From contig CP150183.1 of NCBI GenBank assembly GCA_037965595.1, forward strand, positions 2,046,001 through 2,110,000: a DNA stretch of 64,000 nt. The letters are read 5' to 3'. Made by a program: the position numbers and the translations under genes. Position 1 is the stretch's first letter, and every line of letters starts with the position of its first letter. Of this stretch, positions 1 to 64,000 are shown piece after piece. This DNA comes from Alkalihalobacillus sp. FSL W8-0930 (GTDB taxonomy: Bacteria; Bacillota; Bacilli; Bacillales; Bacillaceae_D). The notes under the pieces were generated by a model, which worked only from the letters and a program-made list of their open reading frames with translations, ran no database searches and had not been told where the DNA came from.

Positions 1-916
1 AACCGAGTTCATAGTAAATACGAGCGAGTAGACGCGCAATGGTTGTTTTGCCTGTACCTGGGTTTCCGGTTAGAATCATATTCAAATTGATTCCTTCCTT
101 CATTCGGTATCCTTCTATTTCACGCTTTTTCTGATAGGATAAAAATTGATAAAGCTTATGTACACGTTCTTTAATCTCAGACAGACCAATCATTTTTGAA
201 AGTTTACGTAGGGCCGTATCCTCTTGTTCTTCACCTGTAATATTCTTTAATACGTCTTGCCACTGTTTTTGAATTGACTTTATTTCCTCAACGGCTTGTT
301 TTAATTCTTTAAATTGCGAAGCAGAATAATACACTCCATCTAATGAATGAGCATACGCCTCGGTTGCTTTGGATATACGTAAAAAAGGCTCTTCAAACTG
401 TTTAAATGTATCCCATAGCAAATCAATATGCTGATAATGTGAGCTATTTGCTTCTTCCTTTAATTCTGTTAATGAATGGATCTGCTCTTCTAATGGCTCT
501 TTTGCACGAAAATACTGTTCAGCTAGTTGATAGTAACGCTTTGCTGATTCCTTTTTAGCTGTCCCATGATCTGTTTCACGTATAGCAGGAAATTCTAAAG
601 GAATGGCCGCATGAACAAATTGATCAATAATCAATTCCGCTTGTAGAAATTGAGCCATATGACTAGATTGATCATAAGATTTTGCTTCTTTCACCCATGT
701 GGCTAGTAAGGAATCCACCATATTCAGCCGCTTATATCTAGCAAGAGCTAACAGGATCAAACCATCCGCATAAGACGTTGGAGATTGTTCCTTTAATTCT
801 TTCTCCCACTGAGTGAGATGACGCCAAAGTTTTGTTTCATCTACTTCATGTTTTCCTGATTTAATGTCTTCAACCCAGTCCTTTAATTCTTCTAGCGATT
901 CAATGGATTGTTGCAT
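1..916 (-). CDS. AAA ATPase of the SpoVK/CbbX type, 3' end outside window
   Basis: The reading frame opens at an ATG (914-916) behind GAGGAGAGG and runs off the left edge without a stop, giving about 305 residues. The first 220 residues are helical and acidic and match no domain I recognise. The last part carries a Walker A motif (GNPGTGKTT) followed by IARLLARIYYELG, the arrangement of the CbxX/CfqX/SpoVK AAA family. Walker B, sensor and arginine-finger parts would lie outside the window. The neighbour is sspN, which fits a sporulation-related role, but that is inference. It is a different protein from the complete SpoVK at 31119-32066, which lacks the long N-terminal region. The family call is secure; the function is not. 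Confidence 0.8.
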   Translation of the reverse strand, partial: MQQSIESLEELKDWVEDIKSGKHEVDETKLWRHLTQWEKELKEQSPTSYADGLILLALARYKRLNMVDSLLATWVKEAKSYDQSSHMAQFLQAELIIDQFVHAAIPLEFPAIRETDHGTAKKESAKRYYQLAEQYFRAKEPLEEQIHSLTELKEEANSSHYQHIDLLWDTFKQFEEPFLRISKATEAYAHSLDGVYYSASQFKELKQAVEEIKSIQKQWQDVLKNITGEEQEDTALRKLSKMIGLSEIKERVHKLYQFLSYQKKREIEGYRMKEGINLNMILTGNPGTGKTTIARLLARIYYELG

Positions 917-1021
917 CTGATCCTCTCCTCGAACGATAACTCGTGTGTCTACCTATCTATTCAAACTATATCAGAACTGTTTTTATTCCAAAAGAAAAAG
1001 GAGCTCCCCCGTGTGTTAAAT

Positions 1022-1054
1022 GGAAAACATCCACCCCGAATAATGGGATGGATG
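1022..1054 (-). terminator. Rho-independent terminator after sspN
   Basis: Inverted arms at 1028-1037 and 1045-1054 pair with one G-U and are followed on the minus strand by a short T run. It lies just past the sspN stop codon. Confidence 0.7.
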
Positions 1055-1062
1055 TCGCATAC

Positions 1063-1203
1063 CTAGCCTTTTGGAGGTATATAGTCAGGTTTTTGATTTG
1101 ATTTTGTATTCATTTTCTTCCCGTTATTTGAACTTGACTCACGGGGCTGAGTACCTAAATGATCTGGGCGAAATTGTCTGCCTTCTTGATTTGGTTTGGT
1201 CAT
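1063..1203 (-). CDS. sspN: Small acid-soluble spore protein N
   Basis: This frame encodes 46 residues from an ATG at 1201-1203 with an AGGAGGTGT ribosome site upstream. It is rich in N, K, Q and P, has no hydrophobic segment, and carries HLGTQPR near residue 15 and a C-terminal PKG. This matches the B. subtilis SspN pattern (NHLGTKPRG ... TKG). SspN is a minor spore-core protein made in the forespore under sigma G. In B. subtilis sspN also lies close to citB, as here with only the RND gene between. The short length is normal for the family. Confidence 0.85.
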   Translation of the reverse strand: MTKPNQEGRQFRPDHLGTQPRESSSNNGKKMNTKSNQKPDYIPPKG

Positions 1204-1271
1204 CTATCTGACACCTCCTATTGGTCTAACCATAGGATTTCCTAGACGTCTCCTTTTATCCAAAACAAAAA

Positions 1272-4200
1272 TTAATCATCAGAGTCTTTTCGTCTATTTT
1301 TAAGAAGATCTTCAAGTGCATCTAAAATTTCATCTTTTGAGAGATTAGATGCTTCGTTTGATTTTTTCTTATCTTTATTTGGTGTCTGATTCAGATCCTC
1401 AGACTCGTTAGAAGATACGTAGTTAGTTAAATCCTCTTCCTTTTTTACTTCCGGTAATATAGGCGTCTCTTGTTCACTCTGAGTTAAGTGCTTAGGCTCA
1501 GGTACTTCATAATAGTCACCCTCAACCGTTGTTACATAATTCTGCCTGCGTCTTGTTTCTTTATCAAGCAAGCTATAGACAACTGGGATGACAAATAGCG
1601 TTAACAACGTTCCACTAATTAATCCTCCAATAATCGCAATCGCCATTGGTTGTTGGAATTCGGACCCTTCACCAATCGCAAGAGATAAAGGAACCATTCC
1701 AAGGATCGTCGTGGCAGATGTCATAACAATTGGCCTCGTACGAAGCTGAACAGATTCAATTAAAGCCTGGTACGTAGACATTCCCTTTTCCTTCATTTGG
1801 TTTACAAAGTCAAGCATGACAATACCGTTGTTTACAACAATACCAAGCAAAATAATCAATCCGATAAACGTTGTGATCCCGATTGCCGTTTGAGTGACCA
1901 CTAGGGCAATGGATAACCCAATGACAACAAGCGGCACTGTAAACATAATGATAAATGGAAGCTTTAATGATTCAAACTGTGCAGCCATAATTAAATAGAT
2001 AAAGATGGCAGCTAGGACAATCGCTAAAATCATACTATTGATTGAATCATCCAGTATTTCCTGTTCCCCGCCATACGTAAATGTTGTTGCTTCATCAAGT
2101 TCAATGTCATCTACGATCGTATCCACTGCAGAGCGGATGGCGCTAAGATTACTTGCTTCTGTATATGTGACAGTAAATTCAACTGCACCTTCTTGATTTA
2201 ATCGTTGTATAGATGCAGGACTCATACCCTCTTCAATAGAAGCCACTTCATTTAGAGTAATGAATTCACCTTCAGCATTACGAATGGTAAGATTTTCGAG
2301 TTCCTCTGTGCTTTCTGTTGATTCAGGTGCTAGGCGAACCAGGACTTCAAGGAATTGATCTTGCTCTTCAATAACTGTGGCTATTTCTCCTCTTGTTGCT
2401 GTGTTTACCTGCTGTGCGATTTCAGATGGCGTTAATCCATTTGTACGAGCTGCTTCTTCATCAATCGTAAGAAGAATTTCAGGTACTTGTTCTTCAATAC
2501 TTAGTTCAATATCACGAACCAATCGTTCATCATTTAATTCAGCTTGTAATTCATCAGCCTGTTCATAAAGTCTTTCTTGATTTGAATCGGTTAACGTAAA
2601 CTGTAGCGTGTTTGCTTCTCCTCCAAATGCAGCAGAAGCTGTATATGCTCTAATTTCAGCATTGGAATCCGCACGCTCTATTTCACGTTCTATAGACTCT
2701 AAAAAGGCAGCCGTGCTTTGATTTCGATCATCTGGATCGACCATAGATACCGTAATCTCAGCCGTATAGCTTGAATTACTTCCGCCCATCATCTGATTGT
2801 CACCAGACCCGGCAGTACTTACATAATTATCAATCTCTCGATACCCATCTAAAATCTCTTCTATTGATTCAACCGTTTCTTGCGTTCGTTCTAAACTCGT
2901 ACCAGGTTCTAACTCAATATCTACAAAAAACGTACCTTGGTCACTATCAGGGATAAGCTCCGTTCCAACCGTGGTTAAACCAAATATTCCTGCAACTAAA
3001 AGAATAAACGTGATAGCAAGCACTGTGAATCGATGTTTTAGCGACCAAATCGTTGACTGTCTCAACCCTTCCATCACTCTAGATGTTCGGCGCTTAGACT
3101 CTGTTTCTTCATTTGGTTTCTTAAGTAATCGGCTTGCAAGCATCGGTACAACCGTTAATGCGACAAGAAGAGAGGCTATTAAACTAAACGAAACCGTGTA
3201 CGCTAGCTCTTTGAATAAATCACCTACAATTCCACTGATAAACACAATCGGTAAGAAAACAGAAACAGTTGTTAGCGTAGAGGCGATAATTGCTCCACTT
3301 ACTTCTTTTGTACCGTCGAACGCTGCTTGCCTTGGTTCCTTTTTCATAGAAAGATGACGGTAAATGTTTTCAATAACAACGATCGCATTATCGACTAACA
3401 TCCCGATCCCAAGCGCAAGACCGCCTAAGCTCATAATGTTAAGTCCGATATCAGCGAAAAACATGAATCCAAACGTAACGATAACCGAAAAAGGTATGGC
3501 GATTCCTACAATAAAAGGAGTTTTAAGGTTGCGCAAGAAGAATAACAAAACAACCATAGCCAATAATCCACCATAGATCATAGCACTCGTCACACTATTA
3601 ATAGAGGCAGATATAAAATCTCCTTCATCATAGAGAATTGCTGCTTCAAGATCCTCATATTCTGAGTCAAGTAACAATTCTTCTAGCTGCTCATTCACAG
3701 CATTTGAAATCTGTACGGTGTTTGCTCCAGATTCTGGCATGATACTTAGTTGAATCGCTTCCTGTTGATTGGATCGTGTAAGCACTTCTTGATCTTCAAG
3801 TGCTACTCTAACCTCTGCAACGTCCGTTAATGTCAGTTCGTCACCTGTAGGGTTCACTCCAACAACTAGTTCTTCTAATTCTTCGACGTTTGAGAGCTCT
3901 TTTACAACTCTTGTTGTTAAACTCAAATCATCTCGTTTCACCGTTCCACCAGGAAGTGAAATATCACTGCCTTGAATAGCTGAGACGATCTCACCTTGAC
4001 TCAATCCTGCTTCTTCTAATGATTCGGGATCAAGGTCCACTTGTATTTCTTCTGACAAGCTACCACTTTCTCCAACACTTGCTACACCTGGAATTCGAAT
4101 AAGTTCATCTTCAAGATCAGATACCTTATCTTGAAAATCAACCAGATCCTGATTTGATGTAACAGCCATTTGAATTAAGGGCATCATGGATGGATCAAAT

Positions 4201-4577
4201 TTTACAAAACTTGGTTCATTTGCGTCAGAGGGGAGATTCGCACCCCGTAAAGTATTAATAATATCAAGTTCTACATCTTCAATATTAGTTGACCAGTCAA
4301 ACTCTAGAATAATCATGGAAGTGCCTTCCATGGAATTAGAGGTCATGTTTTTTAAACCTGAGGTTGTTGATAACTGTTGTTCGAGGGGGATTGTCACCGT
4401 ATCTTCTATTTCGTTCGGGTTCACATCGCTGTAACTCGTAATAACGGCGGCTACAGGAGGGTTAATTTCCGGAAATAATTGAAGCGGCAACCTCGTTAAT
4501 GCCACTATACCGATGATAATAAACAGGACCATTCCTACTAATGTAAAAATAGGCCTTCGGATCGAGAAATTGATCAT
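1272..4577 (-). CDS. RND family multidrug or lipid exporter (AcrB/SwrC type)
   Basis: The 1101-residue protein has the RND layout: one N-terminal membrane helix (about 10-30), a large extracytoplasmic loop to about residue 335, six helices with the conserved LGIGMLVDNAIVVIENI segment, a second large loop, then six more helices with GIVVNNGIVMLDFV. Substrates are expelled using the proton gradient. No HlyD-type adaptor or outer-membrane factor gene is adjacent, as expected for Gram-positive RND pumps such as SwrC of B. subtilis, which handles surfactin. A hydrophilic tail of roughly 75 residues after the last helix ends in a helical EILDALEDLLKNRRKDSDD. The gene stands alone between sspN and acnA. 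The substrate cannot be told from sequence. Confidence 0.9.
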   Translation of the reverse strand: MINFSIRRPIFTLVGMVLFIIIGIVALTRLPLQLFPEINPPVAAVITSYSDVNPNEIEDTVTIPLEQQLSTTSGLKNMTSNSMEGTSMIILEFDWSTNIEDVELDIINTLRGANLPSDANEPSFVKFDPSMMPLIQMAVTSNQDLVDFQDKVSDLEDELIRIPGVASVGESGSLSEEIQVDLDPESLEEAGLSQGEIVSAIQGSDISLPGGTVKRDDLSLTTRVVKELSNVEELEELVVGVNPTGDELTLTDVAEVRVALEDQEVLTRSNQQEAIQLSIMPESGANTVQISNAVNEQLEELLLDSEYEDLEAAILYDEGDFISASINSVTSAMIYGGLLAMVVLLFFLRNLKTPFIVGIAIPFSVIVTFGFMFFADIGLNIMSLGGLALGIGMLVDNAIVVIENIYRHLSMKKEPRQAAFDGTKEVSGAIIASTLTTVSVFLPIVFISGIVGDLFKELAYTVSFSLIASLLVALTVVPMLASRLLKKPNEETESKRRTSRVMEGLRQSTIWSLKHRFTVLAITFILLVAGIFGLTTVGTELIPDSDQGTFFVDIELEPGTSLERTQETVESIEEILDGYREIDNYVSTAGSGDNQMMGGSNSSYTAEITVSMVDPDDRNQSTAAFLESIEREIERADSNAEIRAYTASAAFGGEANTLQFTLTDSNQERLYEQADELQAELNDERLVRDIELSIEEQVPEILLTIDEEAARTNGLTPSEIAQQVNTATRGEIATVIEEQDQFLEVLVRLAPESTESTEELENLTIRNAEGEFITLNEVASIEEGMSPASIQRLNQEGAVEFTVTYTEASNLSAIRSAVDTIVDDIELDEATTFTYGGEQEILDDSINSMILAIVLAAIFIYLIMAAQFESLKLPFIIMFTVPLVVIGLSIALVVTQTAIGITTFIGLIILLGIVVNNGIVMLDFVNQMKEKGMSTYQALIESVQLRTRPIVMTSATTILGMVPLSLAIGEGSEFQQPMAIAIIGGLISGTLLTLFVIPVVYSLLDKETRRRQNYVTTVEGDYYEVPEPKHLTQSEQETPILPEVKKEEDLTNYVSSNESEDLNQTPNKDKKKSNEASNLSKDEILDALEDLLKNRRKDSDD

Positions 4578-4696
4578 ATAAGCTTAGCCTCCATCTTCCA
4601 TTTTTATGTATTCTCTATGTACCTAGTCCAACTATACATACATTCCCTTCTTTTTAAAACTAAAAACCCCTCTATACCATATGAATAAAGATAAAC

Positions 4697-4730
4697 AAAA
4701 AAAGAACAGTCCGATAACCAGACTGTTCTT
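4697..4730 (-). terminator. Rho-independent terminator after acnA
   Basis: AGAACAGTC and its complement flank an 8-9 base loop, and the minus strand continues with seven T residues. Confidence 0.85.
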
Positions 4731-4743
4731 ACATTCAATTTAA

Positions 4744-7455
4744 TTAAGCTAGCTTACTGCGAAGTACCATCGGAAGAATACCACCATGACGATAGTAGTC
4801 TACGTCAACTTCACTATCAAAACGAACAAGTGCTTCAAACGTTGTTACAGCACCATCTTCAGCAGTAGCTGTTACAGTTACATGCTCACGTGGCTTCACA
4901 TCGTTTGTAATATCAACACTAATTGCTTCTCTTCCAGTTAACCCTAGAGATTCAGCGTTGTCTCCATCTTTAAATTGCAATGGAAGCACACCCATTAACA
5001 CAAGGTTACTACGGTGGATACGCTCATAGCTCTCTGCGATTACAGTTTTAATTCCAAGAAGGTTTGTTCCTTTTGCTGCCCAGTCTCGTGAGCTTCCCAT
5101 CCCGTAGTCTTTTCCTGCAAGGATAGCAAGTCCAGTTTGAGATTCTTTATATTTCATTGCTGCATCGTAAATTGGCATCACTTCTTCAGTTGGCCAGAAA
5201 GTTGTAAATCCACCTTCAGTACCAGGTGCTACTTCGTTACGAATACGAATGTTAGCGAACGTTCCACGCATCATTACTTCGTGGTGACCGCGTCTTGAAC
5301 CGTATGAGTTGAAATCACGCGGTTCAACGCCTTTATCCATTAGGTATTTACCTGCTGGTGTTGTTTTACCAATGGCTCCCGCTGGTGAAATGTGGTCGGT
5401 TGTTACAGAGTCACCAAACTTACAGATTACACGAAGATCAGAAAGAGAGTGAATATCTTGAGGCTCTTGTGTTAATCCTTCAAAGTAAGGAGGATCTGCA
5501 ATATAAGTTGAATCCTCATCCCATTTGTATAGAGAGTCATCCGTTGTTTCGATTTCATTCCAACGCTGGTTCGCAGTAAATACATCCGCGTATTGTTGTT
5601 TAAATAGCTCTGGAGTTACTGTTTGAGCTACAACTTGCTTCACTTCTTCTGTAGAAGGCCAAATATCTTTGAAGAATACATCATTTCCATCTTGGTCTTT
5701 TCCAAGTGGATCATTCTTCAAGTCAACATCAACCGTACCTGCTAATGCATAAGCTACAACTAGAGGCGGAGAAGCAAGATAGTTTGCTTTCACAAGTGGG
5801 TGAATACGTCCTTCAAAGTTACGGTTACCCGAAAGAACAGATGTAACAGTTAAGTCATTTGAAGAAATAGCCTCTTCCACTTCAAGTTCAAGTGGTCCAG
5901 AGTTACCAATACATGTTGTACAGCCGTATCCAACATTATTGAATCCAAGAGTGTCCATATACGATTGAAGTCCTGCTTTTGCAAGATATCCTGTTACAAC
6001 CTTTGAACCTGGTGCAAGAGATGTTTTCACATACTCAGGAACTGTTAATCCAAGTTCTACAGCCTTTTTCGCAACAAGACCAGCACCAAGCATTACATAT
6101 GGGTTGGAAGTGTTTGTACAACTTGTAATCGCTGCAATGGCAATTGCACCCGTTTTCATCGTTGCTTGACGTCCATCCTTATACTGTACATCAACGACTT
6201 TATCGAATTCTTTTTTGTCGAGACCAAGTCCTTGTGTACCAGACGGAGCAACAACTGCTTTTTTAAATTGTGACTGCATATCTGTCAGTTTAATCAAATC
6301 TTGAGGACGCTTTGGACCTGAAAGATTTGCTTCAATTTCAGAAAGATCAATCTCCACAATATCTGTGTATGTTGGGTCAGCTGTTTCACCCGGTACATAA
6401 AATAGGCCGTTTGCTTTGTTATAATCTTCAACAAGTTGAATTTGTTTCTCATCACGACCTGTAAGTCTCATATAGCTAAGAGCTTCCGTATCAACTGGGA
6501 AGAACCCACATGTTGCACCGTACTCAGGAGCCATATTTGAAATCGTTGCGCGATCAGCTAGAGGCATTTCAGAAAGTCCCGGTCCAAAGAATTCAACAAA
6601 CTTTCCTACAACCTTTTTCTCACGAAGAACCTGAGTAACCTTCAACGCAATATCAGTAGCTGTCGTACCGCTTGGAAGATTTCCAACAAATTTAACCCCT
6701 ACAACTTCAGGCACAGGGAAGTATGATGGCTGTCCAAGCATTCCTGCTTCAGCCTCAATTCCACCTACACCCCAACCTAGTACGCCGATACCATTAATCA
6801 TTGTTGTGTGGGAGTCTGTTCCAACAAGAGTATCTGGGAACGCAATCGTATCTTCGCCTTGCTTAACAGCTTGTACAACGTTTGCAAGATATTCTAAGTT
6901 CACTTGGTGAACAATTCCCGTTGCAGGTGGAACCGCTTGATAATTATCAAACGCTTTTTTCGCCCAATTTAAGAATTCGTAACGTTCTTCGTTACGTTCA
7001 AATTCAAGATTCATATTAAATGCTAATGAGTCATCTGTTCCAAATTTATCAACTTGAACAGAGTGGTCAATGACTAGATCAACTGGAATTTCCGGGTTAA
7101 TCACTGCTGGATCCCCGCCCAGTTTCGACATAGCTTGTCTAAGTGCAGCTAAGTCTACAACTGCAGGTACTCCCGTGAAATCCTGAAGAATCACTCGAGC
7201 AGGTTTAAATGGAACATCAATTTCTTTTTGACCTGACGATCCCCATTGCGCTAAGTTTTCAACATGCTCTTTTTTAATCACATAGTCGTCATATTGACGT
7301 AGTACGGATTCAAGGAGCACTCTCACTGAAAAAGGTAGCTTGCTAATTTCTCCAAGACCAGCCTTCTCTAGGGCTTCAAGTGCATAATAGTGGTAGGTTT
7401 CTCCCCCGCTTTGAAAGGAAGAACGTGCATTAAAAACATCGTTACTTTTTGACAT
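4744..7455 (-). CDS. acnA: Aconitate hydratase
   Basis: This 903-residue enzyme interconverts citrate and isocitrate in the TCA cycle and, as an apo-protein, can bind RNA in Bacillus. The Fe-S cluster ligands are visible in SCTNTSNP and in CTTCIGNSG; further landmarks are [22 protein letters not shown] and [15 protein letters not shown] in the swivel domain. Length fits the monomeric AcnA/CitB family. The start has GGAGGGTTTAAC before the ATG. It is monocistronic, with a strong terminator behind it. The divergent 200-bp region toward sspP would carry its promoter; in B. subtilis citB answers to CcpC and CodY, but I did not identify those sites here. Confidence 0.97.
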
Positions 7456-7653
7456 GTTAAACCCTCCTTCTCCAAACTATCTTACCTTAGATCGACAATA
7501 TTGTCTAAATGTGTGACTTTTTTAGAAAGCGCTTTAATATGTATTCGTTCGCTCCCCCTAAATAGAATAGCAAAAAAAGGTCAGATTAGAAACCATTTTT
7601 CGCGTAAATACTAAAATGAAAACATTAAACATTTAAACTTTAGGAGGGTTATG

Positions 7654-7791
7654 ATGACAGAGCGCCATAATGCGAAAGACATTCGAAGCAATGCAGTTAA
7701 GGGACAACGAGGTGGACAGCCCGAGCCATTAAGTGGATCGAAAAAAGTTAAGAAAGCGAATCATGTGAACCAAACGAATGGCGAAGGGTAA
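7654..7791 (+). CDS. sspP: Small acid-soluble spore protein P
   Basis: A 45-residue basic protein. The segment [17 protein letters not shown] closely matches SspP (CotL) of B. subtilis, where it reads [17 protein letters not shown]. Two ATGs are adjacent (7651 and 7654); AGGAGG at 7642-7647 is 6 bases from the second, so I place the start at 7654. It is divergent from acnA, as sspOP is near citB in B. subtilis. No sspO was found beside it. A forespore (sigma G) gene by homology. Confidence 0.85.
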
Positions 7792-7878
7792 AAAGCACCT
7801 TAATTAGGCGCTAGATACAGTCCGTTTTTTATGGCATTGCATATACTGTACTATCCATGTAAGAAGGAGGTGCTTTAT

Positions 7879-7962
7879 ATGGGTTATGAAAACGGAAGTG
7901 GTTTCGCGCTAATCGTTGTGCTTTTTATTCTTCTAGTGATTGTTGGTGCTAGCTGGTTATAA
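7879..7962 (+). CDS. YjcZ-family small hydrophobic sporulation peptide
   Basis: The 27-residue product begins with a glycine-containing head (MGYENGSG) and then FALIVVLFILLVIVGASWL, a single membrane-spanning stretch. This head plus FALIVVLFILL..VG is the signature of the YjcZ/YhfW-type sporulation peptides of bacilli. AAGGAGGTG lies 8 bases before the ATG, an excellent ribosome site. Function unknown; members are associated with sporulation. Confidence 0.8.
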   Translation: MGYENGSGFALIVVLFILLVIVGASWL

Positions 7963-7986
7963 AATGCTCACATACGTAAATAGATG

Positions 7987-8018
7987 CAGAGGGTACGCGA
8001 ATCGCGCACCCTCTGTTT
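7987..8018. terminator. Hairpin between convergent small genes
   Basis: CAGAGGGT (7987-7994) pairs with ACCCTCTG (8008-8015), extended inward by CGCG/CGCG. It can terminate the YjcZ-like gene and possibly the convergent gene at 8023. Confidence 0.65.
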
Positions 8019-8022
8019 GACG

Positions 8023-8214
8023 TTATGACCAATTAGGTTCATATGTATAAATGGTAATACCGTGATGCTTCGCTTTCCCACGAAAATTCGACAGATCCTG
8101 AGCTTTCATTAATTCTTGTCTAAATGTGAGGAAATCCTCTTTCTCAATTTTTAGTTCTTGAATTGTACCAGTCCTTAGTTCCTCTAAATGTGAGGCGGCT
8201 TGCTCATTTGTCAT
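8023..8214 (-). CDS. Hypothetical 63-residue protein
   Basis: I do not recognise a family. The product is soluble and charged, with a helical N-terminal half and a C-terminal stretch ending ITIYTYEPNWS. A GTG nine bases upstream overlaps the ribosome site GGTGGAG, so the ATG at 8212-8214 is the better start. It stands alone, divergent from the acetyltransferase at 8277. Confidence 0.6.
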   Translation of the reverse strand: MTNEQAASHLEELRTGTIQELKIEKEDFLTFRQELMKAQDLSNFRGKAKHHGITIYTYEPNWS

Positions 8215-8276
8215 TGTCTCCACCTGTTTCTATGTTATTCTAATAGTAACTTTATCTTAGTAGAGGAAGTGAGCCT

Positions 8277-8675
8277 ATGCAACTATCATATTATGTAAAC
8301 GCTTCTGTTTCAGCGAAAGAGGTAGCTGAGGTATTTGAATCATCTGGCATTAAGCGGCCGACCTCAGATCTTGCAAGAATCCAGCAAATGATTGAAGCAG
8401 CCCCCCTCCTCATTTCTGTTCGAGATGGTGATAAACTTGTGGGTATTGCTCGTTCTTTAACTGACTTTTGTTACTGTTGTTATCTCTCGGATCTAGCCGT
8501 ACATAAAGAGTATCAATCTGCAGGAATTGGTCGTGAGCTTATCGAACTAACTAAAAAAGAGATTGGTGAATTGTGTAGTCTCGTTTTATTATCAGCACCC
8601 GAAGCGATGGAGTATTATCCTAGAGTCGGATTAACGTCTGCTCATCACGCATTTTATTCTCCACGTCAGAAGTAA
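8277..8675 (+). CDS. GNAT family N-acetyltransferase
   Basis: 132 residues with a complete GNAT core: a beta-strand DLAVHKEYQSAGIGRELI carries motif A (acetyl-CoA pyrophosphate loop Q-x-x-G-I-G), followed by LVLLSAPEAMEYYPRVGL typical of the C-terminal strand and helix. It should transfer an acetyl group from acetyl-CoA to a small molecule or amine; the substrate is unknown. The cysteine-rich DFCYCCYLSDL segment in the strand before motif A is seen in several Bacillus GNATs. Confidence 0.85.
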   Translation: MQLSYYVNASVSAKEVAEVFESSGIKRPTSDLARIQQMIEAAPLLISVRDGDKLVGIARSLTDFCYCCYLSDLAVHKEYQSAGIGRELIELTKKEIGELCSLVLLSAPEAMEYYPRVGLTSAHHAFYSPRQK

Positions 8676-8707
8676 TTAAATTTGCAAAGAAAGGTTGATG
8701 GACCAGC

Positions 8708-9142
8708 ATGTCAGATTGGTTTATGTGGTTTATAATCTTTTGGACTCTTTTTCTTATAACAATTATGTTTATCGGTGGATACTTCATGTTTCGTAAATTC
8801 CTGAAGCGTTTACCTAAGGAAGACGGTAAATCAATCCTCGATTGGCAAGATTACTATATTGATAAAGCGCTTCCTCTGTGGGATGAGCCACAAAAACAGT
8901 TGTTAAATGAGCTTGTTGAGCCTGTACCTGAGTTATTTAGGGATATTGCAAAAGGAAAAATTGCCGGGAAGATTAGTCAACTTGCTTTAGAAGAAAATGC
9001 CACTTCCATTACGGAACCGCATATGATTCGAGGATATATACTAGCCACACCAAAGCGGGATCACAAATTCCTTATTAAAACATTACAAAAAAAACAAATT
9101 GATATGACGCCGTATCAACATTTACTGGAGCAGTCCTCATAA
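8708..9142 (+). CDS. yneK: DUF2621 membrane protein, YneK-like
   Basis: The 144-residue protein starts with a strongly hydrophobic helix (about residues 5-29) and continues as a soluble domain with KRLPKEDGKSILDWQDYY and a C-terminal TPYQHLL. This is the pattern of DUF2621, represented by YneK, which lies near the ssp-citB genes in B. subtilis; the synteny supports the call. Its role is not known to me. It follows the GNAT gene by 32 bp and may be co-transcribed. Confidence 0.75.
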   Translation: MSDWFMWFIIFWTLFLITIMFIGGYFMFRKFLKRLPKEDGKSILDWQDYYIDKALPLWDEPQKQLLNELVEPVPELFRDIAKGKIAGKISQLALEENATSITEPHMIRGYILATPKRDHKFLIKTLQKKQIDMTPYQHLLEQSS

Positions 9143-9253
9143 CACTCTAAAACAGCTAACAATTTTACACGGTTTGTTCGTTATTTATTCATTGTCAAAT
9201 CGGTTGATTATTAGTACCCTTAATTGTAGTTTAGTAGAGAAGGGACGTCTGAC

Positions 9254-9427
9254 ATGGTGAAGCATTCCTTACATGAAATTATAGAAATGAAACGCCAACA
9301 GCTACTCGTGGCGTCTCGATCGAATGGCTTAAGTTCATCAAATGTGTTGAAAATTAGTCAAGAACTAGACAAGCTTCTTAACCAATATGATAAAGAAAGC
9401 AAACGCACCCCATTCCATTCAAGATGA
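9254..9427 (+). CDS. Spo0E-like regulatory protein
   Basis: 57 residues forming two helices, with the hallmark SQELDKLLNQY (residues 35-45) of the Spo0E/YisI/YnzD family. These proteins dephosphorylate Spo0A~P and so delay sporulation. The ATG follows AGAAGGGACG. The last codons form the left arm of the downstream terminator, so the stop codon lies inside the hairpin loop. Confidence 0.85.
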   Translation: MVKHSLHEIIEMKRQQLLVASRSNGLSSSNVLKISQELDKLLNQYDKESKRTPFHSR

Positions 9428-9440
9428 GGTGCGTTTGTTT
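9400..9440. terminator. Bidirectional terminator overlapping the Spo0E-like gene end
   Basis: CAAACGCACC (9400-9409) pairs exactly with GGTGCGTTTG (9428-9437), with an 18-base loop and T residues after it. It sits between convergent genes. Confidence 0.8.
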
Positions 9441-9443
9441 ATG

Positions 9444-11225
9444 TTACGATAGGCCCGTACCCTTTTGAAGCTCATACATTTTTTTGTAGAGGCCATTCAT
9501 TTGTAGAAGCTGATGATGAGTACCTTGTTCAACACATTCTCCTTGATGAAGAACAAGGATGTGATTGGCGTCTTTAATGGTTGATAGACGATGAGCAATT
9601 GCAATGGTTGTTCGATTTTCTTGCATCTTTCGAAGTGCGGCTTGTATGACTTCTTCAGTCTCTGTATCAATATTCGCGGTTGCTTCATCCATAATTAGAA
9701 TACTTGGATTGTGCGCCATTGTCCTCGCAAAGGAAATAAGCTGCCTTTGTCCACCTGACAGTGTTGACCCTCTTTCGGCCACTTCAGTTTCCCATGTGTC
9801 AGGCAAAGCCTCAATAAACTCTCTAGCCCCAACAAGTTCTGCCGCACCTATTGCTGCCTCTTTAGATACGTTTGGACGATTCAAGGTAATATTTGATGAA
9901 ATTGTTCCGCTATATAGATATGAATCTTGCAAAACTAATCCTAGTTTTGATCTAAGTTCTTGGTTCGAATAGGAAGACAAGGGCTGACCATCTATATAGA
10001 TTGATCCTTTTTCAAGCTCATAAAATCTCATAAGAAGATTAACAATTGAACTTTTACCACTCCCGCTATGCCCCACCAAGGCTAACGTTTCTCCCATGTT
10101 TACCTTAAACGAAATATTCTTTAATACATCGGTTTCCTTATCATATGAGAATGTCACATCTCTAAACTCAATGCTTGCATGGCTCTCCTCACTTCCACTG
10201 ATTGTTTGTCTTTTAGAGGGTGCGTATTCGTTGTGATCCATTAACGTGAAAACACGTCCAGCAGAAACGATTGCCTGCTGATACATTGAAAGACGCATCA
10301 TGATTTGATTAACTGGTTCAAAAAAACGATCCAGATAGTTAACAAATGCATAAACCACTCCAATCTCAACGGTTGTCTGGAACGATTGAACACCAAAGAA
10401 TCCAAGCACAATGACTAATGCTAAAATGGCCAGAATGTCCACCATTGGTCGAAGAAGAAGTCCATCTACCTTCATTGCTTTTAGCCCAGCTGAGGCATGC
10501 TTCTCATTCACATCGTTAAATTCTTTTCTTAGCCTGCTCTCTTGCCTAAACATCTGAACAATCGCCATACCCTGGATTGATTCATTCATCTTCCCATTTA
10601 ATTGACTAAGCCTGCCGCTTAACTCAGCATAGAACTTTGCACTCATTGAACGGTATAACTTCATCAGTAATAAGATCAACGGTAAAAAAATGAGGCAGTA
10701 GAAAGCCAGTGTTGCATTTAAATAAAACATAGCAATAAATGTGCCAATTAAAAATAAAAAATTTTGAACAAAAACAGCTAGTACGCTCATATAAAGTTCT
10801 TTAATAGACTCTGTGTCATTAGTGATTCGCGATATAAGTCCTCCTGCGGGCGTACGATCAAAAAAGGATAACCCTAATTTTTGAACATTTTCAAAGACAT
10901 CCAGTCTCAGTCTTTGAATAATCGTTAAGGCCACTTCTTGGAACATTAATCCTTGGATGTAGGAAGCAATAACTCCTCCAATATGTAAGACAATATAAAC
11001 GATGGCTAGTGTTAATAAGGGTGTAACAGGAAAATCACCAACTGTTAAGTAATCATCAATAAATATTTTAACAAGGATTGGACCAAGCAACTCAGCGGCT
11101 GTCCCTATTCCAAGTAAGGTTAATGCACAAATGATTTTCACACGATGCGGTTTCGTATAGCGTAGCAACCTGTATAAAAGCTGTTTCTGATCTCTACTAC
11201 TCAGAACTCGGTCTTCGTGTTTCAT
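9444..11225 (-). CDS. ABC exporter half-transporter, catalytically complete subunit
   Basis: 593 residues: a six-helix ABC transmembrane domain (about 20-320) and a nucleotide-binding domain. Walker A is GHSGSGKSS, the signature is LSGGQRQ, Walker B is ILIMDEATANID with the catalytic Glu present, and the H-loop is IAHRLSTI. Its ATG overlaps the TGA of the gene before it by 4 bp (ATGA), so the two are translationally coupled and surely form a heterodimer like BmrCD (YheIH) of B. subtilis. It probably exports drugs or lipids; the substrate is unknown. Confidence 0.92.
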   Translation of the reverse strand: MKHEDRVLSSRDQKQLLYRLLRYTKPHRVKIICALTLLGIGTAAELLGPILVKIFIDDYLTVGDFPVTPLLTLAIVYIVLHIGGVIASYIQGLMFQEVALTIIQRLRLDVFENVQKLGLSFFDRTPAGGLISRITNDTESIKELYMSVLAVFVQNFLFLIGTFIAMFYLNATLAFYCLIFLPLILLLMKLYRSMSAKFYAELSGRLSQLNGKMNESIQGMAIVQMFRQESRLRKEFNDVNEKHASAGLKAMKVDGLLLRPMVDILAILALVIVLGFFGVQSFQTTVEIGVVYAFVNYLDRFFEPVNQIMMRLSMYQQAIVSAGRVFTLMDHNEYAPSKRQTISGSEESHASIEFRDVTFSYDKETDVLKNISFKVNMGETLALVGHSGSGKSSIVNLLMRFYELEKGSIYIDGQPLSSYSNQELRSKLGLVLQDSYLYSGTISSNITLNRPNVSKEAAIGAAELVGAREFIEALPDTWETEVAERGSTLSGGQRQLISFARTMAHNPSILIMDEATANIDTETEEVIQAALRKMQENRTTIAIAHRLSTIKDANHILVLHQGECVEQGTHHQLLQMNGLYKKMYELQKGTGLS

Positions 11226-12979
11226 GCATCCCTCCCTCCTTTCTCCACCACGTACTCAAGCTGCTGTTGATTGTACATGTTAAAGTACCATCCGGAGACA
11301 TTCATTAGCTCTTGGTGTGTCCCACACTCAACAACTTCCCCATTATTTAATACTAAGATTAAGTCTGCATGATGGATGGCACTTAATCGGTGAGCCGTAA
11401 TAATATTTGTACTATTTTTACGATGAGACTTTAATTGTTTTAAGATTTCTTCCTCTGTAGCTGCATCAACCGCTGATAAAGCGTCATCCATCATCAGAAC
11501 ATTCGGGTCAGAAAGGAGCGCCCGGGCAATAGAAATTCGTTGTTTCTGCCCACCTGACAATGTGACTCCGCGCTCTCCAACTAATGTGTCATATCCATCT
11601 TTGAATCCAAGAATATCTTTATGTACATCAGCTAACTGACAGGCTTTTATTACTTCACTTATAGATGCCTTCGGATTAGCAAAAGCGACATTGTCTGCAA
11701 TGCTTGCTGAAAATAAAAAGTGATCCTGTGGAACCGTTCCATACATCTCTTTCACTCGTTTGATCCGCCACTTAGGTAGTGGAACACCCTCAATATTGAT
11801 CTGACCTTCTGTCACATCGTATTCCCTTTGTAGCAAACGTAGTAAGGTTGTCTTCCCACTACCCGTTTTTCCAACAATACCAATAGTTTGGCCTTTCTTG
11901 ATATGTAAATAAATGTTTTTTAACGCAGCAGAGGACGAACCTGGATATTGAAAATGTTTAATCTGAACATCAATGTCGCCATTGGCTGGATAGTCCTGTG
12001 CATCTGGTTCTTCATGAAAGGTTTCTTTTTCGGCAAGCAATAAACGAATACGATCGTACGAAGCTCGACCACGTTCAACTGTATTAAAAAACATCCCTAA
12101 AGCAAGCATTGGCCAAATTAACAGAGATAAGTAAACAGTAAAGCTTGTTAGTTCACCAATCGTTAATGTTCCATTAACAACAGCCCTCGCACCAAATACG
12201 ATGGCGAGAAAATAACAAACCCCTACGATTAATGAAATCGTTGGTGAAAATAATGCGTCAATTCTTGCTACCTTTATGTTTTTAACGACGACATCCATTG
12301 ACTTGTCTTTAAATACGTTCGTTTCTGCCTGTTCTTGCCCAAATGCTTTTGTTACTCTCACACCACTTATTGCACCTTGCACATTATCATTTAATTCAGA
12401 AAACGATTGTTGTGCAGCGCGGAATCGTTTATGTAATAACCCACCATAATAATTTGTAAGTAGAGCCATAAAAGGCATAGGAGCTAATGTAATCAGTGTT
12501 AGCTTCCAATCAATTGCAATAGCCATCGTTAAAACAACCACCCCACCCATTGTGAGCGAGTCAACAATTGTCAAAACACCTTGGCCAGCTGTCATTTGCA
12601 CAGCTCTGACGTCATTTGTTGCATGTGCCATTAAGTCTCCCGTTTTGAATCGTTGATAAAATCGACTTGACATATTGGTAAAGTGTTCGTATAACTGATT
12701 GCGAATGGTTCTAGCAAGCCGAATGGAAGCACCAAAAATCATAATTCGCCAAACGTATCTTAGTCCGTAGGTAATGACTCCCACAGAAACTAACAGTACA
12801 ATCCATTGCGTAAGAGAAGACCGAGTTAGCGTTGATTCATTCACCCCATCAACAATTTGACCAATAATATAAGGAGGAACAAGAACAAATAAAGACACAA
12901 CGATTAAGACAAAAATCCCAAGTACATATGCTCTTTTCTCTTCTTTAAAGAACCACCATAAATCTTTGTAAACCCGCAC
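11222..12979 (-). CDS. ABC exporter half-transporter, subunit with altered Walker B
   Basis: 585 residues, six membrane helices then a nucleotide-binding domain with Walker A GKTGSGKTT and signature LSGGQKQ. Walker B reads VLMMDDALSAVD: the usual catalytic Glu is Asp. This is the non-canonical partner of an asymmetric heterodimeric exporter, as in BmrC (YheI), whose sequence RTGDLMAHATND is mirrored here as KTGDLMAHATND. The start is a GTG behind GGAGGATTAC. It lies upstream of and overlaps its partner. Confidence 0.92.
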   Translation of the reverse strand: MRVYKDLWWFFKEEKRAYVLGIFVLIVVSLFVLVPPYIIGQIVDGVNESTLTRSSLTQWIVLLVSVGVITYGLRYVWRIMIFGASIRLARTIRNQLYEHFTNMSSRFYQRFKTGDLMAHATNDVRAVQMTAGQGVLTIVDSLTMGGVVVLTMAIAIDWKLTLITLAPMPFMALLTNYYGGLLHKRFRAAQQSFSELNDNVQGAISGVRVTKAFGQEQAETNVFKDKSMDVVVKNIKVARIDALFSPTISLIVGVCYFLAIVFGARAVVNGTLTIGELTSFTVYLSLLIWPMLALGMFFNTVERGRASYDRIRLLLAEKETFHEEPDAQDYPANGDIDVQIKHFQYPGSSSAALKNIYLHIKKGQTIGIVGKTGSGKTTLLRLLQREYDVTEGQINIEGVPLPKWRIKRVKEMYGTVPQDHFLFSASIADNVAFANPKASISEVIKACQLADVHKDILGFKDGYDTLVGERGVTLSGGQKQRISIARALLSDPNVLMMDDALSAVDAATEEEILKQLKSHRKNSTNIITAHRLSAIHHADLILVLNNGEVVECGTHQELMNVSGWYFNMYNQQQLEYVVEKGGRDA

Positions 12980-13003
12980 GTAATCCTCCCTACTAACGCA
13001 GAA

Positions 13004-13023
13004 AACACCTCATTAAGAGGTGC
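13004..13023 (-). terminator. Terminator after yneF
   Basis: GCACCTC and GAGGTGT arms around a short loop, with T residues following on the minus strand. It separates yneF from the ABC operon. Confidence 0.7.
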
Positions 13024-13032
13024 TTGCATCAT

Positions 13033-13248
13033 TTATTTGGTTTGCTGCTTCTGCATAGCTTTCATCATTTGATTAATCTTTTTCTGTGATGGGTTTTGTC
13101 CCATTTGCATCATCATTACACGTAGCATTTGTTCATTGATAGGCGGGTTCTTTTTCAAGTAAGACATCATTGTTTTACGAGCAACAAAGAATCCGATAGC
13201 TAGTCCAGCAAGAACAGCTACTGTATAACCAATAATATGAATCCACAT
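13033..13248 (-). CDS. yneF: YneF family membrane protein (UPF0154)
   Basis: 71 residues: one N-terminal membrane helix (about 4-25, ending [12 protein letters not shown]), then a basic, methionine- and glutamine-rich tail with [34 protein letters not shown]. This is the UPF0154/YneF pattern. It is close to sirA and tkt, as in B. subtilis. Function unknown. Confidence 0.9.
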
Positions 13249-13349
13249 TTCGGTGAACGTCCTCCTTCAAACTAAATCAAACGACGGAATCGCTCCGTAC
13301 ATCCTCATCTATTATATCTCAAGTTGGAACGCTTTTAAAGGAAAGGTTT

Positions 13350-13808
13350 TCAAATAGAATGGCTATTTTGGAAGGCCTGTACTTTTTTTATCGGACCTAG
13401 CCATCCGAACCGCTTTTGACCTACGTTCACGGCAAAAAAATACGTATTTAACTCCTTCAGTCTCTCAAACAAACGTGTCTCTATCTCCATTTTACCAAAA
13501 GCTAAAAGAAGGAGGTGTTGATCTCTTACTTTCACATCGATCCAGCTTCCCGATGAACGATGCTCCATCCGAAAGGTGGATAAATCCAAACGTTCACTAT
13601 TCAAATAATAGTCTTCTTGCATGAGGATCGTTGATACATCCTTTATGGGAACTGGTTTCGTAATAAACTCTACTTGTTTTGTAAGCAAGGGCTTTAACGT
13701 GTGATCTGCCGTAAAACGTTCACAAAATAAATTAAAAAGCTTAATTTCCTGCCCATAGTACCGATTCACGATCGCTTCATCTAGCAGATATAATTGATAG
13801 CTTCTCAA
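13350..13808 (-). CDS. sirA: Sporulation inhibitor of replication SirA
   Basis: 152 residues. The start (YQLYLLDEAIVNRYYGQE) and end (KRFGWLGPIKKV) match B. subtilis SirA (YneE), which binds DnaA domain I and blocks new rounds of replication when Spo0A is active. The tkt-sirA-yneF order is as in B. subtilis. The middle is much diverged, which is usual for the family. Confidence 0.88.
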   Translation of the reverse strand: MRSYQLYLLDEAIVNRYYGQEIKLFNLFCERFTADHTLKPLLTKQVEFITKPVPIKDVSTILMQEDYYLNSERLDLSTFRMEHRSSGSWIDVKVRDQHLLLLAFGKMEIETRLFERLKELNTYFFAVNVGQKRFGWLGPIKKVQAFQNSHSI

Positions 13809-13913
13809 CTTGTCCCCTCCTCTTTTATACAGTATGTGAGCTTAGTATACATAACTCGTATTAAAAAGGCTGTTTCTTACTGTCGAAGATTTGGTCGATG
13901 CTTGTCATATAAA

Positions 13914-13943
13914 AAAGAGGCAGTCATCAATGACTACCTCTTT
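13914..13943 (-). terminator. Terminator after tkt
   Basis: AAAGAGGTAGTCAT / ATGACTGCCTCTTT stem on the minus strand (one mismatch) followed by a T run. Confidence 0.8.
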
Positions 13944-13947
13944 ACTA

Positions 13948-15942
13948 TTATTGAAGCAGAGCTTTCGCCTTAGCTACAACATTTTCTACAGTGAAACCAT
14001 ATTCAGCAAGAATTTCGGATCCTTTACCAGATGCACCAAAACGATCAATGGCAAGAATATCCCCTTCATCACCTACATAACGATCCCAACCAAGTGAAGC
14101 TCCAACTTCAATACCTAAGCGTGCTTTGATATGTTTAGGAATAACACTTTGTTTGTACTCTTTAGATTGGGCTTCAAAACGATCCCAACTTGGCATACTT
14201 ACAACACTTACACGGATGCCATCTTTCTCAAGCTCTTTTTTCGCTTCAACAGCAAGACCTACCTCAGAACCTGACGCAAGAAGAAGAACTTGTGCTTCAC
14301 CTTCAGCTTGATCAACCACATACGCACCCTTTTTCGTACCTTCGTACGCAAGCTCAGCTGTTCCTTCTAGTGTAGGAAGGTTTTGACGACTAAGCACAAG
14401 AGCTGTAGGCTGATCTTTTGATTCAAGAGCTAGTTTCCATGCAGCAGTTGCTTCATTTCCATCAGCAGGACGAATGATTGACAGATTCGGCATTGCTCTA
14501 AGTGCAGCCAGCTGTTCAACTGGTTCATGAGTCGGACCATCTTCTCCAACAGCAATACTGTCATGAGTGAACACATACGTCACAGGAAGACCCATTAAAG
14601 CAGCTAAACGAATAGCCGGACGTAGATAATCAGAGAACACAAAGAATGTTCCGCCAAATACTTTTAGCCCACCGTGTAGTGCCATACCATTTAAAGCAGC
14701 ACCCATAGCAAATTCACGAACGCCAAACCAGATGTTACGGCCATCATATTGATCACGGCTGAAGTTATCTTGTCCTTTTAAAGTCGTGTTGTTTGATCCA
14801 GCTAAGTCAGCTGATCCACCAAATAATTGAGGAATGTGTTTAGCAAAAGCATTTAATGCTTGGCCGGCAGAAGCACGGCTTGCCACACTTGTACCAACTT
14901 CATGAACCGGAGCCTCTTGATCCCAGCCTTCAGGAAGTTCTCCAGCCATTGCAAGCTTAAATTCTTTAGCAAGCTCTGGATACGCAGCTTCATATTGATC
15001 AAACAGTTGATTCCATTCTTTCTCTTTATCAGCGCCCTCTTCTACTACACGAGCAAACAGTTCTGCTGCTTCACTCGGAATATAGAAGTCACCTTCGTAA
15101 TCCCAAGCATACGCCTCTTTTGTTAATTTAACTTCATCCGCACCAAGTGGTGAACCGTGAGAAGCTGATTTACCAGATTTGTTAGGTGAACCAAAACCAA
15201 TTGTTGTTTTCACTTCAATTAATGTTGGACGGTCATCTGTTTTAGCAAGCTCAATTGCATTTGAGATTTCTGTTACATCGTTACCATCTTCTACACGAAT
15301 GACTTGCCAACCGTATGCTTTATAACGATCTTCAACACTTTCTGAGAAAGAATGGTGCAGATCGCCATCTAATGAAATATCATTTGAATCATAAAGCACA
15401 ACTAAACGTCCTAATTTAAGGTGTCCAGCTAGTGAAGCTGCCTCAGCAGAAATACCTTCCATTAAATCTCCATCTCCACAAATACTATATGTGAAATGGT
15501 CTACAACTGAAAAGTTATCTTTGTTATATGTAGCTGCAAGATGTCTTTCAGCCATTGCCATACCAACAGCCATTGCCACACCTTGTCCAAGTGGACCAGT
15601 AGTCGCTTCAACGCCAGGTGTGTGACCGAATTCAGGGTGTCCAGGTGTACGGCTTCCTAATTGTCTAAACTGTTGAAGGTCATCAAGACTTAAATCGTAT
15701 CCTGTTAGATGTAACAAGCTATATAAGAGCATAGAACCATGACCTGCGGAAAGCACAAAACGGTCGCGGTTGCTCCACTCTGGGTTACTAGGATTATGAT
15801 TCATAAACTTAGTCCATAAGGCAAAAGCCATTGGTGCAGCACCCATTGGCATTCCCGGGTGGCCAGAGTTCGCTTTTTCTACACTATCAATCGACAATGT
15901 ACGAATGGTGTTAATTGCAACTATTTCTGCATTTGTAGACAT
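13948..15942 (-). CDS. tkt: Transketolase
   Basis: Thiamine-diphosphate enzyme of the pentose phosphate pathway, moving two-carbon units between sugar phosphates. Visible are [15 protein letters not shown], the ThDP motif [30 protein letters not shown] and the C-terminal domain. I place the start at the ATG at 15940-15942 (MSTNAEIV), giving 664 residues, close to the 667 of B. subtilis. The frame is open 30 bases further, but an upstream ATG directly abuts the AGGAGG site, and homology begins at MST. Confidence 0.95.
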
Positions 15943-16043
15943 ATGTATGTTCATCCTCCTGTAAAACTTCAATTTTATTTCTCACTCATCATATACAATT
16001 CCCGACAATTTCACAAGGTCAGACGACTATGATTATTTGTAAA

Positions 16044-16069
16044 AAAGACTACTTTTTAAAGTAGTCTTT
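16044..16069 (-). terminator. Terminator overlapping the ynzC stop
   Basis: AAAGACTACTTT and its complement form a stem that begins at the ynzC stop codon; the minus strand continues in a run of T. Confidence 0.8.
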
Positions 16070-16307
16070 AATGAGTATGACCATTAAAACGTTTTTTACT
16101 TTCTTTTAGTGCATCTGGTGTTACATCTGTTCCTTCTTCGTCAACAACCTTGACGGAATGAAGTTGATTTTTAAACGATGCACGGAACCCTTTAAGATAT
16201 TGTGCCCGTAGTTCTTTTTGTTCTTTCGCTTCAGATAGTGTCAAGCCGCTATCTTTGGCTTTTTTAGCAAGTTGATTAATCCGATTCAATTTATCTTGAT
16301 GTAGCAT
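16068..16307 (-). CDS. ynzC: DUF896 protein YnzC
   Basis: 79 residues; a helical hairpin (LNRINQLAKKAKDSGLT...) followed by LRAQYLKGFRASFKNQL and DVTPDALKE. These are the conserved parts of DUF896. In B. subtilis ynzC is part of the LexA-controlled yneA-yneB-ynzC operon, and the order here is the same. The GTG three codons upstream overlaps the ribosome site, so the ATG at 16305-16307 is preferred. Confidence 0.9.
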   Translation of the reverse strand: MLHQDKLNRINQLAKKAKDSGLTLSEAKEQKELRAQYLKGFRASFKNQLHSVKVVDEEGTDVTPDALKESKKRFNGHTH

Positions 16308-16393
16308 GATAAACACTCACTTTCTAGAAAACAGTTCGTTTGATCAAAATGTTATCATGTAAGATAAAAACCTTCAACTTGACTGCTCAGAGT

Positions 16394-17282
<889 letters not shown>

Positions 17283-17327
17283 ATCGCTCACCTCTAATAG
17301 AATGTTTGTTCGCCTTTTATAATAAAG

Positions 17328-17341
17328 GGAACATTCGTTTG
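17328..17341. promoter_or_regulatory. Putative LexA box 1 between yneA and lexA
   Basis: GGAACATTCGTTTG fits the Bacillus SOS pattern CGAAC-N4-GTTYG with one outer mismatch. It is nearest to yneA. Confidence 0.7.
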
Positions 17342-17357
17342 TGTCAACTGTATTTTC

Positions 17358-17371
17358 AGAACTTATGTTTG
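17358..17371. promoter_or_regulatory. Putative LexA box 2 between yneA and lexA
   Basis: AGAACTTATGTTTG fits GAAC-N4-GTTTG. It lies midway between the divergent genes. Confidence 0.7.
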
Positions 17372-17372
17372 C

Positions 17373-17386
17373 GTTACATATGTTCG
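17373..17386. promoter_or_regulatory. Putative LexA box 3 upstream of lexA
   Basis: GTTACATATGTTCG has a perfect right half (ATATGTTCG) and a degenerate left half. It is 48 bases from the lexA start and would serve autorepression. Confidence 0.55.
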
Positions 17387-17433
17387 TATGGTAGGATTTA
17401 AATACAAAGGAAACGTAAGAGGAGTGTAATAGA

Positions 17434-18063
17434 ATGACAAAGCTTTCTAAACGTCAAGAAGAAATTCTTGGATTTATAAAAGTAGAAGTCCGTAAAAAAG
17501 GATACCCACCTTCTGTACGTGAAATTGGCGAAGCAGTCGGTCTTGCATCAAGTTCTACAGTTCATGGACACTTATCAAGACTTGAGAAAAAAGGCTATAT
17601 CCGTCGTGACCCTACTAAACCTAGAGCAATCGAAGTGCTAGATTTAGAAGATATTGTAGGAGCTAGTGAAAATCCTAAGCGTCAAGCAAGCTATGCACCT
17701 ATTATTGGTAAAGTAACCGCAGGTCTTCCTATTACAGCGATTGAAAGTATTGAAGATTATTTACCTCTTCCAGAGCACATGACAGCGGATGACAATACAT
17801 ATGTGCTAGTTATTGAAGGGGAAAGTATGATAGAAGCTGGGATTTATGATGGTGACATGGTTATTGTCAGACAACAGCAGACAGCTAATAACGGAGATAT
17901 TATTGTTGCGATGACAGATGAAAACGAAGCAACGGTTAAGCGATTCTTTAAGGAGAAAGACCGAATTCGACTTCAACCAGAAAATGCATCAATGGAACCG
18001 ATTATTCTATCCTCCGTTACGATTTTAGGTAAAGTTATTGGTGTCTTTCGGACGATTCATTAA
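17434..18063 (+). CDS. lexA: SOS repressor LexA
   Basis: 209 residues. The N-terminal winged helix carries the recognition helix in [16 protein letters not shown]. The self-cleavage site is Ala96-Gly97 (VTAGLPI), with Ser131 in EGESMIEAG and Lys169 in ATVKRFF as the catalytic pair. It represses yneA-yneB-ynzC, itself and recA until RecA filaments trigger its cleavage. Boxes in the divergent promoter support this. Confidence 0.97.
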
Positions 18064-18074
18064 TTTTTCTTTAC

Positions 18075-18107
18075 ACACGCTGACCTTTTCGTCAGCGTGT
18101 TTTTTTA
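18075..18107 (+). terminator. Terminator after lexA
   Basis: ACACGCTGAC / GTCAGCGTGT perfect stem with a short loop and a T run. Confidence 0.9.
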
Positions 18108-18211
18108 TATTTGACTCTTTTTTAAACCTTACCAAATTCGGTACGTGAAATTTTAATGTTGTTTATCCCTTCTAAAAGAACAATTTATCGTCTTAAATGA
18201 TTCTTTTAAAA

Positions 18212-18253
18212 ACAAGTAGCCAGATTCTCCATTTGGAGAACCTGGCTACTTGT
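18212..18253 (-). terminator. Terminator at end of the alpha-galactoside operon
   Basis: Long stem ACAAGTAGCCAG ... CTGGCTACTTGT, with a nested TCTCC/GGAGA pair, followed by T residues on the minus strand. Confidence 0.85.
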
Positions 18254-18268
18254 TTAGTATTGCACACC

Positions 18269-19162
18269 TTACCCTTTTACACCTGTTAATGCAATTCCCT
18301 CTATGATTTGTCGTTGGGCGAATACGTAAATGACGAGAACCGGAATAACCGAAATCGTTGCTCCAGCCATCATAAGTGGCCAGTTTGTTACGTAAAGTCC
18401 TTTAAACGTTGCTAGTAGTAACGGTACCGTATATAAATCCTGGTCACTTAAAAAGACTAGCGGCTGGATAAAGTTATTCCAAATCCCGATAAACGAGAAA
18501 ATTCCGAATGCTGCTAGAGCTGGTCTTACAAGTGGCAGAATGATTTTCCAATAGATATATAGCGGGTTTGCTCCATCCATAACCGCCGCTTCTTCCATTT
18601 CTTTTGGAATACCCATAATAAATTGTCTGAGCAAGAACACGCCAAATGCATTAAATAGAGCGTTCGGTACTAAGATTGATAGGTGGCTGTTTACCCAGCC
18701 GATGTTATCCATAATGATATATAAAGGAATCAGTGTTACTTGCATCGGAACCATCATAGTTGCTAGAAATGCGACAAACAAAAAGCGTGAGCCAGGAAAT
18801 TTAATCTTTGCGAATGCATATGCAGCCATTGAACATGTGAGCAACTGGCTAAAAACAACAACAAATGAAATATAGAAACTATTAAAATAAGCCCGGCCAA
18901 ACGGCATAGCACTTAATGAATCTGTAATATTGCTCCACATGAATGGATCTGGAATCCAAACTGGTGGTACGGCAAAGATTTGTTCAAATGACTTCAAACT
19001 ACTCAGTGCCATCCAAATAAATGGGCCGGCCATCACAAGTGATCCGATAATTAAGGCAAAGTGAAGGGCGATTTGAGATGGTCGTATCTTTGATTTATTA
19101 TGATGACGCACTTGTTTAGGTGGTTGTTGTTCGATTGTTGTTTTACCTTCCTCCATCTTCAT
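18269..19162 (-). CDS. Sugar ABC transporter permease, AmyC/MalG type
   Basis: 297 residues, about six membrane helices, with the permease EAA loop EEAAVMDGANPLYIYWKIILPLVRPA that docks the ATPase. It forms a heterodimer with the permease encoded just upstream, whose end it overlaps by 20 bp. The cluster resembles the msmE-amyD-amyC-melA system of B. subtilis, so melibiose, raffinose or related galactosides are the likely substrates. No ATPase gene is in the cluster; a shared MsmX-type ATPase elsewhere is expected. Confidence 0.9.
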   Translation of the reverse strand: MKMEEGKTTIEQQPPKQVRHHNKSKIRPSQIALHFALIIGSLVMAGPFIWMALSSLKSFEQIFAVPPVWIPDPFMWSNITDSLSAMPFGRAYFNSFYISFVVVFSQLLTCSMAAYAFAKIKFPGSRFLFVAFLATMMVPMQVTLIPLYIIMDNIGWVNSHLSILVPNALFNAFGVFLLRQFIMGIPKEMEEAAVMDGANPLYIYWKIILPLVRPALAAFGIFSFIGIWNNFIQPLVFLSDQDLYTVPLLLATFKGLYVTNWPLMMAGATISVIPVLVIYVFAQRQIIEGIALTGVKG

Positions 19163-20024
19163 AGTGCACCCACTTTCTTGAAACTGAGAATTGAATCAAC
19201 GTGAACATTAAAATAATCGCAAATAATACCATGGCTGATGCTGTACTTGGACCAAAGGCCGTTCGTCCAAAGGCCGTTTCATAAATATGATAAACAAGTG
19301 TATAACTAGCTTTACCTGGCCCACCTTGAGTCATGACATAGGCTTGGTCGAATACTTGAAAGGAGCCAATCACAGACATAATGGCGACAAAAAATGTTGT
19401 TGGTGAGAGTAGTGGAAACGTAATATGCAAGAACTTTTGAATAGAAGAAGCTCCATCAATATCAGCTGCTTCGTAATAACTTCGTGAGATTCCTTGCAGC
19501 CCTGCTAAGAAAATGACCATATTTGTTCCAAGGCCCCACCAAATACTCAAACCGGCAATTGATGGTAGAACTAAATTCCGGTCTGTAAGCCAATTTGGGC
19601 CATCAATGCCGATCATCGCGAGCAGCTGATTAATGAGTCCGATGTCTCCATTTAATAACCACATCCAGATCACACCGATTGAAACGGAGCTTGTCACTAC
19701 TGGCATAAAGAAAAAGACACGGTAAACGGTTTTCCCTTTTACTTTATTTAAGGCAAGCGCAACTAAAAGAGCCGCCGCTATTCCAACTGGTATGACTAGG
19801 ACTGAATAATAGGCTGTATTTACAAGTGCCGTAATAAAGTTATCATCTTTGAATTGACTGATATAGTTGGCAAAGCCTACAAACTCTCGCTCTCCGAATC
19901 CATCCCATTTCATAAAGCTTAAACCAAAGGCAAACCCTAAAGGAAGAATCGAAAAGGCAAGCATTCCAATGAGCTGTGGAGCAATAAAGAAATAACCCCA
20001 CCATTTGCGTTTAGAATCATTCAT
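19143..20024 (-). CDS. Sugar ABC transporter permease, AmyD/MalF type
   Basis: 293 residues with six predicted membrane helices and an EAA loop (YYEAADIDGASSIQKFLHITFPLLSP). Partner of the following permease. An intra-operon hairpin separates it from the binding-protein gene, a common way to keep permease levels below the binding protein. Confidence 0.9.
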   Translation of the reverse strand: MNDSKRKWWGYFFIAPQLIGMLAFSILPLGFAFGLSFMKWDGFGEREFVGFANYISQFKDDNFITALVNTAYYSVLVIPVGIAAALLVALALNKVKGKTVYRVFFFMPVVTSSVSIGVIWMWLLNGDIGLINQLLAMIGIDGPNWLTDRNLVLPSIAGLSIWWGLGTNMVIFLAGLQGISRSYYEAADIDGASSIQKFLHITFPLLSPTTFFVAIMSVIGSFQVFDQAYVMTQGGPGKASYTLVYHIYETAFGRTAFGPSTASAMVLFAIILMFTLIQFSVSRKWVHYEDGGR

Positions 20025-20054
20025 CAGTGGTTCCTCCTTATCTATGAATCATGC

Positions 20055-20084
20055 AAAAAGGAGTCAGAGTACCTACTGACTCCT
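20055..20084 (-). terminator. Intra-operon hairpin after the binding-protein gene
   Basis: AGGAGTCAG / CTGACTCCT stem followed on the minus strand by TTTTT. Its place between binding protein and permeases suggests partial termination that sets their ratio. Confidence 0.7.
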
Positions 20085-20094
20085 CCACTTCAAC

Positions 20095-21372
20095 TTAAGA
20101 TTCGCCTAACATGTCTCTTGCTACATCTGCCGCCTGATCAACTGCCTCTTTTGGAGACAAATCTCCAAGTAGCATCACTTCGTAAATATCTTCAAGCTCT
20201 TTGTTTAAGCCAGGAGAAGTAAATTCTAAGCCAACCACTCGACCAGTTTCACGTGCATCTAACAAATAAGAACCGTGTTCTGGTTTCTCTTGATTTACAA
20301 CAACCTCATCAATACCACTAACAGATGGTACCGCGTTACCCTCTCCATCTAGTCTTGTTTCCTGACCTACCTGAGATGTATAGAAAGAAACAAACTCCAT
20401 CGCTTCTTCTACATGATCACCTTTTGCATTCGCGCTCATGTAAGCGGTTGCAATATTAACGCTTGGAATTTCTTCCTCGGTGTTGGTTGGCCAAGGAATA
20501 TAATCAAAGTCGATGCTTGTTTCAAGGAACATTGGTGTTAACCATCTTCCTGCCCCTACCATACCCACTTGGTTCGACATAAACATGGCATCCATTCCTT
20601 GCCCTTCTGGAAGGGTACCTGAGAAGATAAAGTTATCCTCTGCAACCATTCGCTCAACGAATTCAAACGCTTCAAGCGTTAAATCATTTTCATCGGCAAC
20701 GATTTGATCGTCTTCAGCAAATAGTCCGCCGTTTGACCAGACCCAGTTAATAATGTTGCCATGACCACCCTCTTGAACGAAGCCGTACTTTCCGGCATCT
20801 CTTAATTGAGAGGTCACTTCCTCCATTGCTTCCCAGTTCCAGTTTCCTTCATCGAAATATTCTTGAGGTGTCTTTATTCCTGCCTCTTCAAACATTCCTT
20901 TGTTGTAATACATTAGGAACGGGTTACAGTCTACAGGCAAACCGTAAATTTCATCGTCTTTTTGTGAGGCTCCCCATAATCCATCTGCAAATTCATCCGC
21001 TTTTACAAAAGAAGCATCCGTATTTAAAAATTCACTAAGTGGCTCAATCGTTCCATTAGAAATGAGTGTGGAAATGTCTTCTGCTCCTACATAAAATAAA
21101 TCAGGCGCTTGCCCACCTTGAAGTCTAGTGGTTAATGTTTGAAAATAGTTGTCGTTTGGTATCCCCGTAAGTTCCACTTCTACGGAGTCACTCTGCTCAT
21201 TAAATGCATCTACTGCTCTTTGGTATACTTTTAACTCTGCTGGGTTTCCCCAGGCAGAGAATGTTAATTCCACTTTCCCATCACCTGAGGAACCAGAGCT
21301 ACTACAACCAGCAAGAGCTACAAGTCCTATCGCCATTCCACCAAGTACAAATACACCAGATCGTTTTTTCAT
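20095..21372 (-). CDS. Extracellular sugar-binding lipoprotein (MsmE-like)
   Basis: 425 residues. A lipoprotein signal is clear: KKRSG, a hydrophobic core, then LAGCSSSGSS with the lipidated Cys at about residue 23. The mature part has the family 1 solute-binding fold start (ELTFSAWGNPAELKVYQRAVDAFNEQ). It captures an oligosaccharide and hands it to the two permeases. The neighbours point to alpha-galactosides. Confidence 0.92.
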   Translation of the reverse strand: MKKRSGVFVLGGMAIGLVALAGCSSSGSSGDGKVELTFSAWGNPAELKVYQRAVDAFNEQSDSVEVELTGIPNDNYFQTLTTRLQGGQAPDLFYVGAEDISTLISNGTIEPLSEFLNTDASFVKADEFADGLWGASQKDDEIYGLPVDCNPFLMYYNKGMFEEAGIKTPQEYFDEGNWNWEAMEEVTSQLRDAGKYGFVQEGGHGNIINWVWSNGGLFAEDDQIVADENDLTLEAFEFVERMVAEDNFIFSGTLPEGQGMDAMFMSNQVGMVGAGRWLTPMFLETSIDFDYIPWPTNTEEEIPSVNIATAYMSANAKGDHVEEAMEFVSFYTSQVGQETRLDGEGNAVPSVSGIDEVVVNQEKPEHGSYLLDARETGRVVGLEFTSPGLNKELEDIYEVMLLGDLSPKEAVDQAADVARDMLGES

Positions 21373-21403
21373 CCCTTACTCCCCCAATTCATATTGTTTT
21401 TAA

Positions 21404-22705
21404 TCATTGGTACGTCGGTAAGTAATCGCCATGAGCTTCAATTAACTCGTCACACATTGCAACAATATCATCAATTGATAGTTCCGCTTTTGTGTGCGGA
21501 TCAAGTAAGGCCGCCTGATAGATATATTCTTTCTTTTTTGTAACCGCCGCTTCAATCGTCAGAAGCTGAGAGTGAATATTCGTATGGTTTAAACCCGCTA
21601 ACTGTATAGGAAGCTCGCCTACAAACGTTGGTGTAATTCCATTACGATCTGCAATACATGGAACCTCTACCGTTGCTTTTGTTGGCAGGTTAGTAATCAG
21701 ATTTCCTGTGTTTAAGAGATTTCCACCGAATTTAAATGGTTGATTGGTTTCAATCGCTTCAACGATTCGTGAACCATATTCTTTAGATCTCGTGTGCTGC
21801 ACGCCCTCTGACATCAACGTTTTTTGAACCTTTTGCCAGTTTGCGATTTGCTCTTCACATCGTCTTGGATACTCATCAAGCGGAATGTTTAATTGTTCAA
21901 TTAGTTCAGGATACTTTGATTTGATAAAGTAAGGATGATACTCTGCATTATGCTCGGATGATTCCGTTACATAATAACCAAAGTGCTCCATTAATTTAAA
22001 ACGAACCATATCATGGTGACGTTCTTTTTCCTGCTTCATTTTCGCTCGCCTTTTAATTTCCGGATAGAGATCGATACCATCCTGCTTCACTTCAAGAAGC
22101 CATGCCATATGATTTATCCCTGCGATCTTTTCTTCAATCCGATCGTGTTCCATCCCCAAGCTTTTAAAGAGATCCTTTGTACAAATTTGAACACTATGAC
22201 ATAGCCCAACCGATTTTACACCTGAGTTTTGTTGAATTGCTCCCATCAGCGTAGCCATTGGATTTGTATAATTCATAAATAGCGCATCAGGTGCAACTTC
22301 TTCAATATCTCGAGTAAAATCAAGCATGACTGGTATCGTTCTCAACGCACGGAAAATACCACCAATTCCAACCGTGTCGGCAATCGTTTGACGTAATCCA
22401 TATTTCTTCGGAATCTCAAAATCAATAACCGTACTTGGCTTGTATCCACCCACTTGAATCGCATTAAATACATACTTAGCACCCTTTAATGCTTCTTTTC
22501 GATCGCTGTATGATTTAATGTGAACATCCGCTTTAAGTGTGCTTGCTAGTTGGGAAAGTAAGTTGTGCGATTCCTCCATTCGTTTTGCGTCAATATCATA
22601 TAATGCAAATTCAAAACCAGATAATGCTGGTACCATCATGCAATCGCCTAATACATTTTTCACAAAAACTGTACTGCCTGCACCGATAAACGTAATTTTA
22701 GACAT
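21404..22705 (-). CDS. melA: Family 4 glycosidase, probable alpha-galactosidase
   Basis: 433 residues beginning KITFIGAGSTVFVKNVLGDC, the NAD-binding Rossmann motif of GH4, very close to B. subtilis MelA. The metal and catalytic segments NYTNPMATLMG, GLCHSVQ and GINHMAW are present; the Cys-His in LCHS and His in INH fit GH4 Mn2+ ligands. These enzymes use NAD and Mn2+ to break glycosidic bonds by oxidation and elimination. First gene of the operon, with ATGGAGG upstream and a cre site in its promoter region. Alpha-galacturonidase or alpha-glucosidase activity cannot be excluded. Confidence 0.88.
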   Translation of the reverse strand: MSKITFIGAGSTVFVKNVLGDCMMVPALSGFEFALYDIDAKRMEESHNLLSQLASTLKADVHIKSYSDRKEALKGAKYVFNAIQVGGYKPSTVIDFEIPKKYGLRQTIADTVGIGGIFRALRTIPVMLDFTRDIEEVAPDALFMNYTNPMATLMGAIQQNSGVKSVGLCHSVQICTKDLFKSLGMEHDRIEEKIAGINHMAWLLEVKQDGIDLYPEIKRRAKMKQEKERHHDMVRFKLMEHFGYYVTESSEHNAEYHPYFIKSKYPELIEQLNIPLDEYPRRCEEQIANWQKVQKTLMSEGVQHTRSKEYGSRIVEAIETNQPFKFGGNLLNTGNLITNLPTKATVEVPCIADRNGITPTFVGELPIQLAGLNHTNIHSQLLTIEAAVTKKKEYIYQAALLDPHTKAELSIDDIVAMCDELIEAHGDYLPTYQ

Positions 22706-22782
22706 AGAAATAAACCTCCATCATGAAATCAAACTATTAACAATGTGTGTAAGTTGCTATACTATCTATAGATAATCATATT

Positions 22783-22798
22783 ATGAAAACGCTTTCTT
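22783..22798 (+). promoter_or_regulatory. cre site (CcpA operator) in the melA/regulator promoter region
   Basis: ATGAAAACGCTTTCTT fits the catabolite-response consensus WTGNAANCGNWWNCW at every position. It is 78 bases upstream of melA, which suggests repression of galactoside use when a better sugar is present. Confidence 0.8.
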
Positions 22799-22873
22799 TT
22801 AAACGGTAATTAATTTTGTTTTTAGGGTAAATTTGTTGCAACCCACATACATATCTTCTGGGAGGTTTTTAAG

Positions 22874-23737
22874 ATGCTTTTAAAAAATCTATCGCTCATG
22901 AATCACATGTATGAATTTGACTTTAATCATCTTAACCATAAGCCTGCGGTTCTTTTAACCAACGTGGGCTGGGAAACGCGTTCAGAACAAAGCTACGATT
23001 ATCATGGATTAACTCGAAAACACGATCATGGATTCTTAATTTTTCAATACACACTCTCTGGAGCTGGATGTCTTGAATACGAGGGAACAACCTATGAACT
23101 AAAAGCAGGAGATGCCTTCTTTGTTTCGGTTCCTAGTGATCATCGTTATTATGTACCGGAACAAGGTAAACCGTGGGAGTTTGTCTTTTTAACACTTGGG
23201 GGGCAAGAGGCTGAAGATATCTGGAGAAATATCGTTGAAGCAAAGGGCCCTGTGACAACTATAAATCGTAATGAAGCCATTATTAAACAATTGTTTTCTA
23301 TTATAGAAGAGACCATGTCAGATCGTCTCGATGATCCATTTCAAGCCTCTTTGCATGGATATCATTTCTTGCTTGCCTGCATTAAGCATTTTTTAGTAGA
23401 GAATCAGCCGGATACCGAGCCACATAGTTATAAGCAAGCGCTTCGCTTCATTGAAGAAAATTATCATTTACCCATTTCACTTGAAGATATTGCTGAAGAA
23501 GTGCACCTTTCGAGGTACTCCCTTCTAAGACAATTTAAACAATATGCAAAAACCACACCGATTCAACATCTAAACCAAATCAGGCTTCAACATGCATGCA
23601 GATTACTTATCTATACGAACAAACCGATTAAGCACATTGCTGTAGAGGTTGGCTACGCAAATGCTAACTACTTTAGTAAGGTTTTCAGAAAGGCTATGGG
23701 TATGTCTATTGGCACCTATCGAACCAATCACCAGTAA
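22874..23737 (+). CDS. AraC family regulator of the galactoside operon
   Basis: 287 residues: an N-terminal cupin sensing domain (LEYEGTTYELKAGDAFFVSVPSDH) and a C-terminal double helix-turn-helix (ISLEDIAEEVHLSRYSLLRQF ... IKHIAVEVGYANANYFSKVFRKAMGMS). Divergent from melA, so most likely it activates the melA-binding protein-permease genes in answer to the sugar. B. subtilis uses a different type of regulator (MsmR) at this place. Confidence 0.9.
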   Translation: MLLKNLSLMNHMYEFDFNHLNHKPAVLLTNVGWETRSEQSYDYHGLTRKHDHGFLIFQYTLSGAGCLEYEGTTYELKAGDAFFVSVPSDHRYYVPEQGKPWEFVFLTLGGQEAEDIWRNIVEAKGPVTTINRNEAIIKQLFSIIEETMSDRLDDPFQASLHGYHFLLACIKHFLVENQPDTEPHSYKQALRFIEENYHLPISLEDIAEEVHLSRYSLLRQFKQYAKTTPIQHLNQIRLQHACRLLIYTNKPIKHIAVEVGYANANYFSKVFRKAMGMSIGTYRTNHQ

Positions 23738-23743
23738 CGCACA

Positions 23744-23789
23744 TAAAAAGACGAACAGTCTTCAATTGAATGAACTGCTCGTCTTTTTA
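23744..23789. terminator. Bidirectional terminator between convergent genes
   Basis: AAAAAGACGA and TCGTCTTTTT arms with further inner pairing (CAGT/ACTG). Serves the AraC-type regulator and the PhzF-like gene. Confidence 0.8.
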
Positions 23790-23792
23790 AAT

Positions 23793-24674
23793 CTATCTAT
23801 ATGTAATGTTGATCTCATCTACATACGTTGCCGTTCCTCTAATTGCTACCTCAAGATCGGCCCCTTGTCTCTCGACTTCAACGATCACTCGTCCATCCTT
23901 ACCTATTTCAATCCCTTGCTCAACGCTTAGCTTATATTTGTCTTCGTCAGGCTTAATGTACGTCGCATAATAGCCTCCCATTACACCGGATGCTGTTCCA
24001 GTAACCGCATCTTCAATGGTACCAGAATATGGGGAAGAAAAATGTCTCGCATGCATATCAGCCTCTGAATGGATCGTCTCCATACAAAATGGATGTATGG
24101 AGACTCGAGGCATCTCACGAAGAGCATCAGGAAATTTATCTTGGAATGGTTTCATTCTTGAAAAAGCTTCAAGCCCTCGAATAGGAACCAACAATGTCCA
24201 GATACCCGTGCTTCCATACACAATTGGGAACGAATCATGAAGATCATCTATCGTTAGTCCAATCGATTCCATCAGTCGTTCCTTATCACCTCTAAAAGCT
24301 TGAAAGGATGGATTCATTTGCTGCATTTTACAACTTGATTCATCAATCGAAATGGAAAGAATCCCAGCTTCCGTTTCAACCGACCATTCTTTTTTTGTAG
24401 GGAGTTTCTTCATTTTCTGGAGGGCAAAACTGACGGCCATTGTTGCATGACCGCACATATTCATTTCATGACCAGGTGTGAAATAACGGATTTTAAAGTC
24501 TGCTACGTTTGATTCATCGACAAATGATGTTTCGTTAAATCCCACTTTTTTTGCAATCAATTGCATTTGTTCCACAGTTAAGAAATCAGCATCTAACACA
24601 ACTCCAGCTGGATTCCCTTTATGTTTTTCTTTACTAAACACATCCCAGTGCATCACTTGAACAGATTGCTCCAT
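23793..24674 (-). CDS. PhzF family isomerase/epimerase
   Basis: 293 residues with the PhzF landmarks: DVFSKEKHKGNPAGVVLDA at the start, NETSFV carrying the conserved Glu, the phosphate-loop-like MNMCGHATMAVSFAL, and DAVTGTASGVMGGYYA in the second half. The fold is two diaminopimelate-epimerase-like domains. Substrate unknown; there is no phenazine pathway nearby. It lies 7 bp downstream of a GNAT gene and is probably co-transcribed with it. Confidence 0.9.
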   Translation of the reverse strand: MEQSVQVMHWDVFSKEKHKGNPAGVVLDADFLTVEQMQLIAKKVGFNETSFVDESNVADFKIRYFTPGHEMNMCGHATMAVSFALQKMKKLPTKKEWSVETEAGILSISIDESSCKMQQMNPSFQAFRGDKERLMESIGLTIDDLHDSFPIVYGSTGIWTLLVPIRGLEAFSRMKPFQDKFPDALREMPRVSIHPFCMETIHSEADMHARHFSSPYSGTIEDAVTGTASGVMGGYYATYIKPDEDKYKLSVEQGIEIGKDGRVIVEVERQGADLEVAIRGTATYVDEINITYR

Positions 24675-24681
24675 AGGTCAC

Positions 24682-25197
24682 CTACTTAGACGTTAAATTT
24701 GGTCCAGGTAAATCCAGTTGATAAAATGCAAGATCGAGCCATTTATCAAACTTATATCCAGCTCTCGTTATTGTCCCTACATGTGTAAATCCAAATCGAG
24801 TATGCACAGCTATACTGTTTGTATTCACCGCATCTATTCCAGCAATTAATGTAGCGTATCCATCAGCCTTGGCCCGCTCAATTAATTTGGTTAACAGCTT
24901 TGTCCCAATTCCTTTTTTACGATAGTCACTATGAACATAGATCGAATGTTCTACTGTGTACAGGAATGCGGCATGCGGTCTAAATGCTCCAAATGTCGCA
25001 AATCCATAGATCACTCCATCCTCATCTCCTTCAAAGACTAAAATGGGGTAACCTGCTTCTGCCTTATCATCAAACCATTGCTTCATCATCTCGAACGTGT
25101 ACGCTTCATAATGATAAACAGCAGTTGAGTATAGGATTGCTTCATTATAAATAGTTAAAATATGTTGGATATCTTTTTCGGTTGCCGCTCTAATCAT
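24682..25197 (-). CDS. GNAT acetyltransferase, phosphinothricin-acetyltransferase type
   Basis: 171 residues; IRAATEKDIQHILTIYNEAI at the start, motif A SIYVHSDYRKKGIGTKLLTKLIERA, and NTNSIAVHTRFGFTHVGT near the end match the PAT/YwnH subgroup. These acetylate amino-acid-like compounds such as phosphinothricin or methionine sulfoximine. The real substrate is unknown. Confidence 0.9.
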   Translation of the reverse strand: MIRAATEKDIQHILTIYNEAILYSTAVYHYEAYTFEMMKQWFDDKAEAGYPILVFEGDEDGVIYGFATFGAFRPHAAFLYTVEHSIYVHSDYRKKGIGTKLLTKLIERAKADGYATLIAGIDAVNTNSIAVHTRFGFTHVGTITRAGYKFDKWLDLAFYQLDLPGPNLTSK

Positions 25198-25234
25198 GAT
25201 GTTGGTGTCCCCTCTTTGTTCAGTTCAACTTTCG

Positions 25235-26011
25235 TTAATTCATGAGTTCCGTTAGTACCGATTTAACGGAGTTAGCCGTGCGAATATCGCTCGTTAACAT
25301 ACCATCGAGATCAACCGCTTTGGTCGCCATATCTCCAGACACCCCACTCAAAATAAGTTCAGTTCCGAGAAGCTTTAATACATCTCGAAGTTTTATTAAG
25401 TCGCGTAATACAAGATCATTAAATGTAGTTAAACCGGAAAGATCAACAATAATCGTCTTAATCTTTTGCTTTACCACTTCAGTTGTTGAAATATCAAATA
25501 CACGATTAAAACGGTCATCGTTCATCTCACCGATTAAAGGTAGTACCGCAATTTGGTTTACAAGTGGAACGATTGGGCAAGCCAAGGATTTAATCTCTTT
25601 AAGTGACCGCTCGTAGCTCTCCTCAACTTCTCGACGATACGTTACATCCTTTTGCACTCCAATAAAATATGTTTTACCATCTTCTTCACTATCGATAAAA
25701 TCAACAGATAAATTATTCCAAAAAGCTCGTCCGTTCTTTTTATAATTTAATAATTCAACCGTCACTGACTCGCGCGCTTGAATGGCCTTTTTAAGCTTAG
25801 CTACTTCATTTGGGTCCGTTTCTGTTCCTTGCAAAAAGCGACAGTTACGACCAATAATTTCCTCTGGTGTATACCCTGTCATCTCATAGAAACCATGGTT
25901 CGCATAAATAATTGGATTATCTTCTTGATTTGGATCCGTAATAATTATTCCAGCACGTGTGTGATTTAATGCCTTAATCAGTAATTTCTGATTTGCAAAG
26001 ATCCTTTCCAT
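25235..26011 (-). CDS. ytvA: Blue-light photoreceptor of the YtvA type (LOV-STAS)
   Basis: 258 residues from an ATG behind GGAGGG. The LOV domain (about 10-120) includes GRNCRFLQG with the flavin-adduct Cys57, NYKKNGRAFWNNLSVDFI and YFIGVQKDVT. A J-helix linker (EVEESYERSLKEIKSL) leads to a C-terminal STAS domain with IIVDLSGLTTFNDLV. It matches B. subtilis YtvA along its whole length; YtvA signals blue light to the stressosome and sigma B. The frame is open 42 bases further upstream but without a ribosome site. Confidence 0.93.
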   Translation of the reverse strand: MERIFANQKLLIKALNHTRAGIIITDPNQEDNPIIYANHGFYEMTGYTPEEIIGRNCRFLQGTETDPNEVAKLKKAIQARESVTVELLNYKKNGRAFWNNLSVDFIDSEEDGKTYFIGVQKDVTYRREVEESYERSLKEIKSLACPIVPLVNQIAVLPLIGEMNDDRFNRVFDISTTEVVKQKIKTIIVDLSGLTTFNDLVLRDLIKLRDVLKLLGTELILSGVSGDMATKAVDLDGMLTSDIRTANSVKSVLTELMN

Positions 26012-26118
26012 CTGAACCCTCCGACAACATGAATTAAATTTCCTTCTTATCATACCAAAAACCCAACCAATTGAGAATGGTCAGGCTCTTCCAGCACATT
26101 TAAAGGTGAGAACAGTCG

Positions 26119-26376
26119 TTAGGATGTTAGGTTTTGGATAGATAAGATAAATGCTAGGAGTGGAAGAATTATCAGAAATGCACTTAAGACTAGAACTTTA
26201 CCTCTTTCTTTTTTATCCTTGTCTTCTTTGAATGCAGCAACTGAAACTACAGAAAAAAACAAAAATATAGATAGGTAAAAGATTGGTTCAGCTAATCCTG
26301 TGAGTGAAACAAAAAAACGTTCAATAATAAACCAGATTATAAGAACGATAAATATGATACTGACTCGATTGTACAT
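26119..26376 (-). CDS. Small membrane protein, unknown function
   Basis: 85 residues with about three hydrophobic helices (SIIFIVLIIWFII, PIFYLSIFLFFSVVSVAAF, LVLSAFLIILPLLAFIL) separated by a basic/acidic loop (KEDKDKKERGK). The ATG at 26374-26376 follows AAGGGAGG; the frame is open further upstream but that part is unlikely to be translated. A repeat element begins 48 bases upstream. Confidence 0.65.
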   Translation of the reverse strand: MYNRVSIIFIVLIIWFIIERFFVSLTGLAEPIFYLSIFLFFSVVSVAAFKEDKDKKERGKVLVLSAFLIILPLLAFILSIQNLTS

Positions 26377-26424
26377 ATTACATTCCTCCCTTTCAGAGGA
26401 CGTTGATGTTTTTAAAAAAGGAAA

Positions 26425-26691
26425 AAGAGGCTGGGACATAACTAAAAATCACTTTGAAAAGGCGAATGATTCAATTGCAGAATCATTCGCCTTCAGTGCT
26501 TTTACTTGAACAAGCGGAGGGAGAACTCGAGACTCCTGCGGAACAGAACGCAGTGAAGACACTGTAGCGGCGCTTTTTCCCGCGAAAAGGGCTGAAGCCG
26601 TTCCCGCAGGTGCGAGGGATTCTCCTGTAGCGGATTATTTGCAACATTCGTGTTTTACTCACTACATTTTAGTTATGTCCCGTCCTCTTTA
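26425..26691 (+). repeat. MITE-like dispersed repeat, copy A
   Basis: A 267-bp non-coding unit bounded by near-identical terminal inverted repeats (26425-26447 and 26667-26690, core GGGACATAACTAAAA). Inside are a perfect 12-bp hairpin (26461-26491) and a G+C-rich block with paired segments around CCTGCGGAAC and GTTCCCGCAGG, plus the repeated ACTGTAGCGG / CCTGTAGCGG. A second, inverted copy is at 40752-41027. No reading frame of note inside. Such units are dispersed in Firmicute chromosomes; mobility by a transposase in trans is inference. Confidence 0.8.
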
Positions 26692-26702
26692 TTTTGTAGC
26701 AC

Positions 26703-26864
26703 TTAGTAGCTGCTTTTCACCTCACTAGGTCTAATAAAAATGGCTAAACAAAAAAAGAAAAGAGCTACACTAAATCCTATTAGATAATGATCAAATCCGA
26801 TTCCTGAAATTAAAATGCTTGGTCCCATTAATACAAATGACATCTTACTTATTAGATTTCTCAT
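26703..26864 (-). CDS. Possible 53-residue membrane peptide
   Basis: An intact frame of 53 residues with two hydrophobic stretches (FVLMGPSILISGIGF and FSVALFFFCLAIFI) and a charged end. No good ribosome site precedes the ATG, so it may be untranslated or a remnant. The remaining bases to glnA's terminator (26865-26990) show nothing I can name. Confidence 0.3.
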   Translation of the reverse strand: MRNLISKMSFVLMGPSILISGIGFDHYLIGFSVALFFFCLAIFIRPSEVKSSY

Positions 26865-26986
26865 GAGAATATGCTATCATTTTATAGCTTGAAGGTAAAC
26901 CATATTTTGGTTGTAACCCAAAAAATTTAGGGACGTTACAGGGGCACTTTTCTCTCCTCTGCTTCTTTTATGAATTATATTTCTAA

Positions 26987-27022
26987 ACAAAAAAACCCTC
27001 AACACCAATAGTGTCAAGGGTT
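26987..27022 (-). terminator. Terminator after glnA
   Basis: AACCCTTGACACTA / TAGTGTTGAGGGTT type stem with a T7 run on the minus strand. Confidence 0.85.
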
Positions 27023-27029
27023 CCACATA

Positions 27030-28379
27030 TTAATATGTTTCTAAATATTGATCTCTCTCCCACGGATGCACTTGCGTCCGGAACATATCCCACTCAATCT
27101 CTTTTGCTTCGATAAAGTGTTCAATTGCATGTTCGCCAAGCGCATTTACGATCACTTCATCGTTTACAAGCTTGTTAAGTGCGTCTTTAAGTGTAGCTGG
27201 AAGATCATTGATTCCTTCTTCAATACGCTCTTCTTTGCTCATCACATAAATGTTGCGGTCCGTTGCTTCAGGTGGAGTCATTTTGTTTTTGATTCCATCA
27301 AGACCTGCTGCAAGCATCGCTGCAATGGCAAGGTATGGGTTAGCTGCTGGATCTGGACTACGAACCTCAACACGTGTGCTGATACCGCGTGATGATGGAA
27401 TACGGATCAGTGGTGAACGGTTACGCATAGACCAAGCTACGTATACAGGTGCCTCGTATCCAGGAACTAAACGTTTGTAAGAGTTCACGATTGGGTTTGT
27501 TAGCGCAGTAAATGCTTCAGCATGCTTTAAGATACCTGCTAAGAATTGCATCGCTGTACGGCTTAGTTGAGACTCTGTATTTTGATCGTAGAATACATTT
27601 CCATTCTCGTTAAATAGTGACATGTTACAATGCATTCCAGATCCGTTTACACCAAATAAAGGTTTCGGCATGAAGGTTGCATGCAATCCGTGCTTACGAG
27701 CAATGGTTTTAACAACAAGCTTAAACGTTTGAATGTTATCACACGTTGTGATCGCATCTGCATATTTAAAGTCAATTTCGTGTTGTCCTGGAGCTACTTC
27801 ATGGTGAGACGCTTCAATTTCAAAGCCCATGTCCTCTAGCTCAAGTACGATATCACGACGGCAGTTTTCACCTAGATCCGTTGGAGCTAAGTCAAAGTAT
27901 CCACCTTTATCATTTAGTTCAAGTGTTGGCTCGCCTTTTTCATCATTTTTAAAAAGGAAGAATTCAGGCTCTGGTCCAATGTTAAAATCAGTGAATCCTA
28001 GCTCTTCCGCTTGCTTTAATACACGTTTTAGAATACCGCGTGGATCTCCTTCAAACGGAACAGGCTCCTCGCCCGGCTTACTTGGCTGATAAATGTCGCA
28101 AATTAAGCGTGCCACTTTCCCTTTCTCTGGTGTCCAAGGGAACACAACCCATGTATCTAGATCCGGATACAGATACATATCAGATTCTTCAATACGAACG
28201 AAGCCTTCAATCGATGAACCATCAAACATCATCTTGTTGTCTAGTGCTTTTGGTAATTGATCAATTGGAATCTCAACGTTTTTAATTGTTCCTTGCAGAT
28301 CAGTAAACTGCAAACGAATAAAACGAACGTTGTCCTCTTGAGCAATGCGTGTAATGTCTTCTTTTGAATATGATGACAT
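27030..28379 (-). CDS. glnA: Glutamine synthetase, type I-alpha
   Basis: 449 residues from the ATG at 28377-28379 behind AGGAGAGG. It makes glutamine from glutamate, ammonia and ATP. Present are [17 protein letters not shown], the GPEPEFFLF metal-binding strand, the NGSGMHCN loop and [10 protein letters not shown]. Arg62 in GFVRIEE is the residue that gives feedback inhibition in Bacillus enzymes. No adenylylation segment is present. Unlike B. subtilis, no glnR precedes it: the 144 bases to ynbB hold no regulator gene and no obvious TGTNAN7TNACA site. Confidence 0.97.
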
Positions 28380-28523
28380 AGTATGTACCTCTCCTTTTAT
28401 CCTTTTTATATAGGAAGAACTATGCACTAGGCATCGTTCGACTTATTCATATGTTTCCATCATTTTTGATTCCCTTTCTATTATCCTACTAAACCCCTGT
28501 TTAATCGTCAAATTCTGAATCTT

Positions 28524-29777
28524 CTAGATTTTAGACGATCCTATGGCGTCAAGTGCCTGTGTGACGGCAATCTTCACGTGCTCGTAGGTTAGCCCTCCTT
28601 GAACATAGGCTGTATAAGGTGGACGAATAGGACCATCAGCTGTTAGTTCAATACTTGCTCCTTGAATAAACGTTCCAGCAGCCATAATGACATCATCACT
28701 ATACCCTGGCATAAACCCTGGCTGTGGAGTAACATGCGCATTTATAGGTGATGCGGACTGAATCGCTTGGCAGAACGTGATCATAGCTTCGGCATTTGGA
28801 AAGTGTACGGCTTGAATTAGATCCGTACGCTTTTGATCCCAGGCTGGGGTGGATTCGTACCCAGCTAACTCCAGAAGAGCTGCGGTGAAGGTTGCCCCTT
28901 TAACCGCTTGTGCGACAACATGTGGAGCAAGAAAGAAGCCTTGATACATTTCGAGAAGACTATAAAGACTGGCTCCACCTTCCGCTCCAATGCCCGGTGC
29001 TGCTAATCGGTAAGAAGCAAGTTCAATATATTCTTCTTTACCTGCTAAGTATCCTCCTGTTTTGACAATACCGCCACCAGGATTTTTAATTAAAGATCCT
29101 GCCATCAAGTCCGCTCCAACATGGCACGGTTCCTGTGTCTCCACAAATTCTCCGTAGCAATTGTCAACAAATACAACAACATCTTCTTTCACTTGTCGTA
29201 CGTCTTGAATCATTTCTTTGATTTCATGGATATGAAACGATGGCCGGTTTGCATAACCGCAAGAACGCTGAATACCAATCATTTTCGTTTGTGGACCGAT
29301 TGCTTCTTTAACCGCCTCTGTGTCTACTTGTCCATTGTCAAGAAGAGGAATCGAACGATACGTTATGCCAAACTCTTTAAGCGAGCCCTTTCCATTTCCA
29401 CGAATCCCGACAATTTCTTCTAATGTATCATAAGGGGCACCTGTGATGTAGAGTAGCTCGTCCCCAGGGCGTAGCACACCAAATAGTGCTGTTGCAATGG
29501 CATGCGTACCTGAAACGATCTGAGGTCTAACAAGCGCTTTTTCCGCACCAAAGACATCCGCATAGATGTCTTCTAACGTATCTCTACCAGCGTCATCGTA
29601 GCCATAGCCAGTAGACGGTGTAAAATGAAAATCTGAGACTTGATGACTTTTAAACGATTCCATCACCCTTGACTGATTAACAAGCGCAACCTCGTCTATG
29701 TCCTGATGTAAGTCTTTAATCTGTTCTTCAGCCTTTTTGACTAAAGGCAGCATATAGGTTGGGTTCTTTACATTCAC
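28524..29777 (-). CDS. ynbB: PLP-dependent protein YnbB (methionine gamma-lyase family)
   Basis: 417 residues of a fold-type I PLP enzyme. The lysine expected to bind PLP is in AGSLIKNPGGGIVKTGGYLAG, and VFVDNCYGEFVE provides the aspartate. It matches the YnbB / aluminium-resistance group of cysteine/methionine metabolism enzymes; the reaction has not been settled to my knowledge. Lies 7 bp after hflX, as in B. subtilis. Confidence 0.9.
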   Translation of the reverse strand: MNVKNPTYMLPLVKKAEEQIKDLHQDIDEVALVNQSRVMESFKSHQVSDFHFTPSTGYGYDDAGRDTLEDIYADVFGAEKALVRPQIVSGTHAIATALFGVLRPGDELLYITGAPYDTLEEIVGIRGNGKGSLKEFGITYRSIPLLDNGQVDTEAVKEAIGPQTKMIGIQRSCGYANRPSFHIHEIKEMIQDVRQVKEDVVVFVDNCYGEFVETQEPCHVGADLMAGSLIKNPGGGIVKTGGYLAGKEEYIELASYRLAAPGIGAEGGASLYSLLEMYQGFFLAPHVVAQAVKGATFTAALLELAGYESTPAWDQKRTDLIQAVHFPNAEAMITFCQAIQSASPINAHVTPQPGFMPGYSDDVIMAAGTFIQGASIELTADGPIRPPYTAYVQGGLTYEHVKIAVTQALDAIGSSKI

Positions 29778-29784
29778 GTTTTTA

Positions 29785-31056
29785 TTACTCCTGTTCTTTC
29801 TTTATTGCTTTTAAGATCGTTGATAGTGGGCTATCTTCCTTTACATAGCCCGATGCTGCATACATATTTGTATCTTCATTCCAATCAAGTGACGTAACAA
29901 TCGTATTTGTTTTAATCGAGGAGAGCAGCTTTCCATTTACAGGCTCAATATCCACTTGGTAGGGTAACATTTGTTTTATTAATTCTCGTTCAATTTGTGC
30001 TGCCAATTGTTCCACATCATCCGGACGATACGCGCTCATCTCAACAGAAGGATAACGATGGTCCGGATAAAAGGCACCTGAACGTTTTTCTTCTTTGTTA
30101 TAAATGAGTAACTGTGGAATATGATCCACATCTAATTCTTTGATTAACTCTTGTACCGTCTGTTGATGCTGTTCATATTCACGGTGCGAGCTATCGACAA
30201 CATGAAGAATTAAATCAGCCTCAGCAAGCTCTTCTAGTGTAGACCTGAAGGCTGCCACTAATGCGGTAGGAAGATCACGAATAAATCCTACAGTATCTGA
30301 TAAAATGACATTGAGACCTGACGGCAACCGCAAATGCCTTGTTGTTGGATCAAGCGTCGCAAACAGCATATCTTCTTCTAATATATCTGCCTCCGTCAAC
30401 CGATTTAATAATGTTGATTTTCCTGCATTCGTATAGCCAACTAATGCCAGCTGAGTCACGTGATTATCTTTTCGGCGTTCCCGGTACCGCTTGCGATGCT
30501 CAACGACTGTTTTTAATTGGCGCTCGATGTCTGTCATTCGTCTTTTAATATGTCGACGATCGGTTTCAAGCTGCGTTTCACCAGGGCCTTTACTTCCAAT
30601 TCCTCCACCTTGTCTTGAAAGAGCAAGGCCTTGTCCCGCTAGACGAGGAAGCAAGTAACTAAGCTGAGCAAGCTCAACCTGTAGCTTTCCCTCTCTGGAA
30701 TTTGCGCGCGTAGCAAAGATGTCTAGGATCAACTGAGTCCGATCAATCACTGTTACATCTGTTTCTCTATGGACATTACGAACTTGACCAGTAGTCAATT
30801 CATCATTAAAGACAATAAGATCTGCCTCAAGTTCCTCTGCAAGTGCTGCTAGCTCTTCCACTTTACCTGCTCCAATATAAGTAGAAGGCTCTACTTTTTT
30901 ACGACTCTGCGTTAATGTCCCTATGACTTCTCCATCAACAGAACGAACAAGTCCAGCAAGTTCTGTCATTGATTGCTCAAATCGTTCTTCATTTCCATCA
31001 AACTGGCATCCTACCAGAATGACTCGTTCTTTCTTCTTGTTTGCTGACAATTGCAT
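29785..31056 (-). CDS. hflX: Ribosome-associated GTPase HflX
   Basis: 423 residues. N-terminal HflX domain with a glycine-rich linker (RQGGGIGSKGPGETQLE), then a G domain: G1 GYTNAGKST, G3 DTVGFI, G4 NKEE. HflX splits stalled or heat-stressed 70S ribosomes. It is in the spoVK-hflX-ynbB order known from B. subtilis (ynbA). Confidence 0.95.
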   Translation of the reverse strand: MQLSANKKKERVILVGCQFDGNEERFEQSMTELAGLVRSVDGEVIGTLTQSRKKVEPSTYIGAGKVEELAALAEELEADLIVFNDELTTGQVRNVHRETDVTVIDRTQLILDIFATRANSREGKLQVELAQLSYLLPRLAGQGLALSRQGGGIGSKGPGETQLETDRRHIKRRMTDIERQLKTVVEHRKRYRERRKDNHVTQLALVGYTNAGKSTLLNRLTEADILEEDMLFATLDPTTRHLRLPSGLNVILSDTVGFIRDLPTALVAAFRSTLEELAEADLILHVVDSSHREYEQHQQTVQELIKELDVDHIPQLLIYNKEEKRSGAFYPDHRYPSVEMSAYRPDDVEQLAAQIERELIKQMLPYQVDIEPVNGKLLSSIKTNTIVTSLDWNEDTNMYAASGYVKEDSPLSTILKAIKKEQE

Positions 31057-31078
31057 TCTTCCTTCCTGACACGCCTAA

Positions 31079-31102
31079 GAAGCAGAATCTTTGTTCTGCT
31101 TC
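31079..31102 (-). terminator. Weak hairpin between spoVK and hflX
   Basis: GAAGCAGAA / TTCTGCTTC perfect 9-bp stem, 6-base loop, only TT following on the minus strand; may attenuate read-through. Confidence 0.5.
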
Positions 31103-31118
31103 ACTTTACACTCTCAAG

Positions 31119-32066
31119 TTAAAGTTTATCATGACTTTCACTAAATTTAAAATCCTCAGCTACCAAAGTGATAAGGGCTTGTCGTTCATACTGGTGAAAC
31201 TTCATTAGTCTAACAGCCTGCTGACGAATCGCACGCTCAATAAGATTACGAATATATCGTCCATTACTAAATGTCGCTTCATGTTCATTTCTGTGAAGCT
31301 TAATGTGCTCTCTGACTATAAGATCAGCATCTCTTGAGAGCTGATAATCACGATCCTTTGCCATGGTGTGAATCATTTCCATCAATTCCTGAGTGGTATA
31401 ATTAGGGAAGGATATCGTAATCGGAAAACGCGAAGGAAGCCCGGGATTTAACGACAAAAAATGATCCATTTCTTTTGAATACCCAGCTAAAATCAACACA
31501 AAATCGTGTAGTTTGTCTTCCATTCCTTTTACTAATGTATCAATGGCTTCCTTCCCAAAATCCTTTTCGCCACCTCGGGCAAGGGAGTAGGCTTCATCTA
31601 CAAACAGTACGCCTCCATTTGCCTGCTTGATTAAATCTCTTGTTTTCTGAGCCGTATGTCCAATGTATTCTCCAACTAGATCTGCTCGTTCTGCCTCAAT
31701 AAAATGGCCCTTTGATAATACATTCATATCATGAAAGAAGCGCGCAATGATTCGAGCTACCGTCGTTTTTCCGGTCCCTGGATTTCCCTTAAAGATCATG
31801 TGTAGAACTTGTTTATTCGCCTTTAAACCTTGTTGCTCTCTACGTTGATTCATGTATAACCAAGCATAAATTTCCTTTACAAGTCGCTTGACCTCATCTA
31901 AGCCTACAAATTGTTTAAGTTGATCCTCAAATCGTACGAGAATATCATGAGTTTGTTTCTCCTCGTCCGTTTGTAGCCATTCCTCAGTAGAAGGCTGATG
32001 GGTCTGCTGATTTAACACAACATTGATTCGAGCATTTTTCTTCACATTAGTTGGGTGATTCATCAC
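31119..32066 (-). CDS. spoVK: Stage V sporulation protein K, AAA ATPase
   Basis: 315 residues. Walker A GNPGTGKTTVARI, Walker B GGVLFVDEAYSL, sensor and arginine-finger segments (LSRDADLIV ... NGRYIRNLIERAIRQQ) follow the SpoVK/CbbX pattern. SpoVK is made in the mother cell and needed for spore maturation. Gene order spoVK-hflX-ynbB supports the assignment. Confidence 0.93.
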   Translation of the reverse strand: MMNHPTNVKKNARINVVLNQQTHQPSTEEWLQTDEEKQTHDILVRFEDQLKQFVGLDEVKRLVKEIYAWLYMNQRREQQGLKANKQVLHMIFKGNPGTGKTTVARIIARFFHDMNVLSKGHFIEAERADLVGEYIGHTAQKTRDLIKQANGGVLFVDEAYSLARGGEKDFGKEAIDTLVKGMEDKLHDFVLILAGYSKEMDHFLSLNPGLPSRFPITISFPNYTTQELMEMIHTMAKDRDYQLSRDADLIVREHIKLHRNEHEATFSNGRYIRNLIERAIRQQAVRLMKFHQYERQALITLVAEDFKFSESHDKL

Positions 32067-32209
32067 ACATCCCCCTTATCAATCTCTTCAGTTCGAAACT
32101 GTGTACCCTACTATACGCAAAGGATGAAAAAGCGTGACAATTGCCTAATTTTTAACTTGATTCAGTTGGGTGTATTGATATACTTAACAGAAAAGAGAGG
32201 GACTAACTA

Positions 32210-33214
32210 ATGTCTGATTTGTATACACATCCTTCATTTGTTACTAATTTTTTAGATTCATTAGCTGAAAAAGGGCGTGCTGAATCAACAATCAAACGCT
32301 ACAGCTACGACCTTGAAGATTTTTTTAAATGGATGACGAATAATCAAAAAAAAGATGCTTTTACCGTTTGGTCTTCATTAACCCACGAAGAGCTTGATAC
32401 GTTTTTCTTATATCTTATGGAGAAAAGAGCATACAAAGTACGTACAATTAGAAGAATTATTTCTGTGACAAAGCAGCTGGCTAAATTCTCTATTACAAAT
32501 GGCTTGATTAGTAAACATCCAGCCACTGTCTATGAACCTCCTAAACTAACGGTTACCCCTTTGACAAGAGAGGAGTGGCTTTCAGTTGAGGAAGTGGATA
32601 CACTCTATGCTTCTGTTTCGTCTGATCAGGGACTAACAGAGAATCAATTGCTCGCTCGTCCTATGCTCACAACTCGAAATACGTGGCTGCTAACATTATT
32701 TCTTTCATATGGCCTTACATTACAGGAAGTTACTCGTGTCACAATGTTTGATATATTGTTTGCTCAAAATCAATTACGGATTCCCACTTCTCAAGATCCT
32801 GCGAAGCCGAGAATGATTTCACTTTCAGAAGAAGATAAGGTGAAAGCATATGCGTATTACGAACACATCCCAGAGCCTGTAAGACCTAGACTACATAGCA
32901 AAGATCCGTTTCATATCGCCTTTGACTTTCAACGAAAAACGTATCACTGGTCATATGAGCAGGATCATCCAAAGGCCTTAACAGAGATTGCCATACAGAA
33001 AATGATTCGTACAGAAGTCAAGCGTGCAGGCTTACGAAAAGGTACCTCTGCTCAGCATTTAAGACATACGTATATTTTAAGACAACTGTGCTTTGGAACC
33101 CCCGTTGAAGAAGTACAAAGGTATTTAGGTTTCTCTAGTGCCCTATCGCTCGACCGCTGTTTGTTAACACTTGATCACTTATCTGACTCTGAGCGTTTGT
33201 TGTTGATTCCTTAA
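32210..33214 (+). CDS. Tyrosine-recombinase-fold protein with replaced catalytic residues
   Basis: 334 residues: an N-terminal SAM-like core-binding domain (about 8-110, ESTIKRYSYDLEDFFKWM) and a C-terminal catalytic-type domain. When aligned by eye to XerD, the first catalytic Arg is Thr170 (YGLTLQEV), the His of HxLRH is Gln282 (SAQHLRH), the Arg285 remains, the later His is Phe308 (LGFSS) and the nucleophilic Tyr is Cys317 (LDRCLLT). The frame is intact, with a good ribosome site (AGAGAGGG), so it is not simply decaying. It sits between spoVK and hfq. A DNA-binding role without recombination is the likely reading. Confidence 0.85.
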   Translation: MSDLYTHPSFVTNFLDSLAEKGRAESTIKRYSYDLEDFFKWMTNNQKKDAFTVWSSLTHEELDTFFLYLMEKRAYKVRTIRRIISVTKQLAKFSITNGLISKHPATVYEPPKLTVTPLTREEWLSVEEVDTLYASVSSDQGLTENQLLARPMLTTRNTWLLTLFLSYGLTLQEVTRVTMFDILFAQNQLRIPTSQDPAKPRMISLSEEDKVKAYAYYEHIPEPVRPRLHSKDPFHIAFDFQRKTYHWSYEQDHPKALTEIAIQKMIRTEVKRAGLRKGTSAQHLRHTYILRQLCFGTPVEEVQRYLGFSSALSLDRCLLTLDHLSDSERLLLIP

Positions 33215-33226
33215 TCTTAAATCGAC

Positions 33227-33260
33227 AAAAGACTGATGATTCATAGAATCATCAGTCTTT
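33227..33260. terminator. Bidirectional terminator between the recombinase-like gene and hfq
   Basis: AAAGACTGATGATT / GAATCATCAGTCTTT perfect stem with a 4-base loop, between convergent genes. Confidence 0.85.
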
Positions 33261-33281
33261 ATACGTGATATTCGCTTCTTA

Positions 33282-33515
33282 TTACTCGTCTGCTTCAGTT
33301 TTTAATTGCACATTACGTTGTGGTGCAAATGTAGAGATCGCATGCTTGTACACAAGTTGCTGCTTTCCTTCGGTTTCAACAATCACTGTAAAGTTATCAA
33401 ACCCTTTTATAAGACCACGCAATTGAAATCCATTCAGTAAAAAGACTGTAATTGGAATTGAATCTTTACGTAGTTGATTGAGAAATTGATCTTGAATATT
33501 TATGCCTTGTTTCAT
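33282..33515 (-). CDS. hfq: RNA chaperone Hfq
   Basis: 77 residues. Sm1 motif ([23 protein letters not shown]) and Sm2 motif (LVYKHAIST) are complete. A hexameric ring that binds small RNAs and mRNAs; it lies 42 bp downstream of miaA as in many bacteria. Confidence 0.96.
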
Positions 33516-33557
33516 GTGTATAGACCTCCTCTATTTATCTTTATATATTTTCGGCAC

Positions 33558-34502
33558 TCACACTTGATTTCCTTCAATGAAATTCTTAATTTGACGAAAA
33601 AGTACATCTTTCTCTTCTATTCCTGCATCAAACCAATTAATGTCCATTTTATTACGGAACCATGTTAGTTGGCGCTTGGCATAACGCCTTGAATTTTGCT
33701 TAAGTTGATCAATCGCTTCCTCCTTGGAACACTCCCCCGATACATGCGATATGATTTCCTTATATCCAATGGCTTGTGCTGCCGGTTGATTGCGCAGGCC
33801 CTCACCCATTAAGGAACGTACCTCATCAACTAAACCTTGCTCAACCATGAGATCGACTCGTTTATTAATACGCTTGTAGAGGCGATCGCGTTCAAGATCA
33901 AGCCCAATCCCTAGAAAGGGACGTGTTGGCTTTTGAACCTGTTGCTTTGAAAAAGGTTCCCCCGTTACATGAAACACTTCTAATGCGCGAATCACTCGCC
34001 TCACATTATTAGGATGGATCTCTTTTGCGGCTTCAGGATCAACCTCGTATAGTTTTTGATGTACGTATTCGTTTCCTTTTTGTGATGCTTGTTCTTCTAA
34101 TTCTTTTCTAAACGTCACATCTTCCGGCTTATCTACAAATTGGTAGCCATGAGTGATGGAATGAATATATAAGCCTGTACCCCCAACAAGAATGGGTTGT
34201 TTGTTGCGTTGTTCTAAGTCTAGGAGAATATGTGAACATCTCTCTTGAAACTCAGCAACCGAAAATGGTTCATCAAATGTTTTAATATCAATTAAATGAT
34301 GTGGGACACCCGCCATCTCTTCTTTTGTTACTTTTGCTGTTCCAATATCCATCTTTTTGTACACTTGCATGGAATCTCCGCTAATCACTTCTCCATCAAG
34401 CTCTTTTGCAAGCCTGATTCCTAAATCTGACTTTCCAACAGCGGTTGGCCCTGCTATAACAAGTAGTTTTTTCAATGCGATTGCCTCACTTCTTCTCGTC
34501 AT
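33558..34502 (-). CDS. miaA: tRNA dimethylallyltransferase
   Basis: 314 residues. P-loop GPTAVGKSDLG, GDSMQVYKKMDIGTAK, and the DxxxR segment NNVRRVIRALEV are all present. It adds dimethylallyl to A37 of tRNAs reading UNN codons; MiaB, encoded at 41472, then methylthiolates the product. It overlaps the preceding methyltransferase gene by 17 bp. Confidence 0.95.
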   Translation of the reverse strand: MTRRSEAIALKKLLVIAGPTAVGKSDLGIRLAKELDGEVISGDSMQVYKKMDIGTAKVTKEEMAGVPHHLIDIKTFDEPFSVAEFQERCSHILLDLEQRNKQPILVGGTGLYIHSITHGYQFVDKPEDVTFRKELEEQASQKGNEYVHQKLYEVDPEAAKEIHPNNVRRVIRALEVFHVTGEPFSKQQVQKPTRPFLGIGLDLERDRLYKRINKRVDLMVEQGLVDEVRSLMGEGLRNQPAAQAIGYKEIISHVSGECSKEEAIDQLKQNSRRYAKRQLTWFRNKMDINWFDAGIEEKDVLFRQIKNFIEGNQV

Positions 34503-35283
34503 TCACTTCGATTAGTCGAATACCATATTGAAATTCAACAGGTCGTTTTCGGCTTATGATAAAGCCTAACTCACTGAAACGACTGCTTGTCCAGTGGTCT
34601 TTTAAAACCACTCGTTTTCTTGCAACACGCATGGCTTGTTGGATCGTTTGCTGCGTGAGTGTCTCATAATGTGCAAAGGATTTTAACGCTTCGAGCCCTG
34701 ATGATTGGATCGTTTGCTCAAACATCGGATCAAAATAAACAACATCATAGGAGCAATTCGGCAAATTCTTTAAGACCTCATAGTGATGTCCGGTTAATAC
34801 TTCAACAGCTTGCATCGCAGTAAGTAGCGTGGGATGGGCATCTGTCCACGTTCGTAGACCTTTTCTTACAATATAAGCCATGACCGGATTCTGTTCGATT
34901 CCTGTCACATGACCAGACTGCCCAATTGCAAGTTGCGCCATCACCGCATCTGCGCCTAAGCCAAGCGTACAATCAAGAAAACGATCTCCCACCTGCAGGT
35001 CACAGGCTTCAATCAAGGCATCATACCCACTTGCTAAAAATGACTTTGCCCGTATCTGAGCCGCATTCGGATGATAAAAAAATGGAGCCTCTTGTCCTTG
35101 CCGGTACAGACTAAGTCGACTACTTGCAACAACTAAAAGATTTGCTTGCTTTTCCTCTAAAAGTTCGTTTACCGAGCGATCATTTCGTTTTTGATAAGGT
35201 ACATGTAATTCATCAGCTACCACACGCGCAAGCGGCTCTAGTTTATCTGCTCGCTTTCTTGCCGTTGTCACTACAACTTTCAC
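34486..35283 (-). CDS. Class I SAM-dependent methyltransferase, YpiP/RsmJ-like
   Basis: 265 residues. The SAM site is FLDCTLGLGADAVMAQLAIG with the acidic end of strand 2 in VTGIEQNP; DVVYFDPMFEQ is motif IV (DPM), as in the RsmJ group of 16S rRNA m2G methyltransferases. An N-terminal region of about 75 residues resembles YpiP of B. subtilis. The RNA substrate is inferred only from family. Set between mutL and miaA with overlap to the latter. Confidence 0.8.
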   Translation of the reverse strand: MKVVVTTARKRADKLEPLARVVADELHVPYQKRNDRSVNELLEEKQANLLVVASSRLSLYRQGQEAPFFYHPNAAQIRAKSFLASGYDALIEACDLQVGDRFLDCTLGLGADAVMAQLAIGQSGHVTGIEQNPVMAYIVRKGLRTWTDAHPTLLTAMQAVEVLTGHHYEVLKNLPNCSYDVVYFDPMFEQTIQSSGLEALKSFAHYETLTQQTIQQAMRVARKRVVLKDHWTSSRFSELGFIISRKRPVEFQYGIRLIEVNDEKK

Positions 35284-35298
35284 GACTGTTCCTTCTTT

Positions 35299-37149
35299 CT
35301 ACATAACCCGTTTAAACATTTTTTCCATTTCATAGGTTGTAAATTGAATAATTACCGGTCGACCATGAGGACATGTAAATGGATCTTCACATAAACGCAA
35401 TGTATCAAGCAATGCTTGGATTTCATCATCACGCAAGTGTCTATTTGCTTTAATTGCTGCCTTACATGCCATTAAAATCGCAGCATCTTCTCGTAACTTC
35501 CCAATATCAATTCGTGCATTTTCAAGCAATTGGTCAAGTAATTCTCGAATCGTTTCTTCCTCTAAACCGTCTGGAAACCAAACGGGATGAGATCGTACTC
35601 GGTACGTTTGCTGACCAAACGAATCGAGGAATACACCAACAGCTTCAAGTTTTTCTAAATTTGTATCAATGAGTGCCGCTTCCTGAGCGGTACACTCGAT
35701 TGTAAAGGGTGTTAAAAGCTCTTGAACATGAGGCGTTTGCTCCGCTACTTTCTCACGGAAAAATTCATAGTTAATCCGTTCCTGAGCCGCATGCTGATCA
35801 ATTAAATATAAGCCTAGCTCGTTTTGAGCAAGAATATACGTACCATGCATTTGGCCAATCGGATAGAGCGCAGGGATTAGGTCCGTTTTGTCAGTCACTT
35901 CTGACTCAATTAATGGTTGATTCGAGGACTCAACGCTTTCTGATGGATCCTGTTCCTGTGGCTCTTGTGTTACCGGTGGCTCTTCTTTTTGGATAGGTTG
36001 AGTATCTATAAACGTTTCTCGTACTTGGGTAGCAGGTTCTGTTACTTGTTCGTTAAACGTATTGGTTTGAGGCTTCGGCTTTTTTTCTTCAAAGCTTAAA
36101 GAAAGCTGAGTCGAATCCGGTACCAAAGTACTCTTCTTAGGCTGTTGTTGCTCCGGTATTAACTGCGTTTGCTGAAAGGCCTTTTTAATCGACGAACTGA
36201 TTAAAGCACCTAATTCTTGCTCCTTACTCAACCTAACCTCCATTTTTGAAGGGTGTACGTTCACATCAATGAGTGTAGGGTTCATCTCAATTTGAATGAC
36301 AGCAATAGGAAAGCGACCAATTGGAAGTAAGGTGTGATATCCCTGCATAATCGCCCCGGCGATTGCGTAATTTCGAATGTAACGCCCATTGATATAAACG
36401 GACAAGTATTGCCTCGAGGAACGATTTACTTCTGGACGGCACACATATCCTTTTACTTGATAATCAAGCGATGATTCCTCAAATGAAACAAGCTTTGTGG
36501 CAACAGATCGTCCGTATATTTGAGCGATAACCTGACGAATATCTCCATTTCCTGAGGTTTTTAATACTTGCTTTTCATTATGAATATATTCAAATGCCAC
36601 AGACGGATTAGACATAGCCAAACGGTTCATGACATCACTTGTGTGACCTGCTTCAGTATGGGATGTTTTTAAGTATTTTAGCCTGGCAGGAGTATTGTAA
36701 AAAAGGTTGGTAATCAACAGCTCTGTACCTTTTCTTGTTGGAGATGCCGTTCGACCTACAATCTTTCCCCCTTCAAGTTGAAGCTCGACTCCTGCTCCTG
36801 TTCCCGTGCTTGTTTTCATCGTTAGATAAGAAACAGAGGCGATACTCGGGAGGGCTTCTCCGCGAAACCCTAGCGTGTGAATATTAAATAAGTCACGATC
36901 AGTTTGAATTTTACTTGTTGCATGACGTAAAAAGGCTGTCTCTACATCCTCAGCAGGAATTCCACTTCCGTTGTCAACAACTCGAATGGAGTTGAGACCT
37001 GCATCTTCTAATTCAACGAGGATTGAGGTACTCCCTGCATCAAGCGCATTTTCAACTAATTCCTTCACTATGGAGGCAGGGCGTTCCACAACCTCACCTG
37101 CTGCTATTTTGTTTGAAAGCGCATCATCTAGCTGCTTAATAGTGGGCAT
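35299..37149 (-). CDS. mutL: DNA mismatch repair endonuclease MutL
   Basis: 616 residues from the ATG at 37147-37149 (GGAGAGGGTGATC before it). GHKL ATPase motifs [20 protein letters not shown] and [10 protein letters not shown] lie in the first 110 residues. The C-terminal domain carries the nicking site [12 protein letters not shown] and the zinc-site CPHGRP, so it is the endonuclease type found in bacteria without MutH. A Q/P/E-rich linker of about 110 residues joins the two domains. 21 bp after mutS. Confidence 0.96.
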
Positions 37150-37170
37150 GATCACCCTCTCCTTCCTACT

Positions 37171-39789
37171 CTATTTCTTCACTTTTTGCTGCCATGTATG
37201 AATAAGCTGCATTGCCTCAAAAGGCGATAGATGCATAAGGTCAACCGCACTAATTTCTTGGAGTAATGCTTCTTGATGTTTATTTACCGCGTTAACTTGC
37301 TTTGTAGGAGCTTCATCAACAGCAAATAATGATAATTGTTGGTCCTCATCCTTAACGTCGGGACCAGGCTCTTGAACCTGGATGGTGTCTGCTTTTGCAG
37401 CCGCTGTTTCAACTTGTCCACCTTCGAGCTCTGTGAGTAACATTTCCGCCCGTTCAGTCACTACACTCGGTAATCCAGCAAGTTCCGCCACGTAAATTCC
37501 ATAGCTTCGATCAGCAGGACCATCAATGACCTTGTGTAAAAAGACAACATGTCCATCTTGTTCAGCTGCTGACACGTGAATGTTCTGAAGCTGACGTAAC
37601 GACTGCTCCATGGTTGTTAGTTCATGGTAATGTGTTGAAAACATCGTTTTAGCTTGAATACGCTCATGAATAAACTCCATGATTGCTTGAGCTAATGCCA
37701 TCCCGTCATACGTAGAAGTTCCTCTACCGATTTCATCTAAAAGCAATAAGCTATCCTGCGTTGCTTTTGTTAACGCATGTTTTGTTTCAAGCATTTCAAC
37801 CATAAATGTACTTTGACCGCTTGCTAAATCATCCGCCGCTCCAATACGTGTAAAGATTTGATCAAATACAGGGAGTTCCGCTTCGTCTGCTGGTACATAG
37901 CAGCCAATTTGAGCCATCACAGCTGTAAGCGCCAATTGTCTCATATACGTACTCTTACCACCCATATTTGGACCCGTTAGAAGGAGCATTCCTCTACCGT
38001 CTCCCATCGTGACATCATTCGGAACATACTGCCCTCTAGGGATAACGGTCTCCACAACAGGATGGCGGTTATTTCGAAGATGGATGTCGCGATTCTCTGA
38101 AAACATCGGTTTTACATACGTTCTCTGCTCACTAACAGTCGCAAAGCTAGCATAGACATCTAACTCACTCATTTGACTGGCAAGGCTCTGTAGCTCAGGT
38201 ACGAATTGCTTCACTTGCTCACGAATTTGAACAAAAAGCTCGTATTCTAGCTTTTCTGTTTGATCATTGGCTTCTAAAATTAAGGCTTCCTTTTCCTTTA
38301 ATTCTGGTGTTACAAATCGCTCCGCATTCGTTAATGTTTGCTTTCGTTCGTAACGTCCTTCCGGGATGGACGAAGCATTAGCGCGGGTAATCTCGATGTA
38401 ATAACCAAACACACGGTTATAGCCGACTTTTAACGTCCGTATGCCCGTAACTTCTCTCTCTTTAGCCTCAAGCTCAGCAATCCACTGCTTTCCGTTTGTA
38501 CTCGCATCCCGGTATTTATCTAGTTCCTCTGAATAGCCTGACTGGATGATCCCACCTTCTTTTAAGGAAATAGGTGCATCTTCAATTAGGCTTGTCTCAA
38601 GTAACGTAGCCAGTCCCTCAAACGTATCTAACTCTTTAAACCAGTTCTGTGCAAATTCTGCTTGCATCGTAGATAGAAGATGCATAATCGCAGGTACACG
38701 CTGTAACGATTTCTTTAATTGCACAAGCTCTCTTGGACTCACACTGCCGTAGGCCACTCTAGCAGCAAGGCGCTCGAGGTCATAGACTGCTTTTAATTCA
38801 TCACGTAGCTCCTCACGCTCAAAAAAGTGAGTTAAAAATGTCTCCACTGCACGTTGCCGCGAGATGATATGTTCCTTATTCACAAGCGGTCTTTCTATCC
38901 ATTGTCTAAGCATTCTGCCACCCATTGCAGTGACCGTATGATCAATAATAGAAAGTAGAGATCCTTGTTTTCTTTTTTCGCGTAGGGTCTCCGTCAACTC
39001 AAGATTCCGTTTTGTATGCTGGTCCATCTTTAAATAAGAACTTGATGTATAATACGTCACTGGTTGTAAGTGAGATAACGATCGTTTCTGCGTACGAACG
39101 AGGTATTGCACTAACCTCGCGTATGTTTTTTCGAGTTTATCTTGCTTTAAATGTTGATAAACAGCTGCATAATCGTCTTGTGCATCAAACTCATCTTCAT
39201 ATGAAATCGTGAGTTGTTTTTGTTCAGCTAATCGATTCATCAATGCAGGGTTTGCGGTACTTGCAACAATCACTTCTTTGGAATTGGCTGTAACAATTTC
39301 TTGAATGGCATCCTCTAGCTCATCACCTGTGATTGTCACACGTCCTTCTCCAGTTGACAGATCGACAAAGCCTACACCGTAAGAACCATCCGCGCATTCA
39401 TGAATTGTAGCCAAGTAATTGTTTTCTTTCTCTTGTATAAAGTGATCACTCATCATCGTTCCAGGGGTAAGAAGCTTTACAACTTCTCGCTTCACTACAC
39501 CTTTTGCCGTCTCAGGATCTTCAACCTGTTCACAAATGGCAACCTTATACCCTTTTTCAACCAACCGTGTCATATACATATCCGCTGAGTGATGAGGAAC
39601 ACCACACATTGGAATTCGAGTTTCTCCTTGTCCTCTTCCAGTAAGGGTAATTTCAAGTTCACGTGATGCTTGAACCGCATCATCCTGGAAAAGCTCATAA
39701 AAATCACCTAAACGAAAAAATAAAAAAGCATCCTGGTACTGTGCTTTTATCTCTAAATATTGCTTCATCATTGGGGTTACCTGTGCCAT
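37171..39789 (-). CDS. mutS: DNA mismatch recognition protein MutS
   Basis: 872 residues from ATG 39787-39789, directly after GGAGGAAAGT. The mismatch-contacting FFRLGDFYELF (Phe-x-Glu at YELF), Walker A GPNMGGKST and Walker B LLLDEIGRGTSTYDG are present. The C-terminal tail holds QQLSLFAVD, a typical beta-clamp-binding motif. Forms the mutSL operon. The frame continues eight codons further upstream but without its own ribosome site. Confidence 0.97.
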   Translation of the reverse strand: MAQVTPMMKQYLEIKAQYQDAFLFFRLGDFYELFQDDAVQASRELEITLTGRGQGETRIPMCGVPHHSADMYMTRLVEKGYKVAICEQVEDPETAKGVVKREVVKLLTPGTMMSDHFIQEKENNYLATIHECADGSYGVGFVDLSTGEGRVTITGDELEDAIQEIVTANSKEVIVASTANPALMNRLAEQKQLTISYEDEFDAQDDYAAVYQHLKQDKLEKTYARLVQYLVRTQKRSLSHLQPVTYYTSSSYLKMDQHTKRNLELTETLREKRKQGSLLSIIDHTVTAMGGRMLRQWIERPLVNKEHIISRQRAVETFLTHFFEREELRDELKAVYDLERLAARVAYGSVSPRELVQLKKSLQRVPAIMHLLSTMQAEFAQNWFKELDTFEGLATLLETSLIEDAPISLKEGGIIQSGYSEELDKYRDASTNGKQWIAELEAKEREVTGIRTLKVGYNRVFGYYIEITRANASSIPEGRYERKQTLTNAERFVTPELKEKEALILEANDQTEKLEYELFVQIREQVKQFVPELQSLASQMSELDVYASFATVSEQRTYVKPMFSENRDIHLRNNRHPVVETVIPRGQYVPNDVTMGDGRGMLLLTGPNMGGKSTYMRQLALTAVMAQIGCYVPADEAELPVFDQIFTRIGAADDLASGQSTFMVEMLETKHALTKATQDSLLLLDEIGRGTSTYDGMALAQAIMEFIHERIQAKTMFSTHYHELTTMEQSLRQLQNIHVSAAEQDGHVVFLHKVIDGPADRSYGIYVAELAGLPSVVTERAEMLLTELEGGQVETAAAKADTIQVQEPGPDVKDEDQQLSLFAVDEAPTKQVNAVNKHQEALLQEISAVDLMHLSPFEAMQLIHTWQQKVKK

Positions 39790-39865
39790 ACTTTCCTCCA
39801 ACCGTACATTCATCTTTGCTCATATTATAGCATAGTGAATCACACCCCTGCACTTGGAATGAACA

Positions 39866-39897
39866 AGAAAAAAAGAGCGATGCATCGCATCACTCTC
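39866..39897 (-). terminator. Terminator after cotE
   Basis: GAGTGATGCGATGCATCGCTC forms a near-palindromic stem followed on the minus strand by T7. It is between cotE and mutS, so mutSL is a separate unit. Confidence 0.8.
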
Positions 39898-39901
39898 ATA
39901 C

Positions 39902-40468
39902 CTACTTATCTAGTTCTTCATGTAAAAAATGCGGATCAAGATTTTCTAATTCTTCATCTGTGACCTGATCAACATAATCTGCAATTGGGTATTCATTGAT
40001 AATTCCTTGTGGATTCACGGCAACTGCGACCTTTGTCTCCCCAATACACTCAACAATAAACTCTCGTTCCACTTGCACATCAACGGTTGTTCCATTGTCT
40101 GAGATAATCGCTTCTAATGTATTTGGTTGTTGGACCGCACGAGCCACAACATCTAAGTCTTCCGTTAACACGTTTTCATCCTTCATTGATAAAGGAACAA
40201 TGTCTGTGTAAGTCACCGTTTGTGTTGCGACATCTGTTTTTGTGTTATTTGTGTACGAAAACCAGACGTTAATATCATAAGAACCTTGCACCTCAACGGT
40301 ATCCCCACGCTTTTCTGCATCGTAGGTATGATTAATAATCCAGCACCCTAAAATACTTGTTGGTCGATGAGCCGGCGTGATGTGGTGCGTGGCTTCAGAA
40401 AACTTCCTTCCCTTTCCACAAACCGCTTTCGTGATAATTTCTCGGTAACTCATTTCATTTTCAGCCAT
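39902..40468 (-). CDS. cotE: Outer spore coat morphogenetic protein CotE
   Basis: 188 residues. YREIITKAVCGKGRKF, SILGCWIINHTYDAEK and GSYDINVWFSYTNNTKT match B. subtilis CotE closely; the C-terminal tail is acidic as expected (TDEELENLDPHF). CotE anchors the outer coat and is made in the mother cell. ATG follows AGGAGGGTCAGCAA. Order ricA-cotE-mutS is as in B. subtilis. Confidence 0.95.
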   Translation of the reverse strand: MAENEMSYREIITKAVCGKGRKFSEATHHITPAHRPTSILGCWIINHTYDAEKRGDTVEVQGSYDINVWFSYTNNTKTDVATQTVTYTDIVPLSMKDENVLTEDLDVVARAVQQPNTLEAIISDNGTTVDVQVEREFIVECIGETKVAVAVNPQGIINEYPIADYVDQVTDEELENLDPHFLHEELDK

Positions 40469-40751
40469 TTGCTGACCCTCCTATTCTCATATCCTGGCTG
40501 GATAATGTGTCGGCTCCTGCCTACCGTTCCGCCTAATCACCCTCATCCTATGCAGAGAGTAAAACGGATGTGATTGAAGATTAGGTAGGGCAAACCGTTT
40601 CTATAAAGGATATGAAGCGAGAAATTGGATTAGTACAGCAATCTTTATTCTAAGGTTCTTCCAATTCATCAATGTTAGATGGGAATTGATCAAACAAACT
40701 TGGTGAAAAAATGCCGCTTCGGGAGAATACTCGCTGATCCCATAAAATTAA

Positions 40752-41027
40752 AAAGGTGGAGGGGACATTACGTTAATGTAGTTAGCAAAAACGAACATAG
40801 CACAATATCCGCTACAGGAGAATCCCTCGCACCTGCGGGAACGGCCTCAGCCACCTCCGCGGGAAAAGCACCGCTACAGTGTCTTCACCGCGTTCTGTTC
40901 CGTAGGAGTCTCGGGTTCTCCTTCCACTCGTCATTCTAATATATGAAAAACACGAATGGCGAATGATTCAATCGTAGAATCATTCGCCATTTTTTAGTTA
41001 TATCCAGTTTTGTTCCAGTCTCTCATA
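40752..41027 (-). repeat. MITE-like dispersed repeat, copy B (inverted)
   Basis: About 276 bp, matching copy A (26425-26691) in opposite orientation, with strong identity in the G+C-rich core (for example GAACAGAACGC, GAAGACACTGTAGCGG, GGGATTCTCCTGTAGCGG) and the same perfect 12-bp hairpin stem (40958-40988). Its terminal repeats are more decayed. It fills most of the 586-bp gap between ricA and cotE; the rest (40469-40751) has cotE's upstream region and nothing else I recognise. Confidence 0.8.
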
Positions 41028-41054
41028 ATTATTCGTATTGCACTAGCTTTAATA

Positions 41055-41465
41055 TTAAAACGGGCTTTTAACTGTGCGTCCTTTTAATAGATCTCCATCA
41101 GTTGAGATGATAATTTCATCTGTCACGGTTTTGGAAATTGTATTTGTGATCATCTGTAGCAAGTAATTTACTTCTACTTGACTTCTTTTAAACTCTTGTA
41201 CAAGCGGGATTTCGTCAATTTCGTTATGAAGGGAGTCAATTTTCTCTTCCACTTGTTTAAGAGCTTCTGTTTTGCCATAGTGCTTTAAGTTGACAGCTTC
41301 TTTTTGTTGCTTTTTAATTTGAGCAATCAGTTCTTGAATTCGGAGATGGTCGTTGACTTGCTTTTCTGCGCGTTTATAGAAGTCTACTTCTTCTGTTCCG
41401 GCAACCATTTTTGCAAGTTCTCTAGCTTTCTCTCTGACATCTTCCTTTGAATAAAGATTTGTCAT
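41055..41465 (-). CDS. ricA: RicA (YmcA), Y-complex subunit
   Basis: 136 residues, fully helical, of the YlbF/YmcA family: YSKEDVREKARELAKMVAGTEEVDFYKRAE and the central IKKQQKEAVNLKHYGK are characteristic. With YlbF and YaaT it forms the complex that steers RNase Y to polycistronic mRNAs and affects Spo0A phosphorylation and biofilm formation. RNase Y itself is encoded 3 kb away. Lies 6 bp after miaB, so co-transcribed. Confidence 0.9.
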   Translation of the reverse strand: MTNLYSKEDVREKARELAKMVAGTEEVDFYKRAEKQVNDHLRIQELIAQIKKQQKEAVNLKHYGKTEALKQVEEKIDSLHNEIDEIPLVQEFKRSQVEVNYLLQMITNTISKTVTDEIIISTDGDLLKGRTVKSPF

Positions 41466-41471
41466 TGTCGA

Positions 41472-43076
41472 TTAGACCTCCACTGTTTCTGTTATTTCAC
41501 CATTTAGTGACCACGTCTTTGCCTCTGTGATCTTCACATGAACAATTGTTCCTATGATTGATTCAGAGCCTTTAAAATTAACCATGCGGTTCGTGCGTGT
41601 ACGTCCAGCTAACACATTCGGATCTTTTTTACTTTGACCTTGTACAAGAACTTCAACGACTTTGTCTTGATATTCAAGATTTTTCTTCGCCGAAATGTCA
41701 TTCACAAGTGCATTCAAGCGCGCTAAACGTTCTTTCTTCACTTCCATCGGCACATTATCTTGCATCTTAGCAGCCGGTGTACCTTCGCGTGGAGAATAAA
41801 TGTACGTGTATGCACTATCAAATTCAACCTCTCTCATAAGGGAAAGAGTTTCCTCAAACTGTTCATCCGTTTCATTTGGGAATCCAACGATAATATCCGT
41901 TGTAAACGATGCGTTAGGAATGGCTTGTTTGATTTTGTGAGCAAGCTCCAAATAACTCTCACGTGTGTACTTTCTGGCCATTAGCTTTAGGATGGCTGAG
42001 CTTCCATGCTGAACAGGTAAATGAATATGTTCTACAAGGTTTCCTCCTTGAGCGAGCACCTCAATTAAACGATCATCAAAATCACGAGGATGGCTTGTCG
42101 TAAATCTTACACGAGGGATATCAATCTTATGAATCTCGTCCATCAAATCACCAAGACCGTACTTCATATCAAGATCTTTACCGTAGGCATTTACATTTTG
42201 TCCAAGCAGAGTGACTTCTTTGTAGCCTTGGCGAGCAAGGTCACGAACTTCGGCAATAATGTCCTCTGGCATACGGCTACGTTCTTTTCCGCGCGTATAA
42301 GGAACAATACAATACGTGCAGAACTTATCACAGCCATACATGATGTTAACCCAGGCTTGTGTCTTACCTTCACGCTTACGAGGCATGTTTTCAACAATGT
42401 CGCCTTCCTTAGACCAAACCTCAACGACCATTTCTTTACCAAAAATCGCATCACGTAACAGGTGTGGCAAACGATGAATATTGTGGGTTCCAAAAACAAG
42501 ATCAATGTGTTGATGTTTTTGGAGAATGCGATTGACGACGCTTTCTTCTTGCGACATACAGCCACACACGCCGATGATTAACTCCGGCTTTTCAAGCTTA
42601 AGAGGTTTTAAGTGACCGATTTCTCCAAATACCTTATTCTCCGCATTCTCTCGAATGGCACAGGTATTCAATAAGATCACATCAGCCTCTTCCGTTACAT
42701 CTGTTGATTCAAAGCCCATTTCAGTTAAGAGTCCAGCCATATTTTCTGAATCATGAGTGTTCATTTGACAGCCATATGTACGGATGAGAAACTTCTTGCC
42801 TGCACCAAGTTGTGTTAACTCAAGTGGAATCACATGGTCAGGTCTAATTACTTGAGTCGTTTCCTTCCCGCGGCGTTTACCCTGCTTGTAATCAGGCTGT
42901 TCGTGAATCGTGATGTCCCGACCATTGATACGCATCACTTTTTTGTTTTCATCTTCTGAGATAATCTTTGCTTTTGAAAAATCAAAGTATTGACTGTAGT
43001 CTTTTTTAGGTTCCTGCTGTTGATTCTTTTTTATATGGGTATTCCCTTGTTGTCCTAATCGTTGTTCTTCGTTCAT
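41472..43076 (-). CDS. miaB: tRNA-2-methylthio-N6-dimethylallyladenosine synthase MiaB
   Basis: 534 residues from the ATG at 43074-43076. N-terminal MTTase domain ([11 protein letters not shown] and [18 protein letters not shown]: the three cysteines of the second cluster), radical-SAM site [17 protein letters not shown], and a TRAM domain at the end. It completes ms2i6A37 after MiaA. The frame is open 43 codons further upstream but that stretch overlaps the spoVS terminator and is unlikely translated. The N-terminal extension (about 65 residues) is as in the Bacillus enzymes. Confidence 0.94.
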
Positions 43077-43180
43077 AGTAAAGCAAACCCCTTCCAAAAC
43101 ATACCGTTCTACTAATCGTATATTATACGTGCGAATGGTCATAAACACAATCCATGTGTGATGATGAATCCAAAGAAAAA

Positions 43181-43219
43181 AAGTGTTTATCTGTTCTTTG
43201 AGCAACAGATAAACACTTT
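43181..43219 (-). terminator. Terminator after spoVS
   Basis: AAGTGTTTATCTGTT / AACAGATAAACACTT 15-bp stem, then a T7 run on the minus strand. It separates spoVS from miaB. Confidence 0.9.
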
Positions 43220-43232
43220 TCTTTGACTTGCG

Positions 43233-43493
43233 TTAACGAGGTTCAATGATTAACTTAATAGCAGTACGCTCTTCTCCATCAATCTCAATATCAGTGAAAG
43301 CTGGGATGCAAACTAGATCTATTCCGCTAGGTGCTACAAATCCTCTGGCAATCGCAACGGCTTTAATCGATTGATTTAATGCTCCTGCTCCAATGGCCTG
43401 AATCTCTGCTGAACCATGTTCTCGAATGACCCCAGCTAAGGCACCAGCTACAGAATTTGGGGTAGATTTTGCTGAGACTTTTAAGACATCCAT
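43233..43493 (-). CDS. spoVS: Stage V sporulation protein S
   Basis: 86 residues, exactly the B. subtilis length, starting MDVLKVSAKSTPNSVAGALAG and ending GEERTAIKLIIEPR. Alba-like fold protein needed for late sporulation and septation control. AGAGGAGG precedes the ATG by 10 bases. The tdh and kbl genes that follow in B. subtilis are absent. Confidence 0.96.
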   Translation of the reverse strand: MDVLKVSAKSTPNSVAGALAGVIREHGSAEIQAIGAGALNQSIKAVAIARGFVAPSGIDLVCIPAFTDIEIDGEERTAIKLIIEPR

Positions 43494-43596
43494 TTTTTTA
43501 GAACCTCCTCTGTGCATGAGTCATTAGCGTGTTACAAGTGAGTATAAAATGGGTGACAAGCACAACTCACAACAAACCGATTAAATGGCCCAACCG

Positions 43597-44394
43597 TTAA
43601 CGCTCTATATACGGATGGTCCTCATTAATAAGTATGCGCTTAATCGATTTAGCCTGTCCTGATTTATCGTCCACATCAATAATCACACCACTCAACTGTT
43701 CCCTGCCTGATGCGACTTCAAACCTTACAGGAAGATTTGTCAAAAATTTATGCAACACCGGTTCTTTTTCCACACCTAAAATCCCATCATAAGGTCCGGT
43801 CATCCCAACATCTGAGATATAAGCTGTTCCTTTTGGAAGAATTCGCTCATCGGCTGTTTGTACATGCGTGTGCGTTCCAACAACTGCCATCACTCGTCCA
43901 TCTAGATACCAGCCCATCGCGATCTTCTCACTCGTCACTTCCGCATGAAAATCAACAAAAATGTATGGAGTTCGTTTTTTTGCTTCTGCAATTAACTCAT
44001 CTGCTTTTTTAAACGGACAATCATTGGCTGGAAGGAATGTGCGGCCCATTAAATTAATAACGGCAATTTCTATTTGATTAATCGTTACAAAAACCATGCC
44101 GACTCCAGGCGTTCCTTCAGGATAGTTAGCTGGCCTGACAAGCCATTTAGCTGTATCAATAAAATCAAAGATCTCTCGTTTTGCCCACGCATGATTTCCT
44201 AAAGTGACAGCTTGTGCGCCTGCATCGAGTAAGCCTTTATAAATCTTTTCATTAATTCCTTTTCCAGCCGCCGCATTTTCTCCATTAATTACAGTGAGCG
44301 TTGGTTTGTAATCTTTCTTCAATCGCTTCACATATTCCTCTACCATTGCCCGTCCAGGGGAGCCTACAACATCTCCAATAAATAAAATCTTCAT
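43597..44394 (-). CDS. ymdB: Metallophosphoesterase YmdB
   Basis: 265 residues with the di-metal site residues in FIGDVVGSPGR, NGENAAAGKG, LGNHAW, DFHAEVTSEK and GTHTHVQTAD. YmdB hydrolyses 2',3'-cyclic nucleotides and influences biofilm and motility choice through RNase Y-linked effects. It follows rny by about 55 bp. Confidence 0.95.
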   Translation of the reverse strand: MKILFIGDVVGSPGRAMVEEYVKRLKKDYKPTLTVINGENAAAGKGINEKIYKGLLDAGAQAVTLGNHAWAKREIFDFIDTAKWLVRPANYPEGTPGVGMVFVTINQIEIAVINLMGRTFLPANDCPFKKADELIAEAKKRTPYIFVDFHAEVTSEKIAMGWYLDGRVMAVVGTHTHVQTADERILPKGTAYISDVGMTGPYDGILGVEKEPVLHKFLTNLPVRFEVASGREQLSGVIIDVDDKSGQAKSIKRILINEDHPYIER

Positions 44395-44430
44395 GAAACA
44401 TAACCTCTTTCTTTTTCATAGAAACAAAAT

Positions 44431-44450
44431 AAAGCGGCATCAGCCGCTTT
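44431..44450 (-). terminator. Hairpin at the rny stop codon
   Basis: AAAGCGGCTGATGCCGCTTT with a TATTTTG tail on the minus strand; the stem reaches the stop codon. Probably partial termination before ymdB. Confidence 0.6.
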
Positions 44451-46017
44451 ATTTCGCATACTCAACTGCCCGTGTTTCTCGAATAACGGTTACTCGAATA
44501 TGTCCTGGGTAGTCAAGCTCGTCTTCAATTCGTTTGGTGATGTCACGCGCCAGCTTATGGGCAAGTGTATCATCAACAAGATCTGGTCGAACCATGATGC
44601 GAATTTCTCGGCCGGCTTGAATGGCGTACGTTTTTTCGACTCCTTCAAACGACTCTGAAATTTCTTCTAGCTTTTCTAAGCGACGGATGTACGTCTCAAG
44701 TGTTTCTCTACGTGCTCCTGGACGGGCTGCAGATAATGCGTCGGCCGCGGCCACAAGTGTAGAAATCACTGATGTGGACTCCGTATCACCATGGTGAGAG
44801 GCAATGGCATTAACAACAACAGGATGTTCCTTGTACTTTGTTGCCAGTTCTACACCAATTTCAACATGACTTCCTTCAACTTCATGGTCAATTGCTTTAC
44901 CGATGTCGTGCAGGAGACCAGCTCGTTTAGCCAGCTTCACATCTTCACCAAGTTCAGCAGCCATCAATCCACTTAGATGGGCAACTTCAATGGAATGTTT
45001 AAGAACATTTTGCCCATAACTTGTACGAAATTTTAGACGACCTAAAATTTTGATTAAGTCAGGGTGAAGTCCATGAATGCCCATTTCAAATGATGTTTGC
45101 TCACCATATTCGCGAATTGCTTCATCAACTTCACGACGAGATTTATCAACCATCTCTTCGATCCGCGCCGGATGAATTCTCCCGTCTTGAACTAACTTCT
45201 CAAGGGCGGTACGCGCAATTTCACGGCGAATTGGATCAAATCCAGAGAGGATAACAGCTTCAGGTGTATCATCAATAATGAGATCAATTCCTGTTAAGGT
45301 TTCAAGCGCACGAATATTACGGCCTTCACGCCCAATAATTCGACCCTTCATTTCATCGTTAGGTAAGTTCACTACTGAAACCGTAGTTTCAGCTACGTGA
45401 TCGGCTGAACAACGTTGCACAGCAAGAGAAAGAATTTCCTTCGCTTTCTTATCAGCTTCTTCTTTCGCTTGAGCTAAACGCTCTTTTGCAAGTAGAGCTG
45501 TCTCGTGTGCAATCTCTTCTTCCACTTCAGCTCGAACAGATAGTCTCGCTTCCTCACGACTCATACCAGATATGCGCTCCAACTCATGCTGTTGCTTCGC
45601 TATGAGCTCATCCACTTTACTGTTCATCTCTTCAATTTGTCGTTGTTTTTTGGTGAGAGATTCCTCCCTTTTTTCCAAAGACTCTTCTTTTTTATCAAAG
45701 GTTTCGCTTTTTCGGTCTAGAATCTCTTCTTTTTGTACCAAACGATGCTCTTGTTTTTGAATCTCATTTCTACGTTCACGAACTTCACGCTCTGCTTCTG
45801 TACGAAGGGTATGAACTTCATCCTTTGCTTCAAGGATAACTTCCTTCCGATTCGCTTCCGCATTACGTTTTGCATCTTCTACGATTTGATTCGCAGCATG
45901 CTCCGCGCTTACGATCTTCGCTTCTGCAATGGATTTTCGAACAAGATATCCAACAACTGCAGCTACTGCAGAGACAACAAGTATAATGAGGATGAGCATA
46001 TACAATGGTATATCCAT
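44449..46017 (-). CDS. rny: Ribonuclease Y
   Basis: 522 residues. An N-terminal membrane anchor (about 4-24), a long charged coiled coil (30-200), a KH domain ([17 protein letters not shown]) and an HD domain ([27 protein letters not shown]). It starts decay of many mRNAs at the membrane. RicA, a specificity factor, is encoded nearby. Confidence 0.97.
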
Positions 46018-46175
46018 ATTTTCACCTCCTCTTGCTATCTAATTGTTGGTTCCATAACTCTGTTTTGCATAGATCTTTTTTATAGTAATCTTAAGTTCCA
46101 TACATGAAAGCGGAGTAAAAAAGGAAAAATAAAAGCCGCTTCACCTTTTAATTGTAAAGTCACCAACCGTTGATG

Positions 46176-46835
46176 TCAAGCTGTGGAAATGGGTGTGACT
46201 TCGCTTATTCCGTCGCGAATGGAAACCTCAAACGCTTGATCTGCAGACTCTGTTAAATGATGATTATGTGTAACCATGATAATTTGTCTACCAAACATCG
46301 TGCTTAATGATTTCAAAAACTCATATAAGTAGTAAACATACTCATTCGATACGTGTTTTCCAGGTTCATCTAATATTAAAGGTCCGCTTACTTTTGGTTG
46401 TACCGTTTCCATTAACGCTACTCGTAATGCAAGTGTCACAATATCAACTACACCACCACCACGTGAATCCTGAGGTTTGGTTTTCACTTGAACACCCTCA
46501 TACTCCGTTGTTACATAAAACTCAGCAACCGTCCGATTCCCATGGTCTTCTATTTCAATCTGGAACTGAAACAAAGGTCCAAATACGTATTGAAGTGCAT
46601 TGGTTACCAGTGTCTCCATTTGTTGACGGGCTTGCTCGCGTGCATACTCAGCTGATTGCTGCAGAAGAACGCGCGCTTTTTCATAGACATCAATTGTATC
46701 TAAGTATTCATTAAGCTTTGCTTCCGCTTGTTCTAATTGATCAACTAGCACTTGACGCCTGGCATCCAGTCTTGTCCATGTATCGCGCGCGTGCTTAATG
46801 GTTTCTTCGAGCTTAACTAGTTCCTCACGCATCAT
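46176..46835 (-). CDS. C-terminal half of a split SbcC/Rad50-like ATPase
   Basis: 219 residues. The first 85 form an amphipathic coil (EELVKLEETIKHARDTWTRL ... ARQQMETLV). Then come a signature-like segment DSRGGGVVDIVTLALRVAL, Walker B with catalytic Glu in GPLILDEPGKHV, and an H-loop in IIMVTHNHHL. There is no Walker A. It therefore supplies the C-lobe of an SMC/Rad50-type head whose N-lobe is made by the gene at 47101. It overlaps the small coiled-coil gene by 11 bp. The pairing is inference from motifs and gene order. Confidence 0.8.
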   Translation of the reverse strand: MMREELVKLEETIKHARDTWTRLDARRQVLVDQLEQAEAKLNEYLDTIDVYEKARVLLQQSAEYAREQARQQMETLVTNALQYVFGPLFQFQIEIEDHGNRTVAEFYVTTEYEGVQVKTKPQDSRGGGVVDIVTLALRVALMETVQPKVSGPLILDEPGKHVSNEYVYYLYEFLKSLSTMFGRQIIMVTHNHHLTESADQAFEVSIRDGISEVTPISTA

Positions 46836-47079
46836 TCTTAATCAGCTCTTTTGGTATAAGCGACCATGTCTCACTCATCGCTTGCTCAACTTCTGATTCC
46901 AGTTTTTTAATTTCACTTTCTAACTCATCTGGACCAACGCCTAGCTCCTCTAACTCTTTTAAAATACGATCGCGTTGATTTTGTAGCTCCTCAAGCTTTG
47001 CTTCTGCCCGGTACCTCATATCTCTCGCCTGATCAATCGCTTGCTTCATCTTTGTTAAATCTTGCTCAATTGTACTCAT
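46825..47079 (-). CDS. Small coiled-coil protein of the split Rad50 set
   Basis: 84 residues, nearly all predicted helix with heptad spacing (MKQAIDQARDMRYRAEAKLEELQNQRDRILKELEEL ... ELESEIKKLESEVEQAMSE). I recognise no family. ATG at 47077-47079 is 9 bases after GGAG; a GTG two codons earlier is too close to that site. It lies between the two ATPase halves, 21 bp after one and overlapping the other, and could be part of the returning coil arm. That role is inference. Confidence 0.75.
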   Translation of the reverse strand: MSTIEQDLTKMKQAIDQARDMRYRAEAKLEELQNQRDRILKELEELGVGPDELESEIKKLESEVEQAMSETWSLIPKELIKNDA

Positions 47080-47100
47080 TTGCACGCACTCCTTTCGTAT

Positions 47101-48528
47101 TTACCCGTGGTTATGACTAGCCTGTATAACTTGACCACAGGTCGGACAAATGCCGTCTTTCTTAGCTAGCTCCTCATACTGAAGAGTTAAGCGTTTAAGC
47201 TCTTTCTTCTTCATTTCGATAAATTGTTTTCCATCATTCATTCGCTTAAGAACTTCTGTATATTCTTGTTTCTTTTCAAGCATACGCAGGTATCGGTTAT
47301 ATGTCTCGTTTATCGACTGTACTTTAGAGGTTACATTCTCTATTTGCGCTACACTCTCTAATTGTTTTTCTTGTTTTATGCGTTGGTTCTCTAAAGCCAC
47401 ATATTGATCGTTAAGAGAAGTCAATCGCTTTATCCGTTGTCCCGTTTGTTTAATTGATTCTTCCCAGTTAGAAGAAATGTGAGTAACAAACGTTGTCTTT
47501 TCAATCACTTGAGAGGCTTTTTGCTCAATCACTAATAACTGAGTGTATTGATCGTGTAATTTGACTAATTGAGCACGTTTTTGTTCAAGAGCCTCTGCGC
47601 GCCTTTCCGTTTCGGCTGCCTCTTCAATAGACTCCGTAAGTCGTAAAAATCTCTCGACTTTTATCAGCTGACCCATATAGGTTTGTTGCTGTTCATAAAG
47701 CTTTTTTAGCATGCTTTGTCGTTGGATCTTTAATTCAAGCTGATACACCATCGATTCAATGTTAGGTAATTCTTTTAGAGAATCTATCTTACCTTGGGCT
47801 TGATCCATCAGCTGTTTGTTTGTTTGTAAATCTCGATGACTCGCTTGCAAGCTTTCAAGCCTCGATTGCTTACCCTTTATCTCTTCAAACAGTCGAGATG
47901 CCCTCTCAAGCTGTACACCTGATTGAATCACTTTTTCGTAAGGCTCAAGATCTTTCTTTAACTGTTCTGTTTGCTCCTCGCTCCATCTTTTACTTTGATT
48001 AAGCGAATGAAGGTCTCTTGAAGTGTCTCGAATGGCCGCATCTAAATAATGCGCCCCACTAATGCGTCCGATTGTTTTTGCACGCATGGATCCGGGTTGT
48101 TCAAGCAAAAAAGGTCCATCTAGCTGTTGCGCAAGATGAATCGTTAATTCATGATCCCGGTCAATACGTAACGGTCGCATCCCGTGTAGATCGAGTACCT
48201 CTTGGGGAACATGCTGACCAAAGCTCTCAAAAACTTGTTGATCTTGTCCATTTTTCTTTATGATGTACCGGTTCTTTGAAGCCGTTCGCTCACGTATCAA
48301 TCTGTCTCCACTTTCAAATTGAATCGTTACCCTTACAAAGTCACTGCCCGCACGAATAAAATCTGTACCCCGCGGCTGGTTAAATAGAGCCCAGCGAATT
48401 CCACGAATTACAGCTGTTTTCCCGCTATCAGATTGACCAATTAAGACATTAAGGCCATCTGCAAACGTAAATTGAGAGTCAAGATGAGATTGAAAGTTTT
48501 CCAGTCTTACGTCTAGGATGTTATTCAT
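47101..48528 (-). CDS. N-terminal half of a split SbcC/Rad50-like ATPase with zinc hook
   Basis: 475 residues. It opens with VRLENFQSHLDSQFTFADGLNVLIG, then Walker A GQSDSGKTAVIRG and a Q-loop region (LFNQPRGTDFIRAG), the AAA_23 N-lobe of SbcC/Rad50/SMC proteins. Residues from about 165 to 455 are a long coiled coil. The chain ends in ICPTCGQV (Cys461, Cys464), the CxxC zinc hook that lies mid-chain in normal Rad50. There is no signature or Walker B. It overlaps the upstream nuclease gene by 8 bp. Confidence 0.85.
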   Translation of the reverse strand: MNNILDVRLENFQSHLDSQFTFADGLNVLIGQSDSGKTAVIRGIRWALFNQPRGTDFIRAGSDFVRVTIQFESGDRLIRERTASKNRYIIKKNGQDQQVFESFGQHVPQEVLDLHGMRPLRIDRDHELTIHLAQQLDGPFLLEQPGSMRAKTIGRISGAHYLDAAIRDTSRDLHSLNQSKRWSEEQTEQLKKDLEPYEKVIQSGVQLERASRLFEEIKGKQSRLESLQASHRDLQTNKQLMDQAQGKIDSLKELPNIESMVYQLELKIQRQSMLKKLYEQQQTYMGQLIKVERFLRLTESIEEAAETERRAEALEQKRAQLVKLHDQYTQLLVIEQKASQVIEKTTFVTHISSNWEESIKQTGQRIKRLTSLNDQYVALENQRIKQEKQLESVAQIENVTSKVQSINETYNRYLRMLEKKQEYTEVLKRMNDGKQFIEMKKKELKRLTLQYEELAKKDGICPTCGQVIQASHNHG

Positions 48529-49513
48529 CTACCTCACCTCCCCAGCTTTCCTCTACTTGGGTCATTCTCCGAAGCGCTTCCTGCTTTACGCGTTCTTCTA
48601 CTTCTGATAATGATGCAAGTTCGCGAATGATATCATTCATGTGTAAATTCTTGAAATCACTTTGAGCCTTCACTTGCTGGACAAATTCGTGTAGCTTCTC
48701 TTCTTGATGGACCGCTTTTTCTACATAGGTTCGATCGAGCACTTCCTCACCCTTTTGAGCAGTTTCAAGCACTTGTTCTCTTAAAGTAATGCCTGATTTA
48801 GTAACCTCACCAATCACAACCTTAGGCATCCTGTTAAGCTCCATCCAGTGATTATTAATGCGAGAAAGGGCACCGGGATTGCAAATAAACTTCCCGTCCT
48901 GCTCCTTAATTCCAAAACCACCATGAAAATGACCGGTTAAAACCACATCAGCAGGTGTTGTCCAAATATGATCGACAAGTGTATGAGGAATTCCCTCTGG
49001 CAGTGCCTTTTCAACTAACATACTGTGTACAAGGTGAATCATATAATCTGCTTGGTGCTGATTTATAGGATAATAATCTAGTTTCACATCTCGTTGATCT
49101 AAATCATAATGATAAGGTTGTCCAGAAATTTGAACAGACACATCTTCTTTTTTAATAAGCAGAGGTTCGTCAGGATGTATGATAGTCATGATTCCAAACG
49201 AATCTAATAAGCCTAGCATCGTCCTAGAAATGGTATCAGGATTATGACCGAACGTGTCATGGTTTCCGGATATTGCATAAATAGGGATATTCGTTTCACG
49301 AAAGAGCTTGGCAAATTGTCCAACCACATTTGGAGATAAGTCCGGCCGATCAAATACGTCTCCTCCATGAAGCATCAAATCTACCTTTTCTGTTTCCGCT
49401 ATTTGCATCACTTCTGTTAGTTTACGTTTGATCGTCTCTGAAAAGGAATCTAATCTGTTTTTTGGAGTCGTCCCTCGAATATGCGTATCTGTAAAATACA
49501 GAAATTTAATCAC
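48521..49513 (-). CDS. SbcD/Mre11-like metallophosphoesterase
   Basis: About 330 residues. Phosphoesterase motifs are complete: FTDTHIRG, LHGGDVFDRPD, SGNHDTFG and LTGHFHGGFG. The C-terminal part is helical (EKLHEFVQQVKAQSDF...), as expected for an ATPase-contacting region. Likely a DNA end-processing nuclease that works with the Rad50-like halves encoded directly downstream. The start appears to be GTG at 49511-49513 behind GAGGTGATTACA; a GTG three codons earlier overlaps that site. Confidence 0.85.
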   Translation of the reverse strand: MIKFLYFTDTHIRGTTPKNRLDSFSETIKRKLTEVMQIAETEKVDLMLHGGDVFDRPDLSPNVVGQFAKLFRETNIPIYAISGNHDTFGHNPDTISRTMLGLLDSFGIMTIIHPDEPLLIKKEDVSVQISGQPYHYDLDQRDVKLDYYPINQHQADYMIHLVHSMLVEKALPEGIPHTLVDHIWTTPADVVLTGHFHGGFGIKEQDGKFICNPGALSRINNHWMELNRMPKVVIGEVTKSGITLREQVLETAQKGEEVLDRTYVEKAVHQEEKLHEFVQQVKAQSDFKNLHMNDIIRELASLSEVEERVKQEALRRMTQVEESWGGEVDE

Positions 49514-49534
49514 TGTAATCACCTCAAACTGAAA

Positions 49535-49561
49535 AGAATAAGCACCATACGGCGCTTATTC
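49535..49561 (-). terminator. Hairpin after recA
   Basis: GAATAAGCGCC / GGTGCTTATTC stem (one G-U) followed on the minus strand by TTTTC. It separates recA from the nuclease gene. Confidence 0.75.
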
Positions 49562-49571
49562 AGCTACGATT

Positions 49572-50621
49572 TTATTTAAGATCTAATGGAACGTCTTCAA
49601 ATTCTTTTTCATCTGGTACTGGTACCTCTACTTGACCATCTAAGCCATGATGTGCACGAATTAGTCCTTCAATTTCAGCCATCATTTCAGGATGCTCTTT
49701 CAAGAAAATCTTAGAGTTCTCACGTCCTTGACCGATCCGCTCTTCTTTAAAGGAATACCAAGCTCCACTTTTCAAAACAATATCCAAATCTGCCGCAATA
49801 TCAAGAACAGATCCTTGTTTTGAAATTCCTTCTCCGTACATAATATCCACTTCAGCTTGTTTAAACGGTGGTGCTACTTTATTCTTCACAACTTTAATTC
49901 GCGTTTTGTTCCCAACCATGTCGTTCCCTTGTTTTAATGTTTCGGCACGACGTACTTCAAGGCGAACAGAAGAATAGAATTTAAGCGCACGGCCACCTGG
50001 TGTCGTCTCAGGGTTTCCGAACATTACACCGATTTTCTCACGAATTTGGTTAATAAATAATGCAATCGTTTTTGATTTGCTGATGGCACCGGAAAGCTTA
50101 CGAAGTGCTTGAGACATTAGGCGAGCCTGAAGTCCTACGTGACTATCACCCATGTCACCCTCGATCTCTGCTTTTGGTACAAGTGCAGCAACACTGTCCA
50201 CTACAATAATATCAACTGCTCCACTTCGTACAAGTGCTTCAGCAATCTCAAGTGCCTGCTCTCCTGTATCTGGTTGAGACAATAATAACTCTTCTACATT
50301 TACACCTAGTTTTTGAGCGTAAACTGGATCAAGTGCGTGCTCGGCATCGATAAAAGCAGCTGTTCCACCATTAGCTTGTACTTCTGCAATGGCATGAAGG
50401 GAAACGGTTGTTTTACCAGAAGACTCTGGTCCGTATACTTCGATGATACGGCCGCGAGGATACCCGCCTACTCCTAGTGCAATATCTAGTGCAAGAGATC
50501 CACTTGAGATCGTAGCGATACGCTGATCTGTTTGATCTCCTAGTTTCATAATTGAACCTTTACCGAATTGCTTTTCAATTTGGCGAAGTGCCATATCTAG
50601 TGCTGCTTTACGATCGCTCAT
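49572..50621 (-). CDS. recA: Recombinase RecA
   Basis: 349 residues. Walker [10 protein letters not shown] (64-72), the [15 protein letters not shown] strand, the L2 loop [21 protein letters not shown] and the C-terminal acidic tail are all present. It drives strand exchange and LexA self-cleavage. The start has AGGAGAGATTTAA upstream. Confidence 0.98.
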
Positions 50622-50731
50622 TTAAATCTCTCCTCTATTTTAATACTCAATGTATAGTAAACGTAACGTTTTGGTTCGTTGTTTCTACTGTTCTATCATA
50701 ACTTGTTTTTTGAGATTTGCCAAGAGAAAAC

Positions 50732-50745
50732 CGAACATTTATTCG
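50732..50745 (-). promoter_or_regulatory. Putative LexA box upstream of recA
   Basis: On the minus strand CGAATAAATGTTCG fits the Bacillus SOS box (CGAAY-N4-GTTCG) and is like the B. subtilis recA box CGAATATGCGTTCG. It is about 110 bases before the recA start. Confidence 0.75.
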
Positions 50746-50822
50746 CATTTTTTTAAGGCAGCAAAGTGGGGGGAGGTTAGCATATGGAAATCGTTTAAAA
50801 AAAGAGGAGTAATAGGATAAAG

Positions 50823-50853
50823 AAATGCAGCAGTACGTGTATACGCTGCATTT
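50823..50853 (-). terminator. Terminator after the DEAD-box helicase gene
   Basis: AAATGCAGC / GCTGCATTT 9-bp stem followed on the minus strand by CTTTATCC. Moderate T content. Confidence 0.65.
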
Positions 50854-50859
50854 CCTTCA

Positions 50860-52461
50860 TTATGAGGTCGTACCACGTTTAGGGCGTTTAGGACGTGGTT
50901 TAGCGGGTTCAAGATTTACCCTCGCACCGTTTATACGTGAGTGACGAAGGGCTTCGTACACAAATGGAGCTGACTCTTCAGGGACATCTACAAATGTAAA
51001 GTTATCAAAGATATCCATTCGGCCTATGCTTGATGCTTGAATCCCTACGAGTCTAGAAATCTCTTCAGAGAGAATCTTAGGAGTCAAATTCACATTACGG
51101 CCCACATTAATAAAGAAGCGAATCATACCTGCTGCCCCGCCTGTTTCTCCAAATTGGTACCCTGAATCATCAGAGGTTGAATCCGTTGAAAATTGAAGGG
51201 TTAGTAATGCCTGCACAACTTCTTCAGCCGTGTAATCAGATAAAAGTTCTTGTACAAGAGGTTCAAACAGATCCGATCTCGCAACATCAGTATCAATTGT
51301 ATCTGAAACAAGCTTTTTCCATGTACTTTGTTGTTTCAAAACAACTTCTTCAAGAGTTGGTACAGAATAAGCAGGAATGGACATTTTAATTTCTTGTTCA
51401 ATTGAACGAAGGTGTTTCATTTCTCTAGGCGTAACGAGTGTCAAAGCAAGACCTGTGCGTCCGGCTCGACCTGTGCGTCCGATGCGGTGAACATAGCTTT
51501 CAGGATCTTGTGGGATATCATAGTTAATGACATGACTGACGTTCTGAACGTCAATCCCGCGAGCCGCTACGTCTGTTGCTATCAAAAAATCAATCGTTGC
51601 ATCTCTAAACTTTTTCATCACGACATCTCGTTGTGGCTGAGACAGGTCCCCGTGCAAGCCATCTGCTAAGTAGCCACGAGCTTGCAAGGCCTCGGTTAAT
51701 TCAGCCACCCCTTTTTTGGTACGGCAAAATAAAATCCCAAGTTCTACATGATCACTGTCGATAATCCGGCATAAAGAATCAATCTTATTTCGTTCGAGCA
51801 CCTTGTAATAACGTTGCTCAACAAGAGGTGCTGTTACTTCACCTTTATTAATAGTTACCATAGATGGTTCGTTCATGTACTTCTTAGATAGCTTACGGAT
51901 GGCATACGGCATCGTAGCTGAAAATAACAATGTTTGTCTTGTATCGTTTACATGGCTAAGAATGGTTTCAATATCCTCAACAAATCCCATATCAAGCATT
52001 TCGTCTGCTTCATCAAGCACAACGGTATGCACACGATCGAGCTTTAATGTTTGACGTCTGATGTGATCGAGTACTCTCCCCGGCGTCCCAATGACAACAT
52101 GAACACCTTGCTTAAGCGCTCGAATCTGATGGCCAATGGACTGTCCACCATAGATAGGTAATGTGCGAATTTGCTTGTAGACAGACAGCTTTTGTAATTC
52201 ACCCGATACTTGAATAGCCAGTTCTCTAGTTGGAGTTAAAATAAGCGCTTGAACGTGCTGTTCATTTGTTACCTTATTTACAACTGGTATACCAAATGCT
52301 GCTGTTTTCCCTGTTCCAGTCTGTGCCTGACCAATGACATCTCCACCACGGAGAATGGGTGGAATGGCTTTTTCTTGAATGGGAGAGGGCTCCTCAAAAC
52401 CCATATCCCGAATGGCTTGTTTAACCGGATCAGATAAGTCAAAATCGGTAAAATAAGTCAT
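50860..52461 (-). CDS. DEAD-box RNA helicase with DbpA-type RNA-binding domain
   Basis: 533 residues. Q motif (FEEPSPIQEKAIP), motif I AQTGTGKTAA, II VLDEADEM, III FSATMP and VI HRIGRTGRAGR are complete. The C-terminal region has a DbpA-like RRM (MIRFFINVGRNVNLTPKILSEEI) and a basic tail. The ATG overlaps the cinA stop as ATGA, so it is translated with cinA. Role probably in ribosome assembly or cold adaptation, by family. Its position between cinA and recA is unlike B. subtilis. Confidence 0.92.
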   Translation of the reverse strand: MTYFTDFDLSDPVKQAIRDMGFEEPSPIQEKAIPPILRGGDVIGQAQTGTGKTAAFGIPVVNKVTNEQHVQALILTPTRELAIQVSGELQKLSVYKQIRTLPIYGGQSIGHQIRALKQGVHVVIGTPGRVLDHIRRQTLKLDRVHTVVLDEADEMLDMGFVEDIETILSHVNDTRQTLLFSATMPYAIRKLSKKYMNEPSMVTINKGEVTAPLVEQRYYKVLERNKIDSLCRIIDSDHVELGILFCRTKKGVAELTEALQARGYLADGLHGDLSQPQRDVVMKKFRDATIDFLIATDVAARGIDVQNVSHVINYDIPQDPESYVHRIGRTGRAGRTGLALTLVTPREMKHLRSIEQEIKMSIPAYSVPTLEEVVLKQQSTWKKLVSDTIDTDVARSDLFEPLVQELLSDYTAEEVVQALLTLQFSTDSTSDDSGYQFGETGGAAGMIRFFINVGRNVNLTPKILSEEISRLVGIQASSIGRMDIFDNFTFVDVPEESAPFVYEALRHSRINGARVNLEPAKPRPKRPKRGTTS

Positions 52462-53705
52462 GTTGTTGCATGCCACCTTTTTAATTCATTCAATAAGTAG
52501 AAGCAGCAATACTTTACAGCGCGTTCACGAATCGCTTGACGGTTTCCGCTCAGGCTAAGTGGATACACGGTCACATTTGAATCTGGACCACTTATTCCAA
52601 TGAATATAGTACCTGGTTCTTTTCCTTCTTGCGGATCCGGACCAGCAACTCCTGTAAATGACACTCCGATGTCTGATTTAAACATCTTACGAACAGAGCT
52701 CGCCATCTCACTTGCACATGGTTCGCTTACTACCCCACTTTGCTTAATCGTATCATTCGACACTTGCAGGATATCTTCCTTCACATTTGAAGAATATGCT
52801 GAAATTCCTCCAACAAAAATCGACGATGCCCCTTTGTAAGAGGTTAAACCTGAAGTGAAAAGTCCACCTGTAAAGCTTTCAGCTGCAGAGAGGGTTAACT
52901 TGGCTTCTTTTAATTGGATGGATAATTGCTCCATCAACCCAATTTCACCATAGCCATAGAAGTATTCTCCTACCCGTTTTTGAATGGCAGCTTCCGTTTC
53001 ATCTAAAAGACGTTCTGCTTCCGTTTCATCCGAATGCTTCACGGTTAAGCGTAGCTTCACTTCCCCGTTACCTGCGAGTGGCGCAATCGTTGGGTTTGTC
53101 TGTGCATCGATTAAGTCTTCAAGATCTGTTTCAAGCTGTGATTCACCAATCCCAAAGTAACGAAGAACTCTAGATGTGATGGCTGTACCAGATCCATCTA
53201 TCAGGAGCGGCTTTAACTCAAGCTCAAACATTGGCTGTAACTCTCTTGGAGGTCCTGGCATAAGGACAAGCTTACATTTGTCTGATTCTACATACATTCC
53301 TGGAGCCATTCCTGTATGGTTTTTTAGAACCGTCGAGCCTTCAATCACAAGTGCTTGCTTTCGATTATTCGGTGTCATTTGTCGATTACGTTTTTCAAAA
53401 TACGATTCAATAGAGCGCAAAGCCGCTTCATCATGGACTAATGTACGACCACAGAACGTTGCCGCCGTTTCTTTTGTTAAATCATCTTTTGTTGGACCAA
53501 GACCACCTGTTAAGATTACAAGGTCGGCTCTGTTCGCAGCGAGCTCCAACGACTCCGTTAACCGTTTCTCATTATCTCCAACCACGGTATGTACGTAGAC
53601 ATCTATTCCAAGCTCAGCAAGCTGTTTGGATAGATATTGAGCGTTCGTGTTTAAAATTTGACCTAACAATAATTCAGAACCAACTGCAAGAATTTCTGCG
53701 TTCAT
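52458..53705 (-). CDS. cinA: CinA, competence/damage-inducible protein
   Basis: 415 residues: an N-terminal molybdopterin-binding-like COG1058 domain (EILAVGSELLLGQILNTNAQ, LTGGLGPTKDDLT, MPGPPREL) and a C-terminal NMN deamidase domain (LSAAESFTGGLF, GVAGPDP, GTIFIGISG). It belongs to pyridine nucleotide recycling and is commonly next to recA. ATG after GGGGGAATGAAAC. Confidence 0.95.
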   Translation of the reverse strand: MNAEILAVGSELLLGQILNTNAQYLSKQLAELGIDVYVHTVVGDNEKRLTESLELAANRADLVILTGGLGPTKDDLTKETAATFCGRTLVHDEAALRSIESYFEKRNRQMTPNNRKQALVIEGSTVLKNHTGMAPGMYVESDKCKLVLMPGPPRELQPMFELELKPLLIDGSGTAITSRVLRYFGIGESQLETDLEDLIDAQTNPTIAPLAGNGEVKLRLTVKHSDETEAERLLDETEAAIQKRVGEYFYGYGEIGLMEQLSIQLKEAKLTLSAAESFTGGLFTSGLTSYKGASSIFVGGISAYSSNVKEDILQVSNDTIKQSGVVSEPCASEMASSVRKMFKSDIGVSFTGVAGPDPQEGKEPGTIFIGISGPDSNVTVYPLSLSGNRQAIRERAVKYCCFYLLNELKRWHATT

Positions 53706-53721
53706 GTTTCATTCCCCCATA

Positions 53722-54300
53722 TTATTTTGATTTTAGAATGACATGCTTACTCTTTATGAAATAGTCCACACCTGAGATAATCGTTAAGATCGTCGCAATC
53801 CAGATCATGATTTGATCAAACGGAATGGATAATGCAGCAAACGGAACATTATGTAACAAACAAGCAGCAATCGCAATGATCTGTGCAGTTGTTTTCCATT
53901 TAGCCAACTGACTTGCTGCAATGACATCCCCATCTGCAGCTGCCACTAAACGTATCCCTGTTACAGCAAATTCCCTACTTAGTATAATAATAACCATCCA
54001 TGCTGCAACAGCTCCTGATTCAACAAGTCCGATCAGTGCAGCCGTTACGAGTAGCTTATCTGCTAGCGGGTCAAGAAACTTCCCGAAATTAGTGATTAGA
54101 TTAAGCTTTCTTGCAAAATAACCATCCAGCCAATCAGTAGCAGAAGCAAAAATAAAAATGAGCGCGGCTATAAGGTCTGAAATAGCAAGCTCCGTTCCGT
54201 AAAACGAAAGCACTCCAAATGGCCAATCAACTAAAAGGAAAAGCATAAAAATCGGAATTAATAAAATGCGTGAGATTGTAATCTTATTTGGCAGATTCAA
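53722..54300 (-). CDS. pgsA: CDP-diacylglycerol-glycerol-3-phosphate 3-phosphatidyltransferase
   Basis: 192 residues, multi-pass membrane enzyme of phosphatidylglycerol synthesis. The CDP-alcohol phosphotransferase motif is exact: DWLDGYFARKLNLITNFG followed by KFLDPLADK. I place the start at TTG (54298-54300, MNLPNKITISRI) because AAGGGG lies just upstream and B. subtilis PgsA begins MFNLPNKITL. The frame is open eight codons further to another TTG. Confidence 0.94.
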   Translation of the reverse strand: MNLPNKITISRILLIPIFMLFLLVDWPFGVLSFYGTELAISDLIAALIFIFASATDWLDGYFARKLNLITNFGKFLDPLADKLLVTAALIGLVESGAVAAWMVIIILSREFAVTGIRLVAAADGDVIAASQLAKWKTTAQIIAIAACLLHNVPFAALSIPFDQIMIWIATILTIISGVDYFIKSKHVILKSK

Positions 54301-54429
54301 CTTAGCCCCTTCTTTCTTAAACAATTTCTGGTCTTCATCCTTTAATTCTTATCACTTAAGGGGTAACCGTTTCATTATTGTATCATAACCTTTCTGCAAA
54401 GGTTAAAACATAGCCTTTTCAGCAAACGA

Positions 54430-54468
54430 AAAAAATCGTTTTTGCCATCATGACAAAAACGATTTTTT
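54430..54468 (-). terminator. Terminator after rodZ
   Basis: AAAAAATCGTTTTTG / CAAAAACGATTTTTT stem, long and A/T-flanked, just after the rodZ stop codon. Confidence 0.85.
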
Positions 54469-54469
54469 C

Positions 54470-55357
54470 TTATGGCTGATATGAGATCTCAAGCTTTTGA
54501 TGTACCACATCAAGTGGAAGCTCTACTTCTTCATCATTAATGAACACAGTTGCATTTTGAGAAGCACCAAGGTTGATTAGAATGGATTCTTCATCACTAT
54601 AGTCTTCTGTAATATCATCACCATCTTGAAATAGAGAAGAAGCAATCAGGAACTCACCATTACCATCTTTGATGTCTGCATATGAATCACCAGCAAACTC
54701 AATTCGAACGTTCATTGTATCCGCTTCGAGTGTAAAGAAAGATGTATTACCAGTGCTTTCATCAAGCGTTAGCTCGCTAACTGATTCTTCTGGCTCCGCC
54801 TCTTCTTCTTCGGCGTCTACAGATCCTTGATTCTCATCTTCTGCTTGTTCTTCTTCTGACGGTTCCTCGTTTTCAGACTCATCTTCTGATTCAACAGGAT
54901 CTCCGTATTCTGCATCAATTGGATTGTTATCCGTTTCTACAGGATCATTATTGCCACTCAAGTTGGATTGAATTAAGAATATTGCTGCTACAATCACAAT
55001 GACAAAGACAATAATAGAAATGAGTGGAATAAACGAGACAGCACGTGATTTTTTAGCAGGTGCTTCCGCGACTGTTTTCCGTCGCTCTGATCTCGATGGA
55101 ATACTTTCCTCACTTTTACTTGGCTTAGGCAATTCATTCTTGTGGGTTTCTAATAATTCTGTAGAATCAAGCCCTACAGCATCTGCATACGTCTTAACAA
55201 ACGCTCTTGCATAAAACATACCTGGTAGAGAGTCAAAACGCCCCTCTTCAATAGCGACTAAATATCTTTTTTGAATCTTTGTTGTACGTTGTAGATCTTC
55301 TAGAGATAGCTCCTTATCCACACGTGCTTGCTTTAATTCGTTTCCGAGTTCTGACAT
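54470..55357 (-). CDS. rodZ: RodZ-like cytoskeletal protein (YmfM)
   Basis: 295 residues. N-terminal helix-turn-helix (ELGNELKQARVDKELSLEDLQRTTKIQKRYLVAIE), basic linker, one membrane helix (about 129-149), an acidic E/D-rich stretch of about 60 residues, then the DUF4115-type periplasmic-side domain. RodZ couples MreB to wall elongation. The acidic linker is longer than I recall for B. subtilis YmfM. ATG after AGGTGGGTGTAAGA. Confidence 0.9.
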   Translation of the reverse strand: MSELGNELKQARVDKELSLEDLQRTTKIQKRYLVAIEEGRFDSLPGMFYARAFVKTYADAVGLDSTELLETHKNELPKPSKSEESIPSRSERRKTVAEAPAKKSRAVSFIPLISIIVFVIVIVAAIFLIQSNLSGNNDPVETDNNPIDAEYGDPVESEDESENEEPSEEEQAEDENQGSVDAEEEEAEPEESVSELTLDESTGNTSFFTLEADTMNVRIEFAGDSYADIKDGNGEFLIASSLFQDGDDITEDYSDEESILINLGASQNATVFINDEEVELPLDVVHQKLEISYQP

Positions 55358-55377
55358 TCTTACACCCACCTACACCT

Positions 55378-56145
55378 TTAGCTAATATCAAAGGAAGAGA
55401 ATCCTGGTTCGACTACATCATAGGTGATCTTTTCATTTTCATCATTACGCAGTTCAATAATGCAGTCAAAATCCTCAAGTTCATATTCCGTTTCCCGAAC
55501 AAAAATGTCCGGATGCTCCACAACTTTTACAACAGGCTGTCTCATGACTTCTGATACTAAGGTTCTATGTTTTTCTGTAGACCTCATCGTAGAGACAATT
55601 CCATCAATAATAAAGATATGATCTCCACTTAATTCATCATCAGCCAATTGGCTGCGTACTGTTTGTCTAAGTAACGTAGAAGAGATAAAAGACCAGCGTT
55701 TATTTGCACACACACTTGCGGCAACCACTGACTCCGTTTTTCCAACACGAGGCATTCCACGAATTCCAACTAAGTAATGCCCATCACGTTTGTAAAGCTC
55801 TGCCATAAAATCAACCAATAGACCTAGCTCACGACGAATAAATCTGAACGTCTTACGCTCTGCGGCATCTCTCTCAATATAACGCCCGTGTCTGATCGCT
55901 AATCGATCACGAACCCTCGGCTCACGAAATTTCGTTACAGACACACTGCCAATCGTATGTAAAATCGACTTAAATCGCTCTACTTGGTCATCGCTTTCAC
56001 TACTAAGTAGCATTCCTCGCCGACTATCATCAATACCATTAATGGTCATAATGTTAATTGAAAGCATCCCAAGCAATGAGGAAATATCTCCAAGAATCCC
56101 AGGCCTGTTTTCTAATAACTGGTATTCGAAGTACCATTCTTTCAT
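55378..56145 (-). CDS. ymfK: YmfK family protein (DUF3388), ACT plus P-loop
   Basis: 255 residues from the ATG in MKEWYFEYQ. An ACT-like domain (LLENRPGILGDISSLLGMLSI) is followed by a region with a Walker A motif GMPRVGKTES and a hydrophobic strand before Asp (HIFIIDGIVS). It matches DUF3388/YmfK of bacilli, which lies between ymfJ and ymfM. Function unknown. The combination suggests ligand-sensing coupled to nucleotide binding, but that is inference. Confidence 0.85.
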   Translation of the reverse strand: MKEWYFEYQLLENRPGILGDISSLLGMLSINIMTINGIDDSRRGMLLSSESDDQVERFKSILHTIGSVSVTKFREPRVRDRLAIRHGRYIERDAAERKTFRFIRRELGLLVDFMAELYKRDGHYLVGIRGMPRVGKTESVVAASVCANKRWSFISSTLLRQTVRSQLADDELSGDHIFIIDGIVSTMRSTEKHRTLVSEVMRQPVVKVVEHPDIFVRETEYELEDFDCIIELRNDENEKITYDVVEPGFSSFDIS

Positions 56146-56305
56146 ATACGACACCGCCTTGTCCAACAAAATGTTATGGAGCATGGTTCTGACAAATTCA
56201 GCTAAAAATTTCACTACTTTTTTTAATGATAATGGATTTTACACTCAATTGAAAGGATTTTTATAGTTGTCGTATATATTATTCGGTTTCCACCCACATA
56301 TTCAT

Positions 56306-56337
56306 GAAAAAGGCACCGCTTCAATTGAAGTGGTGCC
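56306..56337 (-). terminator. Terminator after ymfJ
   Basis: GGCACCACTTCAATTGAAGCGGTGCC stem on the minus strand with T5 following. Confidence 0.85.
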
Positions 56338-56343
56338 CACACA

Positions 56344-56592
56344 TTATTTGTGGTCGACTAGCTTTACCATCATATTGGCAATAGCGTGTTGCTCTTCTTC
56401 ACTTGCTACTTTCCATAAATCAGCAAGCACACGTTCTTGATCATTCTTTGGCTCAACTTGGCCAGCTAGATATTCGCCAACCTGGTAAGCCACATCTGAT
56501 ACCACTCCATCAGACAAGCCTTTATCTTGAGCTTCGTCTAAACGAGAATTTAAAAACTCTTTCCAGTGATCCCAATTATCTACTACAGACAT
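56344..56592 (-). CDS. ymfJ: DUF3243 protein YmfJ
   Basis: 82 residues, helical, with WDHWKEFLNSRLDEAQDKGLSDGVVSDVAYQVGEYLA: the DUF3243 pattern. Same place between ymfI and ymfK as in B. subtilis, where it is annotated as a small conserved protein of unclear role. Start after AAGGGAGGA. Confidence 0.9.
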   Translation of the reverse strand: MSVVDNWDHWKEFLNSRLDEAQDKGLSDGVVSDVAYQVGEYLAGQVEPKNDQERVLADLWKVASEEEQHAIANMMVKLVDHK

Positions 56593-56670
56593 TGTTCATT
56601 CCTCCCTTAAATTGTACTGCATGATTAGGTTTTGTCATTCGTACAATTTTATGCAGGGAAAATGAAAGTC

Positions 56671-57399
56671 TTAATGCCAGGCTCCATTTATTTCAATGAT
56701 CTGCCCGTTAATATAATTTGATTGATCACTCACTAAAAACGAAACCGCATCAGCTATTTCGTCTGGCTTGCCAAGTCTTCCGGCTGGAATGTCATCTTTA
56801 ATCTGTTGTAGCTCATCTGGTTCATACCCGGACATCATGTTTGTTTCAATCGCACCAGGTGCAACCGCATTTACTTGAATGCCACTTGGAGCCACTTCTT
56901 TTGCAAGTGCTTTAACAAAGCTGTTTAATCCACCTTTAGCAGAAGAATAAGCCACCTCGTACGAAGCACCCGTCACTCCCCAGATAGAAGAAATGAGGAG
57001 TATTTTACCCGCTTTTCTTGAGATCATATGGGGCAAAAGTGCTCTTGTTAGCTTAATGGGAGATAAAAGATGAACCGTCATCACATCCATTAATTCGGGA
57101 TCTGTCAGATCTGTGACTAGCCCTTGTAATGAATGACCAGCAGTATTTACAAGTACGTCTACAGGCATGACTAACTGCTCTACAAGCTTATCTACACCAG
57201 CAGAAGAACGAAGATCACTTTGAACAAAATACACATCTGAACCACGTTGTTCACACATTTGTCGAACGTATTCTGCTTTGTCTTTATTTGAATGATAATG
57301 GATACTTAATAAAACATCTGGAGAAGCCAGTGCAACCGCTATAGCCGCACCAATTCCTCCAGTAGCTCCTGTAATTAAGATGTGTTTCTTCCCACTCAT
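56671..57399 (-). CDS. ymfI: SDR-family reductase YmfI (EF-P modification)
   Basis: 242 residues. The Rossmann motif TGATGGIGAAIA, NTAGHS, the catalytic Ser in LISSIWG and the Tyr/Lys pair in YSSAKGG are present (Tyr in VAYSSAKGG). B. subtilis YmfI reduces 5-aminopentanone on elongation factor P Lys32. Its ATG overlaps the ymfH stop by 4 bp. Confidence 0.88.
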   Translation of the reverse strand: MSGKKHILITGATGGIGAAIAVALASPDVLLSIHYHSNKDKAEYVRQMCEQRGSDVYFVQSDLRSSAGVDKLVEQLVMPVDVLVNTAGHSLQGLVTDLTDPELMDVMTVHLLSPIKLTRALLPHMISRKAGKILLISSIWGVTGASYEVAYSSAKGGLNSFVKALAKEVAPSGIQVNAVAPGAIETNMMSGYEPDELQQIKDDIPAGRLGKPDEIADAVSFLVSDQSNYINGQIIEINGAWH

Positions 57400-58682
57400 T
57401 CTTCTGGTCGTACCTGACAGACCGTAGACCTGGACAGATCAAAATGGTCACGCATAATCGTTTCAAGATCTTCTTTTGTTAAAGACTCAAGCATTGGAAC
57501 CACATCAAATAAATTCATGTCATTAAACTCATATCGCGTAAACTGAGTGGCTATAAATTCTGGTGAATTTAATGAACGCATAAACGATCCAATTTTCTTT
57601 TTAATCGCTCGGTCCATATTTGTTGAGTCAATTTCACCCGCTACAAATTCTTGGATCATGGACTTTAACGTATCAGCTAGTTTATCAGGATCCTCTGAGT
57701 CTCCTCCAACAATGGTAAAACCAAAACCACGTTCACCTGTGTAGTCATAAGAGAACGTATCATCAATTAATCCAGAATCATATAACGTTTGATAATGCTT
57801 GGAGCTTTGACCAAACATAAGATCAAGGATAACTTTAATAGCCAGCTCTCTTTTTAATAAATCATTTCCTGTGCGATCCGTTCCGGTTTCTTTAATACCA
57901 ACCAAGCATTTAGCAGCTTGAACCGGCATATGGATCACGCTTTTTTCTTTCGCTACCTGATCCGGTTCTTCTTCAAAAAAGCGTTGAATATCCTCAGGTG
58001 GTGCAAATGATTTACCAGCTTGGTTCGCTTTAATTTGCTGCATAACCTCGGTTGGTTCGACCGCACCTACAACAAATAAGAGCATATTACTCGGGTGATA
58101 AAAGGTGTGATAGCACGTGTACAGCCAGTCAGAGGTTATATGGGAAATGGATTCGATGGTACCAGCAATATCAATTCGAACAGGGTGGTTTTTATACATG
58201 TTTTCAATTACTCCGAAGTACAATCGCCAGTCTGGATTGTCATCATACATGGTAATTTCCTGATTAATGATCCCTTTTTCCTTTTCTACACTCTCAGGTG
58301 TAAAATATGGGTGCTGAACAAAATCCACTAATGTCTCAAGATTTTTTTCGACATTTGATGTACTTGAGAATAAGTAGGCAGTGCTTGTAAAGCTAGTAAA
58401 CGCATTAGCAGAAGCTCCTTGCTTACTAAACTCATGAAACACGTCTCCTTCTTCACTCTCAAACATTTTGTGCTCTAAAAAATGGGCAATTCCGTCTGGA
58501 ACTAAACGCTCTTCTGACTCATTTAACGGAACAAAGCGATTATCGATCGATCCGTACTTTGTTGTAAATGTCGCAAATGTTTTATTAAACCCTTCCTTTG
58601 GAAGGATATAAACATGAAGGCCATTTTCAAGTATTTCTTGATAAAGGGTTTCGTTTAGTTGGTTAAATGGAACTTGTTTCAT
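57396..58682 (-). CDS. ymfH: M16 peptidase YmfH
   Basis: 428 residues. The inverted zinc motif HFLEH is at residues 67-71 (IAHFLEHKMFE), with the third ligand expected in EKGIINQEITMYDD. This is the active member of the pair. A processing protease for an unknown peptide or protein. It overlaps ymfF by 20 bp and ymfI by 4 bp. Confidence 0.93.
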   Translation of the reverse strand: MKQVPFNQLNETLYQEILENGLHVYILPKEGFNKTFATFTTKYGSIDNRFVPLNESEERLVPDGIAHFLEHKMFESEEGDVFHEFSKQGASANAFTSFTSTAYLFSSTSNVEKNLETLVDFVQHPYFTPESVEKEKGIINQEITMYDDNPDWRLYFGVIENMYKNHPVRIDIAGTIESISHITSDWLYTCYHTFYHPSNMLLFVVGAVEPTEVMQQIKANQAGKSFAPPEDIQRFFEEEPDQVAKEKSVIHMPVQAAKCLVGIKETGTDRTGNDLLKRELAIKVILDLMFGQSSKHYQTLYDSGLIDDTFSYDYTGERGFGFTIVGGDSEDPDKLADTLKSMIQEFVAGEIDSTNMDRAIKKKIGSFMRSLNSPEFIATQFTRYEFNDMNLFDVVPMLESLTKEDLETIMRDHFDLSRSTVCQVRPEE

Positions 58683-59955
58683 GTTCGTCTTCTCCCTTCA
58701 AAAAGAAAATCGTATCAAGCTGACATTTGTTTGCACACGCTTGTATGTCTTCTTTTGTCACCTGTTTAATTTGCTCAATTAACGCTTCAACCGATTGTTT
58801 GGCTTGGCTTAATTGTTCACGGTAATGGAGTTCAATCTGCCCTGAAGCGGAATCAGCGGTTTCCAGAAGCTGATTAATGAGCATGGATTTTGTCTGTTCA
58901 ATCTCATCCTCCGTGAAGTCACCCTGACCCATACCTGCAAACTGTTCTTTGATAATCTCAACTGCGCGTTCGTATTTATCGAACTCAATTCCAGCCATAA
59001 CCATCAGAATCCCTTTATGACTCTCCAGTCTGGAGGCCGCATAATACGCTAAGCTTTCTTTCTCACGTACATTAATAAATAATTTGGAGTGTGCAAACCC
59101 ACCATACAACCCATTAAATACTTGCATCGCTGCGTAATCTTGATCTCCGTAAAAAGTGTGAGTACGGAATCCCATATTTAGCTTACCTTGCTTGATTTTT
59201 TGTTTTTCTGAGAGGACCTTTACTTCCTTTACAGAAGGAGTCTCAACACGAACGCTTGCCTCGTGAGGTGTAGTTTTTGGCAAAGTGAAGGCTTGATGAA
59301 TGGAGTTTGACACTTCATCCTCATCTACATCTCCTACTACATAAAGATCAATTTGATCTGATTGGAGCATCGTCTTGTAATAGGTGTATAGAGTTTCGGC
59401 TGTGATCGCTTCTACTCCTTCTATATCACCAAATGCCGGGATTGCATATGGCTCTCCCTCACACATTAATTCGGTTGCTCTCATATTTGCATAACGCATT
59501 TTATCATCATACACCGATTCAATTCGTTGTTTTAATGTTCTTTTTTCCCTCTCGACCACATCACTCATAAACGCTCCATTTTCAGTCACAGGGTTAATGA
59601 GTACATCAGCTAAAACGTCCAAGGCTTGTTGAAGTAAAGGTTCTGAGTCTTTTAAATAACGTTCATTGGCCACGTCCATAAAAAAGGTCATCACATGTTG
59701 CTCCCCACTTTTACGAACATCCCCGCTAAGTCTAGCTCCGTATAAGTCATCTAAATGCACACGAAGCTTTTGTCTTGTAGGCCATTTTTCAGTTCCGCCT
59801 TGAAGAACGTGAGGCAAAAGCGCACGCAATGAGACGGTTTCCTTTGATAAAGGCGCACGAAGCATAACCATAAACGTAGTTGTTTTAAATTTGTCCGATT
59901 TCATCACATGTACATTCATACCTTGATGTGTAAATTGCTGTTCTGATTGTTCCAT
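58663..59955 (-). CDS. ymfF: M16 peptidase-like protein YmfF, zinc site absent
   Basis: 430 residues with the M16 fold, including IEQTKSMLINQLLE in the second half. At the place of HxxEH the sequence is LLPHVLQGGTE, lacking the Glu-His pair, so it should be inactive and act as partner of YmfH, as in other M16 heterodimers. Confidence 0.92.
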   Translation of the reverse strand: MEQSEQQFTHQGMNVHVMKSDKFKTTTFMVMLRAPLSKETVSLRALLPHVLQGGTEKWPTRQKLRVHLDDLYGARLSGDVRKSGEQHVMTFFMDVANERYLKDSEPLLQQALDVLADVLINPVTENGAFMSDVVEREKRTLKQRIESVYDDKMRYANMRATELMCEGEPYAIPAFGDIEGVEAITAETLYTYYKTMLQSDQIDLYVVGDVDEDEVSNSIHQAFTLPKTTPHEASVRVETPSVKEVKVLSEKQKIKQGKLNMGFRTHTFYGDQDYAAMQVFNGLYGGFAHSKLFINVREKESLAYYAASRLESHKGILMVMAGIEFDKYERAVEIIKEQFAGMGQGDFTEDEIEQTKSMLINQLLETADSASGQIELHYREQLSQAKQSVEALIEQIKQVTKEDIQACANKCQLDTIFFLKGEDEHETSSI

Positions 59956-60096
59956 CGTTGGGACTCATTCCTTTCTATATGTCACTTCATTTAGCCACTA
60001 GCATATCATTCTAGTATACCATAATTAGGAATCATTCATGCCTCGGGACGCTTGATTTTAATTAAAATAGTAGACCATTAAGAGTTCCTCTACAAC

Positions 60097-60141
60097 AAAA
60101 ACGGCAAAATGATCCTGTTACTGAATCACTTTGCCGCTTTT
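60097..60141 (-). terminator. Terminator after ymfC
   Basis: AAAAGCGGCAAAGTGATTCAGTAA/… stem: arms 60097-60111 and 60127-60141 pair with one mismatch; T residues follow on the minus strand. Confidence 0.75.
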
Positions 60142-60160
60142 GATTTGTTATTTTTAATGA

Positions 60161-60880
60161 TTATGACATATACCTCTTCCGCAAGACATGGAACTTAAAT
60201 TTATCTGCTCGAAAATAATTTTGAGAATATAATATAGGTTGATCATTTTGATCATAATGTGTTTGGTTAAGTAGAAGTAAGGCTGATCCAGCATCCGATT
60301 CAAGTAATTCTGATACTTTTTCATGATATCCAATGGGTTCAATGTAGGTTACAGCATGCGTAATAATCTTTCCGATGTCCGTTAAAAATTGAAAAAGTGA
60401 TTTTGTTTCAAGAACGGAATGATTGCTAAGTAACTCATACGGTACCCGGTCCAAACAATACACTACGGGTACGTCATCAGCTGTACGAAGTCGTTCAATT
60501 TGAAACACTTGATCTAGTTTTGGTAATCCAAATAGCTCTTGATCCTCTTCCGTCGCTTCTAGCACGGAATCAGATAAAAAGATCGTACCAGGCTCCATGT
60601 TCGCCTTACGGATCATATCTGTTACGCTAGATAACTCTTCAATGCCTGCAGTGAGCATTGGTTTTGCATTCACAAAGGTTCCCACTCCATGTCTACGAAC
60701 GACCAATCCTTCATCTTCTAAAAGTCGTAGGGCTTCTCGTAAGGTTGCACGACTGACACCTAACTGTTTCGCTAGCTCAAATTCTGATGGAAGCTGTTTT
60801 CCTTCGTCATATTTCTCTATATCTTGCCGCAACCTGTCAATCACTTGTAAATACAGTGGTCTGTAATCTGTTTTGATCAC
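60161..60880 (-). CDS. ymfC: GntR/HutC family regulator YmfC
   Basis: 239 residues. GntR winged helix (LPSEFELAKQLGVSRATLREALRLLEDEGLVVRRHGVGTFV) and UTRA ligand domain ending FKFHVLRKRYMS. Start is the GTG at 60878-60880, right after GGGGGAGAGACT, which gives MIKTDYRPLYL in line with B. subtilis YmfC. Ligand and targets unknown. Confidence 0.92.
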   Translation of the reverse strand: MIKTDYRPLYLQVIDRLRQDIEKYDEGKQLPSEFELAKQLGVSRATLREALRLLEDEGLVVRRHGVGTFVNAKPMLTAGIEELSSVTDMIRKANMEPGTIFLSDSVLEATEEDQELFGLPKLDQVFQIERLRTADDVPVVYCLDRVPYELLSNHSVLETKSLFQFLTDIGKIITHAVTYIEPIGYHEKVSELLESDAGSALLLLNQTHYDQNDQPILYSQNYFRADKFKFHVLRKRYMS

Positions 60881-60910
60881 AGTCTCTCCCCCCATTCTCT
60901 TCTTAACAGC

Positions 60911-63295
60911 TTATGAGGAAGATGCTTCATCCTCAGGTTTTGCAGAAATTAATACTTCACGCGGTTTGCTTCCTTCATATTTTCCAACAATTCCTCGCAG
61001 CTCCATCTCATCAATTAACCTTGCTGCCCGAGTATATCCAATTCTAAATCGACGCTGAAGCATTGAAACAGAAGCGGTATTCATTTCAACTACTAAATCA
61101 ACCGCTGATAAATACAACTCATCTTGCACTTCTTCTTTTGGTGCTTCTGCTTCTTCTGTAGGTGTCATTTCTTCTTGATATTGTGCCTTTTGTTGAGAGA
61201 TGACAAAGTTTACAATTTCCTCTACCTCTTCATCCGATAAAAACGCACCTTGAATTCGAGTAGGCTTGTTTGCGCCAACCGGCAGATAGAGCATGTCTCC
61301 ACGTCCAAGTAACTTTTCGGCTCCACCGGAATCGAGAATAGTTCTTGAATCCGTTTGCGATGATACACCAAATGCGATACGAGAAGGAATGTTTGCTTTA
61401 ATTACACCCGTTATAACGTCAACAGATGGACGCTGTGTCGCTATAATCATATGAATACCTGAAGCTCTGGCCATTTGTGCCAAACGAGCAATGGAATCCT
61501 CTACATCTCCAGAGGCAACCATCATTAAGTCGGCAAGCTCATCGACAATAACTACAATGTAAGGTAAGAACGGTTGCTTAGCATCTCCAGTTTCATTTTG
61601 CTTTCTAATTAATTCGTTATAGCCTTCTAAGTTCCTTGTTCCACTATGTGAGAAAAGGTCATACCTTCTTTCCATTTCTGCAACGACTTTCTTAAGAGCC
61701 TGTGACGCTCTCTTCGGCTCAGTTACAACAGGTGTTAATAGATGTGGAATTCCATTATATACATTTAACTCAACCATTTTAGGGTCAATCATCATTAGCT
61801 TTACTTCATGAGGCTTAGCTTTCATTAAGATACTAGTAATGATTCCATTAATACATACACTTTTTCCGCTTCCCGTCGCTCCGGCTACAAGCAAATGCGG
61901 CATTTTATTAAGTGGAGCAAGGACAGGTTCACCAGAAATATCGCGCCCAAGTCCAACAGATAACACATGCTCGTCAGCCTTTGAAGCTGTTGAATCCAAA
62001 ACTTCTCTTAATGAAACGATCGCCACTTCTTTGTTTGGAACCTCTATCCCTATGGCCGACTTGCCCGGAATAGGTGCTTCAATTCGAATATCCTTTGCAG
62101 CAAGTGCTAAGGCAAGGTCGTCCGCTAAATTGACGATCTTACTCACTTTCACCCCGATGTTCGGATTTACTTCATATTTAGTAACAGCTGGCCCTAAATG
62201 TACCTTGGTCACTCGTGCTTTTACACCAAAGCTATCTAACGTTTGCTCAAGCTTCCTAGCATTTGATGTAAGTAATTGCTTTTCTTGATGCTGTCCTGGT
62301 GAAGAAGCTGCTTTTAATAGTTCGTAAGAAGGTAATATGTATGATTCGTTTGTTTCCCCTGCTGTGACAAGCGAACCTGTAGTAGATTCTTCTTCCGTAG
62401 AGTCTTCACTCTTACTTATGTCATCTTCTGCTTTTACAGGATCTTTTGTTGTCTTACGCTCAACTGGCTGTTCTTGATACGCATTTTGAGAAAAGTCCAC
62501 AATTTCAGGGATTTCAGCTTGTCCTGATTCTTCTGTCACTTCCTCAGTCACTTTACGTGACGTTCGAGTTGGACGGATTTGTTCAGGTGTAGCTTCTTGT
62601 TTCTGTTGTTCTTTTTTCTTTTCTTCTCTTTTTGCGCGTTCTTCTTTCATCTTTTCTTTAGACTGTTTACTCCACTGCATGCCTTCTTTAAATAAAGAGC
62701 TCACAAAGTCGATAAAGCCAAGATACGTTTTTCTAAATCCTTTTCCAAGTAATTCAGCAACGGAACGGCCAGTGATAAGAATAACTCCAATAATCATTAG
62801 GATTATACATAAAAATACCGTCCCACCACTTGCAAAAAGGAAATGGCTCACCGCAAAGGCAACGGCTCCAATCATTCCTCCGCCGAGCTCTCCGCCCGTT
62901 TGGTTACCACTTGCTTCAAGCCAAAAGAGGTGCCATGTATTTCGTATGACTGATGTATCAGAAAACCCACTTTGTGCTCCAAGAGATTGAAATAAACTCC
63001 AATGTCCAAGTAATGCTAGAGAAAGCACAATAATATAAAATCCTGCCATCCTCCTTGACCAAAACGCTGGCTTCGCTCGCTTAAACATGATATACAATGA
63101 AACAACAAGTAGCCCGATGGCCAAGAGAAAGAACCATTCTCCTAGAAAAAAACGAAACAAACGAACAAAAGCCTCGCCTACACTGCCTAACCTCGCCAGT
63201 GTTACTACGGCTACTACGAGTAAACTCAGGCCCACAATTTCGTAGGTCAGCTGCGACTTCCAATTAGTCTTCTTTCGTTTTTTGCGTCTTGCCAT
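60911..63295 (-). CDS. spoIIIE: DNA translocase SpoIIIE
   Basis: 794 residues. Four membrane helices in the first 180 residues, an acidic linker (about 210-330), the FtsK motor with Walker [10 protein letters not shown] and Walker [12 protein letters not shown], and the gamma winged helix ([26 protein letters not shown]). It pumps the chromosome into the forespore. Closely follows B. subtilis SpoIIIE throughout the motor. Confidence 0.97.
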
Positions 63296-63338
63296 AATAC
63301 GGTCACCCTTTTATTCATTCATCTAACCTCATATGAAT

Positions 63339-63358
63339 AAGCAGCCCTAAGGCTGCTT
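63339..63358 (-). terminator. Hairpin between ylzJ and spoIIIE
   Basis: AAGCAGCC / GGCTGCTT perfect 8-bp stem with a TTAG loop; only a short T content after it on the minus strand. Confidence 0.5.
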
Positions 63359-63411
63359 TTCATGTATTCGATGGCTATTATTATAGCATAATCCGTTCGA
63401 CGTACGAGCAA

Positions 63412-63633
63412 TTAAATTAGATGATTTGCGTCAATTATTGCTCCAGGTGTAAATTGATCTTGCAGATAGAGACCGACGTCACCTGCAACAAGACGAACTA
63501 CCCTATATCGTCCGTCTTGAAGTGGTTCCACAACAAGCTGCCCCCCTTGAATCGGGATGGTTTGTTGCTGAGTAAAATCCTGATTGGTTGGTGGAAAAAT
63601 CTCATCATATGGAGTCATTGTGTATAGGATCAT
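63412..63633 (-). CDS. ylzJ: YlzJ-like protein
   Basis: 73 residues, beta-rich: [15 protein letters not shown], then [19 protein letters not shown]. This is the YlzJ family, found between tepA and spoIIIE in bacilli. It overlaps the tepA stop by 4 bp. Function unknown. Confidence 0.88.
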
Positions 63634-64000
63634 TGCACAATCTCTCCTTGTTTATTTTCCTCAATTAATTGATTTAGCTTTTTCATCGCCTTCCCAATAC
63701 CACCTACTTCATTGATCAGACCATATTCTACCGCATCCGTTCCAATCACATTTGTTCCAATATCTCTTGTTAAATTTCCTTTAGAAAACATAAGCTCTTT
63801 GAATTTCTCTTCAGTAATATTTGAATGTGCGGTTACAAACTTAATCACACGTTCTTGCATTTTGTCTAAGTATTCAAAGGTCTGTGGTACACCAATAACC
63901 ATTCCTGTTAAACGGATAGGATGGATCGTCATCGTCGCTGTTTCGGCTATATAAGAGAAGTTAGAAGCGGTAGCAATTGGAACACCGATGGAATGTCCTC
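63630..64000 (-). CDS. tepA: ClpP-like translocation-enhancing protein TepA, 5' end outside window
   Basis: The frame enters from the right edge; about 123 codons are visible. [23 protein letters not shown] and the downstream [29 protein letters not shown] match TepA (YmfB) of B. subtilis, a ClpP-fold protein degrading spore proteins or aiding export. The Ser in GHSIG would be the nucleophile. An internal ATG (63932) is not the true start. Confidence 0.9.

Follow-up and report, generated by a model that had tools for sequence, protein, structure and literature searches.

In SbcC/Rad50 proteins, which act in the repair of DNA breaks, both ATPase lobes are usually the ends of one long chain, and it is debated how the coil and the zinc hook communicate with the head. 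To dissect a Rad50 made as one chain is to break the protein, whereas a Rad50 cut by nature at its hook would let the pieces be removed, swapped and mixed. A fusion of Mre11 and Rad50 is described for Bacillus phage 0305phi8-36 (accessible part of PMC3175470). No description of a split SbcC/Rad50 was found in the titles, abstract openings and passages covered by a search of open full-text PMC papers. Here we describe a locus of Alkalihalobacillus sp. FSL W8-0930 at which, judging from the motifs, lobe I with its Walker A, coil and hook occupies one chain that ends at the hook, and lobe II with its Walker B another. The locus probably encodes a split Mre11-Rad50-like (SbcCD-like) complex with an SbcCD-type housekeeping role alongside RecA.

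Four genes between recA and rny

The window, a stretch of 64,000 nucleotides, holds four genes on the (-) strand, with recA (49572..50621, (-)) directly upstream and rny (44449..46017, (-)) as the downstream flank. They encode an SbcD/Mre11-like nuclease (NUC, 48521..49522; 333 residues from GTG 49522, the second GTG at 49513, 6 nt after GAGGTG, being the likelier start), the N-chain with ATPase lobe I, coil and terminal zinc hook (47101..48528, 475 residues), an 86-residue coiled-coil protein (MID, 46825..47085, with a likelier start at ATG 47079, preceded by AAAGGAG) and the C-chain with proximal coil and ATPase lobe II (46176..46835, 219 residues). NUC and the N-chain overlap by 8 bp, the N-chain and MID are separated by 15 bp, and MID and the C-chain overlap by 11 bp; here the reading frame of the N-chain is also that of MID, with one stop and five codons between the two. 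The ORFs, motifs and distances thus agree with an earlier note on this DNA, which had described a nuclease, a Walker A/coil/CxxC protein, a short coil and a Walker B/H-loop protein, in that order and overlapping or within about 20 bp. A LexA-box-like site, CGAATAAATGTTCG (50732..50745, (-)), adjoins the recA promoter-like site at 50723-50695 with one mismatch to the pattern, which at up to two mismatches occurs at chance level (19 found in the window against 19.0 expected). The terminator-like hairpin between recA and NUC (49536..49561, (-)) is weak, such hairpins numbering 2 against 3.7 expected in shuffles.

In the N-chain, the Walker A GQSDSGKT (residues 31-38; 48415..48438, (-)) keeps its Lys37 in every row aligned there, 76/76 from bacteria and 88/88 from viruses, with two bacterial gap rows and one viral left out. 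Gln135 (48124..48126, (-)), which we take by its position, from Rad50, to be the Q-loop residue, is Gln in 76/76 bacterial rows (2 gap rows left out) and in 88 of 89 viral ones. The zinc-hook motif CPTC (residues 461-464; 47137..47148, (-)) stands 11 residues before the stop, and a CxxC lies in the last 60 residues of 75/77 bacterial N-chains (above 300 residues, E <1e-20) and, among non-redundant viral ones (E <1e-10), of 45/45 long and 43/44 short forms, ORFs cut by contig ends being left out; non-redundant means that identical sequences were removed, and the viral scans gave the same contig more than once. The chain matches AAA_23 (8.6e-10), and its lobe I matches PDB Rad50 chains at E 4.2e-15, with the best stretch at residues 4-50.

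The C-chain carries complementary motifs: LDEP (155-158) within the Walker B region LILDEP (46362..46379, (-)), and VTH (188-190), with the H-loop His190 at 46266..46268 (-). Asp156 and Glu157 are kept in 79/79 bacterial and 77/77 viral C-chains and His190 in 79/79 and 75/77, and lobe II matches PDB Rad50 chains (profile E 1.2e-9). Walker A is absent from this 219-residue chain, as the earlier note had it. The ABC signature which that note assigned to the same protein is altered: profile alignment puts RGGGV (46449..46463, (-)) in place of LSGGE, with GGG in 79/79 bacterial and, per position, 73-76 of 77 viral C-chains. A change of Ser to Arg was considered and ruled out by the ungapped stretch of the alignment to Pyrococcus Rad50, in which Gly126 takes the place of the signature Ser (Gly in 79/79 bacterial and 75/77 viral chains). 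In that same ungapped stretch Ser163 replaces the D-loop Asp, and is kept in 79/79 and 74/77. This altered signature and D-loop, and the recurrence of the set at recA-rny and in phages, go beyond the earlier note.

NUC matches Pfam Metallophos (3.4e-13), and by alignment the active-site residues of an Mre11-type phosphodiesterase are intact; its score falls below the curated cut-off of the SbcD model TIGR00619 (40.6 against 77.65 bits). Where Mre11 has the C-terminal helix-loop-helix to which Rad50 binds, NUC has predicted helices at residues 265-287, 295-305 and 310-328, but alignments with Mre11 extend as far as residue 330 only with a high rmsd (8.6 A for 3tho_B). A MID match is present in 175 of the 186 loci holding N and C, a count that is not blind: the HMMER search, run without filters, covered only short ORFs in the 3 kb upstream of C, and the order of MID before C is partly by construction. 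A paralogous relation between MID and the coil of the C-chain was also considered; the hhalign probabilities (81% with the coil by itself, 42% with the entire C-chain) are too weak for coiled coils, and the MAFFT alignment that placed MID on that coil also put N-chain rows there, wrongly. We infer that MID belongs to the divided arm.

Evidence for a divided chain

Joining of the N- and C-chains into one ABC head is predicted by modelling. The composite head came from the linked read-through of a relative (pTM 0.52), in which the covalent link favours lobe pairing, and long helices were predicted in the same model. Pairing of the 475- and 219-residue proteins, on which the earlier note had staked its reading, is therefore supported by a predicted composite head, but only on the covalently joined chain. 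In a Foldseek search with this head global TM was low (0.33, first match) and SMC heads ranked above Rad50, so that the predicted fold does not single out Rad50. In the long form the N-chain coil runs to about 295 residues against about 85 of MID plus about 80 of the C-chain coil, a mismatch.

That a single-chain SbcC gene was broken by a sequencing error or a recent mutation might be suggested by the shared frame of the N-chain and MID in the window, and by two loci (L091 and L095) with N, MID and C all in one frame. The frameshift error that could have joined the lobes is, however, excluded by a split that the window shares with 16 relatives of the same order, and breakage in general by conservation across relatives, genera and phages; no ORF with both lobes occurs in 224 loci, which were chosen for their similarity to the split proteins, and the relative frame from N to MID is scattered (37/19/16 across 72 loci). 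This explanation has practically no chance of being right. The same two loci, together with short in-frame spacing of N to MID in 16 of the 72, would also suit programmed read-through or frameshifting that yields a full-length Rad50. A conserved single-frame read-through as a rule is ruled out by the scatter just given; the frames from MID to C are not conserved either (58/10/4), other genes lie between N and C in some phage loci, and we give programmed read-through a very slim chance. A chain divided at the gene level remains the preferred reading.

Distribution and relation to canonical SbcCD

The locus is not peculiar to Alkalihalobacillus sp. FSL W8-0930: it turns up in related bacteria and phages as well. 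A full-length homologue of the 475-residue protein was found in 17/298 same-order genomes, the window included (open frames of 475-501 residues), and all 16 same-order relatives fetched have the four genes in the same order between recA and rny, like the window. Alkalihalophilus pseudofirmus OF4 and Halalkalibacterium halodurans are among the hits. Among 80 named-genome loci the module sits at recA-rny in 70, recA adjoins it in 74 and rny flanks it in 71. The four-gene set is found in phages too, as the earlier note had thought possible, and N precedes C in every surveyed locus that holds both. In a tree confined to the 182 loci in which C and NUC are each present just once (155 once identical pairs were removed), 76/76 bacterial copies form one clade together with one viral locus. 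The 65 carriers in a phylum-scale sample include three fused genomes; of 14 carrier loci fetched, two are arranged N-MID-C-NUC, as in phages, and recA is seen in only four, and part of the 65 look like prophage copies. A natural fusion of NUC, lobe I and lobe II that lacks the coil occurs in three genomes of one family. With the short-coil phage forms, this coil-less all-in-one form makes the need for coil and hook testable by comparison.

At phylum scale the split module and canonical SbcC are nearly exclusive by Fisher tests, which ignore phylogeny, and the module and SbcD likewise; each genome contributed few scored candidates to the searches for SbcC and SbcD (2 and up to 6). The split module is held by 63 of the 232 sampled genomes seemingly without SbcC, and would account for that part of them; 169 have neither. 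Canonical SbcCD is kept beside the module in 5 of the 17 order-level carriers. The SbcC model TIGR00618, whose cut-off is so strict that 0/298 order genomes pass it, is not among all 12 matches of the N-chain nor among the best 25 of 27 of the C-chain. A 1004-residue ORF (L245:2854-5868) with a weak N-terminal match to SbcC (7.9e-13) shows, by eye, other ABC-ATPase ends. Complementary motifs, the order of N before C, the predicted composite head, the natural fusion and the near-exclusion with SbcC together support the claim, made in the earlier note, that an SbcC/Rad50 chain is here divided into three polypeptides.

Proposed complex and comparison with known systems

In the proposed complex, two composite heads would engage around ATP, a NUC dimer would dock at the coil roots, and Zn bound by the CxxC ends would join two N-chains into a dimer, the descending arm being braced or continued by MID. 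Closing and opening driven by ATP would give the nuclease access to DNA ends or hairpins, and in these bacteria the complex would perform the housekeeping task of SbcCD, alongside RecA. A further-reaching reading is of an old discontinuous-coil Rad50, cut exactly at the hook and with its arm completed by MID as a dedicated third protein, that serves as the housekeeping Mre11-Rad50 in up to about one-sixth of the phylum and either replaced single-chain SbcCD or came before it; we hold this to have an even chance of being correct. If it is true, hook-to-head signals would not travel along a covalent chain.

Two other functions have to be weighed. SMC-like anti-phage or anti-plasmid defence of the Lamassu kind, in place of housekeeping repair, has some appeal, as SMC-like defence complexes exist (accessible part of PMC10586767) and the best defence matches are PADLOC LmuB for the N-chain (9.8e-13, 46.1 bits) and mads_3 for the C-chain (3.4e-9); yet the N-chain scores better against Rad50 models (56.7 bits), the set is carried by phages as well, and both the residence of most named bacterial copies at recA-rny and their single clade with one viral locus speak against it, which leaves defence a slim chance. 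Alternatively, the complex could be Rad50-like but have its own task in recombination, such as loading RecA or tethering ends, with no more than a resemblance to SbcCD and with a NUC that is structural or of other specificity; this would fit the recA linkage, the altered signature and D-loop, and the carriers that keep canonical SbcCD. It sits poorly with the phylum-scale near-exclusion between the module and SbcC or SbcD and with the intact nuclease residues, and we consider it unlikely. An SbcCD-like housekeeping complex is thus the reading that we prefer.

The best PHROGs matches of the N-chain, C-chain and MID are phrog_16465 (phage 'exonuclease'; 1.7e-70), phrog_15167 ('ATPase'; 4.2e-68) and phrog_18563 (function unnamed; 3.7e-7), which the library names apart, without mention of one split Rad50. 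The SMC-like defence complexes Lamassu and Jet share SMC/Rad50-type heads and coils with the split module, which differs in lying mostly at recA-rny (named copies) and in being present in phages. The fusion of phage 0305phi8-36 is of the same kind as the NUC+N fusion of viral contig L122 (218,948 bp); the accessible part of PMC3175470 reports no separate lobe II gene, whereas L122 has a separate C-chain ORF at 5962-6672. With SbcCD/Mre11-Rad50 the locus shares an Mre11-type nuclease, lobes I and II, a coil, a CxxC hook and a predicted composite head. It differs in that the lobes lie on separate chains, the chain being cut at the hook, which stands at the N-chain end and not in mid-coil; in having MID as an extra coiled-coil protein; and in RGGGV for LSGGE and Ser for the D-loop Asp.

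Four genes between recA and rny

Four tightly packed ORFs on the minus strand (46176-49522) are flanked by recA and rny. The nuclease ORF overlaps the 475-aa ORF (N-chain) by 8 bp, a 15-bp gap separates the latter from the 86-aa ORF (MID), and MID overlaps the 219-aa ORF (C-chain) by 11 bp. Walker A is confined to the N-chain, which carries CPTC 11 residues before its end, and Walker B and the H-loop to the C-chain. Against PDB Rad50 chains, profiles built from relatives give matches of 4.2e-15 for lobe I (best stretch residues 4-50) and 1.2e-9 for lobe II, and the three ATPase-set proteins form separate PHROGs families. The proposal of an earlier note, an SbcC/Rad50 chain divided into three polypeptides, is right in substance, with Walker A and Walker B on separate chains in a conserved split.

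A frameshift or sequencing error, which that note named as a possible refutation, is ruled out: among 298 genomes from the same order, 17, counting that of the window, have N-chain homologues as open frames of 475-501 aa, and the order recA-nuclease-N-MID-C-rny is common to the window and all 16 relatives. No single ORF with both lobes was found in 224 loci, chosen by likeness to the split proteins. Only two of 72 loci, L091:3276-5651 and L095:3132-5651, have N, MID and C in a single frame with nothing but stop codons between them.

A C-chain search of named bacterial genomes found 188 relatives; the best 80, which were kept, come from alkaliphilic Bacillaceae, Thermoactinomycetaceae and Clostridia-like lineages. 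The window C-chain is 98% identical to that of Alkalicoccobacillus gibsonii (best 80 of 188). The 80 loci are flanked by recA and rny (70), recA only (4), rny only (1) or neither (5).

A LexA-box-like site is present at the recA promoter. A terminator-like hairpin occupies part of the 49-bp gap that separates recA from the nuclease ORF; none of the seven promoter-like sites found lies there, and one weak site is near the end of recA. Co-transcription of recA and the module via read-through would be plausible.

Hook, coils and active-site residues

The N-chain is cut at the zinc hook. CxxC lies within 60 residues of the end in 75 of 77 bacterial and 88 of 89 non-redundant viral N-chains; the two bacterial chains without it, short at 336 and 374 aa, are possibly truncated. 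MID is matched in 175 of 186 loci holding N and C. From head to hook the coil has a median length, in residues, of about 295 for 74 bacterial loci, 302 for 42 long-form viral loci and 175 for 33 short-form viral loci, with medians of 77-85 for MID and 204-223 for the C-chain, whose coil is about 80 residues (helix 576-655 in the predicted structure of a relative's joined read-through). On these lengths the N arm could match MID plus the C coil in the short form; in the long form the arms would not match, and the extra N coil would have to serve another purpose.

Every aligned N-chain, bacterial or viral, has the Walker A Lys, and none of the 79 bacterial and 77 viral C-chains departs from the Walker B Asp and Glu. 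Across 74 bacterial nucleases eight residues do not vary; in viral ones they are less strictly conserved. The signature, Walker B and H-loop had all been assigned to the 219-aa protein; the latter two stand, whereas the signature is altered, RGGGV replacing the LSGGE of canonical Rad50, and Ser replaces the D-loop Asp. Signature and D-loop close canonical Rad50 around ATP. In the portion of a Pyrococcus Rad50 study available, changing the D-loop Asp to Asn or Ala, Ser not being among the changes there, gave faster ATP hydrolysis and a smaller closed population (PMC7049730). By analogy, the altered signature and D-loop may mean that the split complex cycles faster or engages differently.

Phage copies and natural fusions

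The gene order recurs in relatives of the same taxonomic order, and the module is also found in phages, mostly in other arrangements. Viral contig scans yielded 44 C-chain loci and 85 N-chain loci (80 of 85 kept), on partly shared contigs. Of 127 viral loci, 63 have the order N-C-nuclease and 40 N-nuclease-C, the remaining 24 being partial, fused or different. Microcystis phage Mvi-JY20 is an annotated example of the viral set, without a match to the MID profile. In Bacillus phage vB_BboS-125, another annotated example, an AP2-domain gene lies between N and MID. This annotated gene is at L018:7416-7988, and by eye similar genes sit at L138:4292-4816, L143:4151-4675 and L158:4784-5293; with insertions in four viral contigs, the module tolerates interruption between its parts.

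In an unrooted tree built from C-chain and nuclease together (155 loci), all 76 bacterial loci group in a clade that includes a single viral locus (support 0.98); a second clade (0.92) takes in 33 of the 34 viral loci with a short coil. The short viral N-chains of L193-L244 (300-420 aa, separate viral clade, shorter coil) come mostly in the order N-nuclease-C, some with a single Cys in MID.

Nuclease and N-chain are fused in two viral contigs. One 218,948-bp viral contig (L122) has a fusion ORF of these two at 2636-4945 and a separate C-chain at 5962-6672. The accessible part of a 2011 paper describes a Bacillus phage fusion as missing one P-loop segment (PMC3175470), which a separate C-chain gene as in L122 would explain. 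In three bacterial genomes of one family (G341, G594 and G656; loci L249, L251 and L250 in turn) nuclease, lobe I and lobe II belong to one polypeptide about 700 residues long, which links the parts functionally. This polypeptide lacks both a long coil and a hook, and the fetched stretches gave no match to MID; in these three genomes MID is absent along with the coil. The fusion would be a minimal Mre11-Rad50-like enzyme.

Relation to canonical SbcCD and Mre11-Rad50

The C-lobe occurs in 65 of 398 same-phylum genomes, the three fused ones included, and all 65 carriers have an N-lobe match. Canonical SbcC (E up to 1e-20) is found in 166 of the 398: in 2 of 65 carriers versus 164 of 333 others (p 2e-14, in a test that ignores phylogeny). 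Canonical SbcD (E up to 1e-18) is found in 3 of 65 versus 165 of 333, phylogeny again ignored. Of the two carriers with SbcC, G394 has a stop inside the C-chain, and in G678 the genes are arranged as in phages. Within the order, SbcC is missing from 12 of 17 carriers versus 23 of 281 others, also ignoring phylogeny, and two genomes of one genus (G107, G212) have one system each. These distributions suggest that the module replaces SbcCD in carriers. Three of 14 fetched carrier loci are fused; the other 11 comprise eight nuclease-N-MID-C loci (four with recA in the fetched stretch), two N-MID-C-nuclease loci and one without a visible nuclease. On this showing, prophage copies are probably present in some carriers. 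At the thresholds used, 169 of the 398 genomes show neither of the two systems, canonical SbcC and the split module; the thresholds themselves or a third arrangement may account for this.

At 1e-20 canonical SbcC is absent from the window genome (best partial match 7.9e-13), its SbcD-like matches up to 1e-5 are those of the module only, and its AddA-like gene scores below the model cut-off. Outside the window, at about 1516000-1521400 of G000:C1 (L245), a 1004-aa ABC-type ATPase ORF adjoins a 590-aa ORF, and on inspection the two look like a defence or mobile pair.

No description of a split SbcC/Rad50 was found in the open-access papers searched. The module proteins score short of the curated SbcC and SbcD models and differ from the family in chain architecture, signature and D-loop, so the module is not filed as an SbcC family member. 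It very likely works like SbcCD: it is a module of the Mre11-Rad50 kind, yet one without the one-chain architecture, the canonical signature and the D-loop Asp.
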